A DNA stretch of 55,542 bases, taken from contig JAFGNN010000015.1 in the NCBI GenBank assembly GCA_016926955.1, forward strand, positions 1 through 55,542, read 5' to 3'. A model generated the notes under the pieces. It was given only the letters and a program-made list of their open reading frames with translations. It was not told where the DNA came from and did no database searches. The position numbers and the translations under genes were made by a program. Shown piece after piece: positions 1-55,542 of the stretch. The number at the start of each line of letters is the position of its first letter. The first letter of the stretch is position 1. Source of the DNA: Spirochaetales bacterium. GTDB lineage: Bacteria; Spirochaetota; Spirochaetia; Treponematales; UBA12059.

Positions 1-537
1 CGAGATTGGCAGGCGCCCCACGACCGGCAGGAGGACGCGGGCCGCCCGATCGAGTCCTTTGAGGGAGCGGATGGGGAAGGGCAGGCCGAGGGCGAACATG
101 AGGTCGCCGAAGACGCACTTCCAGCCCGCCTCCACGAAGGCTTCCGTCATGCCATAGCGCGAGATTCCCTCGACCAGGAAGGCCTTGCCGTTCCCGAAAC
201 GCCTTCCCAAGCGGCTTTCGAGGAAGGGGACCACGCGCGACTCGAGCACGGTCTTGAGGTGTCGTCCGTCGGTGTACGGCGTGGCGCGGACACCCCGCAC
301 CAGGTTCACGCCGGACCGGAGCGGATAGTCCCGCCACGGCAGGCGCAAGTACAGCTCGACCCCGCCGACGCCGAGCGCGTCGACCCGTCCGTCCAGCTCC
401 TCGAACAGGGCCCGTGCCCGCTTCTCGTCCCCGTCCGTGCCGCGGCGTTCCAGGAGGACCCGCGTGCCCGCGAGTTCGATCTCGACCGATTTGTCCCGCT
501 TCGACGAACCGAGGCTGACGCTCACCGCCCGTTTCAT
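1..537 (-). CDS. Conserved protein, partial; resembles proteins named 'quinate 5-dehydrogenase'
   Basis: The gene starts at ATG 537 and runs off the left edge, leaving 179 N-terminal residues. The N-terminus reads MKRAVSVSLGSSKRD, followed by the motifs RRGTDGD and ELDGRVDALGVGGVELYL. I recognise this pattern from a family in Clostridia and spirochetes that databases often label quinate 5-dehydrogenase. I see no dinucleotide-binding motif that would support that activity, so the biochemical role should be treated as unknown. A clear GTGGAGGT ribosome binding site lies about 5 bases before the ATG, and a promoter is visible upstream (572-600). It is transcribed divergently from the PAP2-like gene. 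The C-terminus and downstream neighbours are outside the window. Confidence 0.7.
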   Translation of the reverse strand, partial: MKRAVSVSLGSSKRDKSVEIELAGTRVLLERRGTDGDEKRARALFEELDGRVDALGVGGVELYLRLPWRDYPLRSGVNLVRGVRATPYTDGRHLKTVLESRVVPFLESRLGRRFGNGKAFLVEGISRYGMTEAFVEAGWKCVFGDLMFALGLPFPIRSLKGLDRAARVLLPVVGRLPIS

Positions 538-571
538 TGGACCTCCACGCGACAGGGCTTCGCCGCCCGCG

Positions 572-600
572 AGTATAATCCCGTCCGCAAGCGCCGGCAA
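572..600 (-). promoter_or_regulatory. Sigma70-type promoter for the partial gene 1-537
   Basis: Read on the minus strand: -35 TTGCCG (600-595), a 17-base spacer, and -10 TATACT (577-572). This leaves a leader of about 28 bases with a GGAGG ribosome binding site. It was found by eye only. Confidence 0.5.
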
Positions 601-661
601 TCGCGGCCCCGCGACCCGGGCGCGGCCAACGGCCGTACGCCGGCGAGCCGGCACGGGGCGA

Positions 662-690
662 TTGACCGCGTCAGCCAGCGGTCCTACCAT
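662..690 (+). promoter_or_regulatory. Promoter of the PAP2-like gene, apparently leaderless
   Basis: -35 TTGACC (662-667), a 17-base spacer, and -10 TACCAT (685-690). Only 7 bases separate the -10 element from the ATG at 698, so transcription should start at or next to the start codon. The same TACCAT -10 element recurs before the Cas2-like gene, the SDR gene and the lipoprotein at 9958. Confidence 0.5.
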
Positions 691-697
691 GGTTCCC

Positions 698-1330
698 ATG
701 GACGAACGACCCAGCCTCCGCGAGACGTTCGGGGCGAAGGAGAGCGTGGCCGGACTCGCCCTCCTCCTTCTCGCCGTCGCGCTCTTCTTCCCGGCCAACC
801 TGCTGCTCGAGCGCTGCTATCCCGACCGCCCCCTCGTGCCGGACCTGGCCTTCGAGCTCCTTCCCGAGCTCCCCGCGCTCGCCTACGCCACCGATCCTAT
901 CCTGTTCGCGTCGATCGGCGTCCTGCTCGTCCTCGGACTCGGCGGCGAACGGCGGAGCCTGCCGCGCTGGCTGCTGGCCATCGGGCTCGCCTACCTGCTG
1001 AGGCCCTTCCTCATGGTGCTCACCCCGCTCGGCCGACCCACCGGCAACATGGATTCCTACGGCATCTTCGAGATCCTCGAGGTGAAGCAACACGGCATGT
1101 TCCCCTCGGGCCACATGATGCTCGCGAGCCTCGCCTGGCTGCTCGTGGACCGGGCGCGGAATCCCAAGGCCAAGGCCTTGCTCCTGGCGTGCATGCTGCT
1201 CGAAGGCGCAACCCTCGTCCTTTCGCGCGGACACTATTCGATCGACATCGTCGGGGGCTTTCTCGTGGCCTGGTTCGTCCGGAGCGTCCTGGAACGGAAG
1301 GCCGGGCGCCCCGGAAGCGCCGCGCCGTAG
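698..1330 (+). CDS. PAP2-like integral membrane phosphatase
   Basis: A 210-residue protein with about five or six hydrophobic segments. It carries the PAP2/phosphatidic acid phosphatase-type motifs: LRPFLMVLTP (about residues 101-110) as a degenerate first motif, FPSGH at 135-139, and SRGHYSID at 176-183 with the expected catalytic His179 and Asp183. The arrangement resembles the sphingomyelin-synthase-like PAP2 branch. It should therefore dephosphorylate, or transfer a headgroup on, a lipid phosphate at the membrane, but the substrate cannot be read from sequence. I chose ATG 698 over the in-frame ATG 689 because 689 falls inside the predicted -10 element. No Shine-Dalgarno sequence is seen. 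The radical SAM gene follows after 35 bases with its own likely promoter. Confidence 0.8.
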   Translation: MDERPSLRETFGAKESVAGLALLLLAVALFFPANLLLERCYPDRPLVPDLAFELLPELPALAYATDPILFASIGVLLVLGLGGERRSLPRWLLAIGLAYLLRPFLMVLTPLGRPTGNMDSYGIFEILEVKQHGMFPSGHMMLASLAWLLVDRARNPKAKALLLACMLLEGATLVLSRGHYSIDIVGGFLVAWFVRSVLERKAGRPGSAAP

Positions 1331-1357
1331 ACCTCCCGCCGCGCGACCCGGTATCAT
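1328..1357 (+). promoter_or_regulatory. Possible leaderless promoter of the radical SAM gene
   Basis: TAGACC (1328-1333), an 18-base spacer, and TATCAT (1352-1357), with 8 bases to the ATG at 1366. There is no Shine-Dalgarno sequence before the ATG. It overlaps the end of the PAP2-like gene, so read-through from that gene is also possible. Confidence 0.35.
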
Positions 1358-1365
1358 CGCCTCCC

Positions 1366-3024
1366 ATGCTGCTCGTCCATCCGCCCTCGGTCAGGACCGT
1401 CTCGCCGCCGCTCGCGCTCGCGCGGCTCGCGGCCTTCCTCCGCGACCACGGCAGGGAGGTTCGGTCCCTCGACCTCGCGCGCGAAGGCATCGACTACCTG
1501 CTCGAGCTCGACGAGGCTCAAGGCCGGCTTCCCGACACTGCGCAGGCGAAGGCTACCCGGATCTCGCGAGAGCACCCGGGGGACAGAGCTCCAACGGAAT
1601 CCTCACGCACGTGCCCGGGGGACAGAGCTCAAGCGGAACCGTCGTGCGAGCGCCCGGGGGACAGAGTTTCATCCAAACCCTCCCGCGAGCGCCGCTTCCT
1701 CGAAAGCCTGTACGAGCTGCGCACCTACGCGGACGCCTCGCGCCACGCGCGCGCCGCCATCGGCGTCAACCGCGCGCTCAAACGGATCTCGACGCCGCTC
1801 GGGGGCGAGGCGGGGTTCGCGGACTACCGCGAAACGGGCCGTTCGCCGCTCCGGACCGCCGACCTGGTCGATGCGGCGCGCCGCTGGCGGACAAGCCCTT
1901 GGGCGGCGCTCTACGAGCGCCGGCTTCCCGAAGCACTCTCCGGATTCGACGCGCGAGCCGTAGGCATTTCCGTCGGCTTTCTGAGCCAGGCCCTGCCGGC
2001 CATGGCGCTCGCAGGCTACCTCCGGGAAACCCGTCCGGACCTGGAGCTCGTCGCGGGCGGGGGGCTTGTCACCTCGTGGTCATCGAAGCCGGGCTTCGAC
2101 GCGCGTGCTGCGTTCGGCGGCTTTTTCGACGCGGTGTTGCCGGGTCGCGGCGAAGAAACGCTCGCCCTCCGGCTCGGTCTCGGGCCGGTCGATCCCTTCG
2201 CGCTCGCGCCCGACTTTTCGGACTTTTCCGGCCTCCGCTACCTCGCGCCGGGAACGGTGACGCCCTGGAACCTATCCTTCGGCTGCCCGTGGAAGCGCTG
2301 CTCATTCTGCCCCGAGCGCACCGAAGACTCGCCATACGCCGCGGCGCGCGCCGCCGACGCCATCGCGCAGTTGCGGACCGCCGCGGCGCGCGAAGGCTCG
2401 GGACTCGTGCACCTCACGGACAACGAGATCTCGCCCCGCCACCTCAGGGCGCTCGCGGACGGCGGTATCGGCGCGCCCTGGTACGGATTCGCGCGCTTCA
2501 CGCCTCTCCTCGCGGATCCGGGTTTCTGCCGGACTCTCGCCACTTCGGGCTGCGTCATGCTCCAGCTCGGGCTCGAGTCCGGCGACCAGAGGGTGCTCGA
2601 CGCGATGCGGAAGGGGACAGAGCTTCGCGTCATCGACGCGACGCTCCGTTCGTTGGCGGATGCAGGCATCAAGTCCTACGTCTACCTCCTCTTCGGCACG
2701 CCCTCCGAGGATCGCGACGCGGCGCTCCGCACCCGCGATTTCGTCGCCGGACGAGCCGGGCTCATCGACTTCGTCAATGTGGCCATCTTCAACATGCCCG
2801 TCGGCAGCCCCGAAGCCGCGCTCCACGGCGACGGCGCATTCTACGAAGGCGATCTTTCGCTCTATACCGCCTTCGAGCACCCTGCGGGCTGGAACCGGGG
2901 CGCGGTGCGCCGCTTCCTCGCCTCGGAATTCGGATCCGAGCCGGGCATCGCCGCGATACTCGAGCGGAATCCGCCGGTATTCACCTCGAGCCACGCGCCC
3001 TTCCTTCCAGGCAAGGGGGGCTGA
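1366..3024 (+). CDS. B12-binding-like radical SAM protein with internal 13-residue repeats
   Basis: A 552-residue protein. The N-terminus (MLLVHPPSVRTVSPPLAL) has the look of cobalamin-binding-domain radical SAM enzymes. The cluster motif is at residues 307-315, CPWKRCSFC, so its spacing is CX4CX2C rather than the usual CX3CX2C. Downstream text such as LQLGLESGDQRVLDAM and YVYLLFGTPSE is typical of the radical SAM core. Residues about 70-108 are an insertion of three 13-residue repeats (HPGDRAPTESSRT, CPGDRAQAEPSCE, RPGDRVSSKPSRE) encoded by a 39-bp tandem repeat. The substrate is unknown. The family includes methyltransferases and ring-forming enzymes. The open frame extends far upstream of 1366, but that part is GC-driven shadow. 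The gene converges on the transporter at 3043. Confidence 0.8.
   Translation: MLLVHPPSVRTVSPPLALARLAAFLRDHGREVRSLDLAREGIDYLLELDEAQGRLPDTAQAKATRISREHPGDRAPTESSRTCPGDRAQAEPSCERPGDRVSSKPSRERRFLESLYELRTYADASRHARAAIGVNRALKRISTPLGGEAGFADYRETGRSPLRTADLVDAARRWRTSPWAALYERRLPEALSGFDARAVGISVGFLSQALPAMALAGYLRETRPDLELVAGGGLVTSWSSKPGFDARAAFGGFFDAVLPGRGEETLALRLGLGPVDPFALAPDFSDFSGLRYLAPGTVTPWNLSFGCPWKRCSFCPERTEDSPYAAARAADAIAQLRTAAAREGSGLVHLTDNEISPRHLRALADGGIGAPWYGFARFTPLLADPGFCRTLATSGCVMLQLGLESGDQRVLDAMRKGTELRVIDATLRSLADAGIKSYVYLLFGTPSEDRDAALRTRDFVAGRAGLIDFVNVAIFNMPVGSPEAALHGDGAFYEGDLSLYTAFEHPAGWNRGAVRRFLASEFGSEPGIAAILERNPPVFTSSHAPFLPGKGG
1571..1689 (+). repeat. Three-copy 39-bp tandem repeat inside the radical SAM gene
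   Basis: The core CCCGGGGGACAGAG starts at 1575, 1614 and 1653, exactly 39 bp apart. Copies one and two continue CT, copy three TT. The repeat is in frame and adds three 13-residue units. The core contains GGGGACAGAG, which also occurs elsewhere in the window. Confidence 0.85.
2613..2625 (+). repeat. GGGGACAGAGCTT motif copy
   Basis: A single copy of the 13-base word GGGGACAGAGCTT inside the radical SAM gene (DAMRKGTELRV). It matches the core of the tandem repeat at 1571-1689 and the inverted copies at 3524, 11143 and 14939. Confidence 0.5.
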
Positions 3025-3042
3025 AGCGGCGGGTCGACTGCC

Positions 3043-3933
3043 TCAGCCTGCGGAAGCCTCGCCGCCGCGTGCGAGAAGCCAGGCACCGGCCAGCACGAGG
3101 ACGACCCCGATCCCGACGAGGGCCAGGGAGAGGTCCGAAGGCGCGAACGGCGCGTAGACGAAGAAGAAGACGAGTGGCGGGAATATCTGGATGGGAACCT
3201 GCTGGACCGGCACCACCGCGGAGGCCTTGCCCGACACGAAGGCGCCCTGGATCTGCGCGACCGCGAACACGTTGGCGGCCAGCACCGCGAGCGCCGAGAC
3301 CGCAAGGGAGGCGGTCGCCGCCGGCCCGGAGCCCAGCCATGCGGCGGACCCTTGGGCCACGCCGAGCGCGAAGTTCGAGAGCGCCATCCAGGCGCCTGAC
3401 GCGACGGCCAGCGCAATCGCGTGGCTGCCCGCTCCGCGCGCCCGGCCCGACGCGGCGGAGACGAGGGGAACGAGCGAACCGAGCGCGACCATCGCGGCGG
3501 CCATGAGCGCGCTCCGCCCAAGCAGCTCTGTCCCCGCGGGGTTCCGGGCGAAGACGTCGACGGCCAGCCCCGAGGCGCCGATGGCGGCCACAGCGGCCAT
3601 GATCGCGCCGATGCCGAGCGCCTCGCGCGCTCCGATGCGCTCGCCGCCCCAGTGCGCCGAGGCGAGCGCAAGCACCACGAGACCGGAAGCCATGACGCCC
3701 GGCACGAGCGCGGGGCCAAGAAGACCGACCGCGGCCAGGTTGAGCGGGGCGCCGAGCGCGAGCTGGAGGGCGAAGCCCGCGAGCCAACGCCGGTCGCGGA
3801 GCAGACGCGGAAAGAGCGGCCCCGCTCCCCCGCGCGCCACCGCCAGCTTCTGGAGCACGAGCCCGAGGTTTATGGCGGTGGCCGAGGCGACGCCGGCTAC
3901 GATGCCAAGGATGAACCGTGATGTGGATTCCAC
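3043..3933 (-). CDS. DMT-superfamily membrane transporter (NIPA/EamA-like)
   Basis: A 296-residue, very hydrophobic protein with about nine or ten membrane segments. It has the two-half layout of the drug/metabolite transporter superfamily. The opening MESTSRFILGIVAGVASATAI followed by LGLVLQKLAV recalls the NIPA-type magnesium transporter branch, in which the first helix is followed by a Q-K-A pair. The substrate is not assignable from sequence. It is convergent with the radical SAM gene (18 bases between stops) and divergent from the outer-membrane protein gene at 4075. A copy of AGCTCTGTCCCC lies inside the coding region at 3524-3535. Confidence 0.75.
   Translation of the reverse strand: MESTSRFILGIVAGVASATAINLGLVLQKLAVARGGAGPLFPRLLRDRRWLAGFALQLALGAPLNLAAVGLLGPALVPGVMASGLVVLALASAHWGGERIGAREALGIGAIMAAVAAIGASGLAVDVFARNPAGTELLGRSALMAAAMVALGSLVPLVSAASGRARGAGSHAIALAVASGAWMALSNFALGVAQGSAAWLGSGPAATASLAVSALAVLAANVFAVAQIQGAFVSGKASAVVPVQQVPIQIFPPLVFFFVYAPFAPSDLSLALVGIGVVLVLAGAWLLARGGEASAG
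3524..3535 (-). repeat. GGGGACAGAGCT motif copy
   Basis: AGCTCTGTCCCC on the plus strand, so GGGGACAGAGCT on the minus strand, within the transporter gene. It is part of the dispersed motif described in the findings. Confidence 0.5.
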
Positions 3934-4074
3934 AGGCTGCTCCGAATGGTGCGGACATTGTGACGTCGCGCGATTTTATGAGTAGTATCGTTGCTTTTTG
4001 GGCGAAACGGCGACACACTATCCACCGGAAGCCGCTCGGCTTTCAATCCATATAGTCTTTCGGAGGCATCTTCC

Positions 4075-4629
4075 ATGAAAAAGGCAGTCTTTGCCGTACT
4101 CGTCCTCGCCCTGCTCGCGGGCGGGGCCTTCGCCCAGAAGCTGGAACCGCTCATGGCGCCCGGCGATTTCGCCATCAACGCATCCGCCGGCTACGGTTTC
4201 TTCGTAGGAGCCATCGACGTCGCCGGCGGCGCCGAGCTGGTGCTCGGCCAGTTCACCATAGCCGACTTCCTTCCGCTGAGCTATGGCGTAGCCGCGCGCG
4301 CTTCGTACTACTCGTACAGCGGCTACGGCTACCGCTGGACCTATTTCGGCGCCGGCGCGCTCGGAACCCTGCACCTCGGCCTCAAGGACCTCGACCTTCC
4401 CGAAGGGCTCGAGTTCCTCGAGAACATGGATACCTACATCGGCCTCGGACTCGGATACTACGGCTATTCCGACAACGACGACTACTACGATTATGGCGAA
4501 TCCCGCATCGGCCTCGTCTCGATGGGTGGCGTCAGCTACTTCCTGACGCCCAACTTCGCGCTCAACTTCGAAGGCGGCTACTACGGCTACGGCGGCGGCG
4601 GATTGATCGGCATCCTCTTCAAGCTCTGA
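4075..4629 (+). CDS. Exported outer-membrane beta-barrel-like protein
   Basis: A 184-residue protein with an N-terminal signal peptide (MKKAVFAVLVLALLAGGAFA, cleavage expected before QK). The mature part is rich in Tyr and Gly and has alternating hydrophobic and polar stretches (RASYYSYSGYGYRWTYFGAG, GLGLGYYGYSD, NFEGGYYGYGGGG), which suits a small transmembrane barrel. I do not recognise a specific family. ATG 4075 is supported by CGGAGG about 8 bases upstream and by the signal peptide. It is followed by a strong terminator, so it is probably monocistronic. Weak promoter-like elements (TTGTGA at 3958, TAGTAT at 3983) lie upstream with a 19-base spacer. The protein probably sits in the outer membrane; its role is unknown. 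Confidence 0.8.
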   Translation: MKKAVFAVLVLALLAGGAFAQKLEPLMAPGDFAINASAGYGFFVGAIDVAGGAELVLGQFTIADFLPLSYGVAARASYYSYSGYGYRWTYFGAGALGTLHLGLKDLDLPEGLEFLENMDTYIGLGLGYYGYSDNDDYYDYGESRIGLVSMGGVSYFLTPNFALNFEGGYYGYGGGGLIGILFKL

Positions 4630-4650
4630 TCGAAGCATCGGCGCGACGAA

Positions 4651-4678
4651 AGCCCCGGCATCGAGCCGGGGCTTTTTC
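4651..4678 (+). terminator. Intrinsic terminator after the 4075-4629 gene
   Basis: A 9-bp perfect stem AGCCCCGGC/GCCGGGGCT with loop ATCGA, followed by a T run (4674-4678). Confidence 0.9.
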
Positions 4679-4738
4679 ATCGCATGCTCCACGCAGGCTC
4701 CCGGCGCGCCGCTGCTCGGCGCTGAAGCACGTTCCGCC

Positions 4739-4767
4739 TTGCCGCGCGCGCCATCGGCTTCTATACT
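4739..4767 (+). promoter_or_regulatory. Promoter of the Omp85-like gene
   Basis: -35 TTGCCG (4739-4744), a 17-base spacer, and -10 TATACT (4762-4767), leaving a leader of about 13 bases that carries the purine-rich ribosome binding site GAGGGGG. Confidence 0.5.
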
Positions 4768-4786
4768 CCGCGCGAGGGGGAACTCC

Positions 4787-5893
4787 ATGAAAGCTCGCTT
4801 TGTCGCCTGCGTCGCGCTCTCCGTCATCGCCGTCGCCGTGCTTCCCGCGCAGGAGCTCGGTTTCTCGTTCATCGGTCCGCGGCTCAACTTCACCTTCGGT
4901 TTCCCGATTCCGTCCGGCGCAGACGTCGAGCTCTCGCTGCCGGTCGCCCCGACGGCCCGGGGCCCCGTGGCCGCGGTTCTCGCCCTCGGCGCGGGCTTCG
5001 AAGACCAATATTTCCTCCGCGACGCGCTGACCGGCGCGCCTGTCGCGCCCGCGGACGAGCTCGTCTACCAGGCCGCGAACGCGCAGTGGGACCTGGGCCT
5101 CCGCGTTCCGCTCCTCGGCGGACAGGATCCGCGGCTCCTGGAGGCCTTCGCCGCCTGGCGCGGCCGCTACGACCATCGCTTCAACGATTTCAGCACGACG
5201 GTCTTCGAGGACGCGCGGGGACTCTTCGGCAACGCCCTCCTCGTGGGTCTCGCGTACTCAGGCTCGGGCGCCGACTCACGGCGGGTCAAGTCGGGCCTCG
5301 ACGCGGAATGGAGCCTGGAATGGAGTCCCGCCGGGTTCTCGAACGTGGAAGCCGACCATCTCAGGCTGAACGCCCAGGCCCGTTACTTCATGCCCCTGTT
5401 CTCGACTGGACGGGATGACCTCAACCTTTTCTCCGCTTATCTCGCCTCGTTCGCCTCGGTCGACTGGGCCGCCGGAACGGACATACCGCTCCATGTGCTC
5501 CAGTCCTTCGGCGGCCGCGGACTGCGGAGCGGGCTCGGCGGCTCGGTACGCGGCTACGCCTCGAAATCATACGACGCCGCCACCAAGGCCGTCGCCAACC
5601 TCGAGCTCAGGCTGCTCGGCCCCGCGATGTTCGAGCTGCCCTGGTTCATGCCCCTCGTGTACGGCTTCTACGACGCGGGCTTCTACCACGGGCTTCCGGA
5701 GTCGGCCGGACAGGAGGACGCGGACGGCTTCATCGCCTCGGCGGGCGGCGGCTTCGCGCTCGACCTTTTCGACTTCGCCTACGCGGGCATCTCCGCGGGC
5801 GTCCTGTTGCCCGGCGGCGACGCGCTCTTCCCGGTCTATGTCCCGGACGGGGAGACCTTCTTCTTCTCGGTCGAGTTCCTGCTGCATTTCTGA
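4787..5893 (+). CDS. POTRA-less Omp85-family outer-membrane barrel protein
   Basis: A 368-residue protein with a signal peptide (MKARFVACVALSVIAVAVLP, then AQ). It ends in phenylalanine (EFLLHF), as outer-membrane barrels usually do. Residues 254-257 read VRGY in the context LGGSVRGYAS. This matches the conserved (V/I)RG(F/Y) motif of loop 6 in Omp85/TpsB barrels such as BamA and FhaC. The segments around it (NLELRLLG, YGFYDAGF, AGGGFALDLF) fit the last strands of such a barrel. There is no room for POTRA domains before the barrel: only about 20-40 residues precede the first strand-like segments. The role is therefore unclear; a passive pore or a surface-lipid or protein export partner are possibilities. 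ATG 4787 has GAGGGGG upstream. A terminator follows. Confidence 0.7.
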   Translation: MKARFVACVALSVIAVAVLPAQELGFSFIGPRLNFTFGFPIPSGADVELSLPVAPTARGPVAAVLALGAGFEDQYFLRDALTGAPVAPADELVYQAANAQWDLGLRVPLLGGQDPRLLEAFAAWRGRYDHRFNDFSTTVFEDARGLFGNALLVGLAYSGSGADSRRVKSGLDAEWSLEWSPAGFSNVEADHLRLNAQARYFMPLFSTGRDDLNLFSAYLASFASVDWAAGTDIPLHVLQSFGGRGLRSGLGGSVRGYASKSYDAATKAVANLELRLLGPAMFELPWFMPLVYGFYDAGFYHGLPESAGQEDADGFIASAGGGFALDLFDFAYAGISAGVLLPGGDALFPVYVPDGETFFFSVEFLLHF

Positions 5894-5916
5894 GCGCCCT
5901 AAGCGTCGAAGAAAAC

Positions 5917-5940
5917 CGCGCCATGAAGGCGCGATTTTTT
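5917..5940 (+). terminator. Intrinsic terminator after the Omp85-like gene
   Basis: Stem CGCGCC/GGCGCG with loop ATGAA, followed by A and six T (5935-5940). Confidence 0.85.
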
Positions 5941-5997
5941 CGCCGAGCGCAAGCGTCAGGCGAATCGCGGGCGATGGGTACTTCCGGGAGGAACGAC

Positions 5998-6204
5998 ATG
6001 CCTTCGACCGCATTTCCGAAAACCCGCGCCCGGCTCGCCCAACTCGGCTATCCCGCTCCGCTCGCTGACGCTCTGCTCGGCCTGGCCGCCACCCTCGACG
6101 GAGAACGACTGCGCCGCAGACCCGCCCGCGGACCCAGGCCGCCCGATTCCGCCGGCGGGTCCGCCGCCCGCACAACCCGGCGTTCCCGCCGCTTGACTCC
6201 CTGA
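5998..6204 (+). CDS. Small hypothetical ORF, possibly a remnant or frameshifted gene
   Basis: This is the only candidate gene in the 336-base gap between 5893 and 6230. ATG 5998 has a strong GGGAGG ribosome binding site 6 bases upstream. The first 36 codons look protein-like (PKTRARLAQLGYPAPLADAL, LGLAATLDGE). The rest of this frame is Arg/Pro-rich and looks like noise. If the frame is shifted by +1 after codon 36, it reads a proline-rich tail (DPPADPGRPIPPAGPPPAQ) to a stop at 6194-6196, which is more natural. It may therefore be a short gene with a frameshift, a decayed gene, or chance. I do not recognise a family. The antiporter promoter overlaps its 3' end. Confidence 0.3.
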   Translation: MPSTAFPKTRARLAQLGYPAPLADALLGLAATLDGERLRRRPARGPRPPDSAGGSAARTTRRSRRLTP

Positions 6205-6220
6205 GGATGATCCCGATAGC
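6193..6220 (+). promoter_or_regulatory. Possible leaderless promoter of the antiporter gene
   Basis: TTGACT (6193-6198), a 16-base spacer, and GATAGC (6215-6220), with 9 bases to ATG 6230. The sequence before the ATG is CTCCTCCCC, with no Shine-Dalgarno. The -35 matches 5 of 6 consensus bases; the -10 is weak. Confidence 0.35.
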
Positions 6221-6229
6221 CTCCTCCCC

Positions 6230-7504
6230 ATGGCTTTGAGCCTTGCCGAGATCATCATCCTCTGCCTTCTCGCGGATTGGCTGTTCAAGCGCTTCCGCGT
6301 GCCGGGCCTCGTAGGCATGCTGTTCGCGGGCATCTTGCTTGGTCCGGCGGCGTTGGATCTTCTGAAGGGCGAGCTGCTCGTCGTCGGCGCGGATCTCCGT
6401 TCCATCGCCCTCGTCGTGATTTTGCTGCGCGCGGGCTTCGAACTCTCACGCGAAGCGCTCAACAAGGTCGGGCTCCAGGCCCTGCTGCTCGCCTTCGTGC
6501 CGGCCCTTTTCGAAATAGCCGCGGTGAGCGTTCTCGGCCCGGTGTTGCTCGGTCTGTCCACGCTCGAGTCGGTCCTTCTCGGCTGCGTGCTCGGCGCCGT
6601 CTCGCCCGCGGTGGTCGTTCCCATGATGGTGCGTTTCAACGAGGAGCGCCGAGGCACCGCCAAGGGCATACCCACGCTCGTCCTCGCGGCTGCGAGCATC
6701 GACGACGTCGTGGTCATCGTCGCCTTCAGCGTCGCGCTCGGCATCTATACCGGAAGCGGCGCGCGGCTGGCCTGGAAGCTCGCCGGCATACCGCTCGCGA
6801 TCGTCGCGGGCGCCGTCACCGGCCTCGTCCTCGGTTCCGCGCTCTTCAGGCTCTTCGACCGCTTCAATCCCCGGGCGACCAAGCGCGCGCTCGCCGTTAT
6901 CGGCGTCTCCATACTCCTCGTGCAACTTGGAGAACGACTCGAAGCCCTGGATATTCCCTTCGCGCCGCTCATCGCGGTCATGGCTATCGGCTTCGTAATC
7001 CTGGAAAAACGGGAGTCCATGGCCCACGAGCTCTCGGCAAAGCTTGGAAAGATCTGGGTCTTCGCCGAGATCATCCTTTTCGCGCTGGTCGGCGCGCAGG
7101 TCCGCCTCGAGGCCGCGGCGCAGGCGGGCTTCGCGGGCGCAGCCCTGGTGCTCCTCGCGCTTGTCGCGCGGTCCGCCGGCACCTGGCTTTCGACGCTCGG
7201 CTCGCCGCTCACAGCCCGCGAGCGGCTTTTCGTCGTCATCTCGTACCTGCCCAAGGCGACGGTCCAGGCGGCCATCGGCTCGGTGCCGCTGGCCGCGATG
7301 GCCGCCCGCGGCATGCCGACCGCGGCGGGAGAAACCATCCTCGCGGTCGCGGTGATGAGCATAGTCCTGACCGCGCCGACCGGGGCCTGGGCCATCGCCT
7401 GGGCAGGCGGTGCCTTGCTCACCCGGGACGACGCCGAATCGGCCAGCGCGGCGCGCGCCGCGGCCCTCGAAAGCGACGCGCTCGAGGACGACGAGGAACG
7501 TTGA
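6230..7504 (+). CDS. Cation:proton antiporter (CPA family)
   Basis: A 424-residue integral membrane protein with about 11-13 hydrophobic segments spanning residues 5-400, and a short acidic cytoplasmic tail (DALEDDEER). The motifs RVPGLVGMLFAGILLGP near the N-terminus, VSPAVVVPMM, and AAASIDDVVVIV with paired acidic residues in the central ion-binding helix are typical of the monovalent cation:proton antiporter superfamily (KefB/NhaP-like). There is no C-terminal TrkA-N domain. It should exchange Na+ or K+ for protons in the inner membrane; the ion cannot be decided here. The start at 6230 is the first ATG of a continuous first membrane helix. tyrS follows after its own promoter. Confidence 0.85.
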   Translation: MALSLAEIIILCLLADWLFKRFRVPGLVGMLFAGILLGPAALDLLKGELLVVGADLRSIALVVILLRAGFELSREALNKVGLQALLLAFVPALFEIAAVSVLGPVLLGLSTLESVLLGCVLGAVSPAVVVPMMVRFNEERRGTAKGIPTLVLAAASIDDVVVIVAFSVALGIYTGSGARLAWKLAGIPLAIVAGAVTGLVLGSALFRLFDRFNPRATKRALAVIGVSILLVQLGERLEALDIPFAPLIAVMAIGFVILEKRESMAHELSAKLGKIWVFAEIILFALVGAQVRLEAAAQAGFAGAALVLLALVARSAGTWLSTLGSPLTARERLFVVISYLPKATVQAAIGSVPLAAMAARGMPTAAGETILAVAVMSIVLTAPTGAWAIAWAGGALLTRDDAESASAARAAALESDALEDDEER

Positions 7505-7550
7505 GGCGCAGCATCGCGCCGCGCGCCTGCGCGCGCTTCCTTCCGCCGTC

Positions 7551-7580
7551 TTGAGGATCCCGCATGGCATCGGGTATACT
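7551..7580 (+). promoter_or_regulatory. Promoter of tyrS
   Basis: -35 TTGAGG (7551-7556), an 18-base spacer, and -10 TATACT (7575-7580). The predicted leader is about 57 bases. I see no T-box specifier or antiterminator in it. Confidence 0.55.
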
Positions 7581-7643
7581 CTCGCCCGGCGACCGCCGTC
7601 CGGCGGCGTCGGCGAAATACCGAACCAGAGTGGAGCCATCGAC

Positions 7644-8870
7644 ATGAACGCGGCGCTCGAGACCCTCAAGGAACGCGGATTCATCCAGCAGTGCACCGAC
7701 CTCGAAGGCCTGTCCAAGGCCATGGACGCAGGTCCCGTCACCTTCTACGAAGGCTGCGACCCCACAGGCCCGAGCCTCCACATCGGCCACATGGTGCCGT
7801 ACTTCGCCATGCGCCACCTCCACGAGGCGGGCCACGTCGCCATCGTCCTCATGGGCGGCGGCACCGCGCGCATCGGCGACCCCTCGGGCAAGAGCAGCAT
7901 GCGCCAGATCATCTCGTACGAGGAGATCGATGCCAACGCCGCGCGCTTCCTCGGCCAGATCGACAAGTTCCTCAAACTCGACGGCAAGACCATGTACTCC
8001 GAGAACAACAAGACCTGGCTCGCGGACCTCAACTACATCGACTTCCTGCGCGACATCGGCCGCCACTTCTCGGTCAACCGCATGCTCTCGTTCGAGGCAT
8101 ACAAACAGCGCATGGAGACGGGCCTCTCCTTCATCGAGTTCAACTACCAGCTCCTCCAGAGCTACGACTTCCTGCAGCTCTACAAGCGAAACGGCTGCAC
8201 CCTGCAGATCGGCGGCGACGACCAGTGGGGCAACATCGTCGCGGGCATCGAGCTGATCCGCCGCGTCGAGGGCGGCGAAGCCTTCGGGCTGACTTTCCCC
8301 CTGGTCATGACCGCGGACGGCAAGAAGATGGGCAAGACCGAGAAGGGCGCGCTCTTCCTCGACCCCGAGATGACGACGCCCTACGAGTTCTTCCAGTACT
8401 GGCGAAACGTCCAGGACGCCGACCTCGAGAAATTCCTCAAGATGTTCACCTTCCTGCCCATGGCGGAGATCGCCGCGCTCTGCGCCCCGGGAACCAATCC
8501 GAACGCCGCCAAGGAGCGCCTCGCCTACGCGGTCACCGCCCTCATCCACGGCGCGGCCGAGGCGGACAAGGCGCTCGCGGGCGCGAAGGCCGCCTTCGGC
8601 TCGGGCGGCGACAAGTCCGCCATGCCGACGGTCGAGCTCGCCCGCTCGCGCTTCGACTCGGGCTTCCCCGTGCTCGACCTCTTCGTCGAGGCGGGACTCG
8701 CGCCCTCGAAAAGCGAAGCGCGCCGCCTCATCCAGCAGGGCGGCGCCGTGGTGGGCGACTCGGTCTGGAAGGACGAGAAGGCCGCGGTCGGCGCGGATCT
8801 GCTCGACGCCGAGGGCGAGCTCGTGCTGCGCGCCGGCAAGAAGCGCTTCGCCCGCGTCGTCGCGAAGTAG
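7644..8870 (+). CDS. tyrS: Tyrosyl-tRNA synthetase
   Basis: A 408-residue class I aminoacyl-tRNA synthetase that charges tRNA-Tyr in the cytoplasm. The HIGH motif is at 46-49 and the KMSKS-type loop reads KMGKT at 228-232. The tyrosine-binding strand shows YEGCDPTGPSLHIGHM, and the conserved QIGGDDQWGN follows in the Rossmann domain. The C-terminus is an S4 RNA-binding domain (about residues 340-408, GLAPSKSEARRLIQQGGAVV). Length is normal for the family. ATG 7644 has GGAGCC upstream. It is probably monocistronic, between its own promoter and a terminator. Its cognate tRNA gene lies at the other end of the window (55461-55542). Confidence 0.97.
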   Translation: MNAALETLKERGFIQQCTDLEGLSKAMDAGPVTFYEGCDPTGPSLHIGHMVPYFAMRHLHEAGHVAIVLMGGGTARIGDPSGKSSMRQIISYEEIDANAARFLGQIDKFLKLDGKTMYSENNKTWLADLNYIDFLRDIGRHFSVNRMLSFEAYKQRMETGLSFIEFNYQLLQSYDFLQLYKRNGCTLQIGGDDQWGNIVAGIELIRRVEGGEAFGLTFPLVMTADGKKMGKTEKGALFLDPEMTTPYEFFQYWRNVQDADLEKFLKMFTFLPMAEIAALCAPGTNPNAAKERLAYAVTALIHGAAEADKALAGAKAAFGSGGDKSAMPTVELARSRFDSGFPVLDLFVEAGLAPSKSEARRLIQQGGAVVGDSVWKDEKAAVGADLLDAEGELVLRAGKKRFARVVAK

Positions 8871-8988
8871 GGCTTCGGAAAGGGAAAGGAAGGGAAGGGG
8901 GCAGGGCCCGGAGGCTTCACGGCGAGGTCGGGCCTCCCCTGGCCGGGCCCGCCTCCGGAGGGCGGAAGCCTTCGATGAAGGATATGAA

Positions 8989-9032
8989 ACGGCCGCCCGG
9001 GGGCGTCACCCTCGGACGGCCGTCGGTTTTTT
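8989..9032 (+). terminator. Terminator between tyrS and the convergent acyltransferase gene
   Basis: ACGGCCG (8989-8995) pairs with CGGCCGT (9017-9023) around an internal GC-rich hairpin, and a six-T run follows at 9027-9032. The opposite side has a short T-rich sequence, so it may also act on the minus strand. Between tyrS and this hairpin lies a purine-only stretch (about 8877-8892) with no gene. Confidence 0.7.
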
Positions 9033-9056
9033 CTCCCAACCCGGCAGGCGCGGGTT

Positions 9057-9878
9057 TCAGGCGTCAGTCGTCTGGTCCGCTCCCGGTTCGGCGACCTTCG
9101 CCCCCCATTCGCGCAGCTTGCCTTCGATCCAGTCCACGCACTTTTCGTGCTCCGCCTTGCCGCGGCCGCTGACCGGCATCGCCTCGCCGAACTCGAGGTA
9201 CACCGGCCGGTCGCGGCGCACGGGGCCGAATCCCCGGAAGAGGGGAGAGTTGCCCCAGTAGTCGGTCTTGAGGGCCACCGGCATCACGGGCACGCCCGCG
9301 CGGATGGCCAGCTTGACGCCGAGCGAGTTGAACTTCGCGCGATCGAAAATGTTGGTCCGCGTTCCCTGCGGGAAGATGATGATCGAGCGGCCTTCGCCGA
9401 GCAGGCGCGTGCCCTCGGTCAGCACCTTCTCGAGATCGCCGCGCGGATCCTTGCGCGTCACGGCGATGGGGTCGCGCGAGCGCATGATGGGGCCCCAGAT
9501 CGGGCCCTTCATCAGCTTCTCCTTGACCACGTAGGTGACCGGGCGGATCGGCTGGATGAGGCCCGGCAGGACCGTGGTCTCGAAGGTGCTCATGTGGTTC
9601 GCCACGAACACGGCCGGCCCCGTGAGGGCGCGGACCCGGTCGAGGCCGGATATGCGGAACTTCGCGCCGCAGCGCTCGAGGCGTTCGATTACGTCCAGCG
9701 AACTCGCGCTCCAGGCCTCGTCGTCGTAGAGGCCCTTGAGGGCCAGGGCGCGGGCGCGGAACATCACGCCGAAGAAATTGGTATAGGGGCTCCAGCGGCT
9801 CCTGAGCAGCAGGTATTCGCGGAGGCAGGGGCGCACCCCCTCGGGGGTCTTGTAGCTATCGCCTTCGATCGGTTTCAT
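9057..9878 (-). CDS. PlsC-type lysophospholipid acyltransferase with an HX4E variant
   Basis: A 273-residue protein of the glycerolipid acyltransferase superfamily. Motif I reads NHMSTFE, so the usual HX4D catalytic pair is His95 with Glu100 instead of Asp. Motif III reads FPQGTR at 169-174 (normally FPEGTR). The later text AGVPVMPVALKTDYWG fits motif IV. It should acylate a lysophospholipid or related acceptor at the inner face of the membrane. Acceptor specificity cannot be inferred. ATG 9878 is preceded by CGAGGAGA. The promoter lies within the 79-base divergent gap to the lipoprotein gene, and a terminator is shared with tyrS. The double variation may affect acceptor choice. Confidence 0.85.
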   Translation of the reverse strand: MKPIEGDSYKTPEGVRPCLREYLLLRSRWSPYTNFFGVMFRARALALKGLYDDEAWSASSLDVIERLERCGAKFRISGLDRVRALTGPAVFVANHMSTFETTVLPGLIQPIRPVTYVVKEKLMKGPIWGPIMRSRDPIAVTRKDPRGDLEKVLTEGTRLLGEGRSIIIFPQGTRTNIFDRAKFNSLGVKLAIRAGVPVMPVALKTDYWGNSPLFRGFGPVRRDRPVYLEFGEAMPVSGRGKAEHEKCVDWIEGKLREWGAKVAEPGADQTTDA

Positions 9879-9884
9879 GCTCGC

Positions 9885-9913
9885 TTGTCTCCTCGGGTCA
9901 AAGCTTATACCAT
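9885..9913 (+). promoter_or_regulatory. Promoter of the lipoprotein gene 9958, overlapping the divergent plsC-like promoter
   Basis: -35 TTGTCT (9885-9890), a 17-base spacer, and -10 TACCAT (9908-9913). Its -10 element overlaps the -10 of the divergent gene (9904-9909), so the two promoters should compete. Confidence 0.45.
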
Positions 9914-9932
9914 TTGGTCCGCGTCGCGCCAA
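9904..9932 (-). promoter_or_regulatory. Promoter of the PlsC-like gene
   Basis: Read on the minus strand: -35 TTGGCG (9932-9927), a 17-base spacer, and -10 TATAAG (9909-9904), with a leader of about 19 bases carrying GAGGAGA. Confidence 0.6.
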
Positions 9933-9957
9933 GACGCGAGCTTCCCGGAGGTAGCTC

Positions 9958-10899
9958 ATGCCCTTTCGAACCATCCCGTGCATAGCCGTGTTCGTCCCCG
10001 CGCTCCTGGCCCTTTCGTGCGCGGGCGCTCCGTCACCCCATCCCGGAGAGCCGGCAGGCGCGGAAATCCTCACGCTCGGCGCGTTCGCGTTCGAAAGGAC
10101 CGCCTCGCGGGAGCTTTCGGAGGGGGTCCGCTGGGATGCCTATGAGGCAGATCGCCCGAGACGCCAGACCGTGCATATCGTCAGCATCGCCGCCGCCGCG
10201 ATCGGGCCCTCGGGCGACTGGAAGGCGCTTGTTCTGGTCGGTTCCGACCCGGATGGCGAGGGCCCCGCGGAGGCAAGCCTCCGCGATCCCCTGGAGACGG
10301 CGGCGGACGCCGACGCCCTGGTCCTGGTCAACGCAAACGGGTTCTTCTTCCTCGGCGACTCGGGGCCGCGCGATCCGGAATTCCCGTATCGGGAAGGCCG
10401 GCCTGTGGACATCCACGGCCTGGCGGTAGAATCCGGAACCTTGCGTTCTGAAGCCATGGCAGGGGCCGCAAACCTCTGTATCGGCCGGAATGGCCGCGTC
10501 ACGATCGGCGTCTGCGCGGGGGCATATCAAGCGGTTTCGGGTTACGGCGCCTTGATCCTGGGCGGAACCATCGTCTCGGAACCGGGCGGCCCCCGTCATC
10601 CGCGGACCGCCGCGGGGATCACCGCGGACGGCAGCCTGCTTCTCGTCGTCGCGGACGGCCGTAGTTTCGCGCTCGGGCCTGGACTGACCCTCGAGGAACT
10701 TTCCGATATCTTTCTCGATCTGGATTGTGTCGACGCGATCAACCTCGACGGCGGAGGATCCTCCGTGCTTGTCCTGGGCGACGCCTCGGGTGGCCATCGC
10801 ATCGTGAACAAACCCTCCGACACGGGCTTCCCCCGTTACGCCCTGCGTCCGGTTCCCGTCGCGTTCGCCGTGGTCCCGGCAGAACCGAGCGCGCCCTGA
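9958..10899 (+). CDS. Lipoprotein with phosphodiester glycosidase (NAGPA-like) domain
   Basis: A 313-residue protein. The N-terminus is a lipoprotein signal with lipobox ALSC, the acylated Cys being residue 20. The remainder fits the phosphodiester-glycosidase (NAGPA/DUF2233) family: an early strand LVLVNANGFFF, the loop GYGALILGGTIV, RTAAGITADGSLLLVVADGR, and the signature NLDGGGSSVL beginning at residue 262. Members of this family act on exported glycoconjugates, so a role in trimming cell-surface sugars is likely but the substrate is unknown. ATG 9958 has GGAGGTAG upstream. It is convergent with the biotin transporter operon, with only 38 bases and no clear terminator between them. Confidence 0.8.
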   Translation: MPFRTIPCIAVFVPALLALSCAGAPSPHPGEPAGAEILTLGAFAFERTASRELSEGVRWDAYEADRPRRQTVHIVSIAAAAIGPSGDWKALVLVGSDPDGEGPAEASLRDPLETAADADALVLVNANGFFFLGDSGPRDPEFPYREGRPVDIHGLAVESGTLRSEAMAGAANLCIGRNGRVTIGVCAGAYQAVSGYGALILGGTIVSEPGGPRHPRTAAGITADGSLLLVVADGRSFALGPGLTLEELSDIFLDLDCVDAINLDGGGSSVLVLGDASGGHRIVNKPSDTGFPRYALRPVPVAFAVVPAEPSAP

Positions 10900-10937
10900 A
10901 CACCGAACGGTCCAGAAAACGGCGCCGCTTGTATGAT

Positions 10938-11687
10938 TTAGAATAAAAAGGCGAGAATCAGCGGCAGCGCGCCGAAGACAACGAGGAAAAAGTCGGACGG
11001 GGTGGCACTGAATGGGGGCAGGCTTCGACGAGCGGCGCCGGTCCTGCGGGCGCCCCGCGCCTCGGCGACGTCGCGGGCCAGGAGAAGCAGACCCCGGAGG
11101 AAAGCCGCGATGACGGCTGACAACATCCTCATCGAGCGCCTCAAGCTCTGTCCCCCGATGACGGAGAGCCGTGGGCCGAAGCCGCGCGCTCGCGCCGCTT
11201 CCTCGGTCGAACGCCAGACTGACAGCACTGCCGGAACGAAGGCGATGACCAGCGCGAGGGGTTCTACGAGGTCGATGCCCGTCCGCGAAAGTGGGCCGGC
11301 GAAGCGCGCGAGAGCGTCACGGATCCGGGAAACGCCAAGCACGGCGTAGAACGCGCGCGCCGCTCCGTATCCGCCCGCGATGCGGGCCAGCGAACGCGAC
11401 GCCGAACGCGCGCCCTCGACGTCGATCGCGGGAGCAGTCCCGCCGAACCGGAGCGCCTGGAAGGCGAAGAGTACGAGCCCCAGGATGGCTACGAAGCGGA
11501 GATCCCTCGTCGCTTCTTCCCGGCGCGGACGAGACAGCAGCCAGGCAAGCGCGCCGAGCATTACGCACGCGGCCAAGCTTACCGGCTCCGAGCTAGCCAT
11601 GCCGGCTCCGAAAAGGACCATGGCGACGACGCCGCTTTCACCCGCGACCCGGGGGGTCGGAACTTCGAGACGGCTCAATCCAGCCAT
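10938..11687 (-). CDS. bioN: Biotin ECF transporter T-component (BioN/EcfT-like)
   Basis: A 249-residue membrane protein with about five hydrophobic segments. It contains the two coupling Ala-Arg-Gly motifs expected in EcfT proteins: ARARGF and, further along, EARGAR. These couple membrane movement to the ATPase. It is the third gene of bioY-bioM-bioN and its start overlaps the end of bioM by 13 bases, so the two are translationally coupled. Together they should form an ATP-driven biotin importer. The assignment to biotin rests on the BioY partner. A copy of AAGCTCTGTCCCC lies inside the gene (11143-11155). Confidence 0.85.
   Translation of the reverse strand: MAGLSRLEVPTPRVAGESGVVAMVLFGAGMASSEPVSLAACVMLGALAWLLSRPRREEATRDLRFVAILGLVLFAFQALRFGGTAPAIDVEGARSASRSLARIAGGYGAARAFYAVLGVSRIRDALARFAGPLSRTGIDLVEPLALVIAFVPAVLSVWRSTEEAARARGFGPRLSVIGGQSLRRSMRMLSAVIAAFLRGLLLLARDVAEARGARRTGAARRSLPPFSATPSDFFLVVFGALPLILAFLF
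11143..11155 (-). repeat. GGGGACAGAGCTT motif copy
   Basis: AAGCTCTGTCCCC on the plus strand, inside bioN. It is part of the dispersed 12-13 base word shared with 2613, 3524, 14939 and the 1571-1689 repeat. Confidence 0.5.
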
Positions 11688-12433
11688 GCGAGGTCCTCGA
11701 GACGCCGGGGGACGGCGAGGGGATTGGCCAAACCCCAGCGCCCGACTCCCGCGGCGATGCCATCGGACGGGCTTCCGTCGAAAGCGACGCTTCCGCCGAC
11801 CAGCACGACGAGTCGGGAAGCGAGCCCGAGTACCTTCTCGATTTCATGGGTGAGCAGCACCACCGTCGTACCGCCCTCGAGCAGATCCCTGACCAGGCGG
11901 ACGACCTGCACGACTCCCGCCCTGTCAAGGTTGGCGAAGGGTTCGTCCAGGACCAGGATCGAAGGTTCCATGGCCAGCACCGCAGCGATGGCGAGCCTTC
12001 GCGCTTCGCCGCCCGAAAACGAGAAGGCGAGGTCGTTTTCCCGCCCGGCCAGACCGCAGCGCCCGAGCGCGTCCCGCGCGCGGCGCTCGACTTCGGGCCA
12101 AGGCAGCCCCTGGTTCGCAGGACCGAGCCGCGCGTCGTCGAGCGCGGTATCGCCGAGCATCTGGGCTTCTGCGCTTTGGAAGACGTAGCCGACCTTGGCG
12201 GCTCCGAGAGGTCGACCGCGTCGGTCGAGGGCTTCCTCGTCGCCGACAAGCACCCGTCCTTCGCTCGGCTCGAGCAGGCCTGCGAGGTGTTTCATCAGAA
12301 CGCTCTTGCCGGCTCCGTTCGGTCCGGCCACAACAGTCAGGTTGCCGCTCCGGATCGACAGGTCTATGCCCCGCACGCCCCAGCGTCCGTCATGGAAGCG
12401 GTGTCCGAGCTTCTCGAAGCGCGCGGCGAACAT
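11675..12433 (-). CDS. bioM: Biotin ECF transporter ATPase (BioM/EcfA-like)
   Basis: A 252-residue ABC ATPase. Walker A is GPNGAGKS (residues 37-44), the Q-loop reads YVFQSAEAQM as in energy-coupling-factor ATPases, the signature is FSGGEARR (a variant of LSGGQ), Walker B is SILVLDEP and the switch histidine is in LLTHE. It should power biotin uptake with BioN and BioY at the inner membrane. Its ATG directly follows the bioY stop (TGAATG), and it overlaps bioN. A single ATPase gene is present, so it presumably acts as a homodimer, as described for group I biotin transporters. Confidence 0.9.
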   Translation of the reverse strand: MFAARFEKLGHRFHDGRWGVRGIDLSIRSGNLTVVAGPNGAGKSVLMKHLAGLLEPSEGRVLVGDEEALDRRGRPLGAAKVGYVFQSAEAQMLGDTALDDARLGPANQGLPWPEVERRARDALGRCGLAGRENDLAFSFSGGEARRLAIAAVLAMEPSILVLDEPFANLDRAGVVQVVRLVRDLLEGGTTVVLLTHEIEKVLGLASRLVVLVGGSVAFDGSPSDGIAAGVGRWGLANPLAVPRRLEDLAWLD

Positions 12434-13051
12434 TCAGCGGATTCCGCCACTGGCGGGCGAAGCCTCGTCGCGTTCGCTGCCGCCATCCGGCCGGACGATT
12501 CGCCGGAAGCCGAAGAGGCTCGCGGCGAAGGGCTCGAGGGCGAAGGATGCCGCGGCGCCTGCGGCGGCTTTCAGAGAGTCGGCAGCCAGGAAGGGCAACA
12601 CTCCGCCGACAATGGCCTTGTGCAGATCGGAACCCGGCAGGAGCGCGAGCCGTCCCACGCCGAATAGGTAGACGACCGTGAAACCTGCCATACTCGCGAG
12701 AACGCTGCGCACCATGGAACGACGCCCGATCCGCGCGACGAGTCCAGCGACGAAAGCGCCTGCCAGATATCCGGCCAGGTAACCGCCGGAGGGACCGAGC
12801 ATGACCGCCCAGCCGCCGCGGCCTCCGGAAAATACCGGGGCTCCGAGCGCGCCAGCGGCCAGGAAGAGCGCCACGGCCAGCGAGCCGTAGCGCGGGCCTA
12901 GCACGAGTCCGGCGAGAACTGCGAGCAGGTTCTGGATGACGACCGGCACCGGAGAGACCGGCACCGGCACGTGGATGAAAGCCGCGGCCGCTATGGCCGC
13001 GGCGAAAATCGCGGAGGCCGTGCGGGCCGCCGCGCGTTGCGTCCTGGTCAT
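12434..13051 (-). CDS. bioY: Biotin transporter substrate-binding subunit BioY
   Basis: A 205-residue protein with six hydrophobic segments. The BioY hallmarks are VPVSPVPVVIQNLLAVLAG near residues 30-50 and LGPSGGYLAGYLAGAFVAG near 85-105. It should bind biotin in the membrane as the S-component. It heads the bioYMN operon. No clear Shine-Dalgarno sequence and no BirA-type operator are seen. The upstream 136 bases instead contain a partial copy of the ettA 3' end and three hairpins. Since ettA lies upstream on the same strand, bioY may be expressed by read-through from it. Confidence 0.92.
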   Translation of the reverse strand: MTRTQRAAARTASAIFAAAIAAAAFIHVPVPVSPVPVVIQNLLAVLAGLVLGPRYGSLAVALFLAAGALGAPVFSGGRGGWAVMLGPSGGYLAGYLAGAFVAGLVARIGRRSMVRSVLASMAGFTVVYLFGVGRLALLPGSDLHKAIVGGVLPFLAADSLKAAAGAAASFALEPFAASLFGFRRIVRPDGGSERDEASPASGGIR

Positions 13052-13054
13052 GTA

Positions 13055-13094
13055 ATCACCGCTCCAGCTTCCGGTACCCTATCCTGTGCGGGCG
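13055..13094 (-). repeat. Partial duplicate of the ettA 3' end (copy in front of bioY)
   Basis: Matches 13187-13226 at 36 of 40 positions; the only differences are CCCT here versus TTTG there (13077-13080). The two copies are in the same orientation, 132 bases apart. This copy ends 4 bases before the bioY ATG, so it sits where a ribosome binding site would be. Confidence 0.8.
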
Positions 13095-13155
13095 CCATGC
13101 CTGCGGCATGGCGGTACGCTTCGGCTCTTCGCGCCGAACCGGCTCGCGAGGAGCC
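13094..13155. other. Three consecutive hairpins between ettA and bioY
   Basis: Stems: GCCATGCC/GGCATGGC (13094-13112, loop TGC), TTCGGC/GCCGAA (13120-13138, 7-base loop), and GGCTC/GAGCC (13141-13155, 5-base loop). No T run follows any of them on either strand, so they do not look like ordinary terminators. They are flanked by the direct repeats at 13055 and 13187. Confidence 0.6.
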
Positions 13156-13187
13156 GACCGCCCGCGCCCGGATCGAAGGTGCGGTCA

Positions 13188-14870
<1,683 letters not shown>

Positions 14871-14878
14871 GGGTCGGG

Positions 14879-14884
14879 ATTATA
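14879..14884 (-). promoter_or_regulatory. Consensus -10 element of ettA, apparently leaderless
   Basis: TATAAT on the minus strand at 14884-14879, with 8 bases (CCCGACCC) between it and ATG 14870. A -35 at the right distance is weak (TCCACC, 14907-14902). Confidence 0.45.
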
Positions 14885-14940
14885 GCGGGAACGCTGTCGA
14901 AGGTGGAGGGGGGAGGAAGGCAGGGCGCGTCGGATTGAAG

Positions 14941-14997
14941 CTCTGTCCCCGTTCCCGGGCTCTGTCCCTGTTCCCGGGCTCTGTCCCCGTTCAAGGC
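14941..14997. repeat. 19-bp tandem repeat (three copies) upstream of the SDR gene
   Basis: Units at 14941-14959, 14960-14978 and 14979-14997 follow CTCTGTCCCCGTTCCCGGG. The second copy has T for one C, and the last ends TTCAAGG. The 183-base intergenic region (14871-15053) holds nothing else apart from the two flanking promoters. Confidence 0.85.
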
Positions 14998-15000
14998 CGA

Positions 15001-15030
15001 TTGCGGAAAGCGGGAGGCGCGCGCTACCAT
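15001..15030 (+). promoter_or_regulatory. Promoter of the SDR gene
   Basis: -35 TTGCGG (15001-15006), an 18-base spacer, and -10 TACCAT (15025-15030), followed by a short leader with the ribosome binding site CGGAGG. Confidence 0.45.
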
Positions 15031-15053
15031 CTGCTCCCGTACCGGAGGTTTCC

Positions 15054-15905
15054 ATGTCCCGCACTCCCGTTCCCCGCATCGAAAATTCGGTAGTCTTGGT
15101 GACCGGCGCCTCGGGCGGCATCGGACGCGCAATCGCATCGGCCTTCGCGGGCGCGGGCGCGCGCGTCTTCGGCACGAGCCGCGATCCGGCCTCGGTCCGC
15201 GACGCGCCCGCGGGCGTCGAGTTCCTCGCGTGGGACGCCCACGAGGAGTCGAGCGCCGCCGCATGTGCCGCCGCGATCCTTGAGGGGGTCGGTCGCATCG
15301 ACATCCTCGTCTGCAATGCGGGCATCGGCATCGGCGGCTCGATCGAGGATGTGCCGATGGCGGACGCCGTGCGCCAGTTCGACGCGAATGTCTTCGGCGT
15401 CCTCCGCATGCTCCGCGCCGTCCTGCCCGGCATGCGGCAAAAGCGTTCGGGGCTCGTGCTCGTGGTGGGTTCCGCGGCGGGCCGCATCGCGGTACCCTTC
15501 CAGGGCCACTATTCGGCAAGCAAATTCGCGCTCGAGGGTCTCGTGGAGAGTCTCCGGCTCGAGCTCCGTTCCTTCGGCGTGCGCGCCGCCTTGATCGAGC
15601 CCGGCGACACGCGCACGGGCTTCACCGATTCCCGCCGCACGCTTCCGTCCTCGCCAGCCTACGCGGAGGCGGCGACGCGCGCCATCGGCGTGATGGAGAA
15701 GGACGAGCGCGCCGGCGCGGACCCTGCGGGCGTCGGCGCGCTCGCGCTTCGCCTGGCCCGGAAGCGCCGGCTCCGGGTGCGCTACCCGATCGGCCCGGCC
15801 TTCCAGCTCCTCGCGCTCGGCCTGAAGCGTGTCCTGCCGTCACGGGCGTTCGAGGCCTTCCTGGCCCTCTATTACAAAGTGCCGCGCGCCGGAAGCCGAA
15901 CATGA
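15054..15905 (+). CDS. Short-chain dehydrogenase/reductase
   Basis: A 283-residue classical SDR. The cofactor motif is TGASGGIG (residues 17-24), the structural motif reads NAGIG, and the catalytic pair is YSASK with Tyr153 and Lys157; a Ser in VVGSAAG is the probable third catalytic residue. The segment IEPGDTRTGF fits the region after the catalytic helix. A basic residue follows the glycine-rich loop (GTSRDP), which often goes with NADPH use. The substrate is unknown. ATG 15054 follows CGGAGG. It overlaps the galM-like gene by 4 bases (ATGA), so the two are probably translated together. Confidence 0.85.
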   Translation: MSRTPVPRIENSVVLVTGASGGIGRAIASAFAGAGARVFGTSRDPASVRDAPAGVEFLAWDAHEESSAAACAAAILEGVGRIDILVCNAGIGIGGSIEDVPMADAVRQFDANVFGVLRMLRAVLPGMRQKRSGLVLVVGSAAGRIAVPFQGHYSASKFALEGLVESLRLELRSFGVRAALIEPGDTRTGFTDSRRTLPSSPAYAEAATRAIGVMEKDERAGADPAGVGALALRLARKRRLRVRYPIGPAFQLLALGLKRVLPSRAFEAFLALYYKVPRAGSRT

Positions 15906-16909
15906 GCGATCAACCCTCCATATCATCGAAACCCTTTTTCCGGACCCGTGAGGGTCGAATCGCCCGCCTCTTCGTGCTTGAAATACCCGGACGCGCGGTA
16001 TCGCTCTGCGATCGCGGGGCAAGCCTGGTCTCCTATCGCCTGGGGCTCGAAGGGGATGGAGCCGAACTGATATTCCGTTACGGCTGCGCGGAGCAGTACG
16101 AGGAAAACCCCCTGTACCTGGGTTCCACCATCGGCCGCCACGCCGGCCGAATTTCCGGTGCAGCGTTCGAGCTTGAGGGAACCCGGTACGTGCTCGATGC
16201 CAACGACGGCCCCAACTGCCTGCACGGCGGTCCGACGGGACTGCACGCGCTCGATTGGGAGGCCGAACCCTTCCACGAGGCCGGCGCGGCCGGAGTTCGC
16301 TTCACGACGGTCTCGCGCGATGGCTCGGGCGGTTTCCCCGGAACGCTCCAGTTGCTCGCCGAATACCGCTTGTGCGAAAACGGAGAGCTATCGTTCCACT
16401 CCGAGGCTCGGACAGATAGGCCGACCCCCGTCTCGATCACCAACCATGCGTACTGGAACCTCGGCGGAGGTTCCGACATCCGCGCTCACCGGGCGAGGCT
16501 GTTTTCCTCGAGGCGGCTCGAGCTCGGACCGGACCGCGTTCCGACGGGAAGGGTGCTCCGGGTCGAGGGGGAGCGCCATGACCTGCGCGCGCCGCTCGAC
16601 GCGACGTCGAGGGATGGATTCAGACTGGAGGGGTTCGACGATTACTACCTTGCCGAGCGGAACGGAATCGCGCGGACACAGACCTCGACGATCGCTGATT
16701 TCCTCGATCCCGGGAGCGGCCGGCGGCTCGAAGTAGCCTCGAACGCCCCCGGGTTCGTGTTCTATTCAGGCGATTTCGCGGGTTGCGCGGGCTTCTGCGT
16801 CGAGCCCTCGGAGTTTCCCGACGCGCCGAACCGGCCCGAATTTCCGTCTTCGCTCATCATGCCGGGAACGGCGCGGGTGCTGGACATCGTCTGGCGCATC
16901 AGGTCCTGA
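15902..16909 (+). CDS. galM: Aldose 1-epimerase (GalM-like)
   Basis: A 335-residue protein of the galactose mutarotase family, expected to interconvert alpha and beta anomers of hexoses in the cytoplasm. Motifs: YLGSTIGRHAGRISGAAFEL (the family usually has GR-x-NRI), LHGGPTGLHALDW, the catalytic-His segment SITNHAYWNL, and the C-terminal CVEPSEFPDAPNRP with the likely catalytic Glu. The Asn-to-His change in GRHAGRI is a small deviation at a residue that normally contacts the sugar. Its ATG lies within the stop of the SDR gene. It is convergent with the Fn3/TPR gene, with 16 bases between. Confidence 0.88.
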   Translation: MSDQPSISSKPFFRTREGRIARLFVLEIPGRAVSLCDRGASLVSYRLGLEGDGAELIFRYGCAEQYEENPLYLGSTIGRHAGRISGAAFELEGTRYVLDANDGPNCLHGGPTGLHALDWEAEPFHEAGAAGVRFTTVSRDGSGGFPGTLQLLAEYRLCENGELSFHSEARTDRPTPVSITNHAYWNLGGGSDIRAHRARLFSSRRLELGPDRVPTGRVLRVEGERHDLRAPLDATSRDGFRLEGFDDYYLAERNGIARTQTSTIADFLDPGSGRRLEVASNAPGFVFYSGDFAGCAGFCVEPSEFPDAPNRPEFPSSLIMPGTARVLDIVWRIRS

Positions 16910-16925
16910 AATCCGGTGGCGAAGC

Positions 16926-18398
16926 TCAGTCGCCAACGCGTTCGGTCCTGAGCCGGCCGAGGAGCCAATCCACCCACGCGTCGCCCGCGCCGCCCACCCA
17001 GGGCTCCGCCAGAAGCAACTCGAAGAAGGCGTCCCGTTCCTCGCCCAGCATGGCCAGGGCCTGTCCGCGATAGAAGCGGGCGCGCGCCTCGAGGGAAGGA
17101 TCCCTCCTGATGGAGAGGTAACGTGACAACTCGTCCGCGGCCGCCTTCCAGTCCTCCTTGAGAAGCCGTTCCGCGGCTATCAGCCTCAGCGTGTACTCGT
17201 CGCCCGAACCCTGGAGCACCCGGTCCTCGGGCAAGACCACGAGTTCCGGCGCTTCCGCCGGGACGGTCACCGCGTACCCGAGCAATTCCGAGGCGACCTT
17301 CTCTCCGGCGGCGCTGAGCGGAACCCGGGGCGGAAGTTCGAGCGAGGACAGGAGAGGCTTGCCATCGGGACTGACCGATCGGGACAGATAGAGGTAGGGA
17401 AGGGGAATCGAGCGGCTTGCCTGGGCCGCGTCCGGCAAGCCGACCCGGTAGCGACCCGCGGGTATTTCCGCAGCCACCGTTGTCGCGTTGGATCCTCTGC
17501 TCACCACGATCCTGCCCGTCCTCAGTCCTTCGTCGTCGACGATGGCATAGTAGTAGGGAATCCCGGGAACGGGGTAATCGAGGATGAATCCCTCCCTGTC
17601 CTGGAACGATGCCACAGTCGAGGCCACGAGCAAGGAGGCGACGTCAACGATCGGCGCGACGCCCCGATAGAGGACAAGCCGCGAACCGGGAGCGTCTGCG
17701 ATCCAGGAAACGCGGATGGCATCGTCCCGGGCAAGCGCGGCAATCGATCGAACCGGCGCCCGGGGAGCGGAGGAGGGCGCGGTCGAGCCAGCGGTCGGGG
17801 GCGGGGTCGTTGCAGCGATCCGGGGCGTGGTCGGGACCGCGGTCGGCTCGGGTGCGGCCGCGGGAGCGGCGGCGGGCGACACGCTCGACGTGGCCGGCAC
17901 GTCGGGCGATACCGCGACCGGGCCGGGAACGGGTTGCGGAGCGGAGGACTCCTCGGACGTTTTCGGGACGCCCGTCACGGGAAGGCCCGTCACGGTCGCG
18001 TTTCGCATCGGCTCGAGCATCACCACCGGATCGCCGTCCGCATCCAGGGCGAGCACCGCGTAGAAATAATTGCCGTCCAGTTCCGGGGCGTCCTCGAAAC
18101 TGCCGAGACCTTGCGGGACCCTGCCGATCACGACGGCTTCGTCGAAACGCGCCGAGTCGATCGGCGCGTCATGACGGTACACGAGATAGCCTGTGGCGGC
18201 ATCGTGGTCCACCCATCGGACCACCGGGCGGCCGTCCCGCACGCCGACGCGCACGCGGGTCGGCGCGACGATGTCGTCCTCGGCCGGGGCCTCGGGCGCG
18301 AAAGTCGGCACGGCGTCTTCTTCCGGGAGCCCCTGCGCGCCCAAGGCGCACCACGCCGCGAGCGCGGCGACCACGAACGGCACGATGTTTCGTCGCAT
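16926..18398 (-). CDS. Exported protein with Fn3-like domains, Pro/Ala-rich linker and C-terminal TPR-like region
   Basis: A 490-residue protein. A signal peptide is expected (MRRNIVPFVVAALAAWCALG, then AQG). Residues about 40-110 and 210-290 look like two fibronectin type III-type folds (VRWVDHDAATGYLVYRHD, and IRVSWIADAPGSRLVLYRG with PGIPYYYAIVDDEG). They are separated by a low-complexity linker rich in Pro, Ala, Thr and Ser (about 135-200). The C-terminus (about 400-490) has helical repeats such as LLKEDWKAAADELSRYL and ARARFYRGQALAMLGEE that resemble TPRs. It is probably a periplasmic or envelope scaffold; I do not recognise the family. The ATG is set by the signal peptide. A TATTAT element lies only 7 bases upstream, with no Shine-Dalgarno. 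Confidence 0.75.
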   Translation of the reverse strand: MRRNIVPFVVAALAAWCALGAQGLPEEDAVPTFAPEAPAEDDIVAPTRVRVGVRDGRPVVRWVDHDAATGYLVYRHDAPIDSARFDEAVVIGRVPQGLGSFEDAPELDGNYFYAVLALDADGDPVVMLEPMRNATVTGLPVTGVPKTSEESSAPQPVPGPVAVSPDVPATSSVSPAAAPAAAPEPTAVPTTPRIAATTPPPTAGSTAPSSAPRAPVRSIAALARDDAIRVSWIADAPGSRLVLYRGVAPIVDVASLLVASTVASFQDREGFILDYPVPGIPYYYAIVDDEGLRTGRIVVSRGSNATTVAAEIPAGRYRVGLPDAAQASRSIPLPYLYLSRSVSPDGKPLLSSLELPPRVPLSAAGEKVASELLGYAVTVPAEAPELVVLPEDRVLQGSGDEYTLRLIAAERLLKEDWKAAADELSRYLSIRRDPSLEARARFYRGQALAMLGEERDAFFELLLAEPWVGGAGDAWVDWLLGRLRTERVGD

Positions 18399-18405
18399 GT
18401 CATCG

Positions 18406-18434
18406 ATAATATCGGCGTTATCGGGCCCCGTCGA
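18406..18434 (-). promoter_or_regulatory. Possible leaderless promoter of the Fn3/TPR gene
   Basis: Minus strand: TCGACG (18434-18429), a 17-base spacer, and TATTAT (18411-18406), with 7 bases to ATG 18398. Confidence 0.4.
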
Positions 18435-18457
18435 TAGCCCGGAGGACGCTGCGGGCT

Positions 18458-18486
18458 TTGACACGAGGAGCCTCCTCGGATACCAT
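18458..18486 (+). promoter_or_regulatory. Promoter of the Cas2-like gene, with a palindromic spacer
   Basis: -35 TTGACA (18458-18463, full consensus), a 17-base spacer, and -10 TACCAT (18481-18486), with 6 bases to ATG 18493. The mRNA should be leaderless or nearly so. Bases 18464-18478 are the perfect inverted repeat CGAGGAG-C-CTCCTCG, which fills the spacer and is a likely operator. Confidence 0.55.
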
Positions 18487-18492
18487 TCCGCC

Positions 18493-18780
18493 ATGTTCGT
18501 TTCCGTGGTCTGCGACATGGGCGGCGAGGATTCCCGGGCCGCCGTCTTCGATCTGCTGGCGCGGTACGGCTTCGAGAAAGTCCAGCGCGCCTGCTTCGAA
18601 TCGTCCCGAATCCTCGAACGTGAACTCGCCGGGCTCAAGCGGGACATAGACAAGGCCACGGATTACTACGACACCGTCAGGATATACCAGTATCCCGTCG
18701 AAGGCGCGCTCGTCGTCAGCGTGCTCAAGGAAAACCGCTGGCGGCGCGTAATAGTGCGCGCCCCGGCGCCAAAGCCCTGA
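18493..18780 (+). CDS. Stand-alone Cas2-like small protein
   Basis: A 95-residue protein with a ferredoxin-like pattern that resembles Cas2/VapD-type proteins. The first strand ends in Asp8 (MFVSVVCDMG), where Cas2 has its conserved metal-binding Asp. It is followed by a helix and the text YGFEKVQRACFE, which parallels the Cas2 segment YG-x-RVQ-x-S-x-FE. Later come a basic helix (LAGLKRDIDKATD) and the strand VRIYQYP, the Cas2-like 'RIY' strand. There is no cas1, no other cas gene and no CRISPR array in the window, so a role in spacer acquisition is unlikely. It lies 47 bases upstream of prfB on the same strand and may be co-transcribed with it. A nuclease or regulatory RNA-binding role is possible but unproven. 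Confidence 0.65.
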   Translation: MFVSVVCDMGGEDSRAAVFDLLARYGFEKVQRACFESSRILERELAGLKRDIDKATDYYDTVRIYQYPVEGALVVSVLKENRWRRVIVRAPAPKP

Positions 18781-18827
18781 GGTTCCGGGAAGCCTCACAC
18801 CATCTTCACCAACAGCGGAGGATAGCC

Positions 18828-19965
18828 ATGCTCGACGATTTCATCGCACCCGTAGAGGAACTTCGCAGGACAGTCATCGAAATCTGGGGGCGTCTTTGAC
18901 CCCGTCGCCATTCGCGCGGCCATAGACAAAAACGACGAAGCGACCGCTCAGCCCGGGTTCTGGAGCGACCAGGCCAAGGCCGAGCGCGTCATCGGCGAAA
19001 ACAAGATACTGAGGCAGCGGCTCGAAACCTGGGAATCGCTCAAACGCGACGTCGACGGCATCGTCGAGATCCTCGCGCTCGCGCGCGAGGAAGGCGATGC
19101 CACGATGGAAGCCGACATCGCCGCCGCTTACGACAGCGCGAAGTCGCGCTTCGACAAAGCCATCGTACTCGAACTTCTGTCCGGCGAGGCCGACCGCGCC
19201 GGCGCCTTCCTCACCATACACGCGGGCTCGGGAGGCACCGAAGCCTGCGACTGGGCGTCGATGCTCTACCGCATGTACTGCCGCTGGGCCGAGCGCCGTG
19301 GCTTCAAGTACGAGGTTGTTGACCTGCTCGAGGCGGAAGGCGGCATCAAGAGCGTCACCCTCGAGATCGCCGGAGCCTACGCCTACGGCCATCTCCGCGG
19401 CGAATCGGGGGTTCATCGGCTGGTGCGCATCAGTCCTTTCGACGCGAACGCCCGCAGGCACACGAGCTTCGCAAGCGTCGCGATCCTGCCGGTCATCGAC
19501 GATTCGATCGATGTCACGGTGAAGCCGGACGAGATCCGCATCGATACCTACCGCGCGGGCGGCGCGGGGGGGCAGAAGGTCAACAAGACCGACAGCGCCG
19601 TGCGGATCACCCACCTCGCCACGGGAATCGTCGTGACCTGCCAGAACGAGCGCAGCCAGTACAAGAACAAGGATGTCGCCATGGCGGTGCTCAAGAGCCG
19701 GCTCTACGAGCACTACCGCGAGGAGAAGGATAAGGAGAACGCCAAATTCCAGGCGGAGAAGAAGGAGATAGCCTGGGGCAGCCAGATCCGATCCTACGTT
19801 TTCCAGCCTTACACAATGGTCAAGGATCATCGGACCAAGTTTTCCGTAGGAAACGTGCAGGCGGTGATGGACGGCGACCTCGACCCGTTCATCGAGAACT
19901 GGCTCCGCTTCCGCTGGAAGGGAGGCGCCGCGGCCGCCGCCGACGAAGACGACGAAGAGGTCTGA
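18828..19965 (+). CDS. prfB: Peptide chain release factor 2, expressed by programmed +1 frameshift
   Basis: RF2 recognises UGA and UAA stop codons and triggers peptide release. The gene begins at ATG 18828 after GGAGGATAG, runs 23 codons (MLDDFIAPVEELRRTVIEIW...) to an in-frame TGA at 18897-18899, and continues in the +1 frame from GAC at 18898, giving 378 residues. The frameshift site is the classical RF2 arrangement (see the separate entry). Downstream the SPF anticodon-like motif is at 202-204 and the GGQ catalytic motif at 247-249 (GAGGQKVNKTDSAVRI). The C-terminus is acidic. The low-RF2 feedback loop should control expression. A hairpin-like inverted repeat (18778-18797) precedes the gene. 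Confidence 0.95.
18886..18900 (+). promoter_or_regulatory. prfB programmed +1 frameshift site
   Basis: GGGGG-CGT-CTT-TGA-C: an internal Shine-Dalgarno-like G run three bases before the slippery CTT, followed by TGA and C. This is the same spacing as in Escherichia coli prfB (GGGGG-TAT-CTT-TGA-C). Confidence 0.93.
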
Positions 19966-19979
19966 GGATACGGTCGGTC

Positions 19980-21425
19980 ATGCGCGCATTTTCCGCCGGA
20001 GCCTCGGGGCTGAAAGCCCTCGCTCCGCTCGCCGCCCTTTTGTTGACTCAGGCCGGGCTCCGGGCCGACGCGACGGCATACGATCCGGATACGCTGTGGC
20101 GCGTCGCGATAGTCGCGTTCGCCGTGGAACCCGGCAGCGGTGCGGCGGCGGAAAAAGCCGCCTCGACGGTTCCCTCGCTCTTGATCGCGGCGATCTCCGA
20201 CCTGCCCGAGCATCGCTACTCGATAGAAGCCGCCCGGGCCAGGGGGCGACGCCTGGCCGCGGTCTCCCGCACCTCCGCCGACAGGGCGCTCGCCGAGGCT
20301 CGCACGGGGCTCGACCGGCTGGTTTTCTCGCCGGCCGCGGGCGAGGCGGAGAGGAAGCGCCTCGAGGAGGCTTACCGGGTCGCGCTGCGGAACGCGGAAG
20401 AAGCCGCCGCGGGGGACGCCGAGGTGCCGGTCCCGCCGGCCAAGCCCATCGGCTTCCATGCCGTCAACAAGGCGGGCAGGCCGCTGGAGCTCAAGGTCTC
20501 CGTCCCTGAACTCGCCGCGACCGAGAGAATCGACATGGTGCTCTCCGGATCCGTCCGCCGCATCGGAGATTACCTCGCCTTCACGATAGAGGCTTGGGAC
20601 AGGGACCTCGGCATGCCGGTGGCCAGAATCATCGACTATTCCGCTCCCGATGACCTTGAGTCCTTTGTGACGCGGGCACTCCCGATTCTGCGCGAGGCCG
20701 TCGCTGGAATCGAAGCCAGGCGCGTCGTTTTCGGGACCGATCCGCCAGACGCGACGCTCTCCATAATTGAAGCATCCGGAAGCGCGCGCGCGCTGCTCCA
20801 ATCGGAGCGCGTCGTTTACCTGTATGGTCCTTTGGAGCGTACCCTCGTCGCGAGCGCGCCCGGACGCGAAACGCTCTCGCTCGCGCTCCCCGGATACGGC
20901 CCCGACGAGCGGATCGAGCTGACGCTCCCCCCCCTTCCGCTGGGTCCGGCCCTGTCGCTCGAATCCGTGCCGCCGGGAGCCACCCTTTACCTGGAAGGCC
21001 GGAAGGCTGGCGTCGCCCCCCTCGAGGTACCGGCCGCTCCCTTTCCGCGTGTCGCGGAATTCCGGCTCGAAGGCTTCAGACCCGCCACCTTCGTACTGGA
21101 TCCGGGCTCGACACGGGTTCCCGAGGCCGTGCTCGTGCCGGAAGCCGAGGCGCTACCGATGGCGATCGAGGCCAGACGCGACAGATTCTACGATTCGCTC
21201 GGCTGGTTCGTGGCCTCGCTCCCCGTTTCGGTGTTGTCCTGGCAGGTATACCGATCGTATTATGACGCGGCCCTGCTTGCGGGAACCTCTGATCCCGCCT
21301 ATGACAAGCTCTCGATATCCGCGGGAGCCGGCGGCGCCGCGTTCGCTGCGAGCGCGGGCGTGAGCGCGGTCCTGGCGGGGATTTCTGCGCTGAGGCTTTG
21401 GCATTACATCCGGTCAGCGGACTGA
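19980..21425 (+). CDS. Exported PEGA-domain protein
   Basis: A 481-residue protein with a probable N-terminal signal or anchor (LKALAPLAALLLTQAGLRAD). The middle contains a charged helical segment (EAERKRLEEAYRVALRNAEE) and a beta-rich domain. Residues about 320-370 form a PEGA domain (LSLESVPPGATLYLEGRKAG, then PLEVP and FRLEGFRP), a surface-associated beta fold. Near the C-terminus are two hydrophobic segments (GWFVASLPVSVLSW and an Ala-rich stretch), so the protein may be anchored in a membrane at that end. The precise role is unknown. It starts 15 bases after prfB, with GAGGATA as a possible ribosome binding site, and probably shares its transcript; ftsY follows after 30 bases. Confidence 0.75.
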   Translation: MRAFSAGASGLKALAPLAALLLTQAGLRADATAYDPDTLWRVAIVAFAVEPGSGAAAEKAASTVPSLLIAAISDLPEHRYSIEAARARGRRLAAVSRTSADRALAEARTGLDRLVFSPAAGEAERKRLEEAYRVALRNAEEAAAGDAEVPVPPAKPIGFHAVNKAGRPLELKVSVPELAATERIDMVLSGSVRRIGDYLAFTIEAWDRDLGMPVARIIDYSAPDDLESFVTRALPILREAVAGIEARRVVFGTDPPDATLSIIEASGSARALLQSERVVYLYGPLERTLVASAPGRETLSLALPGYGPDERIELTLPPLPLGPALSLESVPPGATLYLEGRKAGVAPLEVPAAPFPRVAEFRLEGFRPATFVLDPGSTRVPEAVLVPEAEALPMAIEARRDRFYDSLGWFVASLPVSVLSWQVYRSYYDAALLAGTSDPAYDKLSISAGAGGAAFAASAGVSAVLAGISALRLWHYIRSAD

Positions 21426-21455
21426 GCTCCGCCGCGGTAACACGAGGATCGAAAG

Positions 21456-22322
21456 GTGAAGATAAGCGACCGCATCCGGAAAATGCTGGGCATCGCCCGG
21501 GTTTCCGACGATTTTTTTGACGAACTCGCGGACCTGCTGGTCGAGGGGGATCTTGGCGCCGGACTCGTGTCCGCGGCGGCCGACGAACTCAAGATCCGTT
21601 GTCGGTCGAAGGGTCTGAACGACGGTGACCTGATCCGCGCGGAGCTCAAGGCAGTCCTCGCCTCTTACGGAAAGGAGGCGCGATTCGACTTTGCGTCGAC
21701 AGGGCTCGACGTCGTCCTCGTTCTCGGCGTGAACGGCGTCGGGAAGACAACCACCTGCGCCAAGATAGCCCGCCGCTTCCGCGAGTCGGGGAGCGGCGTC
21801 GTGCTGGCGGCTTGCGATACCTTCCGGGCAGCGGCCACCGAGCAGCTCAAGCTCCATGGCGAGAGGCTGGGAGTTCGTGTCGTCTCGCAAGGCGAAGGAG
21901 CAGACCCGGGCGCGGTACTCTACGATGCCCTGGACGCGGCGCGCGCGGACGGTGCGGGCCTGCTGGTCGCGGACACGGCAGGGCGCATGCACACTAAACA
22001 GAACCTGGTGCGCGAACTCGGAAAGCTCGACAAGATAGCGCTGGCGCGCGTGCCGCCGGGTCGTTTGCGCAAGTTGCTCGTGGTTGACTCGACCACCGGA
22101 CAAAACGCCCTCCGCCAGGCCGAGAGCTTCGCCGCGGCGGTCAGTATCGACGCCCTGATCCTGTCCAAGTACGACTCCACCGCCAAGGGCGGCGTGGCGC
22201 TTGCCATCGCGAAGGAGCTGGGCATTCCCACCGCCTTTGTCGGCACGGGAGAGGGAGTCGACGATTTTTCGCCGTTCACCCTGGATGCTTACCTCGACGA
22301 AATGACGGGCTCGCTCGCGTGA
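21456..22322 (+). CDS. ftsY: Signal recognition particle receptor FtsY
   Basis: A 288-residue SRP GTPase receptor that docks ribosome-nascent-chain complexes at the inner membrane. The N domain (about 1-80) is followed by the G domain with GVNGVGKTTT at residues 91-100, DTFRAAATEQL, DTAGR, and the guanine-specificity region SKYDSTAKGG, in which the family usually has TKLDGTAKGG. The long acidic A domain of the E. coli protein is absent, as in many bacteria. The start is GTG 21456 with GAGGA 7 bases upstream. Its stop overlaps the next start (GTGA), so it is coupled to the exported protein and lolCDE downstream. Confidence 0.95.
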   Translation: MKISDRIRKMLGIARVSDDFFDELADLLVEGDLGAGLVSAAADELKIRCRSKGLNDGDLIRAELKAVLASYGKEARFDFASTGLDVVLVLGVNGVGKTTTCAKIARRFRESGSGVVLAACDTFRAAATEQLKLHGERLGVRVVSQGEGADPGAVLYDALDAARADGAGLLVADTAGRMHTKQNLVRELGKLDKIALARVPPGRLRKLLVVDSTTGQNALRQAESFAAAVSIDALILSKYDSTAKGGVALAIAKELGIPTAFVGTGEGVDDFSPFTLDAYLDEMTGSLA

Positions 22323-23398
22323 AGCGCCGCGGCATCGACCGGATCGCGGTCCTGGTCTTCGCGCTTTCCTCTGCGCAGGCCTTCGCCCAGGTTTCCTGGT
22401 GGGAATCGGACGCTCTCGGCCTCGCCTACCGGCAGGTGGCGCCGTTCCTCGCGCCCGGCCTTCGCTGGTCGCTCAAGGTGGAGCGCTCGCCCGGTTTGGA
22501 ATCCCGCGTCCTCTACCGGGGAGGCAGGGAACATTCAAGCCTGGAGCGTTCCCTGGATCCGGTCGGAGCCGTTGTCTCGGAACGGGAAACCCTCGCCGAC
22601 GGCTCCTCGACGGAGACCTTCTTCCTGACCGCGGGTTTCCCCTCGATGCGAACCGAACGCTTCGTCGACGGTTCTTCGCGCGTTTCCGCGTTCGAATGGG
22701 CGGACGGGCGCCTCGTATCGATCACGGTCACCGACGGTTCCGGATCTGCGCTCTGGAAGGACAGCTACCGGTATGCCGCTTCCGGCGAGCCGACCGAGTT
22801 CCGACGAACCGCCCCTGACGGCTCGGTGCTGGTCGCGGGGGCTGCGGGCGCCTCCTCGTGGCTGCGGGCCGCGGGCTTGTCGGCTTCGCGCGCCTACGAT
22901 CCGGAAGGCCGGCTCGTCGCCATGGTTTCCGCGACGGACTCCGGAGAGATCCGCAAGGAGGCAAACGAGTACGAAGGAGACTCGCGACTTCCCTCGCGGG
23001 TACGGATAGAGGAAGGGGAATCGACCATCCTCCGCTCCTTCGACGCTTCGGGCCGGCTTGTCTCCGAACTCGAGACGCGTGCCGGGGAGATCATCCACGA
23101 GCGGCTCTTGACGCGGAATGCCGCGGGGCTCGTCACCGTGGAGACGGAGCGCTCCGGAACCCGACTCGACGTGACGACTCACGCCTACCGTTCGGACGGT
23201 ACGGAGCTCCGCACGGAGGAGAGGATCGGCGGCTTGCTGTCCCGCGCGGTCGACTACGCGCCCGGCGGACTAGAGTGGACGGAATCGCTCTATGACCGCG
23301 GCGTCCTGTTCGCCCGCCGAGCTTGGTCGGAAGGACGCGCTGTCCGCGAGGAGCTCTGGGCAGACGGGGTGCTCGTCCGCGAAAGGAGCCTGCCATGA
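22319..23398 (+). CDS. Exported protein of unknown function between ftsY and lolC (YD/MORN-like strands)
   Basis: A 359-residue protein. GTG 22319 overlaps the ftsY stop, and its own stop overlaps the lolC start (ATGA). A signal peptide is expected (AVLVFALSSAQAFA, then QVSWW). The mature part has many short repeated strand-turn units such as YRYAASGEPTEFRRTAPDGS, SRAYDPEGRLVAMVSA and FDASGRLVSELETRAGE. These recall YD-repeat or YwqK-type beta sheets that extend by repetition. I do not recognise a named family. Embedding in the lol operon suggests a periplasmic partner of lipoprotein sorting, but that is inference from position only. Confidence 0.75.
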   Translation: MKRRGIDRIAVLVFALSSAQAFAQVSWWESDALGLAYRQVAPFLAPGLRWSLKVERSPGLESRVLYRGGREHSSLERSLDPVGAVVSERETLADGSSTETFFLTAGFPSMRTERFVDGSSRVSAFEWADGRLVSITVTDGSGSALWKDSYRYAASGEPTEFRRTAPDGSVLVAGAAGASSWLRAAGLSASRAYDPEGRLVAMVSATDSGEIRKEANEYEGDSRLPSRVRIEEGESTILRSFDASGRLVSELETRAGEIIHERLLTRNAAGLVTVETERSGTRLDVTTHAYRSDGTELRTEERIGGLLSRAVDYAPGGLEWTESLYDRGVLFARRAWSEGRAVREELWADGVLVRERSLP

Positions 23399-24705
23399 AC
23401 GGCCGACGATCATGGATCGGCTTCGTGGCCCTGCGCTGGTTCAGGGCGCGCCGCTCCGGTGGAGGGTTCGCCACCACCCTGCTCGCCGCCGCGGGTATCG
23501 CGACGGGATGCGCGGCCCTAGTCGTCGTCCTCTCGGTGATGAACGGATTCCAGCTCGGATTCATCGAGGCGATCCTCGAACTCGACAGCCACCACGTCCG
23601 GCTCGAGCTTGAAACCGACGACCTGGAATCCGCGACCGAGGTGGCAGGGCTCCTCCGCGAACGGGCGTCCCTGGTGTCCGCGCTCCCGTTTTCCGAACGC
23701 GAAGCCGTGGCCCTCGGCCCGGGTTCCCGCTCGTACCCGCTGCGCGTCAAGGTGCTGCCTTCCGACGCCGCGGCGCTCGACCCGGCCTTCGACAAGAGCC
23801 TGGAAATGCTCGCGGGACTCCCGCCGGGATCGCCGGGTCTCGCCGTCGGCGCCGAGCTCGCCCGCCTGCTCGGCGTGTGGGTCGGCGACTCGATCGAACT
23901 CCTCGTTGTGGACGCGGACGTCGAGGAAGGCGTCAGCGCGCGTACGGTCCAGGCCGAGGTCTCTGCGGTGTTCCGTTCGGGATACTACGAATTTGACGCC
24001 GGCCTCGCATTCTGCGACGAGATTCTGGGTAATTCGCTGGGTGCGGGCAAGGCTCTGGTCGGGGTGAAGCTCGCGGACCGCTTCGACGCCCCCGGGGCGG
24101 CGGAGAGGCTCGCCTCGCTCGCTGGCCTGGAGCGCGAGGCCGCCGTCGACTGGTCGGTCTACAACCGCTCCTTCTTCGGCGCACTCCGTCTCGAAAAATC
24201 CGTGATGATGCTGCTGGTCGGCCTCATCTTCCTCGTGGTGGGGGTGAGCATTTTCCACGCCATGCGGCGGGCCGTATTCGAGCGCATGGAGGACATCGCG
24301 GTCCTCAAGGCGCTCGGCGGCGATTCCGGCGACCTGCGCACCGTATTCACGCTCGAGGGGCTCGGAACCGGCCTCGCGGGGGCGATAGCCGGCGCGGCCC
24401 TGGGCCTGGCCATCGCGGCCAACATCAACGAGGCGCTCGGGATCGTAGAATCCGCGGTACAGCTGGTGCGCGCCATTCCCGTCGCCGTCGAACGGCTGCT
24501 CGGCATGGTTCCGCCGTCGGGCGACACCTCGTTCAAGGTATTCTCTCCGACATCCTTCTATCTCATCGATGTCCCGTCGCGCCCCCTGTTGCCCGAAACG
24601 CTGTTCGTGGCGGCGATGGGCGCCTCGAGCGCGGCGGCGGCCGCCTGGCTCGCCGCCGCACGCGTACCACGCTTCAAGCCCTCGGAGGTCCTGCGCGATG
24701 AATGA
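23395..24705 (+). CDS. lolC: Lipoprotein-releasing ABC transporter permease (LolC/E-type, first copy)
   Basis: A 436-residue membrane subunit with the FtsX-like layout. One N-terminal membrane helix (about 25-48) is followed by a large periplasmic domain (about 49-260, starting ILELDSHHVRLELE) and three C-terminal helices (about 265-430), with the coupling text MEDIAVLKALGGDSGDLRTVF. Such proteins extract lipoproteins from the inner membrane using ATP from LolD. ATG 23395 overlaps the previous stop. The frame also has an upstream extension, but ATGA coupling and the N-terminal basic residues favour 23395. Its 3' end overlaps lolD by 8 bases. The C/E assignment is by position only. Confidence 0.85.
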   Translation: MNGRRSWIGFVALRWFRARRSGGGFATTLLAAAGIATGCAALVVVLSVMNGFQLGFIEAILELDSHHVRLELETDDLESATEVAGLLRERASLVSALPFSEREAVALGPGSRSYPLRVKVLPSDAAALDPAFDKSLEMLAGLPPGSPGLAVGAELARLLGVWVGDSIELLVVDADVEEGVSARTVQAEVSAVFRSGYYEFDAGLAFCDEILGNSLGAGKALVGVKLADRFDAPGAAERLASLAGLEREAAVDWSVYNRSFFGALRLEKSVMMLLVGLIFLVVGVSIFHAMRRAVFERMEDIAVLKALGGDSGDLRTVFTLEGLGTGLAGAIAGAALGLAIAANINEALGIVESAVQLVRAIPVAVERLLGMVPPSGDTSFKVFSPTSFYLIDVPSRPLLPETLFVAAMGASSAAAAAWLAAARVPRFKPSEVLRDE

Positions 24706-25378
24706 AAGCCTGATCGAATGCGTCGGTCTGCGGCGCATTTTCGAAAGCGAGGCGGAAACCCTCGAAATCCTGAAGCGCGTGGACCTCAGCGTCGCAGCCG
24801 GAGAGAGCGTCGCAGTCACCGGGGCGTCGGGTTCCGGAAAAAGCACCCTGTTATCGATACTCGGAGGACTGGACGCGCCGAGCGACGGCACGGTGCGCGT
24901 GGGACCGTGGCGCCTCGACCGCAGCCCCGAATCGAAGCTTTCGGAATACAGGGCCGCCTTCGTAGGCTTCGTGTTCCAGTTCCACTACCTGCTCAAGGAC
25001 TTCACCGCCCTCGAGAACGTCATGTTGCCCGCCTTCATGCGGGGGACGCCCAGACGCGACGCCATCAAGAAGGCGCGTTCGGCCCTCGAGGGGCTCGGCC
25101 TCGGCGCTCGGCTCGACCATTATCCCGCGCAACTTTCCGGAGGCGAACGCCAGCGCGCCGCCATAGCCCGGGCGCTCGTCAACGATCCGCCGCTCGTTCT
25201 CGCTGACGAACCGACCGGCAATCTCGACCCTGCCAGCGCCCGACAGGTGGAGGAACTCCTCTACGGAGCCTGCGCCGGACGTGGCGTCACGCTCGTTCTG
25301 GTCACCCACGATCGTGGCATCGCCGAGCGCGCCGATCGCCGGCTCGTCATAGCTGACGGGGAGCTTTCGCCCGCATGA
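24698..25378 (+). CDS. lolD: Lipoprotein-releasing ABC transporter ATPase LolD
   Basis: A 226-residue ATPase. Walker A is GASGSGKST (about residues 42-50), the Q-loop reads FVFQFHYLLKDFTALENVML, which is close to the LolD hallmark, the signature is LSGGERQR, Walker B is PLVLADEPTGNLD and the switch His is in LVTHD. It should drive lipoprotein release by the two flanking permeases. The ATG overlaps the lolC 3' end, and the stop overlaps the lolE start (ATGA). Confidence 0.93.
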   Translation: MNESLIECVGLRRIFESEAETLEILKRVDLSVAAGESVAVTGASGSGKSTLLSILGGLDAPSDGTVRVGPWRLDRSPESKLSEYRAAFVGFVFQFHYLLKDFTALENVMLPAFMRGTPRRDAIKKARSALEGLGLGARLDHYPAQLSGGERQRAAIARALVNDPPLVLADEPTGNLDPASARQVEELLYGACAGRGVTLVLVTHDRGIAERADRRLVIADGELSPA

Positions 25379-26664
25379 AAACGGCGCCGATGCTCTTCGT
25401 CGCGATGCGGAACCTTTTCGGCAGGCGCGCGTCCGGCGGGCGGGACCTGGCCCGGAAAAGCCTGCGCGGAGCGGTGCTCTCGGTGGCCGCGAGCGTAGTT
25501 CCACTCGTCGTGGTCCTCGTGGTCACCGACGGGATGATTTCGGGCATCACCGACCGCTACGTGGAGCTCGGCACCATGCATGCCCAGGTCGTGCCGCGCT
25601 ACGGCGCGACGCATTCGGCGCTGGACGAGGCTGCCGCCGCGATCGAAAGCCTCGAAGGCGTACGCGGCGCCTGGCCGGAAATCCAGGCGGTCGGCGTCGC
25701 CTTCGCCTCCGGATCACGTTCCGGCTGCGCCATCCGCGCCGTCGATCCGGGTTTCCTCGATGACCGGGGCACCGGCGAGTATCTGGAGGTCCTGGCCGGC
25801 GAGGCGAAGCTCGCCGGCCCGCTCGACGCGGTCGTCGGCTCGGTGCTGGCCTCCGAACTCGGCCTCGAAGTCGGGGACACGATCAACCTGGCCACGGTTC
25901 GGGGCAGCGCCAACGGCTTCATCCCGCGCGTCTCGATCTTCCGGATCCGCGCCATCGTCTCCGCGGGCTATAGAGAGCTCGACGCCCGATGGATCTTCAT
26001 ACCGCTCGCGGCGGGCAGGCGGGTGCTTTCGCCTGAATCCTCGCGATCGATCATCGGCGTAAAATTCTCGTCTCCCGACGGAGACCTCGGCGCCAAAGTC
26101 GAGGCTGTTCGCGAGGTTTTGTCGGGTAGCTGGTCGGCCTATGCCTGGCCCGAGCTGGAGCGCAACCTCTACGAATCCTTCCGCACGACCCGCGCCATCC
26201 TGCTCCTCATCGTAGGCCTCGTTGTCGCGGTGGCGGCGGCAAACGTCTCGAGCGCCCTCGTGACCCTCGTCACCGAGCGCTCATCGGAGATAGCCGTCTT
26301 GAAGAGCGTCGGCGCCTCGAACCGCGACGTATCCCGGATCTTTGTCGCGGGCGGCGTTCTCGCGGGGGGGCTCGGCGCGACCATGGGGCTTGCCGTCGGG
26401 CTCGCCGTCGCCGTCAACGTCAACGCGCTGCTCCGAGGCATCGAGGCGTTACTCGGCTTCCTCAAGAACCTCGCCCTTCCGGGTTCGGAACGGGTTACCC
26501 TGCTCAACCCGGACTACTATCTGGAGCGCATCCCGATCGTCGTCGATCCGACCGCGCTCACGGCCATACTCGCCGCCGCGCTCGCGCTCTCCTACGTCGC
26601 GAGCCTCCTGCCCGCGGCCAAGGCAGCCCGGCTCTCGCCACTGGAAATCCTGCGAAAGCACTGA
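25375..26664 (+). CDS. lolE: Lipoprotein-releasing ABC transporter permease (LolC/E-type, second copy)
   Basis: A 429-residue permease with the same layout as the gene at 23395: an N-terminal helix (AVLSVAASVVPLVVVLVV), a periplasmic domain, and three C-terminal helices, with the coupling motif TERSSEIAVLKSVGASNRDV. It is the last gene of the ftsY-lol block; no clear terminator follows, and recA has its own promoter. It is likely to form a heterodimer with the first permease. LolE is assigned by position. Confidence 0.85.
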   Translation: MKTAPMLFVAMRNLFGRRASGGRDLARKSLRGAVLSVAASVVPLVVVLVVTDGMISGITDRYVELGTMHAQVVPRYGATHSALDEAAAAIESLEGVRGAWPEIQAVGVAFASGSRSGCAIRAVDPGFLDDRGTGEYLEVLAGEAKLAGPLDAVVGSVLASELGLEVGDTINLATVRGSANGFIPRVSIFRIRAIVSAGYRELDARWIFIPLAAGRRVLSPESSRSIIGVKFSSPDGDLGAKVEAVREVLSGSWSAYAWPELERNLYESFRTTRAILLLIVGLVVAVAAANVSSALVTLVTERSSEIAVLKSVGASNRDVSRIFVAGGVLAGGLGATMGLAVGLAVAVNVNALLRGIEALLGFLKNLALPGSERVTLLNPDYYLERIPIVVDPTALTAILAAALALSYVASLLPAAKAARLSPLEILRKH

Positions 26665-26724
26665 TGCTGTCCGGGGATATGGCGCCGGCGTTGCCCCGTC
26701 CCGGATGCGAACCGGGCGCGGCGC

Positions 26725-26753
26725 TTTTCAGGAAACGCATCCGCGTGTATAGT
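26725..26753 (+). promoter_or_regulatory. Possible promoter of recA
   Basis: TTTTCA (26725-26730), a 17-base spacer, and TATAGT (26748-26753), giving a leader of about 95 bases. I do not see a recognisable LexA box in this gap (26665-26854). Confidence 0.45.
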
Positions 26754-26854
26754 GGCGTTGTCGGCGCCCCGGCGCGGCTTTCCTTCCGAATGCCGTCGCC
26801 TTCCGCAAGCGCGCGAAGCGTTTTCGGGCGATCGATTCCCCAGGAGGATATTCC

Positions 26855-28074
<1,220 letters not shown>

Positions 28075-28078
<4 letters not shown>

Positions 28079-28587
28079 ACGGGCGGGCGGCGGCGCGGGT
28101 TTTCATAGGACTCGGCTCGAATACCGGGGACTCCGAGTCCATCCTCAGGGCCGCCTGCTCCGGGCTCGCGGAATTCCTCACGGGACTCCGCGTTTCGTCG
28201 GCGTGGCGCAGCGCGCCGCGTTACGTGCTGGACCAAGCCGATTTCCTCAACGCCGTCGCTTCAGCCGAGTGCGCCCTCGAGCCGCTCGAGCTGCTCCGCC
28301 GTTGCAACGCCCTCGAAGCCGCGCTCGGACGCGATCGCTCGCGGGAGCGAGTCAAGGGCCCCAGAACGCTCGACCTGGACATCCTCCTTTTCGGAACCGA
28401 AATCATCGACCTGCCGGCCCTGACGGTGCCGCACCCGGGAATGACTGAGCGGGCCTTTGTCCTCAGGCCCCTGCTCGAGCTCGAGCCGGACCTTGCCGAC
28501 CCTCGAACGGGCCGCGTTTTCGCCGACTTCCTGGCCTCCGTCGAAACGCAGGGTATTTACCCTGCGGGCCTCGCCGCTCTATACTGA
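28075..28587 (+). CDS. folK: HPPK (folate biosynthesis), apparently CTG-initiated
   Basis: About 170 residues. The enzyme transfers pyrophosphate from ATP to 6-hydroxymethyl-dihydropterin. The N-terminal motif [11 protein letters not shown] begins about residue 9; the Mg-ATP motif [10 protein letters not shown] and [20 protein letters not shown] follow, as expected. In this frame the last upstream stop is TGA at 28057-28059. Between it and GLGSN there is no ATG, GTG or TTG. The only near-standard start is CTG at 28075, which overlaps the recA stop (CTGA) and has GAGGA at 28061-28065, 9 bases before. Starting at the next GTG (28222) would delete the conserved N-terminus. scpA starts 7 bases after its stop. 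Confidence 0.8.
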
Positions 28588-28594
28588 GCGGCCT

Positions 28595-29356
28595 ATGCCG
28601 GACGAACAGGACAGCGGGGAAATCCGTGGCGGAGGGGAGGGGAGGCGGTTCCGCCTCCGCGACTTCGAGGGTCCCCTCGACCTCCTCCTCTTCCTCATAA
28701 AGAAGAACGAGGTTTCCATCTACGACATCCCCGTCGCCTCCATAACCGAGCAGTACCTCGCGGTGCTGGACTCGGGCGAGGTGGACCTCGAGGATCTCAC
28801 CGAGTTTTATTCCCTGGCTGCCACCCTGCTCTACATTAAATCGCGCATGCTGTTGCCCGTCGAAGTGGACCTCGGAGAGGAAATCGACGATCCGCGCCGG
28901 GACCTCGTGGAAAAGCTGATAGAGTACCAGAAATACAAGAAACTCTCCGAGTTGATGGAAGAGAAGGAGCTCGAGGTCGAGTGGTCGCTCGAGCGGAAGA
29001 AGATCCAGCGGGTCCTGCCCTTCGGCGACGAGGAGGAGCTCTGGGAGCGAATCGACGTCTGGGACCTCCTGACCTCGTTCTCGGGACTGATCGGCAAGCT
29101 CTCGAGCGAGCGCATCATCGACCTGTACGAAGAAGTCTCGATCAACGAGAAAATCACGCTGATCAACGAGCTTCTGGAAACCCGGGAATCCTTCGATTTC
29201 ACCGATCTCCTGACCCGCGCGCACTCCACGATGGACATCGTCTGCGCTTTCCTGGCCATCCTCGAGGCGGTCAAGTTCCGCCTTATCTCCATATACCAAC
29301 ATCGCCTGTTTGGCGACATACGGATCCGCAAACATGAACGAAGAAGCGCAGCATGA
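28595..29356 (+). CDS. scpA: Segregation and condensation protein A
   Basis: A 253-residue kleisin that bridges SMC heads with ScpB in chromosome condensation. The N-terminal helix region FEGPLDLLLFLIKKNEVSIY and DIPVASITEQYLA is the ScpA signature; the C-terminus (LEAVKFRLISIYQHRLFGDI) is the winged helix that contacts SMC. The initial segment is Gly/Glu rich (DSGEIRGGGEGRR), with a G-rich DNA stretch at 28631-28648. ATG 28595 has no Shine-Dalgarno; TATACT at 28580-28585 lies 9 bases before it, so an internal leaderless promoter is possible. It overlaps scpB by 23 bases. Confidence 0.93.
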   Translation: MPDEQDSGEIRGGGEGRRFRLRDFEGPLDLLLFLIKKNEVSIYDIPVASITEQYLAVLDSGEVDLEDLTEFYSLAATLLYIKSRMLLPVEVDLGEEIDDPRRDLVEKLIEYQKYKKLSELMEEKELEVEWSLERKKIQRVLPFGDEEELWERIDVWDLLTSFSGLIGKLSSERIIDLYEEVSINEKITLINELLETRESFDFTDLLTRAHSTMDIVCAFLAILEAVKFRLISIYQHRLFGDIRIRKHERRSAA

Positions 29357-29969
29357 GGACGAAGGGGCGGAAGCTCCCGACCTGGGCGTGCCGGACGCGG
29401 CGAAGACTGCCCTAGCCCCGGGCGATCTTTCCCGCGAGGCGGCCATCCTCGAGACCGTACTATTCCTCGAAACCGAACCTCTCGACATCGCCGCCCTCTC
29501 GCGGGCAAGCGGGCTCGGAAAGGATGTGGTCGAGCGCGCTCTGGATTTGCTGCGCGACGAGCTTTCGGGCCAGGCGCACGGCCTGGAACCCGTTCAGGTC
29601 GGCGGTGGCTGGACGCTCGCACCGAAGAAGGAGCTGTGGGCCTCGCTCCGCGAGCGCTACGGGCGCAAGAACGAGCAGAAGCTATCCAAGGCGGCCCTCG
29701 AGACCCTGTCCATCATCGCCTACAGCCAGCCGATCACCCGCGCCGAGATCGAAGCCATCCGCGGCGTCTCGGCCGACAACATGATGAGGCTCCTCATGGA
29801 CCGCGAACTCGTCCAGGAAGTCGGGAAGAAGGACGCGCCCGGAAAGCCGATCCAGTACGGCACGACTCGAGAGTTCCTCAAGTTCTTCAGGCTCAGTTCG
29901 ATCGCCGAGCTGCCTCGCCTCGACGATGTCGAGCGCGAGCGTTTCGCGCTCGAGGAAGGCGAGGAGTGA
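29334..29969 (+). CDS. scpB: Segregation and condensation protein B
   Basis: A 211-residue ScpB with two winged-helix domains. After an acidic N-terminal stretch the text AAILETVLFLETEPLDIAAL marks the first domain. The second shows ALETLSIIAYSQPITRAEIE and the family motif IRGVSADNMMRLLMDRELVQ, ending YGTTREFLKFFRLSSIAELP. It forms a complex with ScpA and SMC. ATG 29334 lies inside the scpA 3' end, and its stop overlaps the GTG start of the next gene (GTGA), so all three are coupled. Confidence 0.95.
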   Translation: MNEEAQHEDEGAEAPDLGVPDAAKTALAPGDLSREAAILETVLFLETEPLDIAALSRASGLGKDVVERALDLLRDELSGQAHGLEPVQVGGGWTLAPKKELWASLRERYGRKNEQKLSKAALETLSIIAYSQPITRAEIEAIRGVSADNMMRLLMDRELVQEVGKKDAPGKPIQYGTTREFLKFFRLSSIAELPRLDDVERERFALEEGEE

Positions 29970-30715
29970 GCGGAACGGCCGAAGACCGCGACGCGCCCGC
30001 GAAAGGCGAACGCCTCCAGTCCCGGCTGGCCCACGCCGGCGTCGCCAGCCGGCGCGCCTGCGAGCTCGTCATCCTCTCGGGGCGGGTCCGCGTGAACGGC
30101 GCGACGGTCACGGAACTCGGCACACGCGTCCTGCCCGAAGATCTTGTCGAGCTGGACGGAAAGCCGCTCGGCGGCCCCGAGCGCATCCGCCGCATCGCGC
30201 TTCACAAACCCGCCGGACACGTCTGCACCATGTCCGACCCCGAGGGGCGCCCGACGGCCGTGTCGCTGCTGGCCGGGCGGGTGAGCGAGCGCGTATACAA
30301 CGTCGGCCGCCTCGACGCCTGGTCGAGCGGCCTCATACTCTTCACGAACGACGGCGAGCTCGCCCGCGTCGCCGGACATCCTTCGGGGGGGATCGAGAAG
30401 GAATACGTCGTCGACACGGACCTGCCCCTGCCCGAAGGCTTCGGGGAAGCCTTCACCCGGGGCATCCCCGAGGGCGGCGAGATACTGAAGGCCGAGCGGG
30501 TGCTCGTCGAGGGTCCGAAGCGCGCCCGGGTAGTTCTCGTCGAGGGCCGAAACCGGGAGATCCGCCGGGCCCTTTCGACCTTCGCCCTCCGGGCGCTCTC
30601 CCTGGTCCGGGTGCGCATCGGGAAGGTCGAGCTCGGATCCCTGGGTCCTGGGTCCTGGCGGGACCTCGAGCCCTTCGAGGTCGAGGACCTCATCCATCCA
30701 CATACACGCTCCTGA
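29966..30715 (+). CDS. rluB: Large-subunit rRNA pseudouridine synthase (RluB-like)
   Basis: A 249-residue enzyme of the RsuA/RluB/E/F family that isomerises uridine in 23S rRNA. An N-terminal S4 domain (LQSRLAHAGVASRRACELVI and VRVNG) is followed by the catalytic motif GRLDAWSSGLILFTNDGELA with the catalytic Asp. The C-terminal EGRNREIRRA is also typical. The family usually has S-x-GL-L; here it is SSGLIL. GTG 29966 overlaps the scpB stop. B-type specificity is assigned by the common scpAB-rluB neighbourhood, not by a specificity motif. The kinase-S1 gene starts 14 bases downstream. Confidence 0.85.
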   Translation: MSGTAEDRDAPAKGERLQSRLAHAGVASRRACELVILSGRVRVNGATVTELGTRVLPEDLVELDGKPLGGPERIRRIALHKPAGHVCTMSDPEGRPTAVSLLAGRVSERVYNVGRLDAWSSGLILFTNDGELARVAGHPSGGIEKEYVVDTDLPLPEGFGEAFTRGIPEGGEILKAERVLVEGPKRARVVLVEGRNREIRRALSTFALRALSLVRVRIGKVELGSLGPGSWRDLEPFEVEDLIHPHTRS

Positions 30716-30729
30716 TCCGAGGAAACGAC

Positions 30730-33096
30730 ATGGTCATAGCAATCGACGGCCCCGCGGGGTCCGGGAAGAGCACGATCGCCCGCATGGTGGCGGAACGGAA
30801 ACGCTTCCTTTACGTGAACTCCGGCAGCCTCTACCGGGCCGTAGCCTTCCTGGCCTCCGAGGCGGGGCTCGACGCCGCCGACTCGGAGGCTCTCGGCGCG
30901 CTCGCCGGCGAGCTCGACCTGGAGTACCGGGGGGACGGTTCCGTCCTCTCGGGCGGCCGCGACCTTACTCCTTTCCTCCGCTCAGACCGGGTCGAGGCGA
31001 TCGTCGCCCAGGTCTCGGCGGTCGTGAAGGTCCGGGAGCGGGTCAACGCGGTCGTCAGGGCGGTCGCCTCCAGGGCCGACGTGGTGGTGGAAGGCCGCGA
31101 CATGTCCACGGTGGTATTCCCGGACGCCGATTTCAAGTTCTACCTTGACGCGTCGGCGGATTCCCGGGCCCGGAGACGCTTGGGGCAGGGCACCTCCGAC
31201 CTCGGCCTCGCCGAAATCCGCGCCAACATCGAGATGCGGGACGCGATCGACAAGGCGAAAGCGAGCGGCGCGCTGCGCATTTCGCCCGATGCGGCGTATT
31301 TGGACACCTCCGGCTTGACCATAGAGGCCGTTTATGAAATAGTGAACAGGAAAATTTCACCGCAAGGGAATCCTATGGGCGAGAAGGAAGTGGGCATGGG
31401 TGCGCAGAATCCCTCCAAGACGAGCATCCAGACACAGTTGCAGGAAGAGTATCTCAAGTCGATGAACCACCTCGAGGAGGGCGAGCTCGTCGACGGCGTG
31501 GTGATCCAGGTCACCACGGACTATGTCTTCATCGACGTCGGCGCCAAGAGCGAGGGAAAGATCCCCCTCGTCGAGTTCGACACGGCTCCCAAGGTCGGCG
31601 ACACGGTCCCCGTGGTCCTGATCAAGAAGGAGACCTACTCCGGCGAAGTCGTCGTCTCCAAGAAGAAGGCCGACGAGAAGATCTACTGGCGGAACCTGGC
31701 CAACGCCTTCAAGGACGGCACCACCGTCGAGGGCACGATCGAGAAGGAGATCAAGGGCGGTTTCGAGGTCAACCTCGGCCACGGGCTCCGCGCCTTCCTT
31801 CCGGTCTCCAAGGCCGACAGCCAGCGCGTCGAGAAGGGCGATTACCTCATCGGCGTCAAGAGCCCGTTTTACGTCGAGCGGATCTACTCCGAGAAGCGCG
31901 TCAACATCGTGCTGAACCGCCGCAAGTGGCTCGAGGAAGAGACCGAGCGCAAGCGCGAGGAATTCTTCAAGACCGTACAGATCGGCGACGACGTCAAGGG
32001 CGAGGTCAAGAGCTTCACCAGCTTCGGCGCCTTCATCGACCTGGGCGGCTTCGACGGCCTCCTTCATATCAACGACATGAGCTGGGGCCATGTCACCCGG
32101 CCCAAGGACTTCGTCAAGAAGGGCCAGGAGATCGACCTCAAGGTCATCCGCCTCGATCCCGAGGAAAAGCGGATCAACCTCTCGCTCAAGCACTTCTCCA
32201 ACGACCCCTGGCTCACCTTCGAGGAACGCTACCACGTCGGTGACGTCGTGGACGGGAAGGTCACCAAACTGACCGACTATGGCGCCTTCATCGAGGTCGA
32301 GGAAGGCATCGAGGGCCTCGCGCACATCTCCGAGTTCTCGTGGGTCCGCAAGGTCCGCAAGCCCGAGGAAATGCTCAAGCCCGGCGATCCGGTCAAGTGC
32401 ATGATACTCGGCTACGACCTCCAGGCCGGCAAGGTATCCCTCGGCCTCAAGCAGGTCCAGGACAACCCCTGGGACCAGGTTTCGACGAAGTACCCCGTCG
32501 GCATGCGCATGACCCGCAAGGTCGTGAAGCTGACCGCCGCCGGCGCCTTCGTCGAGCTCGAGGACGGCATCGACGGCTTCCTCCACATGGACGACCTGTC
32601 CTGGACCAAGCACGTCAAGAACGCCGCCAGCGAGCTGCAGGAGGGGCAGGAGCTCGAGGTCATGGTCATCGAGAGCGACGCGGACAACCGGAACATCCGG
32701 CTCGGCGTCAAGCAGCTCTCCGAGGATCCCTGGACCAGTTTCGCCACGGCCTTCCGCGTGGGCTCGATCGTCGACGGAACCGTCTCGTCCATCACCGACT
32801 TCGGCGTCTTCGTCAAGGTCCAGGGTGAAATCGAGGGGCTCGTCAACAAGTCCAACCTTTCCCAGGACCGCGAAGTCACCTTCGAGGAGGCGGTCAAGAA
32901 GCTCGAGGTCGGCCAGGCCATCAAGGCGGTCATCACCGAGCTCAGCCCCGACCGGCAGAAGCTCTCGCTCTCCGTCCGCGATCTGGTGCGCAAGCAGCAG
33001 CGCGAGGAGATGAGCCGCTTCATGCACGACGACGGGGAGGGAGGCGAGGGCTTTACGCTCGGCGACCTGCTCAAGCAGAAGGGCGACAAGAACTAG
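30730..33096 (+). CDS. cmk-rpsA: Fused cytidylate kinase and 30S ribosomal protein S1
   Basis: A continuous 788-residue frame. Residues 1 to about 210 are a (d)CMP kinase: P-loop GPAGSGKST (7-15), YVNSGSLYRA, VVVEGRDMSTVVFPDADFKF and the CMP-binding region. From about 230 on are six S1 RNA-binding domains (GELVDGVVIQVTTDYVFIDV, VEGTIEKEIKGGFEVNLG, VKGEVKSFTSFGAFIDLGGF, VDGKVTKLTDYGAFIEVEEG, MTRKVVKLTAAGAFVELEDG, VDGTVSSITDFGVFVKVQGE), like ribosomal protein S1. In E. coli cmk and rpsA are neighbours but separate. ATG 30730 follows GAGGAAAC. A second ATG at 31375 (residue 216) has AAGGGAA five bases upstream, so S1 may also be made alone. From memory, treponemes share this fusion. Confidence 0.93.
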   Translation: MVIAIDGPAGSGKSTIARMVAERKRFLYVNSGSLYRAVAFLASEAGLDAADSEALGALAGELDLEYRGDGSVLSGGRDLTPFLRSDRVEAIVAQVSAVVKVRERVNAVVRAVASRADVVVEGRDMSTVVFPDADFKFYLDASADSRARRRLGQGTSDLGLAEIRANIEMRDAIDKAKASGALRISPDAAYLDTSGLTIEAVYEIVNRKISPQGNPMGEKEVGMGAQNPSKTSIQTQLQEEYLKSMNHLEEGELVDGVVIQVTTDYVFIDVGAKSEGKIPLVEFDTAPKVGDTVPVVLIKKETYSGEVVVSKKKADEKIYWRNLANAFKDGTTVEGTIEKEIKGGFEVNLGHGLRAFLPVSKADSQRVEKGDYLIGVKSPFYVERIYSEKRVNIVLNRRKWLEEETERKREEFFKTVQIGDDVKGEVKSFTSFGAFIDLGGFDGLLHINDMSWGHVTRPKDFVKKGQEIDLKVIRLDPEEKRINLSLKHFSNDPWLTFEERYHVGDVVDGKVTKLTDYGAFIEVEEGIEGLAHISEFSWVRKVRKPEEMLKPGDPVKCMILGYDLQAGKVSLGLKQVQDNPWDQVSTKYPVGMRMTRKVVKLTAAGAFVELEDGIDGFLHMDDLSWTKHVKNAASELQEGQELEVMVIESDADNRNIRLGVKQLSEDPWTSFATAFRVGSIVDGTVSSITDFGVFVKVQGEIEGLVNKSNLSQDREVTFEEAVKKLEVGQAIKAVITELSPDRQKLSLSVRDLVRKQQREEMSRFMHDDGEGGEGFTLGDLLKQKGDKN

Positions 33097-33100
33097 TGGA

Positions 33101-34612
<1,512 letters not shown>

Positions 34613-34616
34613 CATC

Positions 34617-35339
34617 ATGGCCGCACACAAGCCCGAACAGGGCGCGGAGAAGGACCAGGGCGCGAACCCCGGCCTCGCCGCGAAACTCAACGACTTCCTC
34701 CGCCGCAACCGTGTCGCGGCGCTCGCCGTTCTCGTGACGCTGACCGTCGGCATCGTCGCCGCGGCGGTCTGGTCGGTGGTCACCGAGGCCGCCGACGCGA
34801 AGGCCGCGCTCGCCGTCGAATCGGCCGACGCTTCCTTCGATGCTTGGGCTTCGGCTCCCGACGCGTCCTCGAAAGCCGCCCTTGAGGAAACCCTGAAGGG
34901 AGAACTCGCCGCCCTGGCTGCCCGCTACGACAACCGTTGGCCGGGCCTCCACGCCGAGCTGCTCCTTGCACGCATGTCCGCGGAAGCCGGAAAGTGGTCG
35001 GAGGCGGAGACACTGTACGCCGCGCTCGCCCGCAAGGCACCCGCGGCCAGCCACGTCGGACCGGCGGCGTACCGCTACGCCGCGGACGCCGCGGAGCGCG
35101 CAGGCGCGAACGACCGCGCGGCGTCCTTGCTCAACGAGTACCTCGAGGCATGGGAAGGGAAGGTCCCCGGCGCCGAGCGCGCCCGCCTCGCCTTGCTGAG
35201 GCTTGCCGAAGCCACGCGCGACTACGCGGCGGCGCGCGTGCAGCACGACATTCTCGTATCACGCTACCCCGATTCCGATTGGACAAAGCTCGCGGCCAAC
35301 CGTATACTCTACCTCGAATCGCAGGGTCTCCTGGACTAG
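34617..35339 (+). CDS. Membrane-anchored TPR-like protein
   Basis: A 240-residue protein with an N-terminal cytoplasmic segment (MAAHKPEQGAEKDQG...), one membrane helix (about 33-55, VAALAVLVTLTVGIVAAAVW) and a helical C-terminal domain in which TPR-like units repeat (ELLLARMSAEAGKWSEAETL, AADAAERAGANDRAASLLNE, AARVQHDILVSRYPDSDWTK). The layout resembles YfgM-type and other TPR_21 proteins that take part in envelope chaperoning. ATG 34617 has AAGGAGTG upstream and the gene follows the activator by 4 bases. It is followed by a strong terminator hairpin. Confidence 0.75.
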   Translation: MAAHKPEQGAEKDQGANPGLAAKLNDFLRRNRVAALAVLVTLTVGIVAAAVWSVVTEAADAKAALAVESADASFDAWASAPDASSKAALEETLKGELAALAARYDNRWPGLHAELLLARMSAEAGKWSEAETLYAALARKAPAASHVGPAAYRYAADAAERAGANDRAASLLNEYLEAWEGKVPGAERARLALLRLAEATRDYAAARVQHDILVSRYPDSDWTKLAANRILYLESQGLLD

Positions 35340-35356
35340 GGTATCACGCGCGAGAG

Positions 35357-35384
35357 CGGCCCGGGGTGACCCGGGCCGTTTCAT
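35357..35384 (+). terminator. Intrinsic terminator between the TPR gene and the cyclase
   Basis: A nine-base perfect stem CGGCCCGGG/CCCGGGCCG with loop GTGA (35357-35378), followed by TTTCATTT. The tract is imperfect, so some read-through into the cyclase is possible. I see no clear promoter between here and 35400. Confidence 0.75.
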
Positions 35385-35399
35385 TTCACGGAGGTCGCC

Positions 35400-37820
35400 A
35401 TGGCCAAACGCCGCTCGAGATTCTTCGAGACGAAGTACTTCGCGTTCGTGATCGGCTTGATCCTGTTCCTGGCCTTCTTCGCCGTGGGAACCTGGACAGG
35501 CTGGCTCGAAAGCCTAGAGTTGGCGGCCTTCGACGCGCATTTCAAGCTCAAGGAGAACATCCAGCAGAGCTCCTCGCAGGTCGGCTCCGAGAGCACTACC
35601 CGCAGCCACCGCATTTCCGAGGACATCCTCATAATCGGCGTGGACTTCAACTCGCTGTCACGGTATGGCCGCTGGCCGTTCCCGCGCTGGCGGCACGCGG
35701 ATCTGGTGAACGCTTTTTCGCGCATAACCGATCAGGCCAACCGCGAGCGGGCGCTGTTCATCGACGTGTTCTTCATAGATCCGGACCGCGTGGTCGAGGA
35801 TGACGTGGCGCTCGTCGGCGCCATCCAGGATTCGGGCAGGGTGTTCCTCGAGACCGTGCTGACCGACACGCCCGCAGGCATCGTCGACCAGCACGAGCTC
35901 GCCGAGCGCCAGGCCATCCTCTATGAAGGATGGGGAACGGTTCGTGACGTGAGGGGTGACTGGAAGTCCATGCGCGAGTTCCTCGGCTACGAGCCGCCGC
36001 TCGCCGACTACGCCGCCGCGGTGCGCGGCTACGGACACGCCAACTTCATCTCCGACGTGGACGAGGTGTTCCGAAGGCAGCCTCTCATCCTCAAGTCCAG
36101 CGAGCTCATCGAGGAGCTGCTTCTCGACGAGCTGGCTCCGGGCTACGACGTAAACGCCGCGGCATTCGAGCGCCTTTCCTGGTCGGATATGGATGGCGAG
36201 ACCCACGACGTGAAGCTCCCCTTGACCCAGCGGGAGCTGGAGCGCCTGAGGACGGAAATGGAGGAGAACGCTCCCGTCGTCATCCAGGATCTCGACGGGG
36301 ACGGCAGCGCCGACCTGAGCTACCACGTCCTGCAGCGCTACCGTGATTTCTTCGTCCCGTCCATCACGCTCTCGCTCGCGGTTGACTATTTCGGAAAGAC
36401 CCTCGACGACCTCACGGTGGAGATCGGCAAGGAAATCGTCATTCCCTCGCCCATGAAGTGGGACTCGGACGAATCGGCCTGGGTGCCTTACCGGGTCCTC
36501 GTCAAGCCGGGCGTCTGGAACGAGGGTGAGCTCCTCGAGCCCGAGGTCTACAGGGCTGTCCCCGAGATCCGCATCCCGATCGACGGCCAAGGCCGCATGC
36601 TCGTCAATTTCATGGGACGACCGTCATCGGACACCGCCGAAGGGGTCCAGACCTTCCCGGTGCGCTCGTATTCGGGTTACGCCGACAAGGCGCCCCAGGC
36701 TGATCCGGAGACCTGGCGCCGTCCGACAATGGCCGCCAAGGGCAAGATCCTGATGGTGGGCGCTTTCGCCCGCGGTGTCGCGCAGGACGAGAAGCCTACG
36801 CCCTACGGCCTGATGTACGGCATCGAGATGCACGCGAACGCGCTCAACACCATCATCATGGACAACTTCCTGCGCTACGCGCCCGCCTGGCTCGACGCGC
36901 TTGTGCTCCTCGCCATCATCATGCTCACCAGCCTCTACAGCTCGCGTATCTCCACAGTGTGGTCCTTCTTCCTCACGCTCCTGCTCGTGTTCGCGCTGTT
37001 CATCGGCGCAACCCTCAGCTTCGACTACCGCCAGACGGTTTTCGCCTACGCCTCTCCGGCGCTCGGCTCGGTGTTCGCGTTCATCGCCATCGTAGCGTAC
37101 CGCGCCTTTACCGAGGAGCGCGACAAGCGCATGATCCGCGACACCTTCGGCAAGTACGTGAGCCCCCGCGTCGTGGACCAGCTGGTCGAATCGCCCCCCG
37201 AGCTCGGCGGCGTCGACAAGGAACTGACCGTCTTCTTCTCGGACATCCGCGGCTTCACCACCTTCTCGGAGAACATGTCCCCGCAGGAACTCGTAAACCA
37301 TCTGAACGAGTACCTGGGCGCCATGACCGACCTCGTGCTGGAATACGGCGGCACGCTCGACAAGTACATCGGCGACGCCGTCATGGCCTTCTGGGGCGCC
37401 CCCCTGCCGCAGAAGGACCACGCGGTGCTGGCCTGCAAGTGCGCGCTCCGCCAGATGGAGAAGCTGCGCGAGCTCAACGCCGCCTGGCCCGAGCACAAGC
37501 GCATCAACATCGGCATCGGCCTCAATTCCGGGATCATGACCGTCGGCAACATGGGCTCCAAGATCCGCATGAACTACACGCTCACCGGCGACAACGTGAA
37601 CATCGGGAGCCGCCTCGAGGCGACGAACAAGGAGTACGGCACCAACATCATCCTGAGCGAGTCGACCTACGCCCTGGTCCGTGACAAATTCCTGGTCCGC
37701 GAACTCGACAACATCCGCGTAAAGGGCAAGAACAAGCCGGTGGTCATCTACGAGCTCGTCGATTGCCTCGAGAGCCTCGATCCGCCGGTCTCACTGGTCG
37801 ACGATGTCAAGCGCAAGTAG
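35400..37820 (+). CDS. CHASE2-domain class III adenylate/guanylate cyclase
   Basis: An 806-residue membrane protein. An N-terminal helix (about 12-35) precedes a large extracytoplasmic CHASE2 sensor domain (about 40-480: ILIIGVDFNSLSRYGRWPFP and GIEMHANALNTIIM are CHASE2 hallmarks). Three C-terminal membrane helices (about 495-575) follow. The class III cyclase catalytic domain is about 605-790, with metal-binding Asp615 in FSDIRGFTTFSE and Asp659 in YIGDAVMAFWG. NYTLTGDNVNIGSRLEA contains the transition-state residues. It should make a cyclic nucleotide in the cytoplasm in response to a periplasmic signal; the ligand is unknown. ATG 35400 has GGAGGTCG upstream. T. pallidum, as I recall, has one such cyclase (TP0485). 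Confidence 0.93.
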   Translation: MAKRRSRFFETKYFAFVIGLILFLAFFAVGTWTGWLESLELAAFDAHFKLKENIQQSSSQVGSESTTRSHRISEDILIIGVDFNSLSRYGRWPFPRWRHADLVNAFSRITDQANRERALFIDVFFIDPDRVVEDDVALVGAIQDSGRVFLETVLTDTPAGIVDQHELAERQAILYEGWGTVRDVRGDWKSMREFLGYEPPLADYAAAVRGYGHANFISDVDEVFRRQPLILKSSELIEELLLDELAPGYDVNAAAFERLSWSDMDGETHDVKLPLTQRELERLRTEMEENAPVVIQDLDGDGSADLSYHVLQRYRDFFVPSITLSLAVDYFGKTLDDLTVEIGKEIVIPSPMKWDSDESAWVPYRVLVKPGVWNEGELLEPEVYRAVPEIRIPIDGQGRMLVNFMGRPSSDTAEGVQTFPVRSYSGYADKAPQADPETWRRPTMAAKGKILMVGAFARGVAQDEKPTPYGLMYGIEMHANALNTIIMDNFLRYAPAWLDALVLLAIIMLTSLYSSRISTVWSFFLTLLLVFALFIGATLSFDYRQTVFAYASPALGSVFAFIAIVAYRAFTEERDKRMIRDTFGKYVSPRVVDQLVESPPELGGVDKELTVFFSDIRGFTTFSENMSPQELVNHLNEYLGAMTDLVLEYGGTLDKYIGDAVMAFWGAPLPQKDHAVLACKCALRQMEKLRELNAAWPEHKRINIGIGLNSGIMTVGNMGSKIRMNYTLTGDNVNIGSRLEATNKEYGTNIILSESTYALVRDKFLVRELDNIRVKGKNKPVVIYELVDCLESLDPPVSLVDDVKRK

Positions 37821-37833
37821 GGTCGGCACTTAT

Positions 37834-38529
37834 ATGGAACAGGCCGCCATACGTCGATGGAAGGGCGGGCGGCCGGTCCGGGCGGGGAAGGGCAAGCGGA
37901 TTGGCTTCGCTCCGTTCCTCGCCTCGACGCTCGTCATGCTGTCCGCTTCCTGCGGCATCCCGAGCTATCCCTTCCTCGCGCCGCCGCTCGCTCCGACCGC
38001 CACGCCGGCCAACTACACGTTTACCTTCACGAACAATCCGGACACTTCGCCTGTCTTCGACGGGTTCATTTTAATGTACCGGATATACGAGCGCTTTGAG
38101 GACATCGCCACAGATCTTGATACGCTAGGCACCCTCGATCCGGAGATCGACGGCGCGGGGACTAAAAAAAAGCTGGAAGCGCTCGAGTTTTTCGAGATGG
38201 ATCCACCTGAGCTCTTAATCGATCCAGCGTGGCTTGACGAAAGTTTCATCATGGAAATATCGTTCGCTGTACCGACGGAGACAAGCGCCACCGCTCCGGT
38301 GATACCTTTTGAAGTGACGCTTTCGAGGTTCAATGGAGAGAAATTCGATGACTCCATCGACGCCCTCGAAGGCGATGTTGAACCAGCCTCGACCGGTAGC
38401 GCCGATACGAAATACTGGCTAGCGCTCTATGCCTGCGCCAGGGGGCTCGATTTCGATACGATAAACATCTATTACAGCCAGTTTGTCAAACTGGGTGTGA
38501 TGCAGCTCTCCGTCGACACGACAGACTGA
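37834..38529 (+). CDS. Putative lipoprotein of unknown function, low GC
   Basis: A 231-residue protein if started at ATG 37834 (an in-frame ATG at 37804 is possible). A signal segment IGFAPFLASTLVML ends in lipobox SASC, so the protein should be lipidated, but its basic N-terminal region is unusually long (about 24 residues). The mature part is acidic and strand-rich (YTFTFTNNPDTSPVFDGFIL, DDSIDALEGDVEP). I recognise no family. From about 38080 the sequence is clearly richer in A and T than its neighbours (the block 38161-38220 is 43% GC by hand count) and uses codons such as TTA and AAA that are rare nearby. An eight-A run lies at 38164-38171. The gene starts 13 bases after the cyclase stop. 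Confidence 0.65.
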   Translation: MEQAAIRRWKGGRPVRAGKGKRIGFAPFLASTLVMLSASCGIPSYPFLAPPLAPTATPANYTFTFTNNPDTSPVFDGFILMYRIYERFEDIATDLDTLGTLDPEIDGAGTKKKLEALEFFEMDPPELLIDPAWLDESFIMEISFAVPTETSATAPVIPFEVTLSRFNGEKFDDSIDALEGDVEPASTGSADTKYWLALYACARGLDFDTINIYYSQFVKLGVMQLSVDTTD

Positions 38530-38569
38530 AGGCGGACCTGCATGAAAGCTCTCCGCTGTCATAACTTCC

Positions 38570-38575
38570 TATAAT
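38570..38575 (+). promoter_or_regulatory. Orphan consensus -10 element in an AT-rich gap
   Basis: A perfect TATAAT with AT-rich flanks in the 135-base gap 38530-38664, between the lipoprotein and the convergent radical SAM gene. A -35 at the right distance is not convincing, and no plausible gene starts downstream on the plus strand, so it may be background or drive a short or antisense RNA. Confidence 0.2.
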
Positions 38576-38664
38576 GTATATTCTGTCTACCCTTCGATTG
38601 GCAGATATTCGAGCCCCGGGACTGGGTTTGAAAGAATACGACGGCCTGCGCGGATCGTTTACGC

Positions 38665-41175
38665 TCAGGCCAGAAGCGACAGCACTTTCAGGTAGTCTTC
38701 GGGTCCGGTTCCGTCATCGGCGAATTGTCGGGTCCTTTTTAGGCGGAGACTGCGTCCGGGATCGACGCCGAGCGCGCGCTCGAGGATGGCCTGGAGCCCC
38801 AGCTCTTTCCGTCCTCCGTTCCTGAGGCGCAGCCTGACGGAAGGACCTTTTGCATCGACAAGCGAGCCTTGAAGCTCCGGGACAGCGATTTCTCCGGAGA
38901 GCCGGGCCGCGATGGCGAGGGCGCCTTCCGCGCTTTCGCACGCAAACTCCCAATCCGAGCCCCAGGCGAGCGAAGCGAGGGAACGTCGTTTCCGGCCATC
39001 GACGAACGGAACCCAAACGGCCCTGTCAACCTCGATGCCTTCCGGAAGACAGGCGGAAAGCCGAGCGATGAAATCATCCGCTTCCATTCTGCGTTCGAGG
39101 ACGGCCAAACCGAGTTCTTCCAACGACGAAACCCCGATGGGCAACGGGTCGGAGAGTTCGAGGCGCGACAATGGGTTGAAACCCTCGGAAAGCGCGACCG
39201 GAAGGTCGGCGATGAGGAAAGCTCGATGGAACGCGTCGTGGAACTGGTGGTGGGGCCAGAATGGCGTACGTCCGGCGCGCCGCCAGGTGAACGCCATCCT
39301 TCCTTCGTTGGCGGCCTGAGGCCTCTGGCCTACGGGAGCGAGCGGCTCGGACGAGGATGAAGGACCTTGCGCGATGATGTACTCAAGAAACTCCGAATGT
39401 ATGTTTTTTACTACAACTCCGGCGCCCGTGCTGCACGAACCGCAAAGATCGGCGCAGGAGTCGGTGCACATGCCGGTGAGGATGGAAGCGTCGGATCGTT
39501 CGAGTTCCCGGAGAAGCCACTTCCTCGATACGCGCAGGTTCACGTCATCCCACGGCAAAGATTCGTCAAGGGATCGTGGGCGCGCGGCGTCCGCCCATGG
39601 GTCATAGCCCCTTTCGGCGGAAACGCGAGCCGCCTCCAGCCAGAGATCCCTCCTCGAATGCTCCTCCCACGCGTCGAGACGGCACCCGAGGCGCCATGCG
39701 TCGAGAGCGAAGTCGCCCGCGCGCGCGTCCCCACGGGAAAACACACCTTCGAGCGCGGAAAGGAAGGGATCGTGCCAACTGAGCTTGACGCGGCGCTCGC
39801 GACGGAAGGCCTCCCGTATAACAGCCAGGCGAACGGACGCCTCACCCGCGGCAAGCGCTGGAGCCCACTGGTAGGGCGTGTGCGCCTTGGGCACGAAGGT
39901 GCCGACGTTGATGTTGAGCTGGAAGGTCGAGGCGGCAAGGAGGCGCCTGACGTACTCGACGAGCGCCTCGGCCTCCCCCTCCCCCGCCCCTCCGGGAACC
40001 GGAAGCCCGAGCATGAAATAGAACTTGGCCTGCCGGTACCCGCGTCGCTTCGCCTCGTCGAGGATGCCCACGATGCGATCGAAGGTCACGGTCTTGTTGA
40101 TGGAAAGCTGCCAGTGGTCGGCCGGCGTCTCTACCGCGAAGGTCAGGCCGCTCTTTCGGGTCTGGGCTATCTCCTCGATGATCGGCAAGGGAAAGCTGTC
40201 GACCTTGAGCGAGGGCAGCTGAAACGAAACCTTCCGCGGGCCATAGCGGGCGTTGAGTGCGCGGAGCAGCAGGTCAACCCGCGGATAGTCGCCCGATGAC
40301 AGGGACGAAACGGTAATTTCCCGATGCCCTCCCTTTGTGACGAGCCGTTCGACGTCCTCGAAGATCGCCTCCGGTTCGCGGACGCGCTGGGGACGGTAAA
40401 AATATCCGGCATGGCAGAAGCGGCAACCGTTCGGACAGCCGCGCATGATCTCGACGACTCCGTGATCCTGGACGGGCTTGAGCGAGGGAACGGGCAAGGC
40501 CGTGTCGTAGCGCCGGGTCGGGAAGCCGTCGTCGATCGCTCGGATCGCTTTCTTGCCGGGCATCCAGAAAGCGCGTTCCCCGGCGATCCGGGCAAGCAAC
40601 TCGGGCCTGCGGGCTCCGGCCTTCTTCATGCCCGAGAGTTCCGAGGCGAGGGAAAAGAAGCCGGCTTCCGCTTCGCCGATCCATACCGCGTCGACAAATG
40701 GCGAGAAGGGCGCCGGATTCGTGATGGCCGGACCTCCGGCTATCACGATCGGGTCGTCCCTACCGCGTTCCGCCGCGCGCAGCGGGATTCCTGCAGAGGA
40801 AAGGACCGTGAGCACTCCGGTGATGGACAACTCGTATCCGATCGAGAACGCGACCAGGTCGCACTCGGCAACGGGCAGACCGGTCTCGAGGGTGTAGAGC
40901 GGGACCCCGCTTCTGGTGAGCAGCGCCTCGAAATCGGGGGCCGGCGCGAACACGCGTTCGCAACGAACGCCCTCGAGCGCGTTCAAGGCCGAGTAAAGGA
41001 TGCGCACGGCGTTATTGGAAGTGCCGATCTCGTAAAGGTCGGGGAAACAGAGGGCGATGTCGAGCCAAGTTCCTTCGCCTTTTCGAGTCGCCCCGTACTC
41101 TCCCCCGAGATATCGCGAAGGCTTGCGCACCTCGAGAAGGGACGCGCCAAGGGCGGCGACCGGATCTATGTTCAA
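38665..41175 (-). CDS. Fused radical SAM (TIGR03960-type) and DUF2344 (TIGR03936-type) protein
   Basis: An 836-residue protein. The N-terminal part (about 1-600) is a cobalamin-domain-like radical SAM enzyme: YLGGEYGATRKGEGTWLDIA, VIAGGPAITNPAPFSPFVDA, and the cluster motif CPNGCRFC at residues 247-254 with standard CX3CX2C spacing. A Cys-rich segment (MCTDSCADLCGSCS, CX3CX3CX2C) sits before the linker and may bind a metal or second cluster. The C-terminal part (about 625-836, FTWRRAGRTPFWPHHQFHDA, SEGFNPLSRLELSDPLPIGV) is the DUF2344 family. In Clostridia I recall these as two adjacent genes near rodA; here they are one. The function is unknown; a modification of tRNA or ribosome is often suspected. 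The start overlaps the rodA stop. Confidence 0.88.
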   Translation of the reverse strand: MNIDPVAALGASLLEVRKPSRYLGGEYGATRKGEGTWLDIALCFPDLYEIGTSNNAVRILYSALNALEGVRCERVFAPAPDFEALLTRSGVPLYTLETGLPVAECDLVAFSIGYELSITGVLTVLSSAGIPLRAAERGRDDPIVIAGGPAITNPAPFSPFVDAVWIGEAEAGFFSLASELSGMKKAGARRPELLARIAGERAFWMPGKKAIRAIDDGFPTRRYDTALPVPSLKPVQDHGVVEIMRGCPNGCRFCHAGYFYRPQRVREPEAIFEDVERLVTKGGHREITVSSLSSGDYPRVDLLLRALNARYGPRKVSFQLPSLKVDSFPLPIIEEIAQTRKSGLTFAVETPADHWQLSINKTVTFDRIVGILDEAKRRGYRQAKFYFMLGLPVPGGAGEGEAEALVEYVRRLLAASTFQLNINVGTFVPKAHTPYQWAPALAAGEASVRLAVIREAFRRERRVKLSWHDPFLSALEGVFSRGDARAGDFALDAWRLGCRLDAWEEHSRRDLWLEAARVSAERGYDPWADAARPRSLDESLPWDDVNLRVSRKWLLRELERSDASILTGMCTDSCADLCGSCSTGAGVVVKNIHSEFLEYIIAQGPSSSSEPLAPVGQRPQAANEGRMAFTWRRAGRTPFWPHHQFHDAFHRAFLIADLPVALSEGFNPLSRLELSDPLPIGVSSLEELGLAVLERRMEADDFIARLSACLPEGIEVDRAVWVPFVDGRKRRSLASLAWGSDWEFACESAEGALAIAARLSGEIAVPELQGSLVDAKGPSVRLRLRNGGRKELGLQAILERALGVDPGRSLRLKRTRQFADDGTGPEDYLKVLSLLA

Positions 41176-42491
41176 AGGTCGAACCTTCTCGCGGATACGG
41201 CCAGGGTGAGTCCGATGCCGACCAAGGCGGTCCAGAGCGAGGAACCGCCGTAGGAAAGGAAGAACAGCGGTATGCCCGTGATCGGCATGATCCCCATGGC
41301 CATGCCCACGTTGATGATGAAATGGAAGAAGACCATCCCGACGACGCCGGCGACGACATATGATGCGAACGCGCTCTTAAGGTTCCTGAGCAGGAGCACC
41401 GAACGCGCCAGCAGGATGAAGAACAGCGAGAACACGAGGACGCCGCCCATCAGTCCCCATTCCTCCGATAGTATGGAGAAGATGAAATCGGTGCTCTGCT
41501 GGGGAAGGTAGCGATAGTGGCTCTGCGTGCCCTGCAGGAAGCCGCGGCCGCCGAAACCGCCGGAACCGATCGCGGTGATGGACTGGAGGATGTTCCAGCC
41601 GGAACCGCGCGGATCCACCGAAGGATCGAGAAAGACGATCAACCGCATGACCTGGTATTCCTTGAGCACCATGCGGCCGACGAGCGCCACCAGGAGCGAG
41701 GCGCCCAGGAGAAGGGAGGAATAGGCGATCCAGTAATAATAGCGTTTGCGCCCCAGCAGGAAGCCGAGGGTCGCTAGGGCGAAAACGCCCGCGAGCCCTC
41801 CGATGAGCAGCCACGAGCGCGGCGGTTCGTAAAAAACGGAAAGCCATACAGACGGCGCGTCCGCGATCACGGTCTCGTAGAGCGGCAGGACTGCGAAACC
41901 GAGGGTCAGGACTGCGAGCAAGCCGACAAAGGCGACGTATCGGGTCTCTATGCCGCCGATCCACGCCATGACGAGGAAGATGGGCAGGAACACCAGCGAG
42001 GTGCCGAAGTCGGGCTGTATCAGGATGAAGGCCATCGGTATCGCCGCGATGGCGAACGCTTTCAGGAAACGTCCGAAGCGATTCGGGTCGTGTCGCGAAT
42101 CGGCAAGATACTTGGCCAGCATCAGGATCGCGGCGATCTTGGTGAACTCCGAAGGCTGTACGCCGACATCGCCCACCCCGATCCATGATCGGGCGCCGTT
42201 AACCACCCGCCCGAAGAGCTTCGTATAGACGAGCGCGACCAATGCGGCCCCGTAGAACCAGGGAGCCCAGTCGCGCCAACGCTTCCAATCCACGACGATG
42301 ACGGCGACCAGGAGCACGAGTCCCGAAGCGACCCACACGAGCTGCTTGATCCATTCGTTCGAAACGACGAGCCCTTCGCTCGTCACGCCGGATGAGTATA
42401 TGAACAGGACGCCGGCGCCCATGAGGAATATCGCCGGAGCCAGTATCCACCAGTCGATGTCGCTGAACGAGCGGCCCGATATCGCCATCAT
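41172..42491 (-). CDS. rodA: SEDS peptidoglycan glycosyltransferase RodA
   Basis: A 439-residue membrane protein with about ten helices, which polymerises glycan strands for cell elongation together with PBP2. Family landmarks include NGARSWIGVGDVGVQPSEFT near the middle, LIQPDFGTSLVFLPIFLVMA, GFGGRGFLQGTQSHYRYLPQ (with the conserved 'G-x-F-x-GTQ' segment), QSTDFIFSILSEEWG and the C-terminal NVGMAMGIMPITGIPLFFLS. ATG 42491 overlaps the stop of mrdA (ATGA). It is the fifth gene of mreB-mreC-mreD-mrdA-rodA. Confidence 0.95.
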   Translation of the reverse strand: MMAISGRSFSDIDWWILAPAIFLMGAGVLFIYSSGVTSEGLVVSNEWIKQLVWVASGLVLLVAVIVVDWKRWRDWAPWFYGAALVALVYTKLFGRVVNGARSWIGVGDVGVQPSEFTKIAAILMLAKYLADSRHDPNRFGRFLKAFAIAAIPMAFILIQPDFGTSLVFLPIFLVMAWIGGIETRYVAFVGLLAVLTLGFAVLPLYETVIADAPSVWLSVFYEPPRSWLLIGGLAGVFALATLGFLLGRKRYYYWIAYSSLLLGASLLVALVGRMVLKEYQVMRLIVFLDPSVDPRGSGWNILQSITAIGSGGFGGRGFLQGTQSHYRYLPQQSTDFIFSILSEEWGLMGGVLVFSLFFILLARSVLLLRNLKSAFASYVVAGVVGMVFFHFIINVGMAMGIMPITGIPLFFLSYGGSSLWTALVGIGLTLAVSARRFDL

Positions 42492-44365
42492 TCCATCCTC
42501 GAAGCGCTCGGCTTCGCGATCCAGCCCATTCCGAGCGCGGCGACGGCCTCGTCGTAAGTCTGGCCCGAGAACCAGCCCTGGTGGATGATGTTGGTAGCGT
42601 ACGTGGCCCACCACTCCCAGGGATTCGAGGCTTCGACCATCACCACGACCACTATGACGTCCTCCGGATCTTCGGCGTCGTACGGCGCCCACGAAGCGAG
42701 CCAAGAGTGCCACCGGTCAGGCAGGCCGACTTCCGCTGTTCCGGTCTTGCCGGCTACCTCGACGGCTCTGGTGTTGATGGCGTAGCGAGCCGTTCCTTCG
42801 GTGATCACACCGCGCAAGGCGCTGCGGACTTCGGCGAAGACCGCAGGATCGGTGCGCGATCTGATGATGGGCTCGGGGTCGACCTTCGAGACGACAGCTC
42901 CCGTGGACGCGTCGCGGACTTCCTTGAGCACGTGCGGGCGGTAAACGACACCGTCATTGACGATCATCGCGTACGCGTTCGCGACCTGCAGCGGTGTGGA
43001 AAGGGTGAAGCCCTGCCCGATCGCGACGTTCATCGTGTCACCCGCCAGCCACTTCTCGTGGAAGCGCCGTTCCTTCCATTGCGGCGTCGGAACGAAACCG
43101 TCCACCTCGCCCGGAAGGTCTATTCCCGAAGCGATACCGAATCCGAATTCCGTGGCGTAGGAGACGATCCGCTCGATGCCAAGATTGTCGCGGCCGACTA
43201 CCCAGAAATAGATGTCGCAAGATTGCTCGAGAGCTTCCTCGAGATCCACCTTTCCGTGTCCCGGATGGGTGTTCCAGCAGCGCCACACGCGCTCGCCATA
43301 GGATATCTGCCCTTCGCATAGGACTTCCTTGTCAGGCGAGACCGACTCCTCCTCGAGGATGGCGGTCGTCATCACTGCCTTGAACGTGGAAGCCGGCGGG
43401 TAGCTCGACTGGATCGCCCGGTTGATGAGCGGATTTCGCTCGTCGTTGAGGAGTGCCGCGTATGCGTTGTTACCGCCGGCGCCGATGAAAAGGTTCGGGT
43501 CATAGGATGGATAGGAGACGAGGGCGAGCACCTCGCCCGTGGCCGGCTTGAGCACCACCACTGAGCCCATCCGCTCGCCAAGGGCATCTTCCGCGAGTTC
43601 CTGCATGCGACGGTCTATGGAAAGCACCAGGTTGCTTCCCATGACGGGTTGGTCGACGGCGCGATTGGAACGGGTTACAGCTCGGCCGCGGACATCGACC
43701 ACCGAGAATTCCCTTCCGTCCTTGCCCCGCAGCAGCGCGTCGTATTGCTTCTCGATGCCTGCCTTGCCGACCAGATCCCCGGTCTTGTAGCCCTTGTTGT
43801 AGAGAACCTTGAGCTCCTCGCGGGTTATGTCGCCCACGTAGCCCAGGATGTGGGAGAAGGATCCCGATACGGCATACGAACGCTTGGGTTCGGCGCGCCA
43901 GACGATTCCGGGAAACTCGTCGACCCGCTCGGCGAGAGCCGTCACGGTTCCGTAATCCACCGCCTGGGCGATCTCTATGGCCTGATACAGATGGTAGTAG
44001 GCTGGCGGAACCTTCGAGCGTAATTCGTCAAGCGGCTGGTCGAGGACCATGGCCAGCTTCTGGAAGACGGTGTCGCGCAGGGCGGCGGGCAGTTCTGCGG
44101 GAATGAGGTCGATCGCGAAGGAGTCGACGTTGAGCACGAGCGGGCTGGAGACGTTGCGGTCGAAAATCTCGCCGCGTTGGGCGGGGATGATCGTGGTCTG
44201 CCGTGCGATCGTCGAGGCCTTGGCTCGGTATTCAACACCCTGCCTGATCTGGAGATCGAAAAGATGCAGGGCGTAGACGGAAAACACGGCTCCCATCAGC
44301 CAGAGAAGAAGCGTGGCGCGACGCGGATCGACCGGCTGGCCGCCGTGCTGTGTCGAGTCGCTCAA
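42488..44365 (-). CDS. mrdA: Penicillin-binding protein 2
   Basis: A 625-residue class B PBP, the transpeptidase partner of RodA. One N-terminal membrane helix (ATLLLWLMGAVFSVYALHLF) is followed by the non-catalytic pedestal (PAQRGEIFDRN, and HILGYVGDI) and the transpeptidase domain. The active-site Ser326 lies in ASTFKAV (SxxK with Lys329), the second motif is SCD in QSCDIYFWV (E. coli PBP2 also has Asp here rather than the usual Asn), and KTG is in VAGKTGTAEV. The start overlaps the mreD stop by 4 bases (44362-44365). Confidence 0.96.
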   Translation of the reverse strand: MSDSTQHGGQPVDPRRATLLLWLMGAVFSVYALHLFDLQIRQGVEYRAKASTIARQTTIIPAQRGEIFDRNVSSPLVLNVDSFAIDLIPAELPAALRDTVFQKLAMVLDQPLDELRSKVPPAYYHLYQAIEIAQAVDYGTVTALAERVDEFPGIVWRAEPKRSYAVSGSFSHILGYVGDITREELKVLYNKGYKTGDLVGKAGIEKQYDALLRGKDGREFSVVDVRGRAVTRSNRAVDQPVMGSNLVLSIDRRMQELAEDALGERMGSVVVLKPATGEVLALVSYPSYDPNLFIGAGGNNAYAALLNDERNPLINRAIQSSYPPASTFKAVMTTAILEEESVSPDKEVLCEGQISYGERVWRCWNTHPGHGKVDLEEALEQSCDIYFWVVGRDNLGIERIVSYATEFGFGIASGIDLPGEVDGFVPTPQWKERRFHEKWLAGDTMNVAIGQGFTLSTPLQVANAYAMIVNDGVVYRPHVLKEVRDASTGAVVSKVDPEPIIRSRTDPAVFAEVRSALRGVITEGTARYAINTRAVEVAGKTGTAEVGLPDRWHSWLASWAPYDAEDPEDVIVVVVMVEASNPWEWWATYATNIIHQGWFSGQTYDEAVAALGMGWIAKPSASRME

Positions 44366-44868
44366 TAAGCCCTCCGCGGGGTGACCAGAAGCGGGCCGAA
44401 CAGGCCCAGAACGAGGAAGACGAACGGGGCCGCCACGGCGTTATAGGCAATCTCGACCCAGAGCGCGGACGAGAGGAAATCGTACGGCACGACATGGACG
44501 GGGAAGAGCAACGCTATCACGGAGATCGAAAGCGCCTTGAAAAGCGTGGCGGATGCGGCGAGGACGACGGGAAGGAGTATGCGGTCCGCGAAAACCTTTC
44601 CGGAGGCCAGCGCGTACGTGAATCCAACCAGGGTGCGCACCAGGGCGTTGAGTCCGAGGGGCGCGGCAGACAGCGCGTCCTGGGCGATGCCCGAAAGAAA
44701 ACCGGCCAGCTGCCCCTCGGGCCCGGTGTTGCGGAACGACGTGTAGACAAGGACCACGAGCGCCAGGTCCGGCACCACGGACAGCACCTCTACCGCGCGG
44801 AGCCAGGTGCCCTGCGCGTAGACGCAGAGCACCGAAAGGAGGCTTGAAACCATTACCGATCGCAGCAA
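44362..44868 (-). CDS. mreD: Rod shape-determining protein MreD
   Basis: A 168-residue membrane protein with about five helices, a part of the elongasome whose exact role is still unclear. The short hydrophobic layout (VVPDLALVVLVYTSFRNTGP, GFLSGIAQDALSAAPLGLNA) matches MreD. The segment G-x-G-x-x-x-D is the family's most regular part (here GFLSGIAQD). It lies between mreC (4-base gap) and mrdA (overlap). Confidence 0.9.
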   Translation of the reverse strand: MLRSVMVSSLLSVLCVYAQGTWLRAVEVLSVVPDLALVVLVYTSFRNTGPEGQLAGFLSGIAQDALSAAPLGLNALVRTLVGFTYALASGKVFADRILLPVVLAASATLFKALSISVIALLFPVHVVPYDFLSSALWVEIAYNAVAAPFVFLVLGLFGPLLVTPRRAY

Positions 44869-44872
44869 AACG

Positions 44873-45727
44873 TCATCCTTCGGGCGTGGCTTCAGGGAAG
44901 ACCACGAACAGGTACTCGAGCCTGTTGAAATCGACCACCGGTTCGATGTCGATGTCGATTGAGGTCTGGTAGTCGGTGATGTGCAGGCGTGCGACGCGGC
45001 CGATGACCACGTCCGGGGGATACAGGGAATGAAAACCAGTCGTGACCACCAGGTCTCCGAACTGAATCTCGTCCTTGGCGTGCTTCTTGACGTAGCGCAT
45101 CAGGAGCGGGGCATCGCTGCCGGCGCCGCCCACCAGTCCTTCGAAGCGCGTGCGCTCGAGGCGGGCAGATACGAACGAAGCCGTGTCGTAGAGCGGCCCG
45201 ACGATGGAGCTGGTGCGGCCGACTTCCACCACCCGACCGACAAGGCCTTCGCTTCCGTCGCTGTAGGCAATCACGGGAAGGTTCTTGCGGACGCCGTCCA
45301 CGGAGCCCTTGTCGATCACGAACGAAGAATACAGGTTGTCCGGGTCGCGAGCGATCACGCGCGCGGCCATCTTGCGATAGCTTATCCGCTCGGCGAAACC
45401 GAGCAGGTTCGAGAGTCGTTCGTTCTCCCTCCGGAGTTCCGCGTATCCGCGCTCGAGCGATTCGAAGCGTTCCAACCGGTCGAGCAAGGCCTCGTGGCTG
45501 CGCCTCAGGTCACGCAGCTCTCCGACCGCAGATACCGTGTCGCCGACGAGGGATCCGACAGCCGAAAAGCCCTTCTGGAAAAAACCGAGGACCGAGAGAC
45601 CGATCCGCTCCGGCAAACCCGTCAGGGCGCGCGTGGAAAGCAGCAACATGACGACAGAAGCGGAGGAGAGCAGCGCGAGCATGAGAGCCTTGCGCCTGAG
45701 GTCTCCCGCCGGGGCGCGGGAACGCAT
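44873..45727 (-). CDS. mreC: Rod shape-determining protein MreC
   Basis: A 284-residue bitopic protein: a basic cytoplasmic N-terminus, one membrane helix (about 14-32, ALMLALLSSASVVMLLLSTR), a coiled-coil (about 70-110, LDRLERFESLERGYAELRRE), and a periplasmic double beta-barrel domain (ARVIARDPDNLYSSFVIDKG, GLVGRVVEVGRTSSIVGPLY, GDLVVTTGFHSLYPPDVVIG). It activates PBP2-RodA. ATG 45727 shares one base with the mreB stop (TGATG), so it is coupled. Length is normal. Confidence 0.95.
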   Translation of the reverse strand: MRSRAPAGDLRRKALMLALLSSASVVMLLLSTRALTGLPERIGLSVLGFFQKGFSAVGSLVGDTVSAVGELRDLRRSHEALLDRLERFESLERGYAELRRENERLSNLLGFAERISYRKMAARVIARDPDNLYSSFVIDKGSVDGVRKNLPVIAYSDGSEGLVGRVVEVGRTSSIVGPLYDTASFVSARLERTRFEGLVGGAGSDAPLLMRYVKKHAKDEIQFGDLVVTTGFHSLYPPDVVIGRVARLHITDYQTSIDIDIEPVVDFNRLEYLFVVFPEATPEG

Positions 45728-46761
45728 CAGTAGCCCATGCCGCCGTAGGGTCCGATGCCGTCCTGGCTCTTCATGGTCTCCCAGTATTTGCCGGACCCGA
45801 TGGCGACGCACTCGAGCGGACGCTCGGCGAGTATGACCGGGACTCCCGTTTCCTTTGCGATGAGCTTCGGGAGTCCCTTGAGGAGGCTGCCGCCGCCCGC
45901 CATGACGATGCCCCGCTCCACGATGTCCGCGGCGAGCTCGGGCGGCGTCTGTCCAAGGGTGCGCTTGATTTCGTCGACGATCTGGTTGATGGGCTCCTGG
46001 AGCGCCTCGCGAACCTCGACCGAGTCGATCTCGAGGCGTCGCGGCAGGCCGGTGATGGCGTCGGTACCCTTGATTTCGACCTTTTCGATCACCTTCTCGG
46101 GGCTGGCGTTGCCGATCTCCATCTTGAGCCGCTCGGCGGTCTGTTCGCCGATGATCAGGTTGTGCACGTTGCGTATGTGGCGGATGATGGCCTCGTCGAA
46201 CTCGTCGCCGCCGATGCGCACCGCGTTCGTGACGACCATGCCCTTGAGCGAGATGACCGATATCTCTGTGGTGCCGCCGCCGATATCGCAGATCATGTGG
46301 CCGGCGGGCTCTTGGATCGGGATCTCGGCGCCTATGGCCGCGGCAAGCGACTCGAAGATGACCTTGACGTCGCGGGCACCCGCCTTGTAGGCGGCGTCTT
46401 CGACGGCGCGCCGCTCCACCTCGGTGATGCAGGAGGGAATGCCGATCACCATGCGCGGCTTCACGAACCAGCGGCGGGGAATGACCTTCTGGATGAAATA
46501 GCGGATCATCTTCTCCGTCGTGTCCGGATCGGCGATCACGCCGTCGCGCAGGGGGCGGATGGCGATGATATCGCCGGGCGTCTTCCAGAGCATCCGCTTG
46601 GCCTCCGAGCCGACGGCGACGACGCGCTTGGTTCCCCGCTCCACCGCCACGACCGACGGTTCGTTGATGACGATGCCCTTGCCCCTGGCATAGATGAGCG
46701 TGTTGCAGGTTCCGAGGTCTATCCCGATGTCAAGCGACAGGCTGTCGAGCAGTTTGCCCAT
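45727..46761 (-). CDS. mreB: Actin-like cell-shape protein MreB
   Basis: A 344-residue bacterial actin that forms membrane-bound filaments guiding the elongasome. Phosphate 1 reads [14 protein letters not shown], connect 1 has [20 protein letters not shown], phosphate 2 is [12 protein letters not shown], and the adenosine motif is [17 protein letters not shown] 46761 has CGGAGG upstream. It is separated from the TPR gene by 28 bases without a promoter, so that gene probably leads the operon. Confidence 0.97.
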
Positions 46762-46789
46762 ATGATCCTCCGTGGATGCTTCGATTCGT

Positions 46790-47755
46790 TCAGGGGCGTT
46801 CCGCGAGCTTCTGTCGCGCGCCGGCGTGGACCGGGTCAATTGAAACGGCTTTGCGCCATTCGGCGCGCGCCAGCGCCGGGTCGCCGGCGTTCTGGGCCAG
46901 GACGCCGAGGCGGTAATGCGCCTCGGCGGATTCAGGATTTTCTTCCAGGATGGTCCGATACTGGGATTCCGCTTCCGGGGTGGCACCCCGAGCCTCGAGA
47001 AGCTCTCCGAGGAAAAACCTGCACAGTTCGCGGACGAATGCGTCGCCCGAGATCGAGAGAGCCTCCATGGCTAAAGCTTCCGCCTCGGCATGCCTGCCCG
47101 TCCCGGCGCGCGCGCGCGCGGCGGCTAGCAACAGGGTATCGGTTCGACGTTCTGCCAGCGCCCGGTCGAAGTACTCGATGGCGCGCTCGCCCATGCCGAG
47201 GCCGTCATACGCGAGGGCTACGTGCTCCCAGGCGTCCTCGGCGCTGAAGCCGGCAGCCACTGCGGCCAGCAAGGCCTCCACCGCTTCCCCGTACCAAGCG
47301 CTGCCTTTTCGGTAATAGGCCTTTCCCAGGACGTAGAGCGCTCGCGAGCGGTACGGGGTGTCCTCCACCAGGAGTACCTTGCGAAGGTAGAAGATGGCGG
47401 CATCCATGTCCTCGATACGCGCTTCCTCGTCGCTCTGCGCTACTCCGCGGTAGAAGGCGGAGAATCCGGCGAGCGACAGGAGCACGGGATCCAGCGGTTC
47501 CTTCTCGAGTCCGGCTTCGCAAATCGAGATGGTTCCGGGCAGGTCGCCGGATTCCCAGGAGGCCAAAGCCGCTTCCCGTACGCGAACCGCCTGATTCCTT
47601 TCCGCCATGACCCCGACAAGCCGGGGCGCGCCGAAAGCGGCGGCGGCCGCGACGAGCAGACCCCCCGTGACGATCACGATGGCGATCGTGCCGCGGCGTC
47701 TACGCGATGAGGATCCGAGCTGCACGGTCGGGGCGTTGCGCGGGTAGAATTCCAT
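46790..47755 (-). CDS. Membrane-anchored TPR protein leading the mre operon
   Basis: A 321-residue protein. A short cytoplasmic part ([20 protein letters not shown]) is followed by one membrane helix ([20 protein letters not shown]), then TPR units along the rest ([80 protein letters not shown]). It should be periplasmic or cell-surface. ATG 47755 is preferred to the in-frame ATG at 47782 because the likely promoter covers 47782. As the first gene before mreB it may help assemble or regulate the elongasome, but this is inferred from position. Confidence 0.8.
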
Positions 47756-47772
47756 GGATATCCGTCGAGGCC

Positions 47773-47801
47773 GTTTTACCATGCGCGCAGGCTAAAGTCA
47801 A
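47773..47801 (-). promoter_or_regulatory. Promoter of the TPR-mreBCD-mrdA-rodA operon
   Basis: Minus strand: -35 TTGACT (47801-47796), a 17-base spacer, and -10 TAAAAC (47778-47773), giving a leader of about 11 bases before ATG 47755. It follows the rnpB terminator directly. Confidence 0.45.
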
Positions 47802-47809
47802 TCAAAGCG

Positions 47810-47847
47810 AAAAGGCCGGCGCGTGCCTCGCGGCGACGCACCGGCCT
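47810..47847 (-). terminator. Intrinsic terminator after rnpB
   Basis: On the minus strand, AGGCCGG pairs with CCGGCCT around a GC-rich inner part, followed by TTTT. A separate T tract (47859-47851) follows rnpB itself. Confidence 0.6.
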
Positions 47848-47861
47848 GGGAAAAAAAAGAA

Positions 47862-48280
47862 GGCGGGCCTGTAAGCCGGGTTCTGTCCCCTTTCGGGGAG
47901 CCGTCATCCATCTCGGGCTCCGGTCGCCCGGAGCCTCCGCGCGGCCTACCCGCGGGATGCGGAACCCTAAGGTTCCGCAGGACCGGCGGTCCTCCCGCTG
48001 CTCGGCCTTGCTCGCGGCGAGGCTTGCAATGCCGCCGCCGTTGCCGGCGGCGCGGTGGGCTCTTACCCCGCCTTTTCACCCTTGCCGTCGTACCGCGCGA
48101 ACGCGGTACGCTTGGGCGGTTCGCTTTCTGTTGCGCTGTCTGTCGCGCGCGCTCCCGGAAACCCGAAGGCCCCGTAAAGCTTGCGCTCCCGGTAATTACC
48201 CGGCGCCGCGCCTTCGCGAGCCCGGACTTTCCTCCCCGCGAAGCGCCAAGGCGCTTCGCGAAGCGACGGCTCGGCCCGCC
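47862..48280 (-). ncRNA. rnpB: RNase P RNA, bacterial class A
   Basis: About 419 bases. The catalytic RNA removes 5' leaders from pre-tRNAs. Conserved elements, read on the minus strand: P1 5' strand GGCGGGCC at 48280-48273 pairing with GGCCCGCC at 47869-47862; GAGGAAAGTCCGGG at 48234-48221 (conserved region I); GGGTGAAAAGGCGGGGTAAGAGCCC near 48084-48060; GGGTAGGCC near 47951-47943; and the 3' part GACAGAACCCGGCTTAC ending just before P1. The 5' end lies 9 bases after the stop of the zinc-ribbon gene. The sequence TAATTT just upstream (48290-48285) may serve as its -10. Ends are estimated from P1 pairing. Confidence 0.96.
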
Positions 48281-48288
48281 TTCAAAAA

Positions 48289-49149
48289 TTACTCGTCATG
48301 ATCCCCGGAATCATCCTTGTCGGAATCCTCGTCGCCGTCATCGTACGAATCGTCCTCGCCTTCCTCCGAGAAATCGTCGAGGTCGGCCAGGCTTCCGGAC
48401 TCGATCTCGGCGACCAGATCGTCCTCGGAGCCATCCAGCCGCTCCTCGTACTGGAGGACGCGGCTGCAGTAGGGGCAGAAGATGATCTTGTTGCCCTGGC
48501 GCACCTCGTTCACGAAGTGCGCGGGAAGGATCATCGAGCAGCCGGTGCACACATAGCCGCGCACCGGCACGATGCCCACTCCCTGCTTTGAACGTATGAT
48601 CCGCTCGAACTTGAAAATGATGTCGGCGTCGAGACCGTCGGTGGCATCGAGCTCTTCCGCCCTGAGGCGCTCCACGGACTGCCGCATGCCGGAGGTCTCG
48701 TGCTCGATCTTCGCACGCTTCTCGGTGACCTCGCCCTCCTGGAGCTGGATCATCGATTCGGACTTTTTCAGCTCCACTTCGGCTTCTGCCAGGGCGCGCT
48801 CTTCCCTCTGAAGCTCCTTGCGGAGGTTCTGCTCGAGGTCTGTGGCGTCCCGGATCTCCTTGTTGAGCGCTTCATACTCGCGCTGCGTGGAGATGACGTC
48901 CATCTGCTTCTCGGCCTTTTCACGGGCGGCTTCGGCTTCTGCCAGCCGGTTGCGCAGGTCGGATACTCTGGCGGACGCTTCCTCGAATTCCGCGTTCCGC
49001 TCCAGATAGGTTTTCTTGACGCGAGCGAGGAGTTCCTCCTGCGCGTTCAGCGATTTCGGGACCTCGTGGATCTCGTGCTCGATCTGGACGCGCTCGGTGA
49101 GGATCTCCTGGAATTTGCGGAGCCTCGTGAAGACTTCTTCCATCAACAT
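48289..49149 (-). CDS. Coiled-coil protein with C4 zinc ribbon
   Basis: A 286-residue protein of the C4-type zinc-ribbon family (CT398/Zf-RING_7 type). Residues about 5-175 are a long helical hairpin coiled coil (VSDLRNRLAEAEAAREKAEK, LRKELQREERALAEAEVELK). Residues about 198-232 form the zinc ribbon with two Cys pairs (VCTGCSMILP and IFCPYCSRVL). The C-terminus is an extremely acidic tail (EEGEDDSYDDGDEDSDKDDS), which is unusual in length for the family. Its role is uncertain; such proteins have been linked to protein-protein or RNA contacts. ATG 49149 has GAGGTGA upstream. It lies between rpoD and rnpB; in T. pallidum I recall a similar gene next to rpoD. Confidence 0.85.
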   Translation of the reverse strand: MLMEEVFTRLRKFQEILTERVQIEHEIHEVPKSLNAQEELLARVKKTYLERNAEFEEASARVSDLRNRLAEAEAAREKAEKQMDVISTQREYEALNKEIRDATDLEQNLRKELQREERALAEAEVELKKSESMIQLQEGEVTEKRAKIEHETSGMRQSVERLRAEELDATDGLDADIIFKFERIIRSKQGVGIVPVRGYVCTGCSMILPAHFVNEVRQGNKIIFCPYCSRVLQYEERLDGSEDDLVAEIESGSLADLDDFSEEGEDDSYDDGDEDSDKDDSGDHDE

Positions 49150-49223
49150 GTATGGTCACCTCGCTTGGGTACTGGTCTCGCGGAGGACGATCCGTCGCCC
49201 GTCCTAGCCGGCCGGAGGGCCGG

Positions 49224-50939
49224 TCAGTGGTCCATGTAGTCGCGGAGCTTCTGGCTCCGCTTGAAGTGCCGGAGCTTCTTGAGCGCCTTCGCCTCGATCT
49301 GGCGTATGCGCTCCCTGGTGACGTTGAAATAGAGGCCGACCTCCTCGAGCGTCAGCGAATAGCCGTCGTCGAGGCCGAAGCGCATCCGGAGCACCTCCTG
49401 CTCGCGCGGCGGCAGGGTGGCCAGGACCGAGCGGATCTGCTCCTGGAGCAGCTTGTAGTCAGTCTGGACAGAGGGGTTCTCGATCTCCTTGTCCTCGATG
49501 AAGTCGCCGAGCAGGCTGTCCTCGTCCTCGCCGATGGGCGTCTCGAGGGATATCGGCTCGCGCGCGACGTTCTTGACGCTCTTGACGCGCGTGACCGGCC
49601 AACCGAGCTGCTGGGCCACTTCCTCGTCCGTCGGCTCGCGGCCGAGCTTCTGCATGAGCTGCCGCGACTCGCGGACCACCTTGTTGATCTGTTCGATCAT
49701 GTGGACGGGCACGCGGATGGTCCGGGCCTGGTCCGAGATCGAGCGCGTGATGGCCTGCCGGATCCACCAGGTGGCGTAGGTCGAGAACTTGAATCCCTTG
49801 CGGTACTCGAATTTCTCGACCGCCTTGATGAGGCCGATGTTGCCTTCCTGCACGAGATCGAAAAAGTGGAGTCCGCGGTTGGTGTATTTCTTGGCTATCG
49901 ACACGACCAGGCGGAGGTTGGCCTTGATCAGGCGGTCCTTCGCGTTCTTCATCATGATCCGGCCGCGGTTGATCTCCTTGGCCATGACGATGATTCGGTC
50001 GCACCCCTCCTCGAAGGCGTACTCGAGCTCCTGGAGCTTCCGCTCGGTGGTCTGTATCTGGCGGATCCGCTCCTTGATCTCGTCGCTCGAGAGTCCGAGC
50101 TCCTCTTCGATCTTTTCGCGGCGCTCGCGTATGGTCAGGTTCCTGCCGAGTGCGCGGAGTTCCTTGAAATTGGCGACGCGAAGGGTGTTCTCGAGGCGTT
50201 CCTGTTCGCGGCGGTACTTGCGGATCTTCTTCGCGGCGTTGATGAACTTCTCGGAGAAGGAATTGATCTCCTCCGGATGGATCTCCGCCTCGCCGAGCCT
50301 CGCCAGGAGAGGGACGCGCAGCTCGGCCAGGGTCCCGTCCGAAGCGGGTTCCCCGCCGCGGGCGATCACCTTCTTCTTGGCCTCGATGTAATCCTTGAGG
50401 CCGGCATAGGTGTCCTTGAGCACGTCGCGGTAGAACTGGTTGAGCCGGCGACGCTCCGCGATCTTCTCGGTATTCTCCTTGCGCTGGGGACCCGATTCGC
50501 GTTTGGCCTTGACGGCGATGGTGTGGAACTCGGGAATCAGCATGCCGCAGTGCCGTATGATTCCCTTTATTATGTTCTCGCCCTCCTCCATGGTGGTGGA
50601 GAGCGAGACTTCCTGCTCGGCCGTGAGCAGGTGCTCCTTGCCTATCTCGCGGAGGTAGAGGCGGATCGGGTCATCGACCGCCGATTCCTTGTCGTTGTAT
50701 ACGAGACGCTTTTTCTCTGTCTCCGCTTCCTTGACCGGAGCCTCGTCCTCAAGCGACAGGTCGGATTCCTCGAGCTTGATGTTGTTGCTCTCGAGGAGGG
50801 CGAGCACGCCGTCGATCTTGTCGGAGTTGAGGACCGCCTCGGGAAGGAAGTCCGAGAGCTCGTCGAAGTTGATGGTCTTCTTCGACTTCGCGTACTCGAG
50901 TAGTTTGGCGATCGCAGGTTCCAGATCAAGATCGCTCAT
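49224..50939 (-). CDS. rpoD: RNA polymerase primary sigma factor (sigma70)
   Basis: A 571-residue housekeeping sigma factor. Region 1.2 begins about residue 90 ([12 protein letters not shown]). A long non-conserved region follows. Region 2 has [20 protein letters not shown] and [20 protein letters not shown] for core binding and -10 recognition. Region 3 has [13 protein letters not shown], and region 4 has [20 protein letters not shown] and [20 protein letters not shown] for the -35. The start at ATG 50939 is chosen over 50948 because AAAGGA lies 8 bases before it. It overlaps the dnaG 3' end by 14 bases. The high conservation of regions 2 and 4 makes near-consensus promoters expected here. 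Confidence 0.97.
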
Positions 50940-52719
50940 GCCGCTCATCCTTTAGTCGCTCAAGTTCGCCGTCGATGAACATCTTCTCGTACAGGAGATC
51001 GTCGAGGGAAACCTCGTCGCCGTCCCGCTCGGGATCGAAATCCCGCATCCTGGCCTTGAGCCTCTCGCGCTTGCGCTCGAGGCTGCGGACCCGGACCCTC
51101 CGCGCTCCGTCGACGACGACGCGTTCAGGGTTCAGTTCGAATTCGCCCTTCGCCGCCCGTTCCCTGACCCAGTTCCGGAGGACTTCGTCCCGGACGCGGA
51201 GCAGCACGGCTTCGGTCGTTCCTTCGTCCGCCCGGAAGGCTTCCTCGAGGGCGATGTAGAGCTCCCTGGCCCCGTCATCGTCGAGATCCGCGGCGGCCGC
51301 GGAGCCGCGGAACCCCGCGAACAGCTCCGGATTCAGCGCCAGCGCGGTGAGCAAGGCCAGGTCGGCCGGATTCCGGCTCGGAGCCTGCTGCTCGATTTCC
51401 GCGCCCCGAGAGGGACCCGCGCTTTCGCGCGAAGCCCTACGGGCGAAATCCGCAAGGATGCTGTGCGCTTGTACGAAGAGGGAGCGCGAGGCGGCCTCGA
51501 CGAACTCGTCCCTGCGGACGGCTGCATCCAACACGGCGATGTAGGGAAACAAGGTCTCGACGGCCCGCGCCTTTCCTTCCGCGGTGGCGATATCGAATGA
51601 TGAGGTCGCCCGGCGAATGAGAAAATCGTCTCCATTTATAGCCGAATCCGGCAGTTTATTCAATTCCTCCGCACCGGCTTTCTGAAGTATTTCGGCGGGA
51701 TCCTTTCCGCCGGGCACCAGGATGACCGAGGCGCGGAGCCCTCCCCTCGCGGCCTCGACGAGCGCCTTGGCGGCCGCCTTCCGGCCCGCCTCGTCCGCGT
51801 CGAAGCAGAGTTCGACCCGCTCGGCCCAACGCCGGAGCAAGCGGGACTGCGCCTCGGTGAAGGCCGTACCGAGGGGCGCGACCGCCCTGCGTATGCCGGC
51901 TGCATGGAACGCGATGGCGTCCATGTAGCCTTCGCAGACCACGGCGGACTTCGCCTCGCGGATCGCCTGGCGCGCCTCGGAAACGGCGAAAAGGTTCTCG
52001 TGCTTGCGGAAGATGGCGGTTTCCGGCGAGTTGAGGTACTTGGGCCCTTCGCCGCGGAGAAGGCGCCCGCCGAAGGCGACCGTCTTCCCGTTGGAGTCCT
52101 TTATCGGAAACATGAGGCGGTCCGCGAAGATGGCGGAGTCTTTCCGCTCCTTCGCGAAGAGACCGGAACGGTCGAGCAGCTCCTCCGAGTATCCCTTGCC
52201 GCGGAGGAAGGATCTGAGCCAGCGCCGGTCGGAAGGCGCGTAACCGAGGCCGAAGCGCTCGGCTATCTCGGATCCCATCCCCCGTGATTCAAGGTACTCG
52301 AGCGCGTGGGCGCCTTCGGGCCGTTCGGCCAGAAACCAGCGGAAGGTGGCCGCGAGCCGTTCGTGCAGCTCGACGAGCACGTCCCTGTCGTCGGACGGCC
52401 CCGGGGACTCCCCCCCGCCATCCTCGTACTCGAGCGCGATGCCCATCTTGCGGGCGAGGGTCTCGAGCGCTTCCCGGTAGCCGATGCCTTCCAGATCGCG
52501 GAGGAAGCTCACCGCGTCGCCGCCCTTCTGGCAGCCGAAGCAGTAGAACATTCGTTTGGCGGGAACCACGTAGAAGGACGGGGTCTTCTCGGTGTGGAAG
52601 GGGCAGAGGCCGCGCCAGTCCGCGCCTGACTTCTCGAGGCGGACATGCTCCGACACGACCGCGACGATGTCGGCGCGGTCCCGGATCTCGCGGACGCTCG
52701 CCTCCGTTATCCGTTTCAT
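50926..52719 (-). CDS. dnaG: DNA primase
   Basis: A 597-residue primase that makes RNA primers at the replication fork. An N-terminal zinc finger ([18 protein letters not shown], then [11 protein letters not shown], ligands C-H-C-C) is followed by the catalytic core and TOPRIM motifs ([11 protein letters not shown] with the catalytic Glu, and [11 protein letters not shown] with the DxD pair). The C-terminus contains helical segments that would bind the replicative helicase. ATG 52719 overlaps the mltG stop (ATGA). The mltG-dnaG-rpoD order is of the macromolecular-synthesis-operon type. Confidence 0.97.
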
Positions 52720-53792
52720 GAACCGGAGCGCTTCACGGCGAGCGGGGCCGCGTCCTCGTGTTCGTCGTAGGTGACCGAGAACTTGTGTCTGCCGGCGGCG
52801 GCGTCAACCAGGCGGAAATAGAGGTAGTCGGTCTCCTCGGGCTCCAGGGCGGCGACCAAGGCGACGAGGCCCGGATTGGCGATGGGGGCCGGCGGCAGGC
52901 CGCGGTACATGTAGGTGTTGAACGGACTCTCGATCTCGAGATCGCGGTACAGGAGGAGCTCGGGGTGGGGTTTCCCGAGTTCCTCGGTGATGACGTACAC
53001 CACGGTCGCGCAGGACTGGAGCGGCATCCCGATCTGGATGCGGTTGTAGAAGACGCCGGCCATGAGTGGAGCTTCGTCCGGAGCGCGATACTCACGTTCG
53101 ACGATCGAGGCGAGGACCACCTTCTCATGGAGCTTTCCGGGCTCGAGCGACAGGGCCTCGGGCGCTTCCCGCTCGAGAGCCCCGCGGAATCCGTCGACCA
53201 TGGCTCTGACCACCCGGGCAGGGTCGGTGTCCGGCTCGAAAAGGTAGGTGTCGGGGAACAGGTAGCCCTCCGCGCTGCCCGAAGGTATGCCGAGTCCCGA
53301 GAGCAGCGCCTGATCGCGCGTGGCGGCCAGGAAGGCGTCCGCTTCGCATATCCCCGCCTCGGATAGCAGCTCCGCGACCTTGCGCGAGGCGAGGCCTTCG
53401 GGGATGGTGACGCGTACGAGCATCTGCCGCCCCGACGCGAGCAAGGCCAGCACCTCTCCCGTCGTCAGTTCAGGCGTGACCAGGTAGGTGCCCGCCTTGA
53501 CTTGACCGGCCTCTCCCCGGAGTCTGACGAGAGCGCGGAAAAGAAGGGCTGACCGTATGAGTCCCTCTCGCTCGAGGCGCGCCGCGACGCCGTCTCCGGA
53601 GTCCCCCGCGCGCACCTCGAAGGGAGAGCCCCCGGTCTCCACGAGTCCGGTCGGCGCGTCCAGGTTCGCGAAGGCTAAAAGGCCGCCCGCGGCCAGCGCG
53701 AACGCCAGGAAAAACAGGATCGCCACGCCGGTCAGGAGACGACGGGGTCGCCGCCGCTTCCGTTTGTCTTTCATGTCCATCTCAACCTTCAC
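52716..53792 (-). CDS. mltG: Endolytic murein transglycosylase MltG
   Basis: A 358-residue protein with a basic N-terminus ([13 protein letters not shown]), one membrane helix (LTGVAILFFLAFALAAGGLL) and a periplasmic catalytic domain with a LysM-like part. The active-site Glu is in LASIVEREY (E. coli ASIVEKE), and the C-terminal motifs YNRIQIGMPLQSCATVVYVI and SPFNTYMYRGLPPAPIANPG fit the YceG family. It cleaves nascent glycan strands. The start is probably GTG 53792, which overlaps the stop of the small gene (GTGA); in-frame ATGs follow at 53780 and 53774. A growth-related role with the mre genes fits. Confidence 0.93.
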   Translation of the reverse strand: MKVEMDMKDKRKRRRPRRLLTGVAILFFLAFALAAGGLLAFANLDAPTGLVETGGSPFEVRAGDSGDGVAARLEREGLIRSALLFRALVRLRGEAGQVKAGTYLVTPELTTGEVLALLASGRQMLVRVTIPEGLASRKVAELLSEAGICEADAFLAATRDQALLSGLGIPSGSAEGYLFPDTYLFEPDTDPARVVRAMVDGFRGALEREAPEALSLEPGKLHEKVVLASIVEREYRAPDEAPLMAGVFYNRIQIGMPLQSCATVVYVITEELGKPHPELLLYRDLEIESPFNTYMYRGLPPAPIANPGLVALVAALEPEETDYLYFRLVDAAAGRHKFSVTYDEHEDAAPLAVKRSGS

Positions 53793-54010
53793 TTCAAGGC
53801 GGTCCGGTCGGCCGCCTGGAGTATGGAATAATAATCCTCGAGATGCTCCATCTCGTCGATCGAGAGGCCCTCGTACAAAATTCGGCGAATCCGGTCCAGG
53901 ACGCCGCTCACGGTCCGGTCGAGATCGCTCTCGTGGGCCCGTAGCTGAAGATACAGCGCCACAAGCTCCCCGGGCGATAGCGCGATGGGTCGATCGCCGA
54001 CTATTCCCAT
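53789..54010 (-). CDS. Small helical protein of unknown function
   Basis: A 73-residue acidic, helical protein (MGIVGDRPIALSPGELVALY, RIRRILYEGLSIDEMEHLED). ATG 54010 has GAGG at a spacing of 6 bases; an upstream in-frame TTG at 54028 is less likely. It lies between the MBL gene (two overlapping bases at its stop) and mltG (overlapping its start). I do not recognise a family. No metal-binding motif or membrane segment is seen. Confidence 0.7.
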   Translation of the reverse strand: MGIVGDRPIALSPGELVALYLQLRAHESDLDRTVSGVLDRIRRILYEGLSIDEMEHLEDYYSILQAADRTALK

Positions 54011-54011
54011 G

Positions 54012-54950
54012 TCAGACCTCGATTTCAAGCCCTTCGCGCGCGAGGATCACCTCGAGTCCGCGCGTGGCCAGCCGTTCGACATACCACTCCGCCGACTTGA
54101 AGATGGTCTCGATCTTCCTGTCGTCATAGGACGGCTCGTGATGGAAGAGCACGAGCCGCCGGATTCCCCACTCGGAAGCGAAGTCGGCGGCGAGCGAGAA
54201 GGACGAGTGTCCCCAGTCGGTCTTCTCCAGAGCCTCGTCGAGCGTGTATTGCGCGTCGATGATAAGGGCTTCGGCGTCTTCGAAGTACGCGGCGTTCGCT
54301 TCGTTCCTGAGGAAATCACCGCGCTGGAGTTCGGTGTCGGTCGAGTAGATCACCTTTTTCCCTCCCCGCTCGACCATGTACGAGTAGCAGCCGCCCGGAT
54401 GGTTCATCGTCCGATGGCTGAGCGTGGCGTCGCCTACGGCGACGGGACGCTCGGAAAGCTCCATCCACTCGCGGGGCGCACGCATGACGTCCATGGTGAC
54501 GGGGAACCAGGGCGAGCGCATCTGCGCCTCGACGAGCTCGCGGAACCCCTTGATCGGGCTGTGGTAGGTGATTCTCGATGAAGGATCGAAGGCAGGGGCG
54601 AAAAACGGGAGTCCCTGCAGATGGTCCCAATGGAAGTGGGAGAAAAAGACGCGGCAATCGACCGGGCGCTTCCGGGCGGCCAGGGCGAGCCCCAGTTCAC
54701 GGATGCCCGTGCCCGCGTCGAAGACGATGCGCAGGTCGTCCCGTATCTCGACCTCGACGCAGGACGTGTTTCCGCCGACGCATGAGAAGAGGTAGGGAGG
54801 CAGGGAGGCCAGGAAGCGTTCGCGAGCCTCCTGGGACTCCAGGTCGGCGGGTTCGACGCGTTGCATGATGGAGGATATCTTGGAACGCAAGCGGGACGGC
54901 GTGAGCGGCGTGGGAACCGAACCCCTAACGCCCCAGAAGCGAATCCTCAT
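54012..54950 (-). CDS. MBL-fold metallo-hydrolase
   Basis: A 312-residue protein of the metallo-beta-lactamase superfamily. The opening MRIRFWGVRGSVPTPLTPSR is typical of the RNase Z/PhnP-like branch of MBL proteins ('WGVRGS'). The metal motif SHFHWDHLQG gives H-x-H-x-D-H, and later conserved residues are RTMNHPGGCYSY (His), IYSTDTELQ (Asp) and LVLFHHEPSYDD (His). It should act as a hydrolase or phosphodiesterase; the substrate is unknown. Members of this branch often occur near signalling genes. ATG 54950 has GGAGGA upstream and overlaps the YkgJ-like gene by 26 bases. Confidence 0.85.
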   Translation of the reverse strand: MRIRFWGVRGSVPTPLTPSRLRSKISSIMQRVEPADLESQEARERFLASLPPYLFSCVGGNTSCVEVEIRDDLRIVFDAGTGIRELGLALAARKRPVDCRVFFSHFHWDHLQGLPFFAPAFDPSSRITYHSPIKGFRELVEAQMRSPWFPVTMDVMRAPREWMELSERPVAVGDATLSHRTMNHPGGCYSYMVERGGKKVIYSTDTELQRGDFLRNEANAAYFEDAEALIIDAQYTLDEALEKTDWGHSSFSLAADFASEWGIRRLVLFHHEPSYDDRKIETIFKSAEWYVERLATRGLEVILAREGLEIEV

Positions 54951-55410
54951 CGAGGTCCTCCATGCGGACGCCGCGCTCGAGCTTGAGCGCGGGCGATTCG
55001 CGCCGCTCCGCGAGGCGGCTTTCGATCTCGGACAACGAGCGCTTCCGGCCCTTCCCGATGCCGGGGCAGGAGGCGGATTCGGTCTTCCAAGCAGCTTCCG
55101 TCGCCAGCACCTGCGTCCAGAAGGGATAGGTCCTGCACTGCACCGGCCTGTGCGCGTAGACGGTGCAAGCGCCTTGCCCCCAGAGGATGCAGTCGAAGTT
55201 CTTCGTTTCCCGCAAGGAGAGGGCCGCGTGCGAACCCAAGTCGACTATCCTGCAATAGTTCCGGAGAAGCGAACGGAAATCAAGCGCCAGCGCTTCCATC
55301 AGATCTCGGATGTCGCGCGACGAGAGGAAAACGTAACCGGGCTCGTGCCGGCAGCATGCCGAACAACGTTCGCATTCGAAGGAAAGGCCGTCGGCGTACC
55401 ATTGCTTCAC
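54925..55410 (-). CDS. YkgJ-family cysteine-cluster protein
   Basis: A 161-residue protein of the CxxCxxCC family (formerly UPF0153/YkgJ). The signature FECERCSACCRHEPGYVFLS is followed by CILWGQGACTVYAHRPVQCR, with further Cys residues that would bind an iron-sulfur or zinc cluster. These are widely conserved but of unknown function. The start is GTG 55410 with GGAGGG 5 bases upstream. It lies just 24 bases beyond the tRNA terminator, with no other promoter visible, so it may be transcribed by read-through from the tRNA. Confidence 0.85.
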   Translation of the reverse strand: MKQWYADGLSFECERCSACCRHEPGYVFLSSRDIRDLMEALALDFRSLLRNYCRIVDLGSHAALSLRETKNFDCILWGQGACTVYAHRPVQCRTYPFWTQVLATEAAWKTESASCPGIGKGRKRSLSEIESRLAERRESPALKLERGVRMEDLDEDSLLGR

Positions 55411-55428
55411 GTGAGCCCTCCGATCATG

Positions 55429-55460
55429 GAAAAAGCCCCCTCGAACTCGAGGGGGCCCTT
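55429..55460 (-). terminator. Intrinsic terminator after tRNA-Tyr
   Basis: A perfect palindrome GCCCCCTCGA-AC-TCGAGGGGGC (55435-55456), followed on the minus strand by TTTTT (55434-55430). It stands between the tRNA and the ykgJ-like gene. Confidence 0.9.
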
Positions 55461-55542
55461 TGGGGAGAGAAGGATTTGAACCTTCGAAGGCTGAGCCAAC
55501 AGATTTACAGTCTGCCCCCTTTGACCACTCGGGAATCTCCCC
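55461..55542 (-). tRNA. tRNA-Tyr(GTA)
   Basis: A full 82-base tRNA with a long variable arm. Read on the minus strand the 5' acceptor strand GGGGAGA starts at 55542, the anticodon loop reads CTGTAAATC with anticodon GTA, the T-arm contains GGTTCAAATCC, and the 3' strand is TCTCCCC with discriminator A. CCA is not encoded. The window ends at its first base, so its promoter is outside. Confidence 0.97.

Follow-up and report, generated by a model that had tools for sequence, protein, structure and literature searches.

cas2L, a conserved gene for a CRISPR-independent Cas2-fold protein with a putative leaderless start upstream of prfB in spirochaetes

Analyses of 55,542 nucleotides of a Spirochaetales bacterium (contig JAFGNN010000015.1; this whole stretch is called the window below) indicated that a 95-residue gene, here named cas2L, is probably (at a rough probability of 0.6) the leaderless first gene of a cas2L-prfB-PEGA-ftsY cluster and encodes a CRISPR-independent Cas2-fold protein that processes nucleic acid. 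The name Cas2L was coined in this analysis for the CRISPR-independent family.

Gene order at the cas2L locus

The features of the locus are as follows.

18458..18463, + strand: -35 element of the cas2L promoter, TTGACA, read directly
18464..18478, no strand: 15-bp inverted repeat CGAGGAGCCTCCTCG within the spacer of the promoter, species-specific and without conservation
18481..18486, + strand: -10 element TACCAT after a 17-nt spacer, 6 nt from the ATG, in a putative leaderless architecture
18493..18780, + strand: cas2L, predicted Cas2-fold protein of 95 aa without a Cas1 partner
18817..18821, + strand: prfB Shine-Dalgarno sequence GGAGG, read directly
18828..19965, + strand: prfB (release factor 2), with RF-1 and PCRF domains, read directly
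18894-18900, + strand: programmed +1 frameshift site CTTTGAC of prfB, the usual site, read directly
19980..21425, + strand: PEGA-domain protein (PF08308), gene 3 of the presumed operon
21456..22322, + strand: ftsY (SRP receptor GTPase, PF00448), gene 4

Direct reading placed the cas2L ATG at 18493 and the stop codon at 18778-18780, followed on the same strand, 47 nt away, by the prfB ATG at 18828. This position directly before prfB, pointed out in an earlier sequence-only reading, was confirmed and is conserved in related genomes: prfB lay 3' of cas2L on the same strand in 76 of the 80 named loci, and three of the remaining four have downstream sequences too short to show it. In all of the first 30 relatives save one, where the contig ends, prfB was directly 3' of cas2L, and the gap between the two genes had a median of 23 nt (69 loci measured). 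The pairing spans many families of the class Spirochaetia, in which cas2L is nearly always directly upstream of prfB (locus L048 is the exception in the set with longer flanks), and in relatives with long enough flanks ftsY is found about 2.6-3.2 kb downstream in the same gene order. In spirochaetes, cas2L-prfB-PEGA-ftsY forms a conserved gene cluster.

In other spirochaete classes, seven loci (L068-L074) carry cas2L without a nearby prfB; their neighbours vary and a Shine-Dalgarno sequence is present. In the Treponema isolate DOLZORAL124_36_15 (L048 = G386; L146) cas2L is also found away from prfB, and there a Shine-Dalgarno sequence (CGGAGGAATTATG) replaces the leaderless promoter. Since cas2L is kept without prfB in these deep relatives and in one Treponema, the cas2L-prfB pairing looks secondary.

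Family, fold and conserved residues

The cas2L product matched the Pfam profile PF09827 at 32.4 bits (curated cut-off 23.8), while its match to TIGR01573, the NCBIfam Cas2 equivalog, reached 22 bits, slightly below the cut-off of 24.5. The window protein matched several Cas2 models of PADLOC; all 51 Cas2L members matched Cas2 models, and 37 of the 51 matched PF09827 at E <= 0.01. The AlphaFold2 model (input: 51 locus sequences) had a pLDDT of 96 and a pTM of 0.86, with the predicted element order E-H-E-E-H-E-E-E. Among the best rows listed by Foldseek and VIA-align, the best PDB matches were Cas2 proteins; the top Cas2 rows of VIA-align gave Z 9-11 (maximum 10.9) over 65-83 residues, above the VapD structures 6zi1 and 6zn8 (Z 8.3 and 7.5, rmsd 6.9). 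A Cas2 ferredoxin-like fold is well supported by this predicted structure, and the profile and PDB matches bear out the earlier description of the protein as Cas2-like.

Comparison of 113 distinct Cas2L proteins revealed that E36, K49, D60, R63, Q66, P68 and W83 are invariant and that D57 is present in 112; an R-x-[YF]-Q-[YF]-P motif together with W83 marks the family. Residue 8, which corresponds to the acidic residue after strand 1 of Cas2/VapD nucleases, is always acidic (Asp in 102 proteins, Glu in 11). PMC9510766 lists Tyr9, Arg17 and Arg19 beside the Asp as important for the RNase activity of SSO1404 Cas2. None of their counterparts in Cas2L is invariant, positions 7 and 15 being variable, so that the protein may have lost its nuclease activity or changed it. 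Comparison of the window gene with those of two same-genus relatives gave a dN/dS of 0.05-0.06, and cas2L is under purifying selection.

Distribution and independence of CRISPR

Scanning 84,980 species genomes with a pattern yielded 156 confirmed Cas2L relatives. Among the 80 of these that were listed, nearly all are labelled as spirochaetes and two merely as "bacterium", and some of the 156 may lie beyond the phylum; cultured carriers include Treponema vincentii, T. putidum, T. lecithinolyticum, T. socranskii, T. ruminis and Brucepastera. Cas2L was found in 91 of 393 sampled Spirochaetota genomes, as a single copy in each, and many spirochaete genomes are without it. No relative was found in viral contigs or phage records, and a phage or mobile origin of cas2L was rejected on this ground.

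The sequence-only reading had remarked that the window lacks Cas1. This holds beyond the window, for the whole source genome (98% complete), which contains no Cas1 and one Cas2 match only. Cas2L differs from a CRISPR adaptation Cas2 in that it is not encoded with cas1 (no Cas1 match was found in 35 of the 91 genomes carrying Cas2L) and does not group with CRISPR Cas2. Distinct CRISPR-type Cas2 genes, higher-scoring and most of them beside cas1, were present in 25 of 26 genomes carrying both Cas2L and Cas1. The phylogenetic tree, built on 98 columns with CRISPR Cas2 sampled from spirochaetes only and with a poorly resolved inner order, showed that Cas2L forms one side of a branch of length 2.4 with 100/100 support, opposite the spirochaete CRISPR Cas2. 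Cas2L constitutes a clade of its own that is inherited vertically and is independent of CRISPR. Cas2L and Cas1 co-occur with an odds ratio of 2.2 (p 0.001, with the kinship of the genomes ignored); this association was not adopted as a functional link because the genomes are related and the statistic ignores phylogeny.

Promoter and putative leaderless start

Of 106 Spirochaetia orthologues, 90 carry an exact TTGACA upstream of cas2L, where shuffling would predict 0.57, and in 79 of these 90 it lies 28-30 nt from the start codon. A Shine-Dalgarno-like motif was present in 3/106 orthologues and an ATG start in 104/106. For the window itself, the promoter proposed earlier was upheld as to the exact TTGACA, the 17-base spacer and the 6 nt between the -10 element and the ATG, but the -10 element (TACCAT) is weak and full consensus is limited to the -35. 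A -10 element 5-7 nt before the ATG, the absence of a Shine-Dalgarno sequence and conservation in relatives, the marks of a leaderless gene, are all found here. As the -10 ends about 6 nt before the ATG, transcription should begin at the ATG, and we infer that the cas2L transcript is leaderless, starting at or next to this codon. Conservation ahead of cas2L lies in the promoter of this leaderless kind, not in the palindrome.

The pattern TTGACA-N16-18-TANNNT-N5-7-ATG occurs at nine sites in the source genome, 18458-18495 included, while the reversed-pattern control gave none, which points to a general kind of promoter in this genome; leaderless genes seem to be common in the source lineage. 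Leptospira interrogans, of the same phylum, has abundant leaderless mRNAs with the same kind of start, about 440 Leptospira mRNAs having leaders under 10 nt (PMC5243855); those starts were mapped by RNA-seq, whereas the leaderless start of cas2L is deduced from promoter spacing.

A separate palindrome, (A)TCGTATACGA(T), was observed in the -10 region just before the cas2L start codon in L005, L006, L007, L011, L012 and L015 and is absent from the window.

The spacer palindrome

The stretch CGAGGAGCCTCCTCG at 18464-18478 is a perfect 7-bp inverted repeat (7+1+7) centred on one C. Arms of at least 7 nt arose in 582 of 200,000 shuffles of the window spacer (0.3%), and the palindrome considered by itself does not look random. 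Of the 90 orthologous spacers, however, only that of the window has arms of 7. In two same-genus relatives (L003 and L004), whose proteins are 95-97% identical to the window Cas2L, the left arm reads CGGCGGC where the window has CGAGGAG. The palindrome sits upstream of the expected transcription start and would therefore not be transcribed. It is species-specific and had been over-read as an operator: the perfect 15-bp repeat filling the spacer is there, while the role assigned to it was rejected on conservation, being broken in both same-genus relatives that keep cas2L, an outcome that the sequence-only reading had itself named as refuting.

prfB in genomes without cas2L

Nearly all tested genomes without cas2L retain prfB, mostly with the frameshift site. 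In 12 of 41 prfB loci from such genomes, a few of which were not resolved, a -10-like element precedes the ATG of prfB by 6-7 nt, TA-N3-T alone being a loose motif. The prfB of L222, for example, is preceded by TTGACA-N17-TATTCT-N6-ATG, and that of L223 keeps the promoter TTTGACAAGA, after which come a longer leader and a Shine-Dalgarno sequence. These arrangements fit a single promoter serving cas2L and prfB that would have passed to prfB upon loss of cas2L.

The 12 loci in which prfB has its own -10-like element are L218-L220, L222, L224, L225, L229-L231 and L233-L235. In L243 (G305), the start region of prfB at 1180-1330 has no CTTTGA frameshift site and the frame appears continuous.

Discussion

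In the reading that we favour, transcription would start at or next to the cas2L ATG and read on into prfB. The protein would form a Cas2-like homodimer with both Asp8 residues at the dimer centre, and as a housekeeping function would bind a nucleic acid and probably cut or process it. The neighbourhood of prfB would most likely reflect co-expression with the translation machinery and not control of prfB by Cas2L.

A less probable, though still credible, reading is that Cas2L is a non-catalytic Cas2-fold scaffold that binds nucleic acid or protein. The residues conserved in the family are other than the known RNase residues, 11 of the 113 proteins carry Glu in place of Asp8, and E. coli Cas2 does not need catalysis for adaptation, a result cited in PMC9510766; the invariably acidic position 8 speaks against a scaffold.

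We regard as doubtful the more specific proposal that the Cas2 fold was recruited to a spirochaete core function, as a CRISPR-free housekeeping nuclease with new invariant residues that serves, beside RF2, in translation or in the turnover of RNA. Slightly less probable again is that Cas2L influences translation termination or the level of RF2, for instance as an RNase that attacks stalled mRNAs or the prfB message, and that the gene pairing reflects this. The VapD/Cas2 superfamily includes RNases (PMC3506569) and the pairing is conserved across many Spirochaetia families, but cas2L occurs without a nearby prfB in the seven loci of other classes and in one Treponema, and the genomes without cas2L nearly all keep prfB. 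Control of RF2 by Cas2L is possible but disfavoured, and the effect on RF2 expression suggested by the sequence-only reading is weakened.

It is improbable that Cas2L is a VapD-like toxin of a toxin-antitoxin pair. VapD endoribonuclease toxins share a fold superfamily with Cas2L (6zi1, 6zn8). Cas2L nevertheless differs from them in that the gene is single-copy, chromosomal and vertically inherited, has no phage or viral relatives among those found, and showed no small conserved antitoxin-like partner next to it, the conserved neighbour being prfB or none.

Autoregulation, in which Cas2L dimers would bind the spacer palindrome and repress their own operon and hence RF2, is still less probable; it drew on a perfect 15-bp palindrome lying exactly between the -35 and -10 elements, and it loses its basis because that palindrome is unique to the source species. 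The notion that cas2L is the decaying remnant of a CRISPR-Cas locus since lost, suggested by Cas2 homology and the lack of Cas1 in the source genome, was rejected on the tree and selection results, as dN/dS is about 0.05 and Cas2L is monophyletic, old across the phylum and coexists with separate CRISPR Cas2 genes.

Returning to the reading of Cas2L as a CRISPR-independent, nucleic-acid-processing protein, its nearest known systems differ from it as follows. With CRISPR Cas2 (PF09827, TIGR01573) it has in common the fold, the sequence family over residues 1-66 and the acidic residue 8 after strand 1, but it has no Cas1 partner, forms a separate clade, falls below the TIGR01573 cut-off and carries an invariant R-x-[YF]-Q-[YF]-P motif of its own together with W83. 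The BPSL1038 subfamily of Cas2/VapD nucleases in Burkholderia (PMC10491678) is, like Cas2L, chromosomal, lineage-conserved and CRISPR-independent with an Asp after strand 1; it belongs to another phylum, and its D(X20)SST signature was found in 0 of the 113 Cas2L proteins. Standalone Cas2-fold proteins are already known (VapD, BPSL1038), and cas2L itself is real and little-known: our literature searches on orphan cas2 in Treponema or spirochaetes found no report of it, and none of the papers searched names cas2 together with prfB.

Cas2 profile models such as those of Pfam and PADLOC will flag Cas2L as an orphan cas2, which calls for caution. The breadth, conservation and fixed place of cas2L make it worth an experiment. 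Being lineage-wide, strongly selected, CRISPR-independent, fixed in its chromosomal place and present in cultured carriers, Cas2L offers a direct test of what the Cas2 fold does without Cas1, and it bears on the ancestral non-CRISPR role of Cas2.

Follow-up and report, generated by a model that had tools for sequence, protein, structure and literature searches.

A Fused Radical SAM and DUF2344 Protein Encoded behind rodA in a Spirochaete: A Candidate RNA-Modifying Enzyme with a TruA-Like Domain

Introduction

What does a protein that joins a radical SAM enzyme to a DUF2344 domain act on, and does its place directly behind rodA say anything about its function? The question arises from a gene in the window, by which we mean the whole 55,542-nucleotide stretch of Spirochaetales DNA that was analysed. 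The initial annotation read the arrangement as a sign of a process shared with cell elongation and suspected a second cluster between the two parts of the protein. Here, the domains, predicted structure, relatives, and gene neighborhood of the fusion are examined in turn (Table 1).

Fusion and Its Junction with rodA

In the 836-residue open reading frame, Radical_SAM_N2 and Radical_SAM are followed by a Cys4 segment and DUF2344. That this is one chain joining both parts was confirmed. It passes both NCBIfam cut-offs: the match to TIGR03960 is far above chance (479 bits, cut-off 462.3, E 2.2e-143), and the match to TIGR03936 is a narrow pass (73.7 bits against 71.9) that covers profile positions 2-121 of 209. 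The Pfam matches all exceed their gathering scores, with Radical_SAM_N2 at residues 57-206, Radical_SAM at 241-392 (68.1 bits), and DUF2344 (PF10105) at 626-744 (65.7 bits against 23.8). The AF2 model of the whole chain has a pLDDT of 90.9 and a pTM of 0.92.

The overlap of the fusion start with the rodA stop was also borne out. The two genes have TTGA in common, the TTG start occupying 41175-41173 and the TGA stop of rodA 41174-41172, and GAGAAGG upstream of the TTG is a plausible Shine-Dalgarno sequence. Overlaps of 4 nt are not special to this junction and occur at pbp2/rodA and, by the listed starts, at mreD/pbp2 as well. With start codons chosen by the analyst, a -4 overlap at rodA/fusion was present in 13 of the 21 loci compared within the order, the window among them. 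A listed 513-residue frame with a GTG start is a longer frame of rodA, and the MreB match begins only at residue 84 of its listed frame, so the true mreB start is probably further in.

Table 1. Positions in the window of the fusion, its parts, and the adjoining mre genes
Feature	Position	Strand	Remarks
Fusion of TIGR03960 (radical SAM) and TIGR03936 (DUF2344)	38665..41175	-	836 aa; TTG start
Predicted N-terminal Rossmann-like domain	40558..41070	-	residues about 36-206; contains Radical_SAM_N2
Radical SAM CX3CX2C motif (C247, C251, C254)	40414..40437	-	kept in 21/21 rows of the distant alignment
Cys4 segment (C570, C574, C578, C581)	39433..39468	-	between the radical SAM part and DUF2344
DUF2344 domain	38674..39312	-	residues 622-834; predicted fold of a TruA-type pseudouridine synthase, catalytic Asp absent
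rodA	41172..42491	-	ATG start; rodA_shape 391.6 bits, cut-off 336.7 (NCBIfam)
pbp2 (mrdA)	42488..44365	-	NCBIfam profile search
mreD	44362..44868	-	NCBIfam profile search
mreC	44873..45811	-	NCBIfam profile search
mreB	45727..46986	-	frame as listed

A Catalogued but Uncharacterized Family

The NCBIfam name of TIGR03960, rSAM_fuse_unch, already covers the fusion (TIGR03936 is named sam_1_link_chp), so the pairing is catalogued and the fusion is not new. The window protein shares its domain order with these families and differs in nothing fundamental, the parts here being fused. Among 149 Spirochaetota genomes, 101 of the 104 carriers have one long frame, and fusion is thus normal in this phylum. 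In all five non-spirochaete records read, the families are two adjacent genes, and such unfused pairs mostly overlap. The initial annotation described them as separate neighbors near rodA in Clostridia; the separate genes agree with this, but rodA was found within about 8 kb in none of the three clostridial records. Among the control genomes, Synechococcus elongatus gave a match to both families, though not necessarily above the cut-off. Viral contigs gave three pattern matches, no relative among them, and a plasmid collection gave seven matches, two of which (H6 and H7, about 25% identity) are annotated just as radical SAM protein. The literature searched, which covered few subscription journals, yielded no paper on the function of DUF2344, TIGR03960, TIGR03936, or COG5011. 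The pair is, in short, widespread and functionally uncharacterized.

DUF2344 and the TruA Fold

Modelled alone, DUF2344 has a pLDDT of 95.0 and finds its best VIA matches in TruA (1vs3_A, Z 12.3) and PUS3 (Z 12.2). In the whole-chain model, residues 624-834 align with TruA 1vs3 at Z 12.6 (VIA-align, 180 residues, 2.8 A). Among the 50 VIA matches listed for the domain, 48 are named pseudouridine synthases or synthase-containing H/ACA particles, and the other two are unnamed chains in mitoribosomal small-subunit complexes. The best Foldseek match is TruA with tRNA (8e-8), and 2 of the 21 matches at E <=0.001 are unrelated ferredoxin-type proteins. An HHalign profile alignment of DUF2344 with 26 TruA proteins (E 5.7e-5, probability 66%) agrees with the Pfam clan placement given in a passage of PMC7955657. 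By that single alignment, on which the pairing of columns depends, the position of the TruA catalytic Asp holds P or S in all 21 rows of the distant alignment. In a second alignment of 21 rows it holds P, S, A, or Q, and this second alignment contains no Asp column conserved at 90%. In TruA this Asp sits in RTDxGVHA, and two ordinary TruA genes in the genome of the window encode RTDAGVHA. GFNP was considered as the equivalent of the TruA catalytic loop and dropped, since the profile alignment places PLPIG-VSS-LEE there; no conserved Asp occurs at either site. The domain is close to neutral (net charge +0.4 on average in 69 rows) and not strikingly basic. As modelled, DUF2344 is a TruA pseudouridine-synthase fold that resembles TruA, PUS1, and PUS3 (Z 10.2-12.3) and differs from them in that the catalytic Asp is gone. 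The fold on its own does not establish an RNA function of the fusion.

Radical SAM Part and Its Cobalamin-Type Domain

C247, C251, and C254 are invariant in the aligned spirochaete fusions and form the radical SAM cluster motif in a matching barrel, which in the model is preceded by a Rossmann-like domain of cobalamin-binding type. Against known structures (VIA-align), the whole-chain model matches MgmA best (Z 20.1, 369 residues, 3.3 A, aligned stretch 39-486), with other matches to CysS (17.4), MiaB with RNA (16.9), RimO and AprD4 (both 15.8), TsrM (15.4), TokK (14.2), and OxsB (13.0). From about residue 33 to 510 the fusion has the two-domain fold of MgmA, CysS, TsrM, and TokK, but identity is 14-18%, the MetH-type His is absent, and the Cys4 linker and DUF2344 are added. 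AprD4 and OxsB are, as far as we know, cobalamin-fold radical SAM enzymes other than methylases, and because they score comparably to some methylases, the fold leaves methylation unsettled. To our knowledge, the known cobalamin-dependent radical SAM methylases act on protein or small molecules. MetH-type B12 domains carry DxHxxG, and at this place the fusion has D46-x-Y48-x-x-G51, with Tyr48 replacing the cobalamin His. The idea, modelled on Mmp10, that Tyr48 is the lower ligand of cobalamin was dropped, because passages of PMC9692996 assign Tyr115 of Mmp10 to cluster binding. The same passages describe class B methylases that act on protein or small molecules and lower cobalamin positions occupied by Arg, Trp, or Leu. 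The B12 enzyme marked by PF02607 occurs in 98 of 104 carriers of the fusion and in 24 of the 45 genomes that lack it (Fisher p 1.7e-8, a statistic that ignores kinship) and is absent from 6 of the carriers.

The Cys4 segment (C570-TDS-C574-ADL-C578-GS-C581) is the CX3CX3CX2C stretch proposed at the outset to hold a second cluster. All 69 aligned spirochaete fusions retain its four Cys without exception, so its conservation in this lineage stands, but it is missing from 11 of 20 distant spirochaete fusions, all of one clade (support 100/98). That clade keeps C247/C251/C254, Y48, E115, G665, and E687, and the linkers of four members (L133, L135, L139, and L140) still contain one or two isolated Cys. 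A whole clade without the segment means that it is not a generally required catalytic cluster, and an essential second cluster was rejected.

These observations also bear on whether the protein could be a B12-independent enzyme of the MiaB type, carrying out methylthiolation or a similar reaction on RNA with a cobalamin-free Rossmann-like domain and the Cys4 linker as an auxiliary cluster. The fusion shares a radical SAM fold with MiaB and RimO (Z 15.8-16.9), whose substrates are RNA or ribosomal. The match to MiaB with RNA, the invariant Cys4, and the missing cobalamin His would all suit such an enzyme. MiaB and RimO have three conserved Cys in the N-terminal domain, however, and this set was not found in the aligned spirochaete fusions, where C72 is the sole near-invariant Cys before residue 236 and the conserved Cys lie in the linker. 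The TIGR00089 methylthiotransferase score is 29.4 against a cut-off of 251, the clade devoid of the segment retains the rest, and PF02607 co-occurs with the fusion; we regard this explanation as unlikely.

Gene Neighborhood

Beyond the mre genes, the gene keeps varied company. Some Clostridia and Actinobacteria have ribosome genes beside it: neighbors are an RNase E/G gene, rplU, prp, rpmA, obgE, and yhbY in Acetoanaerobium, rplU-rpmA-obgE in Collinsella, and rplS-lepB-ylqF in Ruminococcus, and in another lineage ksgA lies directly upstream on the same strand (24 of 104 carriers). Ribosome genes are not found beside it in Sphaerochaetaceae (dnaG and rpoD) or Monoglobus (phosphofructokinase). 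The adjacent rplU, rpmA, or rplS in three records could suggest that a ribosomal protein or translation factor is modified, the TruA-like domain docking on the ribosome or its precursor. RimO, a relative by fold, acts on ribosomal protein S12, and MgmA methylates a protein, judging by its structure title. Against this stands the fold of DUF2344, which belongs to RNA enzymes, and a protein substrate seems improbable.

Conservation next to rodA is strong locally. The order mreBCD-pbp2-rodA-fusion holds in all 20 relatives read from the order (from 28 with a strong match), and among 80 named spirochaete loci, 66 have rodA upstream in the same orientation. In both actinobacterial records, Collinsella and Nonomuraea, rodA is within about 8 kb of the gene pair, mre and rodA matches preceding it. 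The mre/rodA order recurs in the class of the window, in family f13, and in these two records, which is more than expected were the order never useful. Across the phylum, this conservation does not persist. In the 149-genome survey (mreB at E 1e-50, enzyme at E 1e-40, MreB as proxy for the mre-rodA cluster), mreB lies <=15 kb from the enzyme gene in only 21 of 104 carriers, contig breaks causing some of the separations; 44 genomes have mreB without the enzyme and 4 show the reverse. Five genomes of family f3 (G024, G027, G032, G035, and G037) carry MreB and a pair of SEDS genes, with no TIGR03936 and no convincing TIGR03960. Three Sphaerochaetaceae-type genomes (G040, G041, and G042), which are MAGs of completeness not given, have the enzyme and one SEDS gene with no true MreB or rodA detected.

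A cell-elongation factor that modifies a rod-complex component, a lipid carrier, or peptidoglycan would explain the tie to rodA, with the local gene order, the actinobacterial records, and the -4 overlaps in its favor. The dissociation of enzyme and mreB/rodA in both directions, the few carriers with mreB close by, and the RNA-enzyme fold of DUF2344 argue against it. It was rejected as the main reading, and we consider it quite improbable. The shared elongation process first drawn from the rodA neighborhood is unsupported, given also the ksgA and ribosome-gene neighbors elsewhere.

Proposed Function

A domain folded as in RNA-modifying enzymes but lacking the catalytic residue, together with a B12-type radical part, makes RNA modification likelier than a role in shape, and the enzyme more probably acts on ribosomal or transfer RNA. 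Our preferred reading, to which we assign a probability of roughly 0.55, is that the fused protein is a B12-type radical SAM enzyme modifying structured RNA gripped by a dead TruA-like domain. As the ribosome matures, DUF2344 would grip and present the RNA, with rRNA (or tRNA) the likeliest target. The radical SAM part would modify an unreactive carbon in the base or ribose, and cobalamin-dependent methylation is the likeliest chemistry. The fusion would lock into a single chain a pair that is two neighboring genes elsewhere, and the position after rodA would reflect inherited gene order and co-expression with no cell-shape function. The chemistry, both methylation and B12, appears the least certain step, and RNA as the substrate class more certain. 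Besides the folds, the ksgA and ribosome-gene neighbors and the PF02607 co-occurrence speak for this reading. Speaking against it are the near-neutral DUF2344, the missing cobalamin His, the six carriers that lack PF02607, the recurring mre/rodA order, and the neighbors in Sphaerochaetaceae and Monoglobus. That DUF2344 is itself an active pseudouridine synthase, coupled with the radical SAM chemistry, would fit the TruA fold but is highly implausible, given the column without Asp and the two ordinary TruA genes already in the genome. As to the product, N-330 at 16S rRNA position 1404 (PMC2584109) was dropped, because Haloferax volcanii, one of the control genomes, has N-330 and neither family was matched there.

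Outlook

A TruA fold without its catalytic residue and a link to rodA broken in both directions turn a guess about cell shape into a testable hypothesis of RNA modification. More tentatively, and with the odds somewhat against so broad a claim, TIGR03960/TIGR03936 may be a class of RNA-acting cobalamin-type radical SAM enzymes, guided by a pseudouridine synthase without catalysis of its own, that make an unmapped carbon modification, placed in rRNA or tRNA, in spirochaetes, Clostridia, Actinobacteria, Thermotoga, and cyanobacteria. If true, a radical SAM enzyme of the B12 type acting on RNA would broaden the radical SAM and RNA-modification fields alike.

Gene Organization and Distribution of the Fusion

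The initial annotation described a radical SAM part and DUF2344 in a single chain whose start overlaps the rodA stop, and the reading frame, its start site, and its profile matches all bear this out. The start codon and the rodA stop overlap within TTGA, GAGAAGG lies 5′ of the start, and the frame matches Radical_SAM_N2, Radical_SAM, and DUF2344 in Pfam. In NCBIfam, it matches TIGR03960 (rSAM_fuse_unch, 479 bits) and TIGR03936 (sam_1_link_chp, 73.7 bits), both above cut-off, the latter only narrowly. As these model names say, the link between the two families and the existence of fusions were already in the databases. The genes mreB, mreC, mreD, pbp2, and rodA lie 5′ of the fusion in the window. 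Three junctions have a short overlap (mreD/pbp2 by the listed starts, pbp2/rodA, and rodA/fusion), so overlap is a mark of the operon rather than of a special bond with rodA.

Coordinates of the fusion gene and of other features observed
Feature	Location	Strand	Description
Fusion ORF	window 38665-41175	minus	836 codons, TTG start
CHASE2-adenylate/guanylate cyclase gene	window 35400-37820	plus	two ORFs from the fusion, facing it
Class A RNase P RNA gene	window 47856-48282	minus	222 bits; directly 5′ of the TPR-mreBCD-pbp2-rodA-fusion run, same strand
Short TIGR03960 frame, genome G150	C1:1108669-1109892		434 aa vs ~810 aa in congeners; broken copy or sequencing error
Second radical SAM protein, genome G003	C45:3344-4510		848-aa frame; weak TIGR03960 similarity (68 bits)
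Second radical SAM protein, genome G043	C203:2450-3682		848-aa frame; weak TIGR03960 similarity (34 bits)
Tandem MreB-like genes, genome G039 (locus L086, Sphaerochaeta MAG)	C23:88480-91555		three genes, ~350 aa each; one SEDS gene found

The fusion is ordinary for Spirochaetota. Besides the window's own genome, 28 relatives in its order have a strong TIGR03936 match, and the two parts are fused in all 20 of those examined. The best 80 of 564 loci in named genomes all bear spirochaete names; by tblastn, both halves share one frame in 72, the other eight have a long frame (761-873 aa) with no tblastn match to the DUF2344 half, and none is a split pair. A survey of 149 Spirochaetota genomes with completeness of 90% or more found 104 carriers of TIGR03960 (E 1e-40 or better), and in 101 of these the match sits in a frame of at least 730 aa. 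The three exceptions are G082, where the match lies at a contig edge; G150, a single-contig genome whose frame has 434 aa; and G160, with 489 aa. The second radical SAM proteins of G003 and G043 form a possible paralogue family. A cluster of ~800-aa proteins 3′ of the fusion in six of the named loci resembles, at a glance, the CHASE2-cyclase of the window.

The five records examined out of seven matches in a plasmid collection come from other phyla: a megaplasmid of Ruminococcus and large records from Collinsella, Monoglobus, Acetoanaerobium, and Nonomuraea. All five have two adjacent genes that are not fused, and the genes overlap in four. A tree of the radical SAM part with 38 rows groups these split rows together (support 100/99); being rooted at its midpoint, it does not tell whether fusion or splitting came first.

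Predicted Fold and Cofactors

The full-length AF2 model of the fusion is confident (pLDDT 90.9, pTM 0.92). When 1000 Foldseek chains were re-aligned to it, the best was MgmA (Z 20.1, 369 residues, 3.3 Å), followed by CysS (17.4), a chain of the MtaB-YvfG integrative model (17.2), MiaB (16.9), RimO (15.8), AprD4 (15.8), TsrM (15.4), TokK (14.2), and OxsB (13.0). Since AprD4 and OxsB, which to our knowledge are not methylases, also match, the fold leaves the chemistry unfixed.

MetH-type domains carry a DxHxxG motif, and by sequence its place is occupied in the fusion by D46-L-Y48-E-I-G51, with Tyr48 invariant in 69/69 and 21/21 rows. In the class B (cobalamin-dependent radical SAM) enzymes described in passages of PMC9692996, Arg, Trp, or Leu rather than His occupies the lower face. 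PF02607, a B12-enzyme domain, occurs in 98/104 carriers vs 24/45 non-carriers, a difference confounded by kinship and genome reduction. The fusion may use cobalamin.

The initial annotation also proposed that a Cys-rich segment may hold a second cluster. Its four residues (C570, C574, C578, and C581) are invariant in 69/69 spirochaete rows, and split homologues have CX3-4CX2C with the fourth Cys present or not. The segment is gone from 11 of 20 distant spirochaete fusions, whose linkers retain zero to two Cys, while the radical SAM Cys are kept in 21/21 rows. These 11 rows form one clade (support 100/98, in a tree whose bootstrap had not settled) that takes in each of the tree's seven ksgA-linked rows. 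Loss in one clade with retention of the radical SAM Cys marks the segment as accessory; it may serve as a structural zinc site or as a lineage-specific auxiliary cluster.

At the other end of the chain, residues 622-834 of the full-length model match TruA and PUS3 (Z 12). For DUF2344 modeled alone (pLDDT 95.0), 48 of the 50 VIA matches listed are named pseudouridine synthases or H/ACA particles and the other two come from mitoribosomal small-subunit complexes as unnamed chains; the first is Thermus thermophilus TruA (Z 12.3, 180 residues, 2.9 Å). Foldseek returned 21 matches at E 0.001 or better, two being unrelated ferredoxin-type proteins. A Pfam clan placement that appears within PMC7955657 accords with this likeness, so the fold relation is not new. 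Although the fold is common to both, the catalytic Asp of TruA is missing in DUF2344. In a profile alignment with 26 TruA sequences (E 5.7e-5, probability 66%), that Asp pairs with a position held by P, S, A, or Q, and the invariant Glu687 pairs with a TruA Gln. Asp reaches 90% conservation in none of the columns across 21 diverse DUF2344 rows. Two full TruA paralogues of the ordinary kind, both with RTDAGVHA, are present in the window's genome (L146 on contig C60 and L147 on C5). DUF2344 is thus read, from model and alignment, as a pseudouridine-synthase fold that would lack that catalysis.

Gene Neighborhoods and Proposed Function

The proposed conserved neighborhood with rodA holds locally and does not hold across the phylum. 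The mreBCD-pbp2-rodA run precedes the fusion in all 20 order relatives examined, and 66 of the 80 named loci (best 80 of 564) have a same-strand rodA on the 5′ side; of the other 14, two had less than 1.2 kb of upstream sequence. Across the survey, however, mreB is within 15 kb of the enzyme in just 21/104 carriers. Of the 100 carriers in which mreB was detected, 79 have it more than 20 kb from the enzyme or on a different contig; both genes share one contig in 15 of the 79, and some of the remaining separations may be contig breaks.

The suggestion of a shared cell-elongation process was rejected as the main reading, since enzyme and elongation genes dissociate both ways. Within the window's order, 4/16 surveyed genomes of family f3 have the enzyme. 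Five f3 genomes that lack it (G024, G027, G032, G035, and G037) have two SEDS (RodA/FtsW-type) genes and MreB; TIGR03936 has no match in these five, and any TIGR03960 matches are weak, in frames of 469-498 aa. Conversely, G040, G041, and G042 hold Sphaerochaetaceae-type loci (L102, L110, and L098) with the fusion above cut-off and have a single SEDS gene, near a weak MreB-model match taken for FtsA. None of the three has an MreB match above ~57 bits, an absence weakened by their being MAG-derived and of unstated completeness, and in accord with what is known of Sphaerochaeta. G039 is unlike them in having one SEDS gene yet three tandem MreB-like genes.

Other neighbors recur. The gene for the 16S rRNA dimethyltransferase, ksgA, lies directly 5′ on the same strand in 24/104 carriers (families f16, f26, f30, f33, f37, and f39), with gaps of -4 to 211 bases in the seven linked loci examined; three carriers have no ksgA match, and in two more it is 4.6 and 6.6 kb from the enzyme. 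Behind the pair in Acetoanaerobium come a gene for RNase E/G (272.4 bits against a cut-off of 325.95), rplU, prp (also short of its cut-offs), rpmA, obgE, and yhbY. The Collinsella order is mreB, mreC, mrdA, an FtsW/RodA gene, the pair, rplU, rpmA, and obgE, and in Ruminococcus rplS, lepB, and ylqF follow the pair. Nonomuraea has mreB, pbp2, and rodA matches before the pair and obgE downstream. Phosphofructokinase follows the pair in Monoglobus, and no ribosome gene was seen near it in that record. Genes like dnaG and rpoD lie a few genes 5′ of the fusion in both Sphaerochaetaceae loci examined, those of L086 being named by family. Ribosome and RNA maturation is the most frequent thread of these neighborhoods, though not in every lineage. 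The reading with the best support is that the enzyme modifies a structured RNA, most likely as ribosomes mature.
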